Assembly (NCBI GenBank): GCA_030036955.1
Contig: JASHSF010000245.1
Location: forward strand, 1-35,461
Reading direction: 5' to 3'
DNA from: Nitrososphaerales archaeon
GTDB taxonomy: Archaea > Thermoproteota > Nitrososphaeria > Nitrososphaerales > CADDZS01
DNA length: 35,461 nt
Made by a program: the position numbers and the translations under genes. The notes beneath the pieces were generated by a model. That model had not been told where the DNA came from. It was given only the letters and a program-made list of their open reading frames with translations, and did no database searches. Shown piece by piece: positions 1 through 35,461 of this stretch. Positions within the stretch are counted from its first letter, which is position 1, and every line of letters starts with the position of its first letter.

Positions 1-369
1 ATCGTAAGTTCGCTCGTCCGGCAGTGAGCTAGTGTCCTGATTTTTAATCAAATTTTATCTAACCTATTTTTCAAAATCGAAAGACTTTTCGAAGAATGGG
101 AACCAGATGCGTCGAGTTAAGTGATCGAATTAAGTGGATCAAGCATCAAAAAACAGAAGGTGCAACGAATTTAACAATCAATTGACAGCTCAATCAGTCG
201 GCCTCAGATGACGTCCGGTTCAGGATCCGGCGCGTCTGCTGAGAGCTTTGATGCTGTCTCAAGAGAATCAGAAAAGCTATCTCAATAGGAATAGCTTGTA
301 CAATTCTATTATTCGGTTTATCAGATCTGACTGATTATCTTTTCCTAATTCTGCGAAGAATTCACTGAA
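1..369. other. Intergenic region with hairpins and short repeats
   Basis: No convincing gene was found here. Visible structure: a tandem pair of CGA(G/A)TTAAGTG at 113-123 and 126-136; a long imperfect hairpin at 203-243 followed by a second at about 241-284 (listed separately); a palindrome TCAGATCTGA at 321-330; and an inverted repeat AATTCT-GCGA-AGAATT at 347-362. The last two lie on either side of a TATA-like stretch (about 331-339) that would serve the gene starting at 370, so they are plausible operator sites. Confidence 0.4.
203..285 (+). ncRNA. Candidate structured RNA (two adjacent hairpins)
   Basis: Bases 203-243 fold as CTCAG/CTGAG, GACG/CGTC and CCGG/CCGG with small internal loops and an 8-base loop (219-226). 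Directly after it, GAG-AGCTTT (241-249) can pair with AAAGCT-AT-CTC (275-285). A TATA-like stretch (gaatttaac, about 166-174) lies roughly 26-30 bases before the first hairpin. This could be a small non-coding RNA or simply a structured region. No C/D box pattern or other family signature was recognised, and the strand is assigned only from the TATA-like stretch. Confidence 0.25.
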
Positions 370-693
370 ATGGACTCTGTCAGGTACAGAAAGCTCCTCG
401 ATTACGCTTCTCTTCTCGAAAAGCAGGGTAATCAATTTGAGAGCGAGGGGGAAGAAGCTGAGGCAATTTCAAGGTACATCAAAATGGTGGATGTTTTGCT
501 GCTGCTCACAGAGGTAGCCCCCGACTATCCTTCTTGGCAAAAATTTACAGGAAAAGCGGAATCCTATCAAAAGAGAACCAGGATTCTGATTTCAAAAGCG
601 TCGGCAAAGTCTGCGAAACATTCGAAGAATGTTGCAGATCCCAAATCCCAGGCACCAGTTACGCCAACTCCACAAATGATACTTTCAAAATAA
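370..693 (+). CDS. Stand-alone MIT-domain protein
   Basis: A 107-residue soluble protein. Residues about 5-75 form three predicted helices with the spacing of an MIT (microtubule interacting and transport) domain: repeated Ala and acidic positions, an EAISRY segment like the second helix of Vps4/CdvC MIT domains, and a closing YQKRTRIL helix. The last 30 residues are Ser/Pro/Thr/Lys-rich and probably disordered. MIT domains of archaeal CdvC bind the tails of ESCRT-III-like CdvB proteins in cell division. Here no AAA ATPase is attached and none is next door, so a role as adaptor or regulator of ESCRT-III-like filaments is inference. The ATG lies about 35 bases after a TATA-like box. Confidence 0.6.
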   Translation: MDSVRYRKLLDYASLLEKQGNQFESEGEEAEAISRYIKMVDVLLLLTEVAPDYPSWQKFTGKAESYQKRTRILISKASAKSAKHSKNVADPKSQAPVTPTPQMILSK

Positions 694-887
694 TTTCACA
701 AATTACGCCGGTCGGATTTGGTAGTTAGCGGCAGAAAGGTGTAAATTGCATTATCGAAAGGGCCTGAAAGGAGAGAGTACGAAATAGATAGGTCAAGAAA
801 CGCAACCCGTTTTTGAGGCTCCGGAGTTGCATCCTTAAGCGGTCCGTATTTTGAATTTGCTGGGCCCTTCTCCAAGGTACAGAGATA
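694..887. promoter_or_regulatory. Leader/promoter region of NitT-type ABC operon
   Basis: This 194-base gap holds a long-range inverted repeat AAGGGCC (758-764) / GGCCCTT (863-869). Inside it lies a hairpin GCAAC-CCG (802-809) / CGG-A-GTTGC (822-830). A TATA-like stretch (ttgaattt, about 851-858) would give a start of transcription just before the ATG at 888. If that promoter is the real one, the hairpins are not transcribed with the operon. No known riboswitch core was recognised. Confidence 0.3.
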
Positions 888-2483
888 ATGACTGCTTTCA
901 CCATCCTAGGTATCGCGATCGATATCATCTACTCGTGGACGAGAATGCTCGTTGCTCTAGGTTTGAGCATAGTGTTCAGTCTGGCGGTAGGAATCGTTGC
1001 GGCGAGGAACAAAAAAGCTGAAGCCGTAATCATACCATTGCTGGACGTATTCCAGTCGATTCCAATTTTGGGGTTTTTCCCGATAGTCATTCTCGGAGTA
1101 ATTGATGTAGTCCACCCCGAATGGCTGGGAGTAAACGTAGCCGTAATACTGCTCATATTTACGAGCATGTCTTGGAACATCACCTTTGGCGTTTACGAAG
1201 CAGTTAGGTCGATCCCGCAGGACTATATCGATCTGTCGCAGATTTCCGGGTCTTCTTCTTGGCAAAGGATTGTTTCTCTTTACATCCCTTCTTCACTCAG
1301 CAGAATTGCATACAACACGCAGACTTCGTGGGCCGTGGGACTTTTTTACTTAGTTTCAAGCGAAATCCTGACGCTTGGCAGCAAAAACTACCAGGCTAGT
1401 ATCGGGATAGGCGTTGCCATCTATACATTCTACGATACAGGAAATTTCACTGGCTACATATATGCCATAATTGCTTTGATAATAGCTGTAGTCATCTGGC
1501 AGCTCATTTTCTTGCGTGAATTCTCGCTTTGGTCAGAGAAGTACAAATTTGTCGAAGAGCCCAGAGGCGAGACGAAAGATCCTTTGATGCGAGTTTATTC
1601 CTGGGTAAATCACCGGAGCATCTCGAAGCTGTTTCTCATAGCTCATGGAAGTGGAGTTTCGCGTTTTACGTCGTCGATAACTCGATTCAAGCGAGGTTTC
1701 AAGTACGCTTTTTTCATTCTGATTGTTTTGTTCGTCGGTTTCGAGCTCGGCGCATTTCTGCTCAGCCCGAGTCCAAGAAGCCTTCCGTCGCTCGCGACCA
1801 TTTTATCCTATGAATGCTGTTCAAGCCAAAGCGTATTGGTTGCTCTCGCCGTTTCGTTTCTGAGAATCTGGTACGTTTATTTTATCTGCGTGCTGGTAGC
1901 CGTTCCCCTCGGGATTGTAATCGCTCTTCATTCAAAGCTCTACGATACTGCTTCGCCCTTGCTGGAAGTGGTCGCGTCAATACCCGCCCCGGTGCTGCTC
2001 CCACTGTTTGTAGCCGACGTTACGAAAAACGGAGAAGCAATAGCCGCGATGATAATTTTCCTCGGAATGATATGGTACATAATTTTCAATGTGATGGCAG
2101 GAATAAGGAGTCTTCCTGCCGAGCTCTGGGAGCTGCGGAAAGGATTCCAAGTTTCGACCTATAACGCATGGAGGAATATTTACCTCCCAGCTTCAGCGGC
2201 AGCGTTCGTAACTGGTTCTATAACTGCTATCGGCGCAGCCTGGAACACGCTCATCATTGCGGAATACTTTAACCTTCACTTGAACGGGTCCTCGAAATTA
2301 CTAACTCAAGTGCAAATAGGGATTGGTAAGACGATCTCGATTGCTGTCCAATCCAATCCTGCGAATCTCACTGTTCTGACATTATCCATTCTTTCCATGA
2401 CTGCGCTGATAGTTGCATTCAACCTAACTGTTTGGCGGAGAGTTTATCACTATACTACTAAGAGGTTTACGTACAACAGGTGA
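888..2483 (+). CDS. NitT/TauT-type ABC transporter permease, two fused permease domains
   Basis: A 531-residue membrane protein built from two binding-protein-dependent permease domains in tandem. The first spans residues about 10-215 and the second about 310-520, joined by a hydrophilic segment (about 220-270) and an extra TM helix. Each half carries an EAA-type loop contacting the ATPase: around 'RSIPQDYIDLSQISG' in the first and 'RSLPAELWELRKGFQ' in the second. Most relatives are single-domain homodimers; the fusion would supply the whole membrane pore in one chain. The ATPase gene follows after about 65 bases. No substrate-binding protein gene is adjacent, so the substrate (nitrate, sulfonate, thiamine precursor or another anion or organic) cannot be told. 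Confidence 0.85.
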   Translation: MTAFTILGIAIDIIYSWTRMLVALGLSIVFSLAVGIVAARNKKAEAVIIPLLDVFQSIPILGFFPIVILGVIDVVHPEWLGVNVAVILLIFTSMSWNITFGVYEAVRSIPQDYIDLSQISGSSSWQRIVSLYIPSSLSRIAYNTQTSWAVGLFYLVSSEILTLGSKNYQASIGIGVAIYTFYDTGNFTGYIYAIIALIIAVVIWQLIFLREFSLWSEKYKFVEEPRGETKDPLMRVYSWVNHRSISKLFLIAHGSGVSRFTSSITRFKRGFKYAFFILIVLFVGFELGAFLLSPSPRSLPSLATILSYECCSSQSVLVALAVSFLRIWYVYFICVLVAVPLGIVIALHSKLYDTASPLLEVVASIPAPVLLPLFVADVTKNGEAIAAMIIFLGMIWYIIFNVMAGIRSLPAELWELRKGFQVSTYNAWRNIYLPASAAAFVTGSITAIGAAWNTLIIAEYFNLHLNGSSKLLTQVQIGIGKTISIAVQSNPANLTVLTLSILSMTALIVAFNLTVWRRVYHYTTKRFTYNR

Positions 2484-2537
2484 GTGATCGACACTTGCCT
2501 AGTCTCGTTACGATCAGAACTCTAAAAGTTGTTTAGT

Positions 2538-2542
2538 GGAGG
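2538..2542 (+). promoter_or_regulatory. Ribosome binding site deciding the start of the ATPase gene
   Basis: GGAGG matches the 16S anti-Shine-Dalgarno sequence. It lies 8 bases before TTG 2551 but overlaps the codons following the alternative GTG at 2536, which favours the TTG. Confidence 0.5.
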
Positions 2543-2550
2543 AAACAAAA

Positions 2551-3339
2551 TTGGCAACTGCTGCAGATAAAATTGGATCTACATCTGAACCGGTAATTTC
2601 GGTTGAGCACGTTAGCCTAGATTTTCGTAAGGAGAAGGAAGATTTACCAGTCCTCGTCGACGTCTCTATGCAAGCTTTGAGAAACGAGTTTGTCACAGTT
2701 ACCGGACCTTCAGGATGCGGTAAATCCACGCTGCTAAGGATAATTGGCGGTCTTGGGAAGGCGACTTCGGGAGTGGTGAAATTCAGGGGCACGCCGATTA
2801 CAAAACCGACAAGCGAGGTGGCGATGATTTTTCAGAACTTTGTGCTTTTGCCCTGGAAGACCGCGCTAGAAAATGTGCTTTTCGGACTATCCTCTAGGAG
2901 TGACATGAACGAGCAGCAGAAGAAAGAGGCATCGGTGTCGGCTCTTGAAAGCACCGGACTCAAAGGATTTGAGAACGTGTATCCGGGCGAGCTTAGCGGT
3001 GGTATGAAGCAAAGAGTGGGCATTGCCCGCGCACTCGCTCTCCAGCCGCAGGTACTTCTGATGGACGAGCCTTTCAGCTCGCTCGATGATCTAACTGCTG
3101 AGCACCTGCGTAGGGAAATTTATTCACTTTTGATTAATCCATCATCGCCAATACAAAGTGTAATAATGGTCAGTCACAACGTAGAGGAGATAGTCGAGCT
3201 TTCGGATAAGAGTGTCGTACTATCGGCCAGACCTGCGCATGTCGTCGACATCGTTCAAAACGATCTCCCCCGACCCAGAAATAAGAAAGCACCAGAGTTT
3301 TTTGATAAAGTTGACAAGATTTACTCGTTGTTGGCATGA
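2551..3339 (+). CDS. NitT/TauT-type ABC transporter ATP-binding protein
   Basis: ATP-hydrolysing subunit of the importer begun by the upstream permease. Motifs seen: Walker A GPSGCGKST, Q-loop FQNF, signature LSGGMKQRV, Walker B LLMDEPFSSLDD and switch His in MVSHNVEE. The best start is TTG at 2551, because GGAGG at 2538-2542 sits 8 bases ahead of it. A GTG at 2536 in the same frame would add five residues and has no ribosome binding site. The next gene starts 15 bases after the stop and encodes the domain normally fused to the C terminus of such ATPases. The gene is intact and about the usual length for an ATPase lacking that extra domain. Confidence 0.88.
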   Translation: MATAADKIGSTSEPVISVEHVSLDFRKEKEDLPVLVDVSMQALRNEFVTVTGPSGCGKSTLLRIIGGLGKATSGVVKFRGTPITKPTSEVAMIFQNFVLLPWKTALENVLFGLSSRSDMNEQQKKEASVSALESTGLKGFENVYPGELSGGMKQRVGIARALALQPQVLLMDEPFSSLDDLTAEHLRREIYSLLINPSSPIQSVIMVSHNVEEIVELSDKSVVLSARPAHVVDIVQNDLPRPRNKKAPEFFDKVDKIYSLLA

Positions 3340-3354
3340 GTTAGGCGTGGAAGG

Positions 3355-3966
3355 ATGGCAAAAAGAGAAATAATAGGAAAGCCCCTTCGCGGGTCATTGA
3401 GCTCCGGTGCAACCTCTCCCCAGAATCCAGATCCGAGTGGGAGTTCGATTTCGGTTAGCCAACATTCCCCGAGTGAGCAAAGGCCGTTGATGATGCCTGC
3501 GAACGTCAGAGCTGGTCAGGTTGTTGGTCTCGTGGAGATAACTGGAGGCTTGGAATCTGTAATCGACGTTTCGCGTCTCGCAGATGAATTTGGGGCAGAT
3601 ATTGCTACGCTTCTGCCAATTCTCGACGCGGCGGAGATGCTCGGCCTCGTCAAGTCCGATAAGGGTGATGTGTCTCTTACCGAACTCGGCCGCAAATTCC
3701 AGAAAACGTCAAAGCGCAAGATCTTAATGCTGCGAGACACGCTCTCTAAAATCGAACCCTTCAAGACGGCGATGGAGCTTGCTTCTAAGAACAAGAAGGG
3801 AGTGTCCGTAAGAGAGATTTCGGATGCCCTCATCGAAAAGGGGTACCGATGGCACCACAACTATGAATTGAACGAACCGCTCGTTCAAGCGATTCTAATA
3901 CACTGGGCAATTTATGCGGAGCTTTTGTCGTACAACGGAAAGACAGGCAAATTTCAGCTCTGCTAG
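3355..3966 (+). CDS. AAA-associated C-terminal domain protein of NitT-type ABC transporter
   Basis: A 203-residue protein. Residues 1-50 are Ser/Pro/Gly-rich and probably disordered. From about 50 to the end it resembles the C-terminal AAA-associated domain found fused to nitrate/sulfonate/bicarbonate-type ABC ATPases: a winged-helix-like segment (about 55-120, 'VSRLADEFGADIATLLPILDA') and a helical end. In many relatives this domain is part of the ATPase chain; here it is a separate gene 15 bases after the ATPase, so it probably acts as a detached regulatory or structural subunit. It could also bind DNA through the winged helix. The stop codon overlaps that of the convergent gene through a shared CTAG. 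Confidence 0.72.
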   Translation: MAKREIIGKPLRGSLSSGATSPQNPDPSGSSISVSQHSPSEQRPLMMPANVRAGQVVGLVEITGGLESVIDVSRLADEFGADIATLLPILDAAEMLGLVKSDKGDVSLTELGRKFQKTSKRKILMLRDTLSKIEPFKTAMELASKNKKGVSVREISDALIEKGYRWHHNYELNEPLVQAILIHWAIYAELLSYNGKTGKFQLC

Positions 3967-4601
3967 AAAAACCCAATGAATTTACCGATCACGAAAAGGA
4001 GTGCAGACGCAGCGGCCCCTATGACTAGCATTTCGATTCCGCTTTGGATGACTCTCGTCTTAGCTATCTCGCCTTTCCAGACTCCTGCAGCAAAAAGGAA
4101 AACGAGAGAAACTGTGATAGAGGGAATGAGGGATTCAGACTTTACTGGCAGAATCAAATAAGACAAGACCGGAACAAAAGCTCCGGCAAGAAACGCAAGG
4201 CCCATGGAAAGAGCTGATTTCAAGGGATTCTCCAGCTTCTTTTCGTGAATGTGCAGCTCGTGAGCTAGAAGGTCTTCAAGCCATTTTCTCTTATCGGAAG
4301 TTATTCTGTTTACTACTAAATCAGCTTCGTCGGGCGTCAAGCCCTTCTGCAAGTAAAATGACTTTAACTCCATCCTTTCTTCCTCTGGCTCTTGTTCAAT
4401 TTCCGACATTTCGCGGGCGGCATCGGCTCTGAAAAGATCGGATTCCGATCTAGCTGCAAGTAGTCCCCCAAAGAACATCGACACTGCACCCGCAATCATA
4501 ACTGTAATCCCAGCAAAGCGGATTATGTCTAGGGTTGCAGCACCGCCCGCGAATCCAGTTATGAAAGCTAAATTTGTGACGAGGCCGTCCGATAGGCTCA
4601 A
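3963..4601 (-). CDS. VIT1/CCC1 family iron/manganese transporter
   Basis: A membrane protein of the VIT1/CCC1 (DUF125) family, which moves Fe2+ or Mn2+ out of the cytosol. The family motif SDGLVTNLAFITG is at the N terminus. Two TM helices follow, then a long acidic cytoplasmic segment (about 50-120, rich in Glu and His, the usual metal-binding part), then three more TM helices. The start is doubtful: TTG at 4601 begins right at the conserved motif. The frame stays open upstream to a stop at 4734-4736 and encodes a plausible family N terminus (HSHIKARGFISNIAL), but holds no ATG, GTG or TTG. An AGGAGGT at 4707-4701 lies upstream. The real protein probably starts earlier than annotated here. 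Confidence 0.8.
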   Translation of the reverse strand: MSLSDGLVTNLAFITGFAGGAATLDIIRFAGITVMIAGAVSMFFGGLLAARSESDLFRADAAREMSEIEQEPEEERMELKSFYLQKGLTPDEADLVVNRITSDKRKWLEDLLAHELHIHEKKLENPLKSALSMGLAFLAGAFVPVLSYLILPVKSESLIPSITVSLVFLFAAGVWKGEIAKTRVIQSGIEMLVIGAAASALLFVIGKFIGFF

Positions 4602-4700
4602 AGCAATGTTGCTGATGAATCCCCTTGCTTTGATGTGAGAGTGAAGCTCTACGATATCTTTGTCTCCGCTTGAAGCTGGAGATTTGCTTACGGCCGCTAC

Positions 4701-4707
4701 ACCTCCT
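4701..4707 (-). promoter_or_regulatory. Strong Shine-Dalgarno upstream of the VIT1-family gene
   Basis: AGGAGGT on the minus strand, about 10 bases before an in-frame GTA codon (4691-4689) that would start a full-length VIT1 protein. GTA is not an accepted start codon, so either an unusual start is used or the assembled base is wrong. Confidence 0.35.
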
Positions 4708-4814
4708 GTAAACTCAGGATTCGATTTTATTTGCTAATAGCTTTCCGCAGATGAGCGTCGAAAAAGCAATAAAACTCTGGTCTGTTAATTTTACCAAAGG
4801 AAACTGCTTCGATT

Positions 4815-5639
4815 TTGGCCAGCTGGGGACTGCAAAACAGACTCTCGCGAATGATAGATCCTTCAACAGGCACGTCCGTTATGCTTGCATGCGACCATGG
4901 GTATTTTATGGGTCCGACGCAAAAGCTCGAACAACCCCGGAAGACTATCGAACCACTGATTCCTTTCGCCGATGCTCTGAGCGTTACGAGGGGCATACTG
5001 AGGCAGTGCGTTGATCCGAATTGGAAGGTTCCGATCTTGCTTCGAGTATCCGGAGGAGCGAGTATAATGAAGGAAGATCTAAGCGATGAAGAGATTACAG
5101 TTTCAATGGATGACGCGTTGCGTCTCAACGTGTCTGGGATTTCGCTCTCGATTTTCGTTGGCTCGAGCCATGAAAAGCAAACCCTGTTGAGCCTTTCAAG
5201 GCTCGTGGATCAAGGCGAGCGGGTGGGTATGCCAGTTATGGCGATCACCGCCGTCGGCAAAGAATTAGAAAAGAGAGACTCGCGTTACCTGAGCTTAGCT
5301 TGCCGATTAGCGGCGGAAATTGGGGCGCACGTGGTAAAGACGTACTACTGTGAGGATTTCGGAAGAGTGGTGAATGGTTGCCCGGTCCCTCTCGTGGTTG
5401 CTGGTGGTCCGAAACTGAAAACGGAAACCGATGCGTTCGAACTCGCTTTCAGCGCGCTTAGAGAAGGCGCGGTGGGAGTTGATATGGGGAGAAATATCTG
5501 GCAAAACGAACACCCCGTTGCTATGATCAAAGCTATTCGATCGATCGTCCACGACAAGGCAACGGTGAAAGAAGCTACAGATCTTTTCCAGCAGGAATTG
5601 ACGGATTCGGAAAGATTGCGAAATCCGATCACAGCGTAA
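4815..5639 (+). CDS. lsrF: LsrF-like class I aldolase/thiolase (DhnA family)
   Basis: A 274-residue TIM-barrel enzyme of the class I FbaB/DhnA/LsrF group. It keeps the LsrF-type N terminus (LQNRLSR, then ACDHGYFMGPT around residues 25-35 with the catalytic Asp27) and the Schiff-base lysine in GAHVVKTYY (about Lys175), followed by CPVPLVVAGGPK, the phosphate-binding region. LsrF itself cleaves the phosphorylated AI-2 derivative with CoA. No other lsr genes are present, so in this archaeon another aldol or acyl-transfer reaction is as likely, for example in sugar or aromatic precursor metabolism. TTG 4815 is the only usable start: the frame closes upstream near 4771 and contains no ATG. Confidence 0.75.
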   Translation: MASWGLQNRLSRMIDPSTGTSVMLACDHGYFMGPTQKLEQPRKTIEPLIPFADALSVTRGILRQCVDPNWKVPILLRVSGGASIMKEDLSDEEITVSMDDALRLNVSGISLSIFVGSSHEKQTLLSLSRLVDQGERVGMPVMAITAVGKELEKRDSRYLSLACRLAAEIGAHVVKTYYCEDFGRVVNGCPVPLVVAGGPKLKTETDAFELAFSALREGAVGVDMGRNIWQNEHPVAMIKAIRSIVHDKATVKEATDLFQQELTDSERLRNPITA

Positions 5640-5681
5640 TTTTTTCGATCATCGCTAACGCTGCGAAGGAAAAATCCTTCG
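5640..5681 (+). terminator. Terminator region after the aldolase gene
   Basis: A run of six T (5640-5645) follows the stop codon at once, the usual archaeal termination signal. A perfect 7-bp hairpin CGAAGGA-AAAA-TCCTTCG sits at 5664-5681, between two convergent genes. Confidence 0.5.
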
Positions 5682-5723
5682 AAGATATGCGTCGAGGAAT
5701 TCTTCTTTCAAAAAATAAAGAGC

Positions 5724-6029
5724 CTAGGCGAGCACCGAACCCTCTGGGAAGAGGACTCTGCGCTGCTTTTCCATGGCTTCTCTTTCTTTCTTTCTATTGA
5801 GCGATCTGTGTCTCACTCGGTACGCGTGCGTACGCTCTTCTTCCTGCCAGTAAGCTCTCATGCATCCCTTGCTGACAAAAAGATGGTCCAAAAAGTCCTT
5901 GTGACGCAATGACCTTCCGCATGCCGGGCAAACCTCAAAATCGCCTCCAGAGCTCTGCTCAGACGACCCTCTTGGGTCATCCGGAGATGTCTGTTCGGCT
6001 TGGATAATTTGCTGGTTACTTCCGTTCAT
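5724..6029 (-). CDS. Small zinc-finger protein, function unknown
   Basis: A 101-residue protein. A polar, Ser/Gln/Asp-rich N terminus (1-30) precedes a zinc-binding motif CPACGRSL...H..FLDHL...GC around residues 34-56, then a strongly basic helix rich in Arg/Lys/Glu (about 65-90). The layout suggests nucleic-acid or ribosome binding, but no family was recognised. The ATG at 6029 lies about 27 bases after a TATA-like box (tatattct on the minus strand, around 6052-6060), which fits a leaderless transcript. An inverted repeat AGATAC/GTATCT (6059-6064, 6071-6076) lies just upstream of the box. Confidence 0.55.
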   Translation of the reverse strand: MNGSNQQIIQAEQTSPDDPRGSSEQSSGGDFEVCPACGRSLRHKDFLDHLFVSKGCMRAYWQEEERTHAYRVRHRSLNRKKEREAMEKQRRVLFPEGSVLA

Positions 6030-6094
6030 ACTTCTCGCCTCATGACAAAGTAGAATATAGATACATAGTGGTATCTAAACTTTTTCTTTTTTGC

Positions 6095-6111
6095 GAAAGC
6101 TCGGAGCTTTC
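6095..6111. promoter_or_regulatory. 17-bp palindrome in a divergent intergenic region
   Basis: GAAAGCTC-G-GAGCTTTC is a perfect inverted repeat with a one-base centre. It lies in the 240-base gap between the divergent zinc-finger gene (minus) and channel gene (plus), preceded by a T-rich run (6081-6092). It could be an operator or a transcribed hairpin. The rest of the gap shows no gene; the longest open frame (6068-6307) looks random. Confidence 0.3.
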
Positions 6112-6278
6112 TGATGAGTCACCTAGAAGGTCCGAATTCAGAGCGGAAAAGCATTGCGGATACTATGTGCAAAGGCCACGAAGCACTTGCTCGGATATAG
6201 GCCCCGAAGTCCAGCCTCTCGCGAGGAATCTAGCGATCTCTAGCAATAATTTAACAAATTCAGAAAACCTTGTCTGGG

Positions 6279-7382
6279 TTGGCGTGGCAGCATTTGAGCG
6301 CGGATGATGTTTTTACACTTTCTCCGGAAAAGAAAAGATCAAAGGAGAGCAGAAAATTCGGCTTCTTACTCTACGAGGCTTTCTATACTCCAATCTTCTT
6401 CTTTAAGGCAGTTTATATTCAGCTGATCGTCCTCGGGCTCATGTTTGTCTGGGGTACAGGAATTTTCGTCTATTACGACAGGCTCCCGATCCTCCCGGCG
6501 TTCCTGGGTTCGGTCTCTACGATAACGACGATAGGGCTCTATGTCCCGAACAACGGGAATTTCAAAGGGATGGCACCGGGCGAGGCGGTTCTTTTAATTA
6601 TCATGATCATTGTTTCAGTAGGAGCAGGTGCGTCTATCGTGCAGAGTACAGTTCAGGCAATTGCCGGTGGGACCTTTGCAAAGGGCGAAGCCGAGAAGAA
6701 ACTCATTTCGAAACTCAAGAATCACGTTATCGTTTTTGGATACACTCACCTTGGAAGGTACGTCGTGGACAAGCTAGAAGGCCTAAATCTTGATTACGTC
6801 GTTCTCACAAGGGATCCAAACCTTTACCAGCAACTGATTAAAGAGGACGTCTTTGCTGTCCTCGAGTACCAGACGCAACCTATTTCAGCGCTCAAAGCGG
6901 CTGGAATTGAAAGAGCTTCAATCGTGGTTGTCTCGCACGATGCCGACGCGGACAACATGCTCGTGATTTTGAGCGCCAAAAAACTCCGGCCGGATATTAG
7001 AATTATCAGCGTTGTGCACGACACCTCTCTCATTGATACGGCGAAAAACGCAGGCGCGGACGTTGTGATTCCATCTTCTGTTACTGTGGGTCATATGCTC
7101 GCTCTCTCTGCCGTTACAAAGAACCTCGTCGGCGTTGTATTTTCTGAGAAAGCTGGAACCAAGGAAATCGCGGAATTTTCTGTTTTCAAAACATCGCCCC
7201 TTATCGGAAAGGAACTGAGCGAAGTATCCAAACTTGCAACGGTAATCGGCGTCATAAGGGGCGGCGATCTCATCCAGAACATATTCCAGAGCGGTTTCCG
7301 AATAGAGAAGGATGACACGGTACTTGTCTTTGGAGATCCCGTTAATCTTCTGGCACTCGAAGAAAGAGCGAAGGCTGTCTAG
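6279..7382 (+). CDS. Two-TM RCK-type ion channel with non-canonical filter
   Basis: Ion channel of the MthK-like layout. Counting from TTG 6270: TM1 at about residues 43-68, a pore loop, TM2 at about 103-125, then an RCK/TrkA-N Rossmann domain from about 151 (VIVFGYTHLGRYV, nucleotide-binding turn) and a TrkA-C domain at about 290-370. The pore loop reads TITTIGLYVPN (residues about 84-94), where potassium channels have TVGYGD: the second Gly and the Tyr of the signature are not in place. Selectivity for K+ is therefore uncertain. TTG 6279 is preferred, because a TATA-like TTTAA centred near 6251 would start transcription there; TTG 6270 would add three residues. The fold is clear, the transported ion is not. 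Confidence 0.82.
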   Translation: MAWQHLSADDVFTLSPEKKRSKESRKFGFLLYEAFYTPIFFFKAVYIQLIVLGLMFVWGTGIFVYYDRLPILPAFLGSVSTITTIGLYVPNNGNFKGMAPGEAVLLIIMIIVSVGAGASIVQSTVQAIAGGTFAKGEAEKKLISKLKNHVIVFGYTHLGRYVVDKLEGLNLDYVVLTRDPNLYQQLIKEDVFAVLEYQTQPISALKAAGIERASIVVVSHDADADNMLVILSAKKLRPDIRIISVVHDTSLIDTAKNAGADVVIPSSVTVGHMLALSAVTKNLVGVVFSEKAGTKEIAEFSVFKTSPLIGKELSEVSKLATVIGVIRGGDLIQNIFQSGFRIEKDDTVLVFGDPVNLLALEERAKAV

Positions 7383-7410
7383 GAACTCGCCCGCAAATTG
7401 ATAAATCTAC

Positions 7411-8178
7411 ATGAAAGCGCAATCTGCTTTCAGAGACGTACATTTGAGCAACGGATCGGAAGTCATGATAGCGCAGGAGCAGGCAGTTATTTGCAAGAAG
7501 GGACTTTTGAAATCGGTCCAGGGAACGCTCATTCTAACGAGCACGAGACTCATATTTGCTTGCGGCGCCGAGGACATCGAGAGCTTTACCAATCAAGTTG
7601 ACAAGAAAGAACCCGCATCGGAAAAAATTGCCGACAGATCGAGAAATCTCGCCTTGGACCTAGAATCCCAGGGAGGGATTGTGGTTTTTTCAGACGTCGA
7701 TTCTCTCGGGTCCATCCCTGCGAGTCCTTTGAATCTGTTTATACCGATATCCGGGATAAAGTCGATTTCTGGTCATCACGGCATAGCTGGAATGCCAAAC
7801 CTCAAACTGGAGTGGAGCGAAGCTGGACGGGACAGACAAAGCGAATTCGAGCAAACACTGACCGGCGGAAAGAAGAAACCGATCAGCGACTGGAAAGAAT
7901 GGATTCAAAAATTGCGTGACGGCAGTTTGAAGATACAGATGACGTCCCCTGCTCCCCCTGAAGATACACTAGAGGGCAAGATCGCTGCGGTGATGGGAGA
8001 TTTGCAAGAAAAAGGCCCTCTGGAAATAGAAGAGCAGGTTGAGACAATATACAAAATTGATCTCGATCCGGATGAGGTCCAGCACGCGTGCGAAAAGCTT
8101 GTCAGCCAAGGATTTCTTGCAGTGCTAAAAGATTCGAGCGGAGGGACTTTTTACAGGAAAGTTTCTCCGATAATCTGA
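7411..8178 (+). CDS. PH/GRAM-like domain protein with C-terminal winged helix
   Basis: A 255-residue soluble protein lying 28 bases after the channel gene on the same strand. Residues about 15-135 look like a bacterial-type PH/GRAM domain: an opening EVMIAQEQAVICKKG strand, then QGTLILTSTRLIFACG, the typical 'G.L.LT..RLIF' signature. Residues about 185-255 look like a winged helix (PLEIEEQVETIYKIDLD...ACEKLVSQGFL). The combination suggests a sensor that joins ligand, membrane or protein binding to DNA binding. Position behind the channel suggests co-transcription, which is inference. No specific family name can be given. Confidence 0.55.
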   Translation: MKAQSAFRDVHLSNGSEVMIAQEQAVICKKGLLKSVQGTLILTSTRLIFACGAEDIESFTNQVDKKEPASEKIADRSRNLALDLESQGGIVVFSDVDSLGSIPASPLNLFIPISGIKSISGHHGIAGMPNLKLEWSEAGRDRQSEFEQTLTGGKKKPISDWKEWIQKLRDGSLKIQMTSPAPPEDTLEGKIAAVMGDLQEKGPLEIEEQVETIYKIDLDPDEVQHACEKLVSQGFLAVLKDSSGGTFYRKVSPII

Positions 8179-8200
8179 GCGTGCCAAAAGGTTCCTCTGG

Positions 8201-8491
8201 CTAGTACTTATCGTGTCGCGTGGAATCATAATGAGACATTAGATCCTCTCTTCTTTGAAAGGTAGCGTTGCACTTTACGCAAGAGAAGGTCATCGTCCGT
8301 ATCCACTGTTCCTTTCCCCTTTCGTTCGAATCTTGTTGCATGAATTTGTAAAACGGAGTCCCTGACATTTTTGCGTTTTGACGATCTAGGATAACAGCTA
8401 CTACTGCGATAGCGAGAACAAGCGCACATCCGGTGCCTAGCAGATAGGTAGAATTAACAACAAGAGCTAGCGCGAGTTCTGAACCAAGCAA
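8201..8491 (-). CDS. Membrane-anchored C2H2 zinc-finger protein
   Basis: A 96-residue protein. A hydrophobic segment at about residues 5-35 (STYLLGTGCALVLAIAVVA) would make one or two TM helices. The C terminus is a classical C2H2 finger: CVKCNATFQRREDLMSHY followed by DSTRH, that is C-x2-C-x12-H-x5-H, close to the eukaryotic consensus. The finger would face one side of the membrane. The TTG start at 8491 lies about 30 bases after an AT-rich box near 8520 on the minus strand. A palindrome ATATTC-AG-GAATAT covers 8507-8520, next to that box. Function unknown; the gene converges with the PH/winged-helix gene. Confidence 0.5.
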   Translation of the reverse strand: MLGSELALALVVNSTYLLGTGCALVLAIAVVAVILDRQNAKMSGTPFYKFMQQDSNERGKEQWIRTMTFSCVKCNATFQRREDLMSHYDSTRHDKY

Positions 8492-8742
8492 TAGAGCTCG
8501 AAGTTGATATTCAGGAATATTGATTTAGAGATATTGGGGTGCCGGGCCGGAGATAATCCGAAATCCGGCTTCACAGTACGGATCCTGAAGGCCTGAAACC
8601 GTGATAGGAATCGGGGCTAGCCGCCTGTGTGCAACCGTCGAATTAATTTTTCACGTATAAGTCAATAGACTTCTGATACTTGAAGTATTGTATCCATTCA
8701 CTGCCTAAGCTCGGCTAAGTGGATTTTCATCTAGTCCTTGAG
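8492..8742. other. Intergenic region with a GC-rich core
   Basis: The flanks are AT-rich, but about 8538-8635 is clearly richer in G and C. Within it, GCCGGA (8546-8551) pairs with TCCGGC (8564-8569). GGCTTCA (8567-8573) can also pair with TGAAGGCC (about 8588-8595) with one bulge, an alternative fold. A palindrome ATACTT-G-AAGTAT lies at 8676-8688. No tRNA, C/D box or other known RNA pattern was found on either strand. A small unrecognised RNA is possible. Confidence 0.3.
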
Positions 8743-9081
8743 CTACTCGCCCATAATCGTTAGATCGATATGATCAGCCCCGGTCTTTTGCGCAGTCGCG
8801 GGCCGCGCTATTATTTCTTGCAGCTGTGCGTAGCGCTCAAGGAACTGTCTGCCCTTTGGTGTTACTTTGTAAACCATCGCTCCCTCGTAATCCCGATCGG
8901 CCTCTTTCGCCAAGAGCTTGCTGTCAAGAAGAAAGGCAAGGTACTCGTTAAGCTGATCGTAGCTGAGGTTGGCGCGGTACATTATGTGGGTCTTGCGCTC
9001 CCCGTGGCGGGCAACGGAAAGGATGTCGTTGATAATCTTTAGGCGGCTTCTGTGCTGGCGAATTCCCTTGCTCAAAATCAA
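8743..9081 (-). CDS. Winged-helix DNA-binding protein (HTH_45-like)
   Basis: A 112-residue single winged-helix protein of the small type abundant in Thaumarchaeota and Crenarchaeota. The first helix (IINDILSVARHGERKTHIMYRANL), the recognition region (SYDQLNEYLAFLLDSKLL) and the wing (MVYKVTPKGRQFLERY) are all present. It should be a dimeric transcription regulator; its target is unknown. TTG at 9081 is the start. An AT-rich stretch on the minus strand about 23 bases upstream (around 9100-9110) may be its TATA box. It is divergent from rpl10e, separated by 184 bases. Confidence 0.72.
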   Translation of the reverse strand: MILSKGIRQHRSRLKIINDILSVARHGERKTHIMYRANLSYDQLNEYLAFLLDSKLLAKEADRDYEGAMVYKVTPKGRQFLERYAQLQEIIARPATAQKTGADHIDLTIMGE

Positions 9082-9228
9082 GTCACGCAGCTATACTGAA
9101 CTCAAATTAAACGAGCCTCCATATATTAGCGAATGATAAGGCGTTCTACTCAAATATTCTGTACTTATCCGTCGTGTCTTTTCAGGCATAATCCTCGAGG
9201 GCCAGCTTATTCGAGAGGTCTCTCAGCA

Positions 9229-9263
9229 ACGTTAATTACTCAACTGAGGATTTGCAATTTATA
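9229..9263 (+). promoter_or_regulatory. Promoter of rpl10e
   Basis: Two TATA-like stretches precede the gene: GTTAATTA at about 9230-9237, spaced for a start just before TTG 9266, and TTTATATC at about 9257-9264, which would start transcription near 9284 and force use of ATG 9299. Conservation of the protein N terminus favours the first. Confidence 0.4.
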
Positions 9264-9265
9264 TC

Positions 9266-9793
9266 TTGCACGGAAAAAATTATCGTTTGACAAGCGGAAT
9301 GCCACTTACTAGCAAGGTGTATTCTCCCGGCGCGCCAAACTCAAAGATCGCACGTTTTAGTACAGGAACAGCCAGTCCAGATTACGATTACTCTCTCGAA
9401 CTCGTGAGCACCGAGAAGGTGCAGGTTAGGCACAACGCTCTCGAAGCCGCCAGGGTCGCTGCAAACAAAAAGCTCACCCCGATCGGTGAAACAGCTTACT
9501 TCCTTCGCGTCAAGGTGTATCCCCACGTCATCTTGCGAGAAAACAAGATGATTGCTACGGCAGGCGCAGACAGGCTGCAGGAAGGAATGCGAAAGGCCTG
9601 GGGAAAACCGATTGGTCTTGCCGCGAGGGTGATGCCGGGCAGCACCATCCTCGAGCTCCAAGTAAAGAAGGAGAACCTCCCGAGGGCTAAAGAGGCTATG
9701 AGAAGCGCCTCGACGAAACTGCCGATGCCGACCGAAATCAAAATCACGCAGCTCACAGCAAATGAGCAGGCCCCCGAGATGGTTTCATCCTAA
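9266..9793 (+). CDS. rpl10e: Large-subunit ribosomal protein L10e (L16/uL16 family)
   Basis: A 175-residue protein of the L10e/uL16 family, which sits near the central protuberance and the tRNA acceptor arms of the large subunit. Seen: an N-terminal GKNYR followed by a 'P.SKIARF' segment, the conserved 'GETAYFLRVKVYPHVILRE' core, the 'AGADRLQEGMRKAWGKP' loop near the peptidyl transferase centre, and a C-terminal alpha/beta end. The length fits archaeal L10e. TTG 9266 is taken as start because GKNYR lies before the first ATG (9299) and matches family N termini. It opens an information-processing block with dph2 and csl4 on the same strand. Confidence 0.92.
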   Translation: MHGKNYRLTSGMPLTSKVYSPGAPNSKIARFSTGTASPDYDYSLELVSTEKVQVRHNALEAARVAANKKLTPIGETAYFLRVKVYPHVILRENKMIATAGADRLQEGMRKAWGKPIGLAARVMPGSTILELQVKKENLPRAKEAMRSASTKLPMPTEIKITQLTANEQAPEMVSS

Positions 9794-9849
9794 CCCTAAG
9801 GATATTCTTTACTCTCTGGTAAAACCCTATATTTCGTAAAGGGAGATCA

Positions 9850-9859
9850 AGAGATCTCT
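9850..9859. promoter_or_regulatory. 10-bp palindrome upstream of dph2
   Basis: AGAGATCTCT lies about 20 bases downstream of a TATA-like stretch, near the expected transcription start. A possible operator, otherwise unsupported. Confidence 0.25.
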
Positions 9860-9888
9860 CACAATCGTACTTTTCTGAGGGATATGAA

Positions 9889-10905
9889 ATGACCGTAAAG
9901 ATAGACGAGAATCGGATGCACGAGCTCGTCGAGAAGCATAAGGCAAAAAAGATAGTCCTCAACGCGCCGGACGGTTTGCTTTCTTCGGTCAGAATCTCAG
10001 CTAAGAGCCTTGAGAAGAGTCACCCTGGAACGCACACGATCATACTCGCCGACGCGACTTACGGTTCCTGTGACACCGTCGATGGGGACGCCCAAATGCT
10101 AGGAGCCGACATTGCATTTCACGTCGGTCATAATGTGACAGTTCCAAAGTTCGGGAAAATTACTTACGCCATAGATGCATTTGACGACGTATCATTCAAG
10201 CAAGTCGCACAAATTGCAATTGAAGATTTCAAGAAGCGCGGTTTCAAAACCGTTTGTCTTGTGACTTATGCACAGCATCTTCAAAATCTGAATGAGGTTT
10301 CGGAAATTTTTGAAGGAGCGGGAATAAATACCCTGATCGGAAAGGGCTTGGGACAGTTGCACGACGGACAGATTTTCGGATGCGAATTTTACCCGGCCTT
10401 CAACATGAGGGATAAAGTCGACGCGATGGTGCTCATGGGGTCGAGCGCGTTTCACGGAATTGGCCTCCGGCTTTCAACCGGAATGCCAACATTCATGCTG
10501 GACCCGTATTCGAATGAAGTCGTCGATCTCGAGACAGTCGCAGACGAGCGACTGAAGAAGGCAATTCTTTCGATCTACAAAGCTCGCGACGCAGAAAATT
10601 TTGGAGTTATTATCGGGCTCAAGGAAGGGCAGATCATGGTCGACCAGTCTCTCAAGATCATGGAAAAGCTAGAATCGCTCGGGAAGAAGGTTCAGCTGAT
10701 CGCACTGCGCGAAATCACATCGGCGCGTCTCGAAGAATTGAGTGGAATCGAAGCATTCATCCAAACTGGCTGCCCGCGTATCAGCGTCGATGGATACACT
10801 TTCTCGAAACCGGTCCTGAGCGTTCCCCAGGCAGAAGAATTGATTAGACTGCTCTCCGGAAAGACCGTAGAAGCCGATTTTTTCGTAAGGAAGAATTGGC
10901 TCTGA
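9889..10905 (+). CDS. dph2: Diphthamide synthase Dph2 (radical SAM-like 3-amino-3-carboxypropyl transferase)
   Basis: Catalyses the first step of diphthamide formation on elongation factor 2: transfer of the aminocarboxypropyl group of S-adenosylmethionine to a His of EF-2, using a [4Fe-4S] cluster as a homodimer in archaea. All three cluster cysteines are present: TYGSCD (Cys61), FGCEF (Cys165) and QTGCPR (Cys295). At 338 residues it is a normal archaeal length. The ATG at 9889 has a good ribosome binding site, GAGGGA at 9877-9882. A palindrome AGAGATCTCT (9850-9859) lies between a TATA-like stretch (about 9825-9833) and the gene. csl4 follows after 27 bases. Confidence 0.93.
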   Translation: MTVKIDENRMHELVEKHKAKKIVLNAPDGLLSSVRISAKSLEKSHPGTHTIILADATYGSCDTVDGDAQMLGADIAFHVGHNVTVPKFGKITYAIDAFDDVSFKQVAQIAIEDFKKRGFKTVCLVTYAQHLQNLNEVSEIFEGAGINTLIGKGLGQLHDGQIFGCEFYPAFNMRDKVDAMVLMGSSAFHGIGLRLSTGMPTFMLDPYSNEVVDLETVADERLKKAILSIYKARDAENFGVIIGLKEGQIMVDQSLKIMEKLESLGKKVQLIALREITSARLEELSGIEAFIQTGCPRISVDGYTFSKPVLSVPQAEELIRLLSGKTVEADFFVRKNWL

Positions 10906-10932
10906 TCCTTACAAATGAGATTTAGTTAGAAT

Positions 10933-11517
10933 ATGAGTTCTCAACCAGCCCAAACGAAAAGATCGGAAATTGTGCTCCCTGGCGATCGCGTGGCCACAAT
11001 CGAAGAATTTGAACCGGGCAGTGGGGCGACCGTCCTTTCCGATTCCGTTGTCGCGACGAGAGTCGGCGAGGTGGTTCGCGAAATGTCTGACAGAAGAGTG
11101 GAGGTTGTTCCTGCAAAAGATCTGAGCTCGAAGCTGCCCGAAGCTGGAGATTCGATTATTGGAAACGTCCAGAGCGCCGCATCTTCTGTTGCGCAGGTTC
11201 GGATTGATGCCATAAACGACCTACCGAGCAGCAAAGAACTCTCCGGAATGCTGTCGCTCCGTGACGATAGGCGCAGACGATCCTCGCCGGTTCGAGCAGG
11301 GGATACGATTCGAGCAGGGATTTTGAGCACCACCAATTCGATTTATCACTTGACGTTGGACTGCAAGGGTTGCGGGGTGGTGTTCACGGCGTGCAGTAAC
11401 TGCGGCGGCCGCGTCATCGCTCTTTCCCGAGATCGAATAAAATGCACAGAGTGCGGCTTTGTGGACGAGCGCGAGCTTGCTGATGATTTTACAGCCATCT
11501 CGCGATCGCAAAATTAA
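10933..11517 (+). CDS. csl4: Exosome RNA-binding cap protein Csl4
   Basis: Cap subunit of the archaeal RNA exosome, which guides RNA into the Rrp41/Rrp42 ring. Three parts are visible: an N-terminal strand-rich domain (LPGDRVATIEEFEPGSG, residues about 14-65), an S1-like OB domain (about 70-145, GDSIIGNVQSAASSVAQVRI) and a C-terminal zinc ribbon with CKGCG, CSNCGG and CTECG. The order matches archaeal Csl4. It follows dph2 closely on the same strand, a pairing common in archaea. No ribosome binding site is seen before the ATG. Confidence 0.9.
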   Translation: MSSQPAQTKRSEIVLPGDRVATIEEFEPGSGATVLSDSVVATRVGEVVREMSDRRVEVVPAKDLSSKLPEAGDSIIGNVQSAASSVAQVRIDAINDLPSSKELSGMLSLRDDRRRRSSPVRAGDTIRAGILSTTNSIYHLTLDCKGCGVVFTACSNCGGRVIALSRDRIKCTECGFVDERELADDFTAISRSQN

Positions 11518-11753
11518 TCATCTATTTTGACTGCCAGGTGGACCTATTGGGAAAAGGATGCATCCAAGTGCGGTTCGATCTAATTTGCTCTACCAGATAT
11601 TTTAGTAAATTTCATGGTGTTGCCATTGAGGCAATGCTGTCACGAATGGTTCTCCAAATAAACTGAACACTTCTCAACTGTAGGCAGACGCCTTCATTCA
11701 CCCGTCCGCCGTCGAAAAATTGACCCTGTATCTATTATTAGAGCAATGAGCAA

Positions 11754-11818
11754 GTGATACTTAAAGTGTCAGATGCAAATACCAATGACTCCATTATCGT
11801 GATAGATAAAGTGTCAGA
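11754..11818. repeat. Pair of 20-bp direct repeats
   Basis: Units at 11754-11773 and 11799-11818 read GTGATA, three variable bases, then AAAGTGTCAGA. They differ at two positions and start 45 bases apart (25-base spacer). They lie in AT-rich sequence, and a partial third copy (GTGATAG) occurs near 11874. Possible regulator-binding sites. Confidence 0.6.
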
Positions 11819-12248
11819 ACAAGGATTGAAATTCACCGTCTGTGTGCGGTGAATCACACTTAAAGAGAGCACAGTGATAGAATTTTGAAGGAACTTTATC
11901 TTATGCGACCGGTACTTTAGTAAAGTAACGTGAGCGCCTAAAAATCGTTTGCTTACATTTCCTTTCGTCGTTTCAATTTTTAACACGATCACCTGACTTT
12001 ACACTGTAGTGAATTTGGAAAAGACTATTAAAAATTTTCAGCCGTGGGTTCCAAAAAAGAAGTACTGTACTATGTTATCGATCTGCGCAAAATGCTGGGA
12101 GGCAAAGCTAGGGGAATTAATTCGTGAGGACCTACGATAATATCTGTCTTTGGATGATCCTTGCAGTTTCTCTGACAGTTAGAGCGGAATTGGAGTTGTA
12201 ACGATCTTTCGAAGAATTCTTGGATTTTTTCGCATTGGTCTAATCTAT

Positions 12249-12258
12249 CCTTATAAGG
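12249..12258 (+). promoter_or_regulatory. TATA box of rpoL
   Basis: CCTTATAAGG, itself a palindrome, is centred about 33 bases before the TTG start of rpoL. That spacing implies a leader of only a few bases. Confidence 0.5.
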
Positions 12259-12286
12259 GTCTGCGAGTACTTTCTCTAATTCTGTC

Positions 12287-12691
12287 TTGCAGCTAAAAAT
12301 TACTCCTTTAAGCAAAGAATCTGTCCAAGTTCAAATTGAAGGCGAGGATTATAGCGTATGTGATATTATTCATAAGGAACTCCTGGGCCTGAAGCACGTG
12401 AAGTTTGCGGGCGTCGCTCCTCCGCATCCACTAATCAAAACAATGACGATACAGTTTCACACAGATGGAGCTGATAGTAATAAGATTCTCTCGGAAGCGA
12501 TTGAGAATGCACAGAAAAAGATAGGCGAGCTTCTTGATCTCGCAAATGGCGCATTTCCAATTGCGATCCGAAGCGTCGGTCAACGAGCTGGGGATGAGCC
12601 TCCGATGGCAAAGACTGAAATAGTTCAGCCCGAATCCGCCGGACAAGGTGCTCAAGAGGCGGCGGAGACTACAACCGCCACCGTTCAATGA
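12287..12691 (+). CDS. rpoL: DNA-directed RNA polymerase subunit L (Rpb11)
   Basis: Subunit L pairs with subunit D to form the platform on which archaeal RNA polymerase assembles. The core (residues about 1-95) keeps the family pattern: a short N-terminal strand, an EDYSVCDIIHKELLGLKHVKFAGVA region with the HPL motif (PPHPLIK), and a long C-terminal helix (DSNKILSEAIENAQKKIGELL). Residues about 98-134 form an extra Ala/Glu/Gln/Thr-rich tail not usual for archaeal subunit L, which is about 90-100 residues. TTG 12287 is the only start: the upstream frame closes with TAA at 12254 and has no ATG or GTG. Confidence 0.88.
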   Translation: MQLKITPLSKESVQVQIEGEDYSVCDIIHKELLGLKHVKFAGVAPPHPLIKTMTIQFHTDGADSNKILSEAIENAQKKIGELLDLANGAFPIAIRSVGQRAGDEPPMAKTEIVQPESAGQGAQEAAETTTATVQ

Positions 12692-12774
12692 CCAGATCGT
12701 GCCTTTGATTCGTTCTCGTCTCTAAGTTTTTATTGAAAAGCAAAAGTACGCCCGATAAGATGATCTAATCAAAA

Positions 12775-13104
12775 ATGAAGTTTTGCCCTAAATGCGGTAC
12801 TAGGCTCAAGTTCAAGAGCCAGAAGCCCCACCCAGTTCTGCTTTGTGAAAAATGCGGTTTTACCGAAAAGGCTCAAGCTGCCGTAGCATCATCCACCGAT
12901 ATCCCGGAAGAGTCTTCGGAAATCAAGATCCTGGGCGATAAAGAAGATAAAATAAAGACAATGCCGACTACAACAATCGAATGCCCGAAGTGCGGTCATA
13001 ACACCGCTTTCTGGTGGTTTCTGCAGACGAGAAGCGGCGATGAACCGCCCACGCAGTTTTTCAGGTGCGAAAAATGCGCGCACACTTGGCGCCAGTACAG
13101 TTAA
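12775..13104 (+). CDS. tfs: Transcription elongation/cleavage factor S (TFS)
   Basis: Archaeal TFS enters the secondary channel of RNA polymerase and stimulates RNA cleavage in stalled complexes, like TFIIS. Two zinc ribbons are visible: Cys4, Cys7, Cys24 and Cys27 in the Rpb9-like N-terminal part, and Cys70, Cys73, Cys98 and Cys101 in the TFIIS-like C-terminal part. The hairpin carries the catalytic acidic pair Asp89-Glu90 in RSGDEPPTQFF. It lies between rpoL and pcn on the same strand, a grouping seen in many archaea. Length (109) is typical. Confidence 0.95.
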   Translation: MKFCPKCGTRLKFKSQKPHPVLLCEKCGFTEKAQAAVASSTDIPEESSEIKILGDKEDKIKTMPTTTIECPKCGHNTAFWWFLQTRSGDEPPTQFFRCEKCAHTWRQYS

Positions 13105-13152
13105 GGAATTCCGTCGAATACCTTGAGCGAGGCCTGGGCCAGTTCCTAAACG

Positions 13153-13159
13153 TATAATT
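13153..13159 (+). promoter_or_regulatory. TATA box of pcn
   Basis: TATAATT is centred about 33 bases before the ATG of pcn, giving a predicted leader of about 7 bases. Confidence 0.45.
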
Positions 13160-13188
13160 GCGTCAATTTTCAGAGATAATTCAGACCA

Positions 13189-13983
13189 ATGACAACAGAA
13201 AGTGCAAACACCGCCGCTGCTGCAGCGACAGCAGGCTTTGTCGTAAAGTCGCTTACCCCTGCTGAATGGAAAGCCGTGACAGCGTCTATACAAGCTCTCG
13301 TAGAGGAAGCAACTTTCGATGTTTCCCCAGATGGGATATCTTTCAGAGCAATGGATCCTTCGCACGTTGCTCTAGTAGATCTGTTTTGGCCCGCAGGGGG
13401 CTTTGAAAAATTTGACTGCACAAAGTCGGACAAATTTACTGTGCGAGTAGAGGACTTTGCCAAGCTGATCAGAAGAGCTGACTCACGCGACAGTATAGAA
13501 ATTTCAAGACAGGGTTCTGAAATGCTCGCTCTAAAGATTGGGAGCAAGAGAGAATTCGAACTGCATTTGATAGAATCGAGTCAAGCGAGTACTCCTCTCC
13601 CGAAACTGAGCTACAATTCAAAGTTTACCATAACAGAGCCTGCATTTGATCGAGTCTTGAACGACGTATCGGTCGTTTCAAATCACATCACTATTGAAGC
13701 GAAAAAAGAGAAGCTAACGTTTTCCGGCAAGGGAGATACCGGAACGGCAATCGTTGAACTAGAGCGGGCGAGTCAGGAAGTACCGGAACTCGAAGTAAAG
13801 GACGACAGCAAAGCCACCTACAGTATTGAATACTTACTAAAGATTACGAAAGCTGCGGGGTCTGCTTCGGACATGATAAATTTCGAGTATTCAAGCAAAA
13901 TGCCCCTGCGTATGGCTTTCAAGCTCGGCGAAAAGGACGAAGGGCGAATCCACTTCTATCTGGCTCCGCGAGTTCAGGAATAA
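13189..13983 (+). CDS. pcn: DNA polymerase sliding clamp PCNA
   Basis: Sliding clamp that encircles DNA and tethers replicative polymerases, Fen1 and ligase. Two PCNA half-domains are visible. The N-terminal part includes FDVSPDGISFRAMDPSHVALVD, the most conserved family signature; the interdomain linker lies near residues 120-140; the C-terminal part ends with KLGEKDEGRIHFYLAPRV. An extra Ala/Thr-rich stretch of about 15 residues precedes the first conserved strand. Length (264) is close to the usual 245-260. Only this one copy is in the window, so whether the organism uses a homotrimer cannot be judged here. Confidence 0.95.
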   Translation: MTTESANTAAAAATAGFVVKSLTPAEWKAVTASIQALVEEATFDVSPDGISFRAMDPSHVALVDLFWPAGGFEKFDCTKSDKFTVRVEDFAKLIRRADSRDSIEISRQGSEMLALKIGSKREFELHLIESSQASTPLPKLSYNSKFTITEPAFDRVLNDVSVVSNHITIEAKKEKLTFSGKGDTGTAIVELERASQEVPELEVKDDSKATYSIEYLLKITKAAGSASDMINFEYSSKMPLRMAFKLGEKDEGRIHFYLAPRVQE

Positions 13984-14020
13984 ATCGATGCCCTAAGAAA
14001 GTAAAGTAGCGGGGGGTGGA

Positions 14021-14053
14021 CTTCCATCGCGTCAGACCTGATCTGATGCTTAT
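14021..14053 (-). other. tRNA-iMet intron 2 (T loop, 59/60)
   Basis: 33 nt interrupting the T loop between TTCAAA and T. Exon TTC can pair with intron GAA beside the 3' junction, a relaxed bulge-helix-bulge. Within the intron, CATC/GATG and CAGA/TCTG pair to give a compact hairpin. Removing it restores a normal 7-base T loop and a perfect T stem. Confidence 0.78.
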
Positions 14054-14075
14054 TTTGAACCACCGCTCTGCGGGT

Positions 14076-14136
14076 CACTCTTCCATTAAAGCTCTCAGTT
14101 GATTTGTTAACAATCACCAAAGAACATTTGTCGGAT
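14076..14136 (-). other. tRNA-iMet intron 1 (anticodon loop, 37/38)
   Basis: 61 nt at the canonical archaeal position one base 3' of the anticodon. Exon GCTC (14143-14140) can pair with intron GAGT (14080-14077) beside the 3' junction, as in a bulge-helix-bulge motif. Inside, TGATT/AATCA forms a hairpin with a GTTAACA loop. The ends could shift by one base, since both junctions carry A. Confidence 0.8.
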
Positions 14137-14321
14137 TATGAGCCCGCCGGGATAACCTGGCTTCCCCACCCCGCTAAGTTCGGATAACTGCTCAAGTTTT
14201 TGCCTTTGCGTATTAAAGGTTGACGGGATAGAATACGATTGCTGAGTCTTGCAAAACATCGAAAGATTGACAAGTTGATTCAGATTCGGTTCGTTGCAAG
14301 ATCAAGTTTCATTTGACAGAT

Positions 14322-15173
14322 ATGCGCCAAATCGGTATTCATGTATCAATCGCAAAGCAAATTGATTTTGCCGTAGATCGTGCAATCGAGGTTGCCTGCA
14401 ATAGAACGTTTCAAATCTTTACCTCGAGTCCGAGGCGCTGGGCAGCGAAAGAATTGGACAAAAACCAAGCTTCTGCCTTTCTGGAAAAAGCTCGATCAGC
14501 AGATTTTCGGCCATTCGCGCATATGCCATACATGCCGAACATTGCCTCCCCCAACAGGAGCTTCCACACCCAATCCGTAGAAGTCCTGATCCGGGAAATT
14601 CGGCGGTGTTCCATTTTAGGAATTTCGGATATTGTGGTCCACTTTGGGAGCCACCAAGGTTCTTCTATTGCGGAGGGGCACGAGAGAGTTATCTCCGCAT
14701 GCAGAACGGCCATTGAAAAAACAGATCGGCTGAAGGTTAGGATCCTTTTGGAAACTTCCGCCGGGACAAGAAACAGCGTTGGATCAAAGTTTGAGTACGT
14801 CGCAAGTGTTCTTGATAAGATAGGTGACAAGAATCGAACGGGAGCGTGTTTTGACACGTGTCATGTCTTCGCCTCTGGATATGATCTCAAAACCCCTGAG
14901 GCTTCCGCAAAGACGATCGATGACTTTGATGAAATTGTAGGACTCGATAGATTGTATCTGATTCACGTTAACGACTCGAAATCTGATTTAGGGCAAGCAA
15001 GCGACAGACACGAGCATATTGGTTTCGGAAAAATAGGCGACGCTGGTTTTCGGGCCATATTCTCAAACAAAAAGATTCGGGAGATTCCACTTGTGCTGGA
15101 AACGCCGATCGATGAGAGGCGCGGTGACAAAGAGAACGTGGCGCATGCAAAGTCGTTGCTGCCTAAAAGTTGA
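14322..15173 (+). CDS. nfo: Endonuclease IV (AP endonuclease)
   Basis: TIM-barrel, zinc-dependent enzyme of base-excision repair that cuts DNA 5' of abasic sites. Family motifs in order: GIHVSIAKQID at the N terminus, HMPYMPNIASP, VVHFGSHQG (metal His), LLETSAG (metal Glu), ACFDTCHVFASGYD (Asp and His ligands), VNDSK and DRHEHIGFGKIG, and PLVLETP near the end. All metal-binding positions expected for the family appear present. The ATG at 14322 begins directly with the conserved strand; a TTG at 14313 would add three residues. It converges with the RuvX-like gene, 4 bases apart. Confidence 0.93.
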   Translation: MRQIGIHVSIAKQIDFAVDRAIEVACNRTFQIFTSSPRRWAAKELDKNQASAFLEKARSADFRPFAHMPYMPNIASPNRSFHTQSVEVLIREIRRCSILGISDIVVHFGSHQGSSIAEGHERVISACRTAIEKTDRLKVRILLETSAGTRNSVGSKFEYVASVLDKIGDKNRTGACFDTCHVFASGYDLKTPEASAKTIDDFDEIVGLDRLYLIHVNDSKSDLGQASDRHEHIGFGKIGDAGFRAIFSNKKIREIPLVLETPIDERRGDKENVAHAKSLLPKS

Positions 15174-15177
15174 TCGT

Positions 15178-15870
15178 TTAAGGAACGTAGTCGTGTCCAT
15201 CTCTGAATGCTATTAGTCGAGCAGCTTGCTGATCTCTTGTACCGGAGCGGCCTCTGTTGGCGTTTAAAGAAGAAGTACCTCGCTCGTCAACAAGCTTGAT
15301 ACGGATGTCTCTTTTTCCGTAGAGCTTTTCCAAATCAGAAGCGATTTGAACGGCTAGCTTTGGGATTCCGGCGCCGATTTTGATAGTTTTCCTGATATCT
15401 GGTGCATTGTCTAACAATTTGCCAACTCGCTCTACAGCATCTTCTACGGAAGTAACTACAATACTTTCAATCTCCAGTTCATTTATGTAAGCTGCCATTC
15501 CGATTCTTTTGCCAGGATCGATTCCAACTGTTAGGCGGTCATTATCTTTTTTGGGGGAAAGGATAGGAATAATCCTTTCGCGCAACAACCCGCTATCATT
15601 TCCCAGGTCCTCAATGCACATCACCTTTTGGGCTGCCAGTTGAAGCCTCTCTTTCCTAGTCGTAATGATCAGTTTGAGTGAATTATAGTCACTTGTGGAG
15701 TTGCGTTGAAAATTCAAGTTTTGACCGGCAGGGAAATTCCCTCCCATAATAACGTCGATATATGGAACACGGCTTCTTCGGAGTAAGGATGTAATTTGGT
15801 AATAGGATCTGCCGCTTTCGGTCGCTACGCCTACCTCAGGGTTCGGTATGTTTGCGCCTATGTTTCCCAC
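15178..15870 (-). CDS. RuvX/YqgF-like RNase H-fold protein
   Basis: A 230-residue protein. The C-terminal half (about 115-230) has the RNase H-fold resolvase pattern of the YqgF/RuvX group: LTVGIDPGKRIGMAAYI (first acidic residue), a middle IGAGIPKLAVQIASDLEKLYG segment, and LVDERGTSSLN, equivalent to the 'DERxTT' motif of YqgF. The N-terminal half (about 20-105) looks like a separate alpha/beta or winged-helix domain with many Arg/Lys. A nuclease or structural role in DNA or RNA processing is inferred, supported by neighbouring endonuclease IV. The start is GTG at 15870. Confidence 0.55.
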   Translation of the reverse strand: MGNIGANIPNPEVGVATESGRSYYQITSLLRRSRVPYIDVIMGGNFPAGQNLNFQRNSTSDYNSLKLIITTRKERLQLAAQKVMCIEDLGNDSGLLRERIIPILSPKKDNDRLTVGIDPGKRIGMAAYINELEIESIVVTSVEDAVERVGKLLDNAPDIRKTIKIGAGIPKLAVQIASDLEKLYGKRDIRIKLVDERGTSSLNANRGRSGTRDQQAARLIAFRDGHDYVP

Positions 15871-15980
15871 CGTGTGCCTATGTTGCGGTCTTACAATCAG
15901 TGCCCTCGGAATTTAAGTATTGAGACGAATGGGTTAACTGACACACATCCATATCCGAAATTTTTGACCATAATGTCTGG

Positions 15981-16715
15981 TTGAGTCAAAGTAATTATCT
16001 GAATCCGCTATATAACCAATGGGCAACCATTCGCATGTCAGCGATTAAAGAGCTTGCAGACGCTCTCCGGCAATTTCACACAGTCACTCTTTCCGCCGAT
16101 GATGCGTTTCTCAAGACGTTAACACTGTGGCTTTTGACGATGCATTTTCTAGCCTCAGGCGAATCAATCTATTACTTCGATTGCGATCTACAGTACTCTG
16201 GTTTGCTTGCTCAGCAATACGAAGGCAAATGTTACGAGGCATCTCTTCATTTATTCGCACCTGGAGAAAAAGACGTGCTCCAATCCCTTGTCACGCTTCT
16301 GTCTCTTCCCCAAGAAAAGGAAAGAGGAGTCATAGTGGTCGATTCGCTGAACATGTTGCAGGATTTGCTACGATCGAACGACTCTAAAGATGCAACAAAG
16401 GCAAACCACGAATTAGCTACGCTCCTCACTCTTCTGCAACAATTTGCCGAAAGAGGAAACAAATTACTCATTATCGCCAACTTGACCAGACCCCGGCCCG
16501 GCGCCGAGGGTTCTTCAATTTGGGAAAGGGATATCGCGGGAGGGAGAATCAGCCGAATGAAAAGCGACGCAATAATCTCTATCAAGTCCGCCGAAGAAAA
16601 TCAAGGAAGATCAATAATCTGTACGCTTGATCACCTAAACGAGAAACAGACGAGTCGCAACCTAAGGGAGGGTACGCGCTATTCTATCGAAATAGTGGAC
16701 GTTATTTCGAGTTGA
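15981..16715 (+). CDS. RecA-fold ATPase-like protein without a P-loop
   Basis: A 244-residue protein with the strand order of a RecA/RadA core. Seen: a Walker-B-like GVIVVDSLNML (about residues 111-121), a long helix, KLLIIANLTRPRPG resembling the 'QV.ARPD' strand of RadA, and a DAIISI-KSAEENQGR end like the RadA C-terminal hairpin. Where RadA has GxxxxGKT, this protein has TLSADDAFLKTLTL, so nucleotide binding is probably lost. It may be an inactive RadA/RadB paralogue that modulates recombination (inference). TTG 15981 is used; an in-frame ATG at 16036 is an alternative. Its 3' end overlaps the next convergent gene by 14 bases. Confidence 0.5.
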   Translation: MSQSNYLNPLYNQWATIRMSAIKELADALRQFHTVTLSADDAFLKTLTLWLLTMHFLASGESIYYFDCDLQYSGLLAQQYEGKCYEASLHLFAPGEKDVLQSLVTLLSLPQEKERGVIVVDSLNMLQDLLRSNDSKDATKANHELATLLTLLQQFAERGNKLLIIANLTRPRPGAEGSSIWERDIAGGRISRMKSDAIISIKSAEENQGRSIICTLDHLNEKQTSRNLREGTRYSIEIVDVISS

Positions 16716-17124
16716 GTATATAATATCCGAGAGTTACGGCGACGGATATCAACAGCATTCCAAAGATAAAGAACATCTCAGCAGACCTGGCTCTCATAGT
16801 CTGCCTTCCGCTCAGGAAAAGCGAATAGATTCCGATCGCCCCAACAATGTAGCCGAATAGGGAGATGAATGTTTCAACAGTGCTCTGAACCGAAGGATTA
16901 GGCACTATGACTTCAGAGTTGATTCCGGGTGTGCTCGCATTTGAGGCGGCATTGATAATGCCTGCTGCAAGCAGCAATAGAATAATGATGTATATCCACT
17001 CAATCCCCCGGCTTCGGATCGAAGACAGAGAGCTGGGATTTGAAATGGTGCGTCCAATTCCCGAACGCTTGAACCTGTCGTTGAGCTTATCGACAGTAAC
17101 CTGAAGGTTCTTCTTTATTCCCAT
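16702..17124 (-). CDS. Three-TM membrane protein, function unknown
   Basis: A 140-residue protein. A basic cytoplasmic N terminus (1-40, many Lys/Arg) precedes TM1 at about 42-60 (WIYIIILLLLAAGIINAA), a polar outside loop rich in Ser/Asn/Pro (60-82), TM2 at about 83-103 and TM3 at about 113-136. By the positive-inside rule the N terminus faces the cytoplasm. No family was recognised. It lies third in a minus-strand series after topA and the 80-residue zinc protein, so co-transcription is possible. Confidence 0.6.
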   Translation of the reverse strand: MGIKKNLQVTVDKLNDRFKRSGIGRTISNPSSLSSIRSRGIEWIYIIILLLLAAGIINAASNASTPGINSEVIVPNPSVQSTVETFISLFGYIVGAIGIYSLFLSGRQTMRARSAEMFFIFGMLLISVAVTLGYYILNSK

Positions 17125-17190
17125 TTGCGTCCCGACCGTGGTTGTATTTCTCTTCTTTCTGATTTTGTCTGATAAAGTTCAGCACTATCT

Positions 17191-17433
17191 TTATGATCCC
17201 GAGAGACTTAGTTTAAGCTCGAACTTGGCTACTTCCTTAATCCACTGTCCGCTTTCTTGAAGTTTCGAAATTGTGTCTAAATACCTTTCCCACTTAATTC
17301 CATCGAATGCAACAGTCCATCGGTGATACATTCGCCGCAGCTCTTTCAACGCCGTCTCATGCTCAATGCAATAGTTGGAACCTGGAATCCTCAATCTTGA
17401 ACATATCCCACAAGTTTCTCTTTGCTTCGCCAT
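17191..17433 (-). CDS. Small zinc-binding protein, function unknown
   Basis: An 80-residue protein starting one base after the topA stop codon, so almost certainly co-transcribed and perhaps translationally coupled. CGICSRLRIPGSNYCIEH (Cys8, Cys11, Cys22, His25) forms a likely zinc site. The rest is predicted helical with a conserved-looking WTVAFDGIKWERYLDTI segment. Tight linkage to topA suggests a role with nucleic acids, but this is inference. No named family was recognised. Confidence 0.6.
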   Translation of the reverse strand: MAKQRETCGICSRLRIPGSNYCIEHETALKELRRMYHRWTVAFDGIKWERYLDTISKLQESGQWIKEVAKFELKLSLSGS

Positions 17434-17434
17434 T

Positions 17435-19603
17435 TTATGATAGCCTCTTGTAACAGATTGGGTTTGGGCAAAGGACCCATGGCTTTGAATTAGCCGATTG
17501 AGAATAGCAAATTGAAATTATCGGCCATTTGCATTCTTCGCATGCTTTTCCCAAGGGCTTCAGAATTCCCTTTTGTGGTACGGGCGCGCTGGCCCGACAT
17601 CCCTTTGAATACCTCGAACAACCTATGAATCTCTTTCCACTTTTTTTCGAAACCACTATTCTCAGGTAACCAACTGAACAAACTGGGCACGCGCCCAAGC
17701 TTGATTGTTTTAGTCTCTGTAGGGGCCTGCTTCCTTTGGCGCTCGCAATGGGAGCGGCTTCTCCAAGCTCCAATCCTATGTCCATTCTCCCCGAGCGAAT
17801 TTTTTCGAGTCCCCCAACTATTGCAACCATCGATGATGCTATCACTTGTGAATCGGAAAGTACATTGTCGGCGATACGTTCGAGCTCGGATTCGAATTTT
17901 CTCGTAAGTTTCTCGGAGACGATTTCAGGGCAGTGTTCTTCCAAGCTTCTAACAAGCGAGAAAGCGACTTCGGCAGGGGCGAGATTTCCATTAGACAGAG
18001 TTTGTGTATATCCTCTCTGCTGCAAAATCAACATGATCTGCGACCGTGTAGCTTTTGTTCCGATCCCGGCAGATTCCATTTTCTTGAGCAGCGACGATTG
18101 ATTAAACCTGTTGGGAGGCGCTGTGAATTTCTTTCGCAGTTCCCGGGAGACTATCGAAATTATCTCTCCGATTTCCATGGGAGGAAGGAGTAGTTCTTGA
18201 GAGGGACAGTGCGGATAGACTTTCTTCCATCCCAGCTTGACGAGGCGAGCTCCTTCTGTTGTGAAAATCACTCCTCCCACCAGGAATTTCGCTGATATCC
18301 TTTCATCCTGAGCATCGTCGGCAAAAGCTGCTAAGAATTGCTCCACTATCAGCCCGTAGATTTTCGATTCTATTGGACTGAGATCCCGCTTTGGAAGCAA
18401 ACCGGTTGGAAAGATGGCAGGATGTGCAGGATCATCCTGAGGACCTTGTACAGGAGAGTTTGCGCGCTTGCTACCTTTTATTTGATTAACTAGGGCAACA
18501 TAATCGCCAGACCTAGACAAGTTGTCGATTATTTCTTTGTAATTTATCGACGGAGGAAGTTTCTGGCTATCAGTTCTGGGGTAGGAGATCAAGGCTTGCA
18601 GGTAAAGTCTTTCTGCAATTGCAAGGGTCTTTGCTGGGGGAAGTTTGGATATTCTGTATGCCTCTGACTGCAATTTTCCAGTATTGAATGGAAACGGCGG
18701 AGGGATTGAGACAATGCTCTTGCTAACATCCGTAACGGTTGCGAATTTATCGCCAGAAATTCTGTCGTAGAAGTCAAAAGCTGTTCTTTCCCTCTCAAAG
18801 CTGCCTTTTTCTGGAGACAATTCAAAAACTGTCCCAGCCTTTTCACACCTCACGACGATCTCCCAAGAAGGGATCGGGACGTGAGTGCGAATTTCGATTT
18901 CCCTATTTACTACGAAGGAAAGAGTTGGCGTTTGAACTCTTCCAACCGTCAAATTTCCATTTCGATTCGAATTTGACTTTCCTGCCTGATTCAAAGCTCT
19001 GGAGAAGTTAATGCCCCAGAGAAAATCCATTGCGTGCCTCGCTCGTCCCGCGGAAGTTAAATTGGGATTAAGAGGCTCAAGATTAGAAAACGAATGCCGT
19101 ATATCGGATTCTGTGAGCGTAGAAAATTTTGCTCTATAAGCGGATAGACCAGTCGAAATATTGCACGCGAACAAGAGAATATTCGAGCCGATCGTTTCCC
19201 CTTCGAGGTCGTAATCGCATGCGTGAATGAAGCAATTTGCACCTTTTGCAAGCTCTGAAAAGGTTCGGATCCGTCTAAAAGTTGAAGATTCAAAATTATT
19301 GCGTTGAAAACTCCCTCCGCCTGTTGCTCTTTTGAAACTCGGTTGAAGAGGTTGCCAGTGGAGATCGAATGTAGGATAGATCGTCCTCGAAGAGGAAGAT
19401 CCGAGTCCATAAAGATGCCCCGAAGCGGGACAGACTACGTAAGCTTGCCCTCCAAGGCCCTCATCTACAATGAAAATTCGCACCCCATTTTGTTGCACCT
19501 TTCTGAGGGGACCCAACGCAGACGCGATTCTCTCTGCTGCGTCGGGTTTCTCGGCAATGACGAGTTTGTAACCTGGCTGTGGAAATCCCGAGTGTGAATG
19601 CAT
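17435..19603 (-). CDS. topA: DNA topoisomerase, type IA
   Basis: Relaxes or decatenates DNA by single-strand passage. The TOPRIM domain starts at residue about 19 with LVIAEKPDAA (catalytic Glu) and carries ACDYDLEGE with the metal-binding acids. Further motifs are 'LTVGRVQTPTL' and 'GKLQSEAYRISKLPPAKTLAIAERLY', and the catalytic tyrosine lies in ISYPRTDSQ (about residue 347 counted from TTG 19621). 'GIGTKATRSQIM' follows. The C terminus has a zinc ribbon (CPVCSVGYL...GCSRYSKGC) and a second Cys set (CEECKW...CPNPIC). ATG 19603 is preferred: a TATA-like stretch near 19640 would start transcription after the in-frame TTG at 19621. Confidence 0.93.
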   Translation of the reverse strand: MHSHSGFPQPGYKLVIAEKPDAAERIASALGPLRKVQQNGVRIFIVDEGLGGQAYVVCPASGHLYGLGSSSSRTIYPTFDLHWQPLQPSFKRATGGGSFQRNNFESSTFRRIRTFSELAKGANCFIHACDYDLEGETIGSNILLFACNISTGLSAYRAKFSTLTESDIRHSFSNLEPLNPNLTSAGRARHAMDFLWGINFSRALNQAGKSNSNRNGNLTVGRVQTPTLSFVVNREIEIRTHVPIPSWEIVVRCEKAGTVFELSPEKGSFERERTAFDFYDRISGDKFATVTDVSKSIVSIPPPFPFNTGKLQSEAYRISKLPPAKTLAIAERLYLQALISYPRTDSQKLPPSINYKEIIDNLSRSGDYVALVNQIKGSKRANSPVQGPQDDPAHPAIFPTGLLPKRDLSPIESKIYGLIVEQFLAAFADDAQDERISAKFLVGGVIFTTEGARLVKLGWKKVYPHCPSQELLLPPMEIGEIISIVSRELRKKFTAPPNRFNQSSLLKKMESAGIGTKATRSQIMLILQQRGYTQTLSNGNLAPAEVAFSLVRSLEEHCPEIVSEKLTRKFESELERIADNVLSDSQVIASSMVAIVGGLEKIRSGRMDIGLELGEAAPIASAKGSRPLQRLKQSSLGACPVCSVGYLRIVVSKKSGKRFIGCSRYSKGCRASAPVPQKGILKPLGKACEECKWPIISICYSQSANSKPWVLCPNPICYKRLS

Positions 19604-19651
19604 CAATTTCAAGTGAAACAATCCGGCGGAAATACAATATACTCCATTGAG

Positions 19652-19677
19652 CTATGTCATGCCGTCATCGGACATAG
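19652..19677. promoter_or_regulatory. Inverted repeat between topA and the zinc-ribbon gene
   Basis: CTATGTC (19652-19658) and GACATAG (19671-19677) form a perfect 7-bp inverted repeat with a 12-base spacer. It lies next to the minus-strand TATA-like stretch of topA (about 19631-19645), in the divergent promoter region. Possible operator. Confidence 0.3.
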
Positions 19678-19716
19678 AGAAATGGTACAATTAAAGGAGA
19701 AAGATGAAACAAACAA

Positions 19717-19893
19717 ATGCCACTTGAAATTACATGCGGAAGCTGCGGAGCCTCGCTCTACAATGGCTATGAGCTAAAGACGGCAAAAGAGGTGCTCCGA
19801 ACAAATCAGAGTAAATGCAGAAACTGCGGAAAAGCCCTTTCTGATCACGATTATGCAATTGGTGTACTGCCATTCAAGATGGGAAACGAGTAG
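19717..19893 (+). CDS. Small zinc-ribbon protein (58 residues)
   Basis: A 58-residue reading frame with a complete zinc ribbon: CGSCG (Cys7, Cys10) and CRNCG (Cys34, Cys37) separated by a Lys/Glu/Leu-rich helix. Small proteins of this kind are common in Thaumarchaeota. A GGAG at 19696-19699 is 17 bases before its ATG. A nearer ATG at 19704 opens only a 7-codon frame ending at TGA, just inside this gene. A T5 run follows the stop codon. Function unknown. Confidence 0.6.
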   Translation: MPLEITCGSCGASLYNGYELKTAKEVLRTNQSKCRNCGKALSDHDYAIGVLPFKMGNE

Positions 19894-19912
19894 TTTTTGA
19901 GGACATGTTATC

Positions 19913-21106
19913 CTAAGCGATTGTTCCTATATTGACGTATTTAGATTGAAGCAGCCTTCCGGTGGTAAATCTCGAGAGGGCGAAATAAGAAGGATCAAAC
20001 GTGTGATTTGTGCTCCCCGCTGCAATCTCTGCGACCATCAAACCAAGAGCAGGGCACAATTTGAAACCATGCCCGCTCAAACCGACGCAGCAATAGACGT
20101 TTTCGAGACCCATTTCAGATAGCTCGTCCACGATAGGGTGCTGGTCCGGAGTCATGTCATACATTCCAATGTAGCTGGAGTGAAGAACTCCGTCCTTCAT
20201 GGCAGGAATTCTCCTAGATGCGGACTCTGCATAGAAGCTCAAAAACTCGAAGCTCACGTCGCTTGGGCAATTCTCCGGATCAATCTTTTTCTGATCTATC
20301 TTAGGATCTAGGCTACCAACCAGAAATAGTGATTTGCCCTCTGGCTTGTAGTACGTTTTGTTCTCAAGATCTGCGACTATTACTCGGACTCCTTCGTAAC
20401 CCTTTGGTCGCCTGAGAACAGCTACAGGGTGCGCACTCGCCCACATTGGTAAGGACGCGTCATGTTTTGTATTTCCAAGCAGCGAGTTTGTCCAGACATT
20501 TGTACACAGCACCGCTTTAGAGCAATGAATCGAACTCCCATCCACAAACTCAATAGAATGCATCCTGCCCGCGGCATCTAATTCCAATCTGCGCACCAAA
20601 GCACCAAAAATTTCTTCAGCTCCCAACTGTCTAGCTTTGCTAGCGTATGACGTAGCTACTCCGACGGAATCGGCATATCCACTTTCTGGTTCGAAGTCTA
20701 CAAAGTCAATTCCTGAGAAGTCCAGGTCGGGAAATCTTTCTGCCGCGGCTATTGGATCCAGGGATTCAGTCTTTACGCCCAATTTCGAGAGGCTTGATGA
20801 TATTCGCTCCATCCCATCCTTGAGGGAATGATCTCCGAGAAAGACCATTCCGGAATTTACAAATCCCGATTGACCTATTTTTCCAAAATTTCTTAGAACC
20901 CCTAGAGAATAAACAGCCATGCGAGCTACGATTTCGTTACTGTAGTGCGTACGCACTAGAGCTGTTGAGCGGGATGTCGTACCAGACGCAGGTTGTCCCA
21001 TGTCGACAAGCAACACCTTTCTTCCCATCTTTGCAAGGTGATAGGCCACGCTCGAGCCGGTTGAACCGGCCCCGATAACAGCAATTGGTTTGTCGGAATG
21101 ATCCAA
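19913..21106 (-). CDS. FAD-dependent amine/amino-acid oxidoreductase (DAO family)
   Basis: A 397-residue flavoenzyme of the D-amino-acid oxidase/sarcosine oxidase/glycine oxidase superfamily. Evidence: the N-terminal dinucleotide fold IAVIGAGSTGSSVAYHLA with GxGxxG, LLVDMG at the end of the second strand, 'GTTSRSTALVRTHY' after it, a central substrate domain, and the C-terminal FAD motif ENVYCCVGLSGHGFKLCPALG. It resembles sarcosine oxidase beta or D-amino-acid dehydrogenase subunits; the true substrate is unknown. The TTG at 21106 is the start. It lies on the same strand as and 205 bases after livM, which suggests that it works on a compound brought in by that importer (inference). Confidence 0.8.
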   Translation of the reverse strand: MDHSDKPIAVIGAGSTGSSVAYHLAKMGRKVLLVDMGQPASGTTSRSTALVRTHYSNEIVARMAVYSLGVLRNFGKIGQSGFVNSGMVFLGDHSLKDGMERISSSLSKLGVKTESLDPIAAAERFPDLDFSGIDFVDFEPESGYADSVGVATSYASKARQLGAEEIFGALVRRLELDAAGRMHSIEFVDGSSIHCSKAVLCTNVWTNSLLGNTKHDASLPMWASAHPVAVLRRPKGYEGVRVIVADLENKTYYKPEGKSLFLVGSLDPKIDQKKIDPENCPSDVSFEFLSFYAESASRRIPAMKDGVLHSSYIGMYDMTPDQHPIVDELSEMGLENVYCCVGLSGHGFKLCPALGLMVAEIAAGSTNHTFDPSYFALSRFTTGRLLQSKYVNIGTIA

Positions 21107-21107
21107 G

Positions 21108-21152
21108 ATCTAATCGCGCAATATATTTCTCGGAGATTAATCTCGATTAGAT
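21108..21152. promoter_or_regulatory. Operator-like repeats upstream of the DAO gene
   Basis: ATCTAATCG (21108-21116) and CGATTAGAT (21144-21152) are perfect 9-bp inverted arms. They frame an AT-rich TATA-like stretch (about 21118-21127) and a perfect 12-bp palindrome GAGATTAATCTC (21133-21144). The arrangement suggests binding by a dimeric regulator over the promoter. The remaining part of the gap up to 21311 shows no gene. Confidence 0.4.
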
Positions 21153-21311
21153 TGTTTTGAAAAGCGTGGCTAATAGTGAAAGAGGCAGAACCAATTATAG
21201 AAATCTCTTCGCAGTTCTTGTTTGTTACTCATCGAGGGTTCTTGATGACCATCTTATTCGAACGCAATCGTATTATTCCCAAGCACTGCTCTCGGGCGGC
21301 GTTCAAAGTGA

Positions 21312-22499
21312 TCAATCAGCCTTGCTGGGAGCGTGATCAGATCCCTCAGAATCTTCTACCGATGGTTTTTCGGTTTGATTCTGTAACTGCTTTTGACTAG
21401 CGGCCCCCTCTTTGTTTCTTACTAGCTGCAATATTTTTGCAAGATCATATTTCTTCAGAGTAAGGGTAGCTCTCTCAGATAGCAAGCCTTTGGGCCTCCA
21501 GTATAGAAACACGATAACCAGAACACCAATTGCGATAGGAGTAACTGCATTAAGATCGATCGGGAGTACAATATTGTGTGCCCCAACGTAAACTTGAACA
21601 TTGGTTATTATGTCATATATTCCTTCAAAGCTTATCGCGCCCAATAGGACGCCGTAATTATTTGCTGCACCTCCCAGGATAACAATAACAAAGGGGTAAA
21701 AGGTGTAAAATATTCTAGTAAAAGTCGTCGGGCTAATGTAGGCGGCTTGAATGACTACAAGTACGCCAGCGATTCCACTGATAGCAGAACCAACAATCAG
21801 AACATTTCTCCTTAATGTTGTATTGTTTTTGCCGAGTGCTTCAGCGGCTGCTTCGTTATCCCTCATCGCACGTAGGGTTCTGCCGAGCGGAGACCTTGCC
21901 ACTCTTTCGCAGTAAAGAAAAGTACCAAGCGCGAAGACCGCGAGTATTCCAAGCAACCAGACTTCCCTGAGCTCGGGCTGATTGCCGGTGAAGAACAGCA
22001 CGTCTGGTATGTTTATCCCATCTGTTCCGTCGGTTATAGGAGTATAGGACTGTGTAAAAATTAGGAAAAATTCGCCCGCAGCGAGAAGCAACATGCCGAG
22101 ATAATCTTCCCTCAGCCGGATAGCCGGATAGGATGCGAGAAAACCGAATAATGCGCCGATCAGACCCCCCGACACGACCATAAAAAGGAAAATTCCAAAA
22201 TTGAGCAACGGATCGTTGGCAAGAGCGGTACTCATCTGCCCGTGGAACAAAAATTGATCTGCGAGCAGAACCGTTGAATGTATGTTCAAAATATACGCCA
22301 TGAGATAGAACGAGAGCGAGCCAGCCATAAGCCCGCCTCCCGCTACGAAGAGAACTTTACCAAAGTTCGGAACACCTGCGTATCCAAATTCTAGGTTGAC
22401 TGTTAGAGCAATTATGAGATAAATGAGTGTGAAGGTACCGAAATCGATCAGAGTCGAGGTAATGTTAATTCCGTCGAATATTAAAATGGGGATGAGCAT
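21312..22499 (-). CDS. livM: Branched-chain amino acid type ABC transporter permease LivM
   Basis: A 395-residue inner permease of the LivM family, with about nine to ten TM helices. Typical features are the early FGYAGVPNFG segment (family 'GyaGl.slGh.af'), LREDYLGMLLLAAGEFF in the middle, and the ATPase-coupling RSPLGRTLRAMRDNEAAAEALG with the conserved EAA-like helix. A hydrophilic tail of about 50 residues (Gln/Ser/Glu-rich) extends beyond the last TM helix. It starts directly after the livH stop codon, so the two are one unit. Substrate specificity within the amino acid/amide group cannot be read from the sequence. Confidence 0.9.
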   Translation of the reverse strand: MLIPILIFDGINITSTLIDFGTFTLIYLIIALTVNLEFGYAGVPNFGKVLFVAGGGLMAGSLSFYLMAYILNIHSTVLLADQFLFHGQMSTALANDPLLNFGIFLFMVVSGGLIGALFGFLASYPAIRLREDYLGMLLLAAGEFFLIFTQSYTPITDGTDGINIPDVLFFTGNQPELREVWLLGILAVFALGTFLYCERVARSPLGRTLRAMRDNEAAAEALGKNNTTLRRNVLIVGSAISGIAGVLVVIQAAYISPTTFTRIFYTFYPFVIVILGGAANNYGVLLGAISFEGIYDIITNVQVYVGAHNIVLPIDLNAVTPIAIGVLVIVFLYWRPKGLLSERATLTLKKYDLAKILQLVRNKEGAASQKQLQNQTEKPSVEDSEGSDHAPSKAD

Positions 22500-23468
22500 C
22501 TAAGATCTATTCCTCCTGAATAGTTCTCCCCAATTCATCCCCGTAAGTCCACGCGGGAGAATAAGTAATGTCACTATCATAATCGCGAGGGGGATTCCCC
22601 CCTGGAAATTGTTAATTTGGGACCCAGCTGAAATACTAACATACTTACTCACGAACAATACGAGTGATCCAGTTATGTACACCTGCCCTAATCCTATTAT
22701 CGCTCCTCCGATAATTGCGCCATAAATGCTTCCTAGACCTCCAAAAACGCTACCCGCAAATATGGAAACGATGAGAATACTTGCTTCGTTCTGCTGTGTG
22801 GTGTAGGCGATAGCGAAAAGTCCCCCAGCCAAACCCGCAAGACCCCCGGCAATAAACCAAGATACTAAGTAGACTCTCTCTACATTGATTCCCAGTGTTT
22901 TCGCCAGATTAGCATTTTCAATGGCAGCTCGCATGGCAATTCCAAACTTTGTCTTGTTCAACAAAAGGTACATTGACAAACCCACACCTGCAAGGACGGC
23001 AGGGCCGATGAATAGCAGTGCTGGTTCTCCGTATATTGTAAAATCCGGGAGTTGATACAATGTGTAAAAATTGTAGCCTTTGTCACCAAGTATTCGACCG
23101 TAAAAGCTTTGGATTTTCTCGACGAAGAGCAGGTCAACTCCTTGGCTGATGATGACGTCGACGGCCAGAGTCGCCACCATCAGCATAACCAAAGAGGCCC
23201 CTCTCCTGATCAATGGTCTGAGTACAACTAGGTACATTACAACAGCAGTAATCCCTCCAAATATGAATCCAACAGGAGTCCCAAGAAATGGGCTGTTCAA
23301 GCCCCAGAGGATGTATGCTGATGCAGAGGCATAGATTCCGGTCGTAACGAAATCCGCGTGTGCAAAATTTGGGACCTTCGTGGTAAGATAAGTTACAGTA
23401 AGGCCCACGCACATGATACCGAATAATGACCCGGAAATGATTGATTGAGATATAAGTGGGTCAATCAA
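22500..23468 (-). CDS. livH: Branched-chain amino acid type ABC transporter permease LivH
   Basis: A 322-residue permease of the LivH family, with about eight TM helices. Characteristic are the N-terminal SGSLFGIMCVGLTVTY and PNFAHADFV, and the coupling segment KFGIAMRAAIENANLAKTLGINVERVY with the conserved 'RA...N...A...GI' pattern. TTG 23468 is the only start; the frame closes upstream at 23505-23507 with no ATG or GTG. It is transcribed away from livK across a 66-base gap (to ATG 23535) that holds one AT-rich box usable in both directions. Confidence 0.9.
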   Translation of the reverse strand: MIDPLISQSIISGSLFGIMCVGLTVTYLTTKVPNFAHADFVTTGIYASASAYILWGLNSPFLGTPVGFIFGGITAVVMYLVVLRPLIRRGASLVMLMVATLAVDVIISQGVDLLFVEKIQSFYGRILGDKGYNFYTLYQLPDFTIYGEPALLFIGPAVLAGVGLSMYLLLNKTKFGIAMRAAIENANLAKTLGINVERVYLVSWFIAGGLAGLAGGLFAIAYTTQQNEASILIVSIFAGSVFGGLGSIYGAIIGGAIIGLGQVYITGSLVLFVSKYVSISAGSQINNFQGGIPLAIMIVTLLILPRGLTGMNWGELFRRNRS

Positions 23469-23504
23469 CGGGAACGAAGGCCATTTCGTGGAGTGCGCGA
23501 ATAG

Positions 23505-23512
23505 TTAAATAC
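23505..23512. promoter_or_regulatory. Shared TATA-like box between livH and livK
   Basis: TTAAATAC on the plus strand (GTATTTAA on the minus strand) is the only AT-rich box in the gap. It is about 27 bases before ATG 23535 of livK, which would make that transcript leaderless. On the other side it is about 40 bases before TTG 23468 of livH. Confidence 0.4.
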
Positions 23513-23534
23513 TTTCTTATAATTGCCAACATCC

Positions 23535-25007
23535 ATGAATCGAATCAATCGTGCGATATCTACAGCACTCGTCGTTGTAGTAATCGTTATTCTCGTTGTA
23601 GCAGCAGGAGTAGGTGTGTACTTGGCTACTTCACACCCATCAACCACTACTACAACTACATCCACTACCCCAACTACAAGTACATCAACTTCAAGCACAA
23701 CAAGCAGCAGCACATCAACTTCATCAAGCTCGACAGGAGTCACTTATCCGCTCTCATGCAATGTAATGTCAGCTGAATTTTGTTTTCCGGCTATAGCAAA
23801 ACCAGCTAATGCGACAAGTCTGACCGGCAATAAGACAGTGACTATCGGAGTATTGACAGATGAAACAAGTCAACTCTCGGCCATTGGATTGCAGATCAAG
23901 TATGCCACTATACAAGCAGCCTCAGACATCAATGCGTGGCTAAAGACAAATGATACAACATGGGCCGGATCGGTCAATTTCCAAGTCGATGTTTCCAACT
24001 ATGCATTGTCGACCACTACAGCCCTAAGCGACCTCAGCGCATTCCAGACTTCAGGAATTGGCGTCGTAGTCGGTCCTTTGGACAGCGGTACTTTGGGAAA
24101 CATCTACTCGACAGCAGCTTCAGATGGCATAGTCTTGATATCTCCGTCTTCGACTTCGGTTGCTCTTTCGGGCATCAGCCCCTATGTCTTTAGGGAAGTA
24201 CCAAATGATGCAGCACAGGGTCTCGCCGATGCGAGAATGATGTATCAGGATGGTGTGAGGCAGCTCATTCAAGTCTACATTGACACCACTTATGGAAGCG
24301 GGCTTGCGAATTCCACCGCCGCAAGGTTTACCGCTTTGGGAGGAAACGTTGTAGCTGCGGTTCCATACTCCTCGACTACTTTTGACTTCACTTCAACATT
24401 GGCTACATTAAGCAGCGAGTGGTCTACGGCAGTAACAGCAGCAGGTGGTAATGCCTCGGAAGTTGCTATCCAAGCAATTGGTTACGAAGAAGTCGGCGAC
24501 ATGTTACTTCAAGCAAAGGCAAGCTATCCATCCCTTCTGAATGGTACTCAGCCCTGGTACGGCACAGATGGAGAGTCAGATGATCCGGCGTTCACAAACT
24601 CGACGTTCGCATCAGTGATGGAACAAGTCAGGATGCCAGCAACATTCTACGCGGTCGGCAACACAAGTGCATCGACTAAAGTCTGCGACGAAACTGGCGC
24701 GATGTCTGGGACAGGATGCTCCGCATACTCACAGGTTGCCTACGACAACACATGGCTGGCGGCGCTATCAATCCTACACTGCGGAGTGGCTTCGGGCGCG
24801 TGCATCAGCAGCGTGCTTCCAGCAATAGCAAACGAATCAGTCGGTGTGACGGGTCCACTGACGTTAGGATCTGACCATGACCGAATTCCGTCTGCATACG
24901 ACATCTGGGCAGTATTCAATGTCTCGGGAGTTGCCACGTGGGAACTAGCCGGAACATGGACTACTAGTGCAGATACTGTAGTGTGGATAAAGGAACCAAC
25001 TTTCTAA
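23535..25007 (+). CDS. livK: ABC transporter substrate-binding protein, branched-chain amino acid type
   Basis: Extracellular receptor of the Liv-type importer. The N terminus has a short basic stretch and a hydrophobic helix (ALVVVVIVILVVAAGVGVYLA) acting as signal anchor. A Thr/Ser-rich linker of about 35 residues follows, typical of archaeal binding proteins anchored outside the membrane. The rest is a type I periplasmic-binding fold: VTIGVLTDETSQLSAIG, then VVVGPLDSGTL near the first ligand site and ISPSSTSVALSG. ATG 23535 is preferred over TTG 23523, because the box at 23505-23512 is spaced for a leaderless start there. livG follows after a hairpin and T-run. Confidence 0.85.
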   Translation: MNRINRAISTALVVVVIVILVVAAGVGVYLATSHPSTTTTTTSTTPTTSTSTSSTTSSSTSTSSSSTGVTYPLSCNVMSAEFCFPAIAKPANATSLTGNKTVTIGVLTDETSQLSAIGLQIKYATIQAASDINAWLKTNDTTWAGSVNFQVDVSNYALSTTTALSDLSAFQTSGIGVVVGPLDSGTLGNIYSTAASDGIVLISPSSTSVALSGISPYVFREVPNDAAQGLADARMMYQDGVRQLIQVYIDTTYGSGLANSTAARFTALGGNVVAAVPYSSTTFDFTSTLATLSSEWSTAVTAAGGNASEVAIQAIGYEEVGDMLLQAKASYPSLLNGTQPWYGTDGESDDPAFTNSTFASVMEQVRMPATFYAVGNTSASTKVCDETGAMSGTGCSAYSQVAYDNTWLAALSILHCGVASGACISSVLPAIANESVGVTGPLTLGSDHDRIPSAYDIWAVFNVSGVATWELAGTWTTSADTVVWIKEPTF

Positions 25008-25008
25008 A

Positions 25009-25040
25009 AGGGGAAATTATCCCCTCCACCTTTCTTTTTT
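25009..25040 (+). terminator. Hairpin and T-run between livK and livG
   Basis: AGGGGA (25009-25014), loop AATTA, TCCCCT (25020-25025) form a 6-bp stem. A pyrimidine-rich stretch ending in six T follows (25035-25040). It may stop part of the transcripts so that the binding protein is made in excess over the ATPases. Confidence 0.45.
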
Positions 25041-25054
25041 AGGGAAGTTTTGTC

Positions 25055-25813
25055 ATGGGCGTTGCGCTCGATCTTCAGCACATCAACAAATCTTTCGGTA
25101 GCCTTCGTGCCCTGAGCGATCTTTCTTTTTCAATCGATGAGCAAACAATTACTATACTTATGGGGCCTAACGGTTCAGGAAAAACGACACTCATCAATGT
25201 CATAAGCGGTTTTTACAAACCAGATTCCGGCAAGGTCATCTATCGCGGGAAAGATATTACTGCGCTAGCACCTCACAAAATCTATCGCGCGGGAATCGCG
25301 AGGACATTTCAGATTCCTGCGTTATTTTTGAAGCTCACCATTCTTGAGAATTTATTGGTCGCGAGAAAAGACGCAAAGGGCGAAGGATTTGGAAGATCCC
25401 TTTTCAAACGTCTTTGGATCGATGACGAAAGAGAAGGTTCCGAAGAAGCTTTCCGAGTTCTCGATATGGTAGGTCTGAGCAATATGTGGGACAAGTCCGC
25501 TAGTGTTTTGAGCGGCGGGCAGATGAAGCTCCTAGAGATTGGCAGAGCATTGATGAGCGGGGCTCAAACTGTGCTGCTCGATGAACCCATTTCTGGGGTG
25601 AATCCAACTCTTGCTCACGACATATTCGCGAAGCTGGTCACGCTACGAAATAATTACGGCATTACGTTCTTCGTTATAGAACACAGACTGGACATCGCAC
25701 TGGGTTATGTAGATAAGGTCGTTGCGATGGCTTTTGGAAAATTCCTTGTCGCTGGAACTGCGCAGGAAGTAGTCTCGGACAAGAGAGTCGTCGAGTCTTA
25801 CCTGGGCGGGTAG
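25055..25813 (+). CDS. livG: Branched-chain amino acid type ABC transporter ATPase LivG
   Basis: A 252-residue ATP-binding subunit. Walker A GPNGSGKTT, the LivG-specific IARTFQIPALF Q-loop region, signature LSGGQMKLLEIGRAL, Walker B VLLDEPISGVNP, and switch His in VIEHRLD. LivG proteins typically have the 'EHd' switch and the 'LARTFQ' element seen here. It follows livK on the plus strand and precedes livF by 25 bases. livH and livM lie divergently upstream; together these genes make a complete importer. Confidence 0.9.
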   Translation: MGVALDLQHINKSFGSLRALSDLSFSIDEQTITILMGPNGSGKTTLINVISGFYKPDSGKVIYRGKDITALAPHKIYRAGIARTFQIPALFLKLTILENLLVARKDAKGEGFGRSLFKRLWIDDEREGSEEAFRVLDMVGLSNMWDKSASVLSGGQMKLLEIGRALMSGAQTVLLDEPISGVNPTLAHDIFAKLVTLRNNYGITFFVIEHRLDIALGYVDKVVAMAFGKFLVAGTAQEVVSDKRVVESYLGG

Positions 25814-25838
25814 GTGAATCCCAAACTCGCCGCTTCGT

Positions 25839-26552
25839 GTGAACAATGTATCAGCTGGCTACGGGAAACTTCAGATACTTTCGAACGTGAGCATGGAGGC
25901 GTCTGACAAGCACGTTACGGTTATAGTAGGACCAAATGGGTCAGGAAAGAGCACATTGCTCAAAACTATAGCCGGGCTGACCTCTATTTACTCCGGAAAT
26001 GTTGAACTTGACGACAATAAAATAAGCGGACTGGCACCCCATGTCCTCGCCAAGAGAGGAATCGCTTATCTCCCGCAGACCGAGAGCGTTTTCACGCAGC
26101 TAACAGTCGGCGAAAATTTTCGAATGGCTGGGTACACTGTCACCAAGCAAGAGTATGAGGATTCTCTCGAGAAAGGATACAAGATGTTCCCACAGCTCTC
26201 GAATTATGTAAAGACCAAGGTGCAGAATTTGAGTGGTGGCGAGCGGCAGATGGTGGCAATGACCATGGCCTTGCTCAGAAATCCCAAGGTTATAATGCTC
26301 GACGAGCCAACTGCTAATCTTTCTCCCAAACTCGCCGGGGAAGTTTTGAAAAATGTTGAATCGCTTGCATATGATCTCGGAAAAACTGTTCTGCTCGTTG
26401 AGCAGAACGCGAAAAAAGCGCTTGAAATAGGAGACAATGCGTACCTATTGGTTGGCGGTAAGAACGTTTTTCAAGGCAGTGCTGAAGAGCTGCTGAACCA
26501 CAGAGAATTATCGCAGATGTACCTTGGAGTAAAGACCTCCGCGGCAACTTGA
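25839..26552 (+). CDS. livF: Branched-chain amino acid type ABC transporter ATPase LivF
   Basis: A 237-residue second ATPase of the Liv importer. It begins at the family's 'v.n..aGYG...iL..vS' strand, then Walker A GPNGSGKST, IAYLPQTESVFTQLTVGEN (LivF Q-loop), signature LSGGERQMVAMTMAL, Walker B IMLDEPTANLSP, and VEQNAKKALEIGD, the LivF 'EQn...al..a' switch. GTG 25839 is the start; the frame closes eight codons upstream at a TGA (25815-25817) with no ATG. The N terminus is therefore two or three residues shorter than usual, which should not matter. Confidence 0.88.
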   Translation: MNNVSAGYGKLQILSNVSMEASDKHVTVIVGPNGSGKSTLLKTIAGLTSIYSGNVELDDNKISGLAPHVLAKRGIAYLPQTESVFTQLTVGENFRMAGYTVTKQEYEDSLEKGYKMFPQLSNYVKTKVQNLSGGERQMVAMTMALLRNPKVIMLDEPTANLSPKLAGEVLKNVESLAYDLGKTVLLVEQNAKKALEIGDNAYLLVGGKNVFQGSAEELLNHRELSQMYLGVKTSAAT

Positions 26553-26751
26553 TAATTGCACGTTTTGCAAATCGAGTTCAATTCTTTGTGAAGGATGGCG
26601 CCGAGTCTTTGCCTCGAAGATAAATACTCTTTTCGCCAACGCAGGACCTGTTTAGACACGAATGTTCGAAGCTCGTCTGCGGCGAGATCATTGAGGAAGT
26701 GATCCTTTTCAGACGAAAATAGCAAATGATGGCGAAACTATGTTCGTTTTT
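26553..26751. other. Intergenic region before the lysine operon
   Basis: About 200 bases with no convincing gene on either strand and no RNA pattern. It becomes AT-rich toward the lysine promoter (see 26752-26788). Confidence 0.4.
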
Positions 26752-26788
26752 CGAATCAAAAGCGTATTATATTCGAATTTTTGATTCG
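26752..26788 (+). promoter_or_regulatory. Lysine operon promoter framed by a 10-bp inverted repeat
   Basis: CGAATCAAAA (26752-26761) and TTTTGATTCG (26779-26788) are perfect inverted arms separated by 17 bases. The spacer holds the TATA box TTATATT (26767-26773) and a palindrome ATTCGAAT (26771-26778). Transcription would start near 26795, 14 bases before the ATG. A dimeric regulator bound here would cover the box, so repression, perhaps by an Lrp/LysM-like lysine sensor, is a reasonable inference. Confidence 0.6.
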
Positions 26789-26808
26789 TTGTTCGTAATA
26801 AAGTAGGC

Positions 26809-28020
26809 ATGAACCTGCTCGATTCGCACGGCTCTAAACATTGCGGTAACATTTCGCAAGTCAAGATCTTAGATTCAACACTAAGAGAAGGAGAACAAAG
26901 TGTTGGAGTCAATTTCACGAAGCGACAGAGATTGCAGATCGCTTGGATGTTAGATCGCTTTGGTGTCGATTCTATCGAGATCAGCCCAGTTGTTTCCGAA
27001 TCTCACAGAGAATCCTTAAAGGAAATGACTCAAGCAGGGCTTCGGGCGGAGTTAATTTCGCAGGGAAGAGCTCTGCCCGAGGACATCGATACAAGCATCA
27101 ACTGCGGTGCAGAGTGGGTCGCAATGTATCACTCTGTTTCGGACATTCATCTCCGATCGAAGCTTCGGATATCCCGGGACGATGCCCTAAACAGATCTAT
27201 CCATGCGATTGAATATGCCAAATCTCAGGGCCTAAAAATTCGCTTTACTCTTGAGGATGCAACCAGGGCTGACCCGGTTTATCTCGCAGAGTTTGCACGT
27301 GAAGTTGCCCTCGCTGGTGCGGATCGAATTGGCATTCCGGATACGGTGGGTGCCATGTTGCCTCAGGGTATGGCACTCATTGTCAGGACGATCAAATCTT
27401 TTGTGGACAAACCAATCGATGTTCACTGCCATAACGATTTGGGGCTCGCCCTCGCAAACTCTCTAGCGGCAGCGGAGGCAGGAGCAGATCAGATTCATGT
27501 TACGATTGACGGCCTTGGAGAAAGAGTTGGCATCGCGTCGCTTTCGGAAGTTGCCTTGGCATTCAAAGTATTGTACCATGAGGATCGCAAGTATAGATAC
27601 GACATGCTGAGTGAGCTCTCTCAGCTAATAGCCTCGTACACCGACAGACCAGTTCCCCCGGACAGACCCATTGTCGGCAAAAACGCCTACACGCACAAGG
27701 CTGGCACCCATCTCGGGGCAATTCTTCTAGACCCAGAAGCGTACGAGCTCATTTCTCCGGAAGTTGTCGGCAACAAGAGAAGACTCGTATTCGGAGAATT
27801 ATCAGGGAAGAATGGTGCAGCTTTCTTGCTTAGAATGCTTGGTCTAGAAGCTACGACTGCAAACAGCCAAAAACTAGCAGCTGGACTCAAGAAACTCCAG
27901 CGTGGCGATCTCTTCGATCTTCCAATTGAGAAAGAATTCAAAGAGAAAGCAGGCGAGTCTAATCGGGAAGAGACGGATGCGAACCAGCACCCCAATGCAC
28001 CGATTCAACAGGCAGCCTGA
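26809..28020 (+). CDS. lysS: Homocitrate synthase
   Basis: First enzyme of the alpha-aminoadipate route to lysine: condenses 2-oxoglutarate with acetyl-CoA. Of the IPMS/HCS family: VKILDSTLREGEQSVGV (Asp22, Arg26, Glu27, Gln30), metal-binding HCHND (His206, His208), and 'DGLGERVGIA'. HSVSDIHLR (residues 108-116) matches homocitrate synthases of Thermus and Sulfolobus better than isopropylmalate synthases. The 403-residue length lacks the long allosteric domain of IPMS. The adjacent homoaconitase and homoisocitrate dehydrogenase genes support the assignment; re-citrate synthase or citramalate synthase are less likely readings. Confidence 0.85.
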   Translation: MNLLDSHGSKHCGNISQVKILDSTLREGEQSVGVNFTKRQRLQIAWMLDRFGVDSIEISPVVSESHRESLKEMTQAGLRAELISQGRALPEDIDTSINCGAEWVAMYHSVSDIHLRSKLRISRDDALNRSIHAIEYAKSQGLKIRFTLEDATRADPVYLAEFAREVALAGADRIGIPDTVGAMLPQGMALIVRTIKSFVDKPIDVHCHNDLGLALANSLAAAEAGADQIHVTIDGLGERVGIASLSEVALAFKVLYHEDRKYRYDMLSELSQLIASYTDRPVPPDRPIVGKNAYTHKAGTHLGAILLDPEAYELISPEVVGNKRRLVFGELSGKNGAAFLLRMLGLEATTANSQKLAAGLKKLQRGDLFDLPIEKEFKEKAGESNREETDANQHPNAPIQQAA

Positions 28021-28044
28021 GATACAAATGGAATTGATGGCAAA

Positions 28045-29316
28045 TTGAGAACTGCCAAGACGCTAGCTGAAAAAATCATTGGAGAGCACACCGGCAACGG
28101 CTCAGCTTCCTCAGGAGAAATAGTGATCGTCAAAGTTGACTACGTTTTCTCGCATGATGCTTCTGGCCCACTTTTAATCAGCAATCTCGACAAATTTCCG
28201 TCCGGATCAACTATTTCTAATGAAGAGAAGAGAAGGACGATTTTCTTCATAGACCATGCTGTTCCAGCTCCGACGAAGGAATTGGCGAATGATCAAAATA
28301 TCGTGCGCAACTATGCAATAAACAACGGGCTCGTTCTTTCAGATGCTGGGAATGGAATATGCCATCAGGTTATGGCGGAGGATTACGCATCTCCTGGTAA
28401 TCTCATAGTAGGAACAGATTCGCATACGTGCACGGCCGGGGGACTCTGCTCCTTCGCAACGGGAATGGGTGCCACGGATATTTCGGTAGCCATGAAACTC
28501 AGAAAGACATGGCTTCGCGTACCTGAGAGTATAAAGATCGACGTTGGAGGCGAGCTAGGGCGGGGTGTTTTTGCAAAGGATCTGATTCTGAAGGTTCTGT
28601 CAATTCTGGGAACAGATGGCGCGCTATACAAATCGCTCGAATTCTGCGGATCCGCAATAGACGACATGGACGTTTACGGGCGCTTGACGCTAACAAACAT
28701 GGCGGTGGAGTGCGGAGCAAAAACTGGGCTTGTTCAATCTGATTCTCGAACGAGGAAGTACCTTGAGGAAAATCGCAGGGGTGAAGGATGGAGAGAGCTT
28801 TTTCCGGACGAATCCGCAGGTTACGAAACAGAGATATCACTGGATGCTACTGAACTCGAGCCCGAGGTTGCGCTGCCGAGTTCACCCGATAACGTTAGAC
28901 CCGTAAGCGAGATCAAAGATGTCAAAGTAAATGAGGTCTTCATAGGCAGTTGCACAAATACGAGAATTGAGGACATGCGAGTTGTCGCAAGAATACTAAA
29001 TGGAAGACAAAAAGCAAAAGGTCTAAAGCTAATCGTGACCCCTTCATCCAGGAAGGTCTATCTAAAATGCATCGAGGAGGGGATTGTAGAATTGCTTCTT
29101 TCGTCGGGGGCGATCGTCACCCCGCCAGGTTGCGGAGTGTGCTTTGGGGCCCTTGGAGGAATTCCGGCGGACGGTGACGTAATCTTTTCTAGCTCAAATA
29201 GAAATTTTCCCGGAAGAACAGGAAATCCTAAAGCCCAAACATACCTAGGCTCCCCTGCGACGGCGGCCGCAACTGCCATAAATGGTTACGTGTCCGATCC
29301 TAGAGAATTCTTGTAA
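28045..29316 (+). CDS. lysT: Homoaconitase large subunit (LysT)
   Basis: Isomerises homocitrate to homoisocitrate through homoaconitate with a [4Fe-4S] cluster; the large subunit binds the cluster. Of the aconitase/LeuC family: FFIDHAVPAPT (substrate-binding His), IVGTDSHTCTAGGL, cluster Cys in IGSCTNTR and the pair in PPGCGVCFG, and RNFPGRTGN near the end. By sequence alone it could be an isopropylmalate isomerase; operon context favours homoaconitase. The start is TTG 28045: upstream to the previous stop codon no ATG, GTG or other TTG is in frame. The small subunit gene follows after 14 bases. Confidence 0.87.
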   Translation: MRTAKTLAEKIIGEHTGNGSASSGEIVIVKVDYVFSHDASGPLLISNLDKFPSGSTISNEEKRRTIFFIDHAVPAPTKELANDQNIVRNYAINNGLVLSDAGNGICHQVMAEDYASPGNLIVGTDSHTCTAGGLCSFATGMGATDISVAMKLRKTWLRVPESIKIDVGGELGRGVFAKDLILKVLSILGTDGALYKSLEFCGSAIDDMDVYGRLTLTNMAVECGAKTGLVQSDSRTRKYLEENRRGEGWRELFPDESAGYETEISLDATELEPEVALPSSPDNVRPVSEIKDVKVNEVFIGSCTNTRIEDMRVVARILNGRQKAKGLKLIVTPSSRKVYLKCIEEGIVELLLSSGAIVTPPGCGVCFGALGGIPADGDVIFSSSNRNFPGRTGNPKAQTYLGSPATAAATAINGYVSDPREFL

Positions 29317-29330
29317 CCGTCAGTGGACTG

Positions 29331-29834
29331 ATGAATAGTATGCCTGGAAGAGCTTGGAAGCTTGGCGACAATATCAGCACTGACGAGATAACCCCTGGCC
29401 GTTACATTGGACTCAGATCGAATCTTTCCGAACTTGCGAAGTATACGCTCATTGATACGAGGGCGGATTTCGTAAAGGGGGCGCGCGAGGGTGATTTTGT
29501 GGTAGCAGGCAGAAACTTTGGAATGGGTTCGAGCCGCGAGCATGCTCCTGTGGTAATCAAGCTATGTGGAATAAGAGCGGTTTTAGCAAAATCATTTGCT
29601 CGAATATTCTACAGGAACGCGATAAACATCGGTCTCCCCGCAATCATTTGTGACACGTTTAAGATCTCTGATGGCGATACTTTGGAACTTGAACTTTCGG
29701 AGGGATACATCCTCAACCAAACAACCAATGTCAGAATTGAATTTCCGAGAATGTCGAAGACGATGGAGGCAATTCTCCAAGAAGGAGGACTGATTCCTTA
29801 CGTCGAGAAAAAAGGCGATCTCTTGCTAGCATGA
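29331..29834 (+). CDS. lysU: Homoaconitase small subunit (LysU)
   Basis: A 167-residue swivel domain of the LeuD/aconitase-C type that supplies the substrate-selecting loop. Seen: NISTDEITPGRYI, then the loop YIGLRSN (the position that discriminates isopropylmalate from homocitrate substrates), DFVVAGRNFGMGSSREHAPV with the catalytic Ser in GSSREHA, and FARIFYRNAINIGLP. The stop overlaps the start of the dehydrogenase as ATGA, indicating translational coupling. Pairs with the preceding large subunit. Confidence 0.87.
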   Translation: MNSMPGRAWKLGDNISTDEITPGRYIGLRSNLSELAKYTLIDTRADFVKGAREGDFVVAGRNFGMGSSREHAPVVIKLCGIRAVLAKSFARIFYRNAINIGLPAIICDTFKISDGDTLELELSEGYILNQTTNVRIEFPRMSKTMEAILQEGGLIPYVEKKGDLLLA

Positions 29835-30943
29835 CGAGAACCTACAAGATTGCTTTTCTTAACGGGGACGGAATCGGCTCTGAAGTAGTTCCGTCGGCTA
29901 AACGCGTGCTGGAATCAGCCGCTTCAAAAATTGGACTTTCAGCTGAGCTCTTTGAGCTTCCAATTGGGAAGGAAGCTCTCAAGAATTTCGGGAGAACCTT
30001 TCCCCCATTGACGGTCGACATTCTGAGACAGTGCGATGGTTTTCTTCTGGGTCCATTGCAAGTTGGTTCCTATCCAAAAAGCGATCCGGACTACCCGATG
30101 TCATCGGGAAAAATCAGGAAGACTTTTGATCTTTTTGCAAATATTCGCCCGTTCAAATCTTTTCGTGGAATTGCAAGCCCTCTGTATAGCAATCCGCCGA
30201 TTGATTTCGTTATCGTTCGAGAAAATACCGAGGACTTCTATCCCGATAGAAACCTCTTCAAAGGTTACGGAGAGTTCTGGCCCGATCGGGACACAGTCGT
30301 TTCCTTGCGAGTGATAACCAGACGCGCATCCACGAGAATTGCAAAAACCGCTTTTGACCTTGCAGAGCAGAGACTGAAGAAGCGTGTTACGGTTGTTCAT
30401 AAATCCAATGTACTTATCGAGGGAGACGGACTGTTCACAGACGTAGCAAGATTGGAATCAAGGAACCATCCCGAAATTTGCCTCGAAGAGTCTCTCGTTG
30501 ATACGATGGCTCTGAAGCTAATACAGCAGCCAGAGCGCTACGATGTGATACTCACGACCAATCTCTTCGGGGATATTCTTTCTGACGAGGCGGCAGCTCT
30601 AGTTGGAGGCTTGGGCCTAGCACCGTCTCTGAATGCTGGCGATGATTTTGCAATGGCACAGAGCGTTCACGGAAGTGCCCCTGATATCGCAAACAAGGGA
30701 ATAGCAAACCCGAGTGCAGAGATACTGTCTCTTGCAATGTTGCTGGATTGGCTTTACGCAAAGAGCAAAGATCCGAAGTTAAAGGAGACTGCGAACGCGA
30801 TTAAAATGGCGATTGACGGACAATTGGGCAGTCACGACTCTGCGGATAGAACGGTTGACCTTGGAGGTACCTCAGGTACAATGGAATTTACGAACAGACT
30901 CTTGAAGAGAATTGCCGGACGTATTCCCTCGATTCCTGTCTAA
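29831..30943 (+). CDS. Homoisocitrate dehydrogenase
   Basis: NAD-dependent beta-decarboxylating dehydrogenase making 2-oxoadipate, closing the chain-extension part of the lysine pathway. Family motifs: NGDGIGSEVV, KTFDLFANIRP, VRENTEDFY (the homoisocitrate/isocitrate type, where isopropylmalate dehydrogenases have 'RELTGG'), VVHKSNVL with catalytic Lys, NLFGDILSDEAA with metal-binding Asp, and HGSAPDIA. At 370 residues it is slightly longer than bacterial HICDH. Genes for LysW, LysX and LysZ are not in the window and must lie elsewhere if the LysW-carrier route is complete. Confidence 0.85.
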   Translation: MTRTYKIAFLNGDGIGSEVVPSAKRVLESAASKIGLSAELFELPIGKEALKNFGRTFPPLTVDILRQCDGFLLGPLQVGSYPKSDPDYPMSSGKIRKTFDLFANIRPFKSFRGIASPLYSNPPIDFVIVRENTEDFYPDRNLFKGYGEFWPDRDTVVSLRVITRRASTRIAKTAFDLAEQRLKKRVTVVHKSNVLIEGDGLFTDVARLESRNHPEICLEESLVDTMALKLIQQPERYDVILTTNLFGDILSDEAAALVGGLGLAPSLNAGDDFAMAQSVHGSAPDIANKGIANPSAEILSLAMLLDWLYAKSKDPKLKETANAIKMAIDGQLGSHDSADRTVDLGGTSGTMEFTNRLLKRIAGRIPSIPV

Positions 30944-31017
30944 GCCTGTACTACCAATAGATATCAAATGCGCGTCTAACTATTTATGGAGCTCAAGCTG
31001 GCTTCAGAAAGTGTCTG

Positions 31018-31578
31018 CTATGCATAGATCATCAATCCCTTCTCTTCAAGCGTAACGTGGAGATTGTTTACAGCGCGATAAACCTCGGTTTCTTTTTTCG
31101 CTCCAGTGCAAACGAGCTTGCCTGATGCAAAGAGAAGTATCACGGTTTTGGGATCGGCCATTCTGTGAATGAGACCCGGAAACTGTTCAGGTTCGTACAT
31201 CGATTTTGGCAGCTGGCGTGCAGCTTCCTCAAGGTGCACTTTTCCTCCAAGAGAAGCAGACGCGACAATGTTTTGGATGTCAATGACAGGATCGTTTCGA
31301 ATGTCAATGTCGCCTTTGCGGAGCTTTTGAACAACGGTCTTTACCGCTTTTACAGCTTGTTCTTCAGATTTAGCTCCAGTACAAACCATCTTTCCAGATG
31401 AAAAGATGAGGGTAGCAGTCTTTGGGATTTTTAATCGAAAGACAAGACCCGGAAATTGGTCCGGATGGTATTCCACATCAGAAAAAGATCGAGTTATTTG
31501 GTTAAGATCAACGGTTTGATTAATGCTCGCAGATGCAACAACATTTTCGATGCTTATGAGCGCCTTAGTTTGGGGCAA
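31018..31578 (-). CDS. tbp: TATA-box-binding protein
   Basis: General transcription factor that bends promoter DNA. The two imperfect repeats of the TBP saddle are clear: SIENVVASASI...PDQFPGLVFRL...SGKMVCTGAK, and DIQNIVASASL...PEQFPGLIHRM...SGKLVCTGAK. Each half is about 90 residues; 186 in total is normal. The intercalating aromatic pair positions differ as usual in archaea. TTG 31578 is the only standard start codon before the first repeat; the frame closes at a TAA five codons upstream (31593-31591). It converges with the lysine operon. No acidic C-terminal tail. Confidence 0.96.
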   Translation of the reverse strand: MPQTKALISIENVVASASINQTVDLNQITRSFSDVEYHPDQFPGLVFRLKIPKTATLIFSSGKMVCTGAKSEEQAVKAVKTVVQKLRKGDIDIRNDPVIDIQNIVASASLGGKVHLEEAARQLPKSMYEPEQFPGLIHRMADPKTVILLFASGKLVCTGAKKETEVYRAVNNLHVTLEEKGLMIYA

Positions 31579-31595
31579 GATTATGATATATTAAG

Positions 31596-31618
31596 TTCCT
31601 TTTTAAGGAATATATAAA
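31596..31618 (-). promoter_or_regulatory. tbp promoter with an inverted repeat at the start site
   Basis: TTTATATA on the minus strand (31618-31611) is centred 36 bases before TTG 31578. Between box and start lies an inverted repeat TTCCTT-TTT-AAGGAA (31596-31610), overlapping the region where transcription would begin. It could be a site for autoregulation. Confidence 0.45.
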
Positions 31619-31830
31619 GTAATGAAGTGACAAGCCGTTTTTTGTACTTCCGGCTTGTGATTACGCGCAAAATGAAAGTGACGACTCGGTCAAATGCCTT
31701 CTCCACATGTCTTAGGATATCTTCAGATTAACTCTGAGTCTTCATTGTCGTCGACGTCAAAATTCCTAAAACTGCTAAAAAGACTTGCCGCTCTCTCTAG
31801 GTTGGTTCGATCTATTACCTCGGGACTCGA
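31619..31830. other. Intergenic region with a hairpin
   Basis: The rest of the 252-base gap upstream of tbp. One clear element: ACAAGCCG (31630-31637) and CGGCTTGT (31651-31658), a perfect 8-bp stem with a 13-base loop beginning with T6. No gene was found on either strand. A GGTTCGATC near 31804 resembles a T-arm, but nothing pairs around it. Confidence 0.35.
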
Positions 31831-32295
31831 CTAGACTTTTTTCAAGCTTCGTGCCTTTCGTGGTCTTTTCTTTCGTTTTTCAACTGAGCAAATCTTCAGG
31901 GGCGAGGATTCCCAGTTCAGGACGAAATCGGAGATTTTGTTTATCGGAACTATTGGTACACCGCTGTTGAGAATATGGAGATTCTCGTCGTGCCAAGTAA
32001 GAATTACTGGCACGATTTTTGAGCAGCTAGAGTTTTGTAAGTAAGTCTTGCATCTTGCTATTTGCTTCTCTCCGATTTTATTCATCGTTGAGTACCCGAC
32101 CGTTCTTTTCCAATGCTTGCAGTCCACGCCAAAAACAACATCGCGCTGCCAGGCAAGAAGATCTATTTCAGTTCTGGGGGACTTTACTCTAAAATTCTTG
32201 GACGTAGAATAACCTAGCGACTGAAACGCGTTCTCTGCGAGGCCTTCGAATTCCTGCCAGGTAAGAGCTGCACTGAGCGATTCTGGATCAAACAT
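31831..32295 (-). CDS. PD-(D/E)XK nuclease-fold protein (restriction endonuclease-like)
   Basis: A 154-residue protein with the core of the restriction-endonuclease fold: an N-terminal helix (TWQEFEGLAENAFQSLGY), then the catalytic half EIDLLAWQRDVVFGVDCKHWKR, where Asp and the D-x-K variant of (D/E)XK supply metal and catalytic residues, followed by a strand KIVPVILTW and a basic C-terminal tail. Related Mrr-like and Holliday-junction-resolvase-like small proteins are common in archaea. No methylase is adjacent, so repair or recombination is more likely than restriction, which is inference. ATG 32295. Confidence 0.65.
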   Translation of the reverse strand: MFDPESLSAALTWQEFEGLAENAFQSLGYSTSKNFRVKSPRTEIDLLAWQRDVVFGVDCKHWKRTVGYSTMNKIGEKQIARCKTYLQNSSCSKIVPVILTWHDENLHILNSGVPIVPINKISDFVLNWESSPLKICSVEKRKKRPRKARSLKKV

Positions 32296-32392
32296 TTGGT
32301 TCGCCCGAGTGCGCCAGTGCTAGCAAACTACATGCATTTATTGTTCGCTAGCTCCCTTCGCAAAGACTGCGAATCTTGGGTGAGGATTCCAA

Positions 32393-32665
32393 CTAGATGA
32401 TGCGCATGCGCAGTCTATTGAGCTCGTCTACGACGTACTTTCCTTCCGGCGTCAAACTGTATACTCTCGGTTTTGAGTTTGAGGGGGTATTGCATGCGAC
32501 GAGTTGTCTGTCTTCGAGCTCTCGAAGCGCTCGACTGATGTGAGACAGATGCTTTTGGATGCTGTGAGCCAGTTGAGTGGGGGTAGTCGCATCTTCCGAG
32601 AGAAAAGAAATTATCCTGAGTCTTGTGTCGCTTGAGACGACGAATTCGAAACTTTCGCGAGGCAA
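32393..32665 (-). CDS. Winged-helix transcription regulator (ArsR-like)
   Basis: A 90-residue single-domain winged helix: LRIISFLSEDATTPTQLAHSI (first helices), KHLSHISRALRELEDRQLVAC (recognition helix), then the wing PRVYSLTPEGKYVVDEL. No metal-binding cysteines of classic ArsR sensors are evident. It should bind DNA as a dimer. TTG 32665 is about 30 bases after a TATA-like ATTTAAC on the minus strand (around 32692-32699), a leaderless arrangement. Upstream genes on the same strand are absent; targets are unknown. Confidence 0.75.
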   Translation of the reverse strand: MPRESFEFVVSSDTRLRIISFLSEDATTPTQLAHSIQKHLSHISRALRELEDRQLVACNTPSNSKPRVYSLTPEGKYVVDELNRLRMRII

Positions 32666-32699
32666 GCCAGATTTTTCTGTACATGTTCGTGTTAAATTA

Positions 32700-32888
32700 T
32701 TAAGGCTTGCCTATACCCAAATCTCATTTTAGGACAAATTAGGCCATAAAATTGGCTAAGGAGAAACTTGTAATTTCAGGCTCCAATGAAGCATTATCAA
32801 TGCTCTTTTTTGGCTATTCTGTCGATGTATTAACTATCAAAGGTAATAGAGAACAAGCTAAATAATTCGAAGAGCCAGCTACAATGGC
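32700..32888. other. Intergenic region with a terminator-like hairpin
   Basis: About 190 bases without a recognisable gene. AGCATT-ATC-AATGCT (32790-32804) is a perfect 6-bp stem, followed by C and six T (32806-32811), which looks like an intrinsic terminator on the plus strand. Nothing coding precedes it on that strand, so it may end a short untranslated RNA. A Shine-Dalgarno-like AAGGAG lies at 32759-32764 but is followed by no usable frame. Confidence 0.35.
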
Positions 32889-33074
32889 ATGCAAGCGGGA
32901 GCTAACAAGCTGGCCGCGGCTGCAGCGCTCATCGCCGTCGCAATCTTTCTCGATTTTACGTCGGCTTATTCGCCCTTTGCAATCTTTCAACTGGTCTTAT
33001 CTTTAGCGCTTGCAATTGCCGGAGCGTTTGTTGCACTGCGCGGCGTCATTGATTTTATTTCGGAGCGATTCTAG
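32889..33074 (+). CDS. Small two-TM membrane protein
   Basis: A 61-residue hydrophobic protein with two predicted TM helices (about residues 7-25 and 29-53: LAAAAALIAVAIFL and FQLVLSLALAIAGAFVALRG) and short polar ends. No family recognised. Its TAG stop shares CTAG with the stop codon of the convergent oppF gene. The open frame is only slightly above chance length, but the amphipathic ends and clean TM pattern make a real gene plausible. Confidence 0.4.
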   Translation: MQAGANKLAAAAALIAVAIFLDFTSAYSPFAIFQLVLSLALAIAGAFVALRGVIDFISERF

Positions 33075-34066
33075 TAAAGCCAGCAGGAAACGTAGTGCCC
33101 GTTTTCGACTTCCTTTAGAGAAGGGATGTTGTGCTTGCAAGTTTCCATAACAAAAGGACATCTCGGATGGAACTTGCAGCCCGGTGGATGAGCGTTCGAA
33201 GGTGGAATTTCTCCGCGTACGTTCACTGTTCTCAGGGTTTCTCTGAGAGATGGATCTATTGTGGGAGAAGCTTGGATTAGAGCTTGCGTATACGGGTGCA
33301 GCGGATTTGAAACGATTTTATCCGCGGTTCCGATCTCGACGAGATTGCCAAGGTACATTACGGCAACGCGGTCCGCGATGACTTTGGCGACTGCCATTTC
33401 GTGGGTGATGAAAAGAAAACTAACTCCAAAGTTATTCTGGATCTTTTTGATAATATTCAGAATGTCTCCTTTGAGAGATACGTCGAGCATCGAAACGGCT
33501 TCATCCGCGACAACAAGCGAAGGGCTAAACAACAGAACTCTCGCAATGCTTACCCTCTGCCTTTGCCCACCAGAGAGCTGAAAGACGTAGTTCCAAAGAA
33601 GATCCGATGGTAATCCGACTTCGCTGAAGACTTTGTAAATCCTATCTTCTATTTCCTTCTTGTCCCTGACGCCCTGTGACTGCAGCGGTATTCTTAGGGC
33701 ATCGTACACGCGCATGTTCGGATCTATCGAAGAGAATGGGTCCTGGAATATGATCTGCAGATACTTTCGAAGTTCCTTCCACCGCCTGCCTCTTGCTGTG
33801 GACACATCAACGTTCAGGTTGTTGTCCGTGAAGATTACTTTGCCCGACGTGGCTCTTTGAAGACCGATCGCCGTTCTACCTAGCGTCGTTTTGCCCGATC
33901 CGCTTTCACCAACGACCGCCACAATCTCGCCGTGACCCACATCGAGATTTATTGAATCTACGGCTTTGATCACGGATTTCGGTCCCAGGAACTTTTTCTT
34001 TGTGAAGAAAACTGAGACGTTGTCAAACGTCATAACAGGGTCTTTAATAGAGCCAACACGCTGCAT
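33071..34066 (-). CDS. oppF: Oligopeptide/dipeptide ABC transporter ATPase OppF
   Basis: A 331-residue ATPase: Walker A GESGSGKTT, LQIIFQDPFSSIDPNMRV (the OppF-type 'QDP..SL.P' Q-loop), signature LSGGQRQRVSIARVL, Walker B LVVADEAVSMLDVS (Ala in place of the usual Pro after DE), switch His in FITHEMAV. The C-terminal oligopeptide extension with PPGCKFHPRCPFVMETC, a conserved Cys-rich segment of this family, is present. It overlaps oppD by 23 bases, so translation is probably coupled. Confidence 0.92.
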   Translation of the reverse strand: MQRVGSIKDPVMTFDNVSVFFTKKKFLGPKSVIKAVDSINLDVGHGEIVAVVGESGSGKTTLGRTAIGLQRATSGKVIFTDNNLNVDVSTARGRRWKELRKYLQIIFQDPFSSIDPNMRVYDALRIPLQSQGVRDKKEIEDRIYKVFSEVGLPSDLLWNYVFQLSGGQRQRVSIARVLLFSPSLVVADEAVSMLDVSLKGDILNIIKKIQNNFGVSFLFITHEMAVAKVIADRVAVMYLGNLVEIGTADKIVSNPLHPYTQALIQASPTIDPSLRETLRTVNVRGEIPPSNAHPPGCKFHPRCPFVMETCKHNIPSLKEVENGHYVSCWLY

Positions 34067-34982
34067 ACTGATTCTCTCCTACAGTTCTTAACTCAGGTTC
34101 ATTCTTCTTGCAAACTTCCATAACAAAGGGGCAACGGGGGTAAAACTTGCAGCCCGGAGGCATATTTGCGAGATCCGGCATAAACCCCTCGATGCCAGAG
34201 ATCCTTGTGCTGGTCAGCGTAGGTATTGAAGCAATCAGACCCTTTGTGTACGGATGTTTGGGTGATTCGAAAATCTCTTTTGCGGTCCCAAACTCTGCGA
34301 CTTTTCCGGCATAAAGAATGTAAATTCGATCGACTATTTCAGAGAGGACTGCCAAATCATGAGTAATGAGCAGTATCGCAATCCCTTTCTCCCTGCGGAG
34401 TTTTTTTAGCAGGTTCATGATATTAACCTGCGTGACAACGTCGAGCGCAGTAGTTGGCTCGTCTGCAATTAGGAAAGGTGGATCTAACGCAAGAGCTAGA
34501 GCAATGAACGCGCGCTGTTTCTGTCCGCCCGACAATTCATGCGGATACCTATCGGCAATTTGAGGATCTAGTTCTACCATTTTTAAAAGATCCACCATGC
34601 GATCGTGGTAGTCTCCTTCATAGCCGTGAATCTCGAGGACTTCCCTGATCTGGTAGCCTATCGTGAAAACCGGAGTGAATCCATTCATCGAACCCTGGAA
34701 GATCATCGCCATCTTTTTCCAGCGATACTGCTTTCGAAAATCATTTGGACTAAGTCGAAGGATGTCATTCCCTTCGTAAACCACCTGTCCGCCGACTATT
34801 TTCCCAGGGGGAAGTATTAACCGAGAAATAGCTAGTGCCAGAGTACTTTTGCCGCAGCCGCTTTCGCCCGCTAGCCCGACTATCTCTCCTTCGTTTACAT
34901 CAACGTCCACTCCGTCAAGTGCCTTCACTGCCCCACGCGAGGATGAAAAGTAAACGCGCAGGTCCTTTACGCTAATTATCAT
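34044..34982 (-). CDS. oppD: Oligopeptide/dipeptide ABC transporter ATPase OppD
   Basis: A 312-residue ATPase: Walker A GESGCGKST, MAMIFQGSMNGFTPVFTIG (OppD Q-loop), signature LSGGQKQRAFIALAL, Walker B LIADEPTTALDVV, switch His in LITHDLAV. It has the C-terminal peptide-transport extension ending with PPGCKFYPRCPFVMEVC, like OppF. It starts three bases after the reconstructed oppC stop codon. Works with OppF as a heterodimer to power import of short peptides. Confidence 0.93.
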   Translation of the reverse strand: MIISVKDLRVYFSSSRGAVKALDGVDVDVNEGEIVGLAGESGCGKSTLALAISRLILPPGKIVGGQVVYEGNDILRLSPNDFRKQYRWKKMAMIFQGSMNGFTPVFTIGYQIREVLEIHGYEGDYHDRMVDLLKMVELDPQIADRYPHELSGGQKQRAFIALALALDPPFLIADEPTTALDVVTQVNIMNLLKKLRREKGIAILLITHDLAVLSEIVDRIYILYAGKVAEFGTAKEIFESPKHPYTKGLIASIPTLTSTRISGIEGFMPDLANMPPGCKFYPRCPFVMEVCKKNEPELRTVGENQYAACWLY

Positions 34983-34985
34983 CTT

Positions 34986-35461
34986 CTATTTGGCTGCAAC
35001 TCTAGGCGCTATGATGCGTTCAAGTGCAAATCCTATCAACACGAACGGAATTGCAGCAACGACTATCATCAAACCCGGGAAGACGACCCACCACCAGAAG
35101 CCAAAACTGCGGCTTCACTGGTGAACGCTTGGTCAAGTATTCCGCCCCAGGTAATGAGATTGGGAGGCACGATGTTTAGAAACGACAGTGTCTCGGCCAA
35201 CAGAATCCCTGCAGGGATTCCGAGGACAGTGTAGGCAACTGTTACGGGTACCAGCCGAGGTAGAAAATGGCTCAGAAACGTTCTGTGCGGAGGGATTCCC
35301 ATTGCTTTGTCGGCTTCGATGAACGGTTGGGATTTGACCGAAAGCGCAACTGTCCTGGCAATTATTGCATAAAAGGGCCAGGAAAGTGCCGCGATCAGAA
35401 AAACCTCGATCACCACGCTCAATCTTACGGTATATGACATCACTACCAGGAAGGGAAGGAC
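34986..35461 (-). pseudogene. oppC: Peptide ABC transporter permease OppC, 5'-truncated and frameshifted
   Basis: C-terminal part of an OppC-type permease, running off the right edge of the window. The first frame shows the family's AIIARTVALSVKSQPFIEADKAMGIP coupling loop (EAA type) and GIPAGILLAETLSFLNIV, up to TSEAAV. Then the frame changes: the +2 frame continues as FGFWWWVVFPGLMIVVAA and ends with IAPRVAAK at a TAG (34986-34988). Adding one T to the T4 run (A4 on the plus strand, 35103-35106) restores one continuous OppC. Either a true mutation or, more likely, a homopolymer error, because the downstream oppD and oppF are intact. Confidence 0.85.

What the first reader, a model, noticed from the sequence alone, without database searches (positions are those of the whole stretch)
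14007..14175. Initiator tRNA-Met split by two introns, one of them in the T loop
Seen: after removing 61 and 33 bases the minus strand gives a perfect archaeal initiator (A1:U72, three G:C pairs in the anticodon stem, normal T loop). Both junctions can form bulge-helix-bulge-like pairings. Anticodon-loop introns are common in archaea; T-loop introns are known from some Crenarchaeota and Thaumarchaeota. Two introns in the single most essential tRNA are noteworthy, and automatic annotation easily misses such a gene.
Basis: partly seen in the sequence, partly recalled or inferred. Interest (0 to 1): 0.75.

Follow-up and report, generated by a model that had tools for sequence, protein, structure and literature searches.

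The report
Two-intron initiator tRNA gene in archaeon
In a soil-type Nitrososphaerales archaeon, the only gene found for the tRNA that starts every protein is interrupted by two introns that must be cut out. This is real and conserved in its family, but it belongs to a known kind of archaeal gene, and relatives in the same order carry up to four introns in this same 75-base gene.

Summary
Minus strand 14175..14007 is a 169-nt precursor of initiator tRNA-Met(CAU). It has a 61-nt intron at the canonical site 37/38 and a 33-nt intron at 59/60 in the T loop. Spliced in silico it gives a perfect 75-nt archaeal initiator. The intron-tolerant match scores 122, against a maximum of 40 in 16,179 random segments.

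All eight family genomes that hold the gene carry both introns at the same sites. Their mature 75 nt are identical, while intron lengths vary (25-73 and 32-66 nt), and the bulge-helix-bulge pairing is retained (97% and 94% of central-helix cells). It is the only copy found in this 83%-complete genome. The genome also encodes both splicing-endonuclease subunits and the RtcB ligase.

So this is a functional multi-intron archaeal tRNA, a new member of a known kind. Two introns in this tRNA are not exceptional here: of 128 genomes surveyed, mostly of the same order, 16 have 0 introns, 28 have 1, 61 have 2, 19 have 3 and 4 have 4. The four-intron cases exceed the maximum of three stated in the papers I could read. 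Splicing itself was not observed.

The parts
14007..14175 (-). Initiator tRNA-Met(CAU) gene, 169-nt precursor
   Evidence: Sequence; spliced form called Met(cat) by ARAGORN; score 122 against a null maximum of 40
14137..14175 (-). Exon 1, mature positions 1-37 (39 nt: acceptor 5' strand, D arm, anticodon stem 5' strand, anticodon)
   Evidence: Identical in 8 family genomes
14076..14136 (-). Intron 1, 61 nt, canonical position 37/38; relaxed BHB (central CUC:GAG, 3' bulge UG^A, inner UCCG:UGGA)
   Evidence: seven orthologues have a full CUCA:UGAG central helix
14054..14075 (-). Exon 2, mature positions 38-59 (22 nt: anticodon stem 3' strand, variable region, T-stem 5' strand, most of T loop)
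   Evidence: Identical in 8 family genomes
14021..14053 (-). Intron 2, 33 nt, position 59/60 in the T loop; BHB (central UUCA:UGGA with one G-U, bulges AA^A and AG^U, internal hairpin GC.UCAGA/UCUGA.GC)
14007..14020 (-). Exon 3, mature positions 60-73 (14 nt); CCA not encoded
14211..14217 (-). TATA-like box TTTAATA, about 36-42 nt upstream of A1; TTTAATA kept in 7 of 8 family genomes, TTAATAA in the eighth
   Evidence: Upstream comparison; promoter function inferred
13189..13983 (+). PCNA sliding-clamp gene, convergent with the tRNA gene; neighbour in all 8 family genomes
14313..15173 (+). Deoxyribonuclease IV (nfo) gene, divergent from the tRNA gene; neighbour in 5 of 8 family genomes

Best explanation
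This is the functional, apparently single-copy initiator tRNA-Met gene of a Nitrososphaerales archaeon. It is transcribed from its own TATA-type promoter as a precursor with two protein-spliced (bulge-helix-bulge) introns, at 37/38 and 59/60. The genome's alpha2beta2-type splicing endonuclease cuts after the second base of each 3-nt bulge, and RtcB joins the exons to give the 75-nt initiator. T-loop modification and elbow formation can only follow removal of intron 2. Shown here: sequence, cloverleaf, junction pairing, conservation and presence of the enzyme genes. Inferred: transcription, cleavage, ligation and order of events.
For: Perfect mature cloverleaf; far above chance. Eight family genomes with PCNA neighbours 69-81% identical in protein keep both introns at the same sites, with identical mature tRNA and variable-length introns. 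The central BHB helix is paired in 97% (37/38) and 94% (59/60) of cells at the predicted register, and in 25-56% at the slid registers. No second copy in this genome. EndA alpha (Tyr, His, Lys and the KPR loop motif), EndA beta without the His, and RtcB are all encoded. Upstream TTTAATA box conserved.
Against: No RNA data exist here, so splicing is not shown. The window's own anticodon intron has only 3 central pairs (A35 faces A), and an alternative fold is about 3.5 kcal/mol more stable; for the T-loop intron the explicit BHB fold is about 2 kcal/mol less stable than the minimum-energy fold. The genome is about 83% complete, so a second copy in the missing part cannot be excluded.
Confidence: 0.96

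Rival explanations
1. A decayed initiator tRNA pseudogene interrupted by insertions, with the working copy in the unassembled part of the genome.
For: The genome is 82.6% complete, and ARAGORN and Rfam do not recognise the unspliced gene.
Against: The mature sequence is 100% identical across eight genomes whose introns diverge freely, and both insertions lie at the same sites with BHB pairing. Every family genome with the gene shows exactly one copy, including genomes 94-96% complete.
Confidence: 0.02
2. Only the anticodon intron is a BHB intron; the T-loop insertion is removed in another way or is retained.
For: In the window the minimum-energy fold leaves the UUCA:UGGA helix open.
Against: The UUCA:UGAA-type helix with 3-nt bulges is paired in 94% of cells both in the 8 family members and in 35 order-wide T-loop introns that could be placed at 59/60, against at most 56% when slid. 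Intron lengths differ and they are far too short for group I or II introns. A retained insertion would break the T loop.
Confidence: 0.02

Closest known systems
Archaeal multi-intron tRNAs of Thermoproteales (e.g. Pyrobaculum calidifontis, 71 introns in 46 tRNA genes) and noncanonical introns of Thaumarchaeota (107 in tRNAscan-SE 2.0)
   Same: BHB introns at canonical and noncanonical positions, several per gene (PMC8450103, PMC3218864)
   Different: Here the gene is the initiator tRNA of a largely uncharacterised Nitrososphaerales family; some relatives in the order have four introns in this gene, while the papers read state a maximum of three
Permuted initiator tRNA of Thermofilum pendens (junction 59/60 plus intron 37/38; PMC3218864, PMC3978253)
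   Same: Interrupted at exactly the same two positions, 37/38 and 59/60, in the same tRNA
   Different: Here the exon order is normal and both interruptions are cis introns; no circular permutation
Split initiator tRNA of Nanoarchaeum equitans (37/38; PMC3218864)
   Same: Disruption of the initiator at 37/38 with BHB-type joining
   Different: One locus, cis-spliced, with a second intron
Crenarchaeal (alpha beta)2 splicing endonuclease with the Crenarchaea-specific loop (A. pernix 3p1z/3ajv; PMC12397907, PMC6379350)
   Same: Alpha subunit homologous over its whole length, with catalytic residues and the K-P-R motif in the loop region; a separate non-catalytic subunit
   Different: Complex formation and activity not tested; from a Nitrososphaerales genome

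Membership tests
Archaeal initiator tRNA-Met | Cloverleaf with CAU anticodon after intron removal | tested here: met
   ARAGORN Met(cat); all stems paired
Archaeal initiator tRNA-Met | A1:U72 and three consecutive G:C pairs in the anticodon stem | tested here: met
   Read directly in the sequence
Archaeal initiator tRNA-Met | Aminoacylation and use in initiation | not testable with these tools
   Needs biochemistry
BHB (splicing-endonuclease) tRNA intron, 59/60 | 4-bp central helix flanked by 3-nt bulges at the exon-intron junctions | tested here: met
   UUCA:UGGA, bulges AA^A and AG^U; 94% of cells paired in 8 orthologues
BHB (splicing-endonuclease) tRNA intron, 37/38 | 4-bp central helix flanked by 3-nt bulges | tested here: inconclusive
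   Window has 3 of 4 pairs (relaxed motif); 7 of 7 orthologues have 4 of 4
BHB tRNA intron | Cleavage by EndA and joining by RtcB | not testable with these tools
   Genes for EndA alpha, EndA beta and RtcB present; activity not assayed
Permuted tRNA | 3' part of the gene lies upstream of the 5' part | tested here: not met
   Exons are in normal order
Split (trans-spliced) tRNA | Exons at separate loci | tested here: not met
   All exons within 169 nt on one strand
(alpha beta)2 EndA with Crenarchaea-specific loop | Alpha subunit with catalytic Tyr, His, Lys and loop Lys-Pro-Arg; beta subunit without the catalytic His | tested here: met
   Alignments to 2cv8 and 3p1z_B for alpha and to 1a79 for beta; by sequence only

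The most novel reading that the evidence does not exclude
Across this archaeal order the apparently single-copy initiator tRNA gene undergoes recurrent intron gain and loss at about six recurring sites (acceptor 4/5, D loop, 37/38, variable region, 52/53, 59/60). The mature RNA hardly changes, and some species reach four introns in one 75-76-nt tRNA, one more than the maximum stated in the literature I could read.
Probability: 0.8. Interest if true: 0.55.

Novelty: new member of a known kind. Interest (0 to 1): 0.42.

Why it matters
If no second initiator gene exists, every protein made by this organism depends on the two-step splicing of one RNA, so EndA and RtcB would be strictly required for translation initiation in this lineage. 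The gene is invisible to ARAGORN and to Rfam at gathering threshold, so such genomes can look as if they lack an initiator tRNA. The order-wide series (0 to 4 introns in one orthologous tRNA whose exons barely change) is a natural data set for testing how BHB introns are gained, lost and tolerated, and whether they track the Crenarchaea-specific loop of EndA.

Tried and rejected
Pseudogene reading: rejected because the exons are identical in eight genomes while the introns diverge. Second initiator copy: searched with GGGCTCATAA in the own genome, single hit. Self-splicing intron: no Rfam hit, and 33 and 61 nt are too short. Permuted or split gene: exon order is normal. RNA folding of the window alone does not choose the strict BHB as the minimum-energy fold for either intron, so the case rests on comparison rather than energy. 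A MAFFT alignment of the T-loop introns was not useful for pair counting because of their length differences; register-based counting was used instead. Papers searched for four-intron archaeal tRNAs or multi-intron initiators in Nitrososphaerales: none found. The first survey alignment placed T-stem introns at consensus index 52; adding base pairing moved them to 52/53.

Full report
Observation. The minus strand from 14175 to 14007 reads AGCGGGGTGGGGAAGCCAGGTTATCCCGGCGGGCTCATA-[61 nt]-ACCCGCAGAGCGGTGGTTCAAA-[33 nt]-TCCACCCCCCGCTA. Removing 61 and 33 nt gives a 75-nt molecule that ARAGORN calls Met(cat) with every stem paired. With only the T-loop intron removed, ARAGORN itself places the 61-nt intron, and unspliced nothing is found. 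ARAGORN and Rfam find no tRNA in the window. An alignment of an initiator consensus that allows introns scores 122 at this place, 33 at the next best place in the window, and at most 40 in 16,179 Markov-model random segments.

Organism and setting. The gene lies between PCNA (13189-13983, convergent) and deoxyribonuclease IV (14313-15173, divergent). The nearest named relatives found with the PCNA protein are metagenome-assembled genomes of Nitrososphaerales/Thaumarchaeota. One of them, SubAcS9-71, is described as 'heterotrophic terrestrial Thaumarchaeota' (PMC10640624). The window's genome has 2.66 Mb in 296 contigs and is about 83% complete.

Comparison within the family. Eight genomes of the family, including this one, hold the gene. 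In all eight there are two introns at the same two sites, and the mature 75 nt are identical, while the introns range from 25 to 73 nt (37/38) and from 32 to 66 nt (59/60). PCNA adjoins the gene in all eight, at 69-81% protein identity in the other seven. Free divergence of the introns beside invariant exons is what a working, spliced gene predicts and what a pseudogene does not.

Splice-site structure. At the register expected for a bulge-helix-bulge motif (4-bp helix, 3-nt bulges, cut after the second bulge base), the exon bases C32-A35 pair with the intron in 97% of cells, and T54-A57 in 94%. When the intron strand is slid by other offsets the figures are 25-53% and 34-56%. Order-wide, 50 introns at 37/38 and 35 at 59/60 give 88% and 94%. 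In this window the 37/38 site is relaxed: CUC pairs with GAG, A35 faces A, the 3' bulge is UG^A and the inner helix is UCCG:UGGA. Energy alone prefers other folds for both sites, so the argument rests on conservation.

Machinery. The same genome encodes an EndA alpha subunit homologous over its whole length to the tRNA-splicing endonuclease 2cv8 and to 3p1z_B (A. pernix). It has the catalytic Tyr, His and Lys and the sequence KPR in the column of the A. pernix loop residues K44-P45-R46 (loop residues from PMC12397907). A second, diverged subunit lacks the catalytic His, and RtcB is present. This matches the alpha2beta2 type reported for Thaumarchaeota (PMC4090602), and the loop is associated with broad substrate use (PMC6379350).

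Wider survey. The initiator gene was located and parsed in 128 genomes of this family and its order. Introns per gene: 16 have none, 28 one, 61 two, 19 three and 4 four. With base pairing used to fix the junctions, 108 of 112 intron-bearing genes reach a full stem score. Recurrent sites are 37/38, 59/60, 52/53, the D loop, the variable region and, in families f2 and f3, the acceptor stem (about 4/5). Four-intron genes are L107, L093, L109 and L183. In them, the 52/53 and 59/60 introns show 4 of 4 central pairs and the 37/38 introns 3 of 4, while the D-loop intron of L093 and the acceptor-stem intron of L183 match the simple BHB template poorly. Genera differ internally (f9 genus g37 has 0 or 1, f10 genus g12 has 2 to 4), which suggests rapid turnover; I did not map this on a tree. 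The read literature states a maximum of three introns per archaeal tRNA (PMC8450103, PMC3293823, PMC6379350).

Mechanism. Most likely: transcription from the TTTAATA box about 40 nt upstream (kept in 7 of 8 family genomes, TTAATAA in the eighth), EndA cleavage at both BHB motifs, RtcB ligation, then CCA addition and T-loop modification. The last steps follow from known archaeal tRNA biology and were not tested. Whether the introns protect the gene from integrating elements (an idea in the literature for disrupted tRNAs, PMC4033280) or are simply tolerated is open.

Verdict. The gene is a new member of a known kind (multi-intron archaeal tRNA), and its two-intron state is common in its order. 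The more surprising part is the order-wide spread of intron numbers in one orthologous, apparently single-copy initiator tRNA, up to four.

Noticed in passing
L107 (G080), L093 (G099), L109 (G120), L183 (G010): Initiator tRNA genes with four introns each (acceptor or D loop, 37/38, 52/53, 59/60); the papers I could read state a maximum of three per archaeal tRNA.
   Followed up: partly
L075, L076, L077, L078, L127, L183: Initiator tRNA genes with an intron in the 5' strand of the acceptor stem (about position 4/5), seen only in families f2 and f3 of the survey.
   Followed up: partly
L006-L013 (own genome): Of 13 tRNAs above the Rfam cut-off in this genome, eight are 89-173 nt long and most appear intron-bearing; far fewer tRNAs are recognised than a full set needs, so many others are probably hidden by multiple introns.
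   Followed up: no
L022 (JAPCJU010000099.1) and L021: The MAG SubAcS9-71 encodes two PCNA-like proteins, 67% and 44% identical to the window's PCNA.
   Followed up: no
window 888-2483 +: A 531-aa protein with two stretches matching ABC-transporter permease (BPD_transp_1), apparently a fusion of two permease domains.
   Followed up: no
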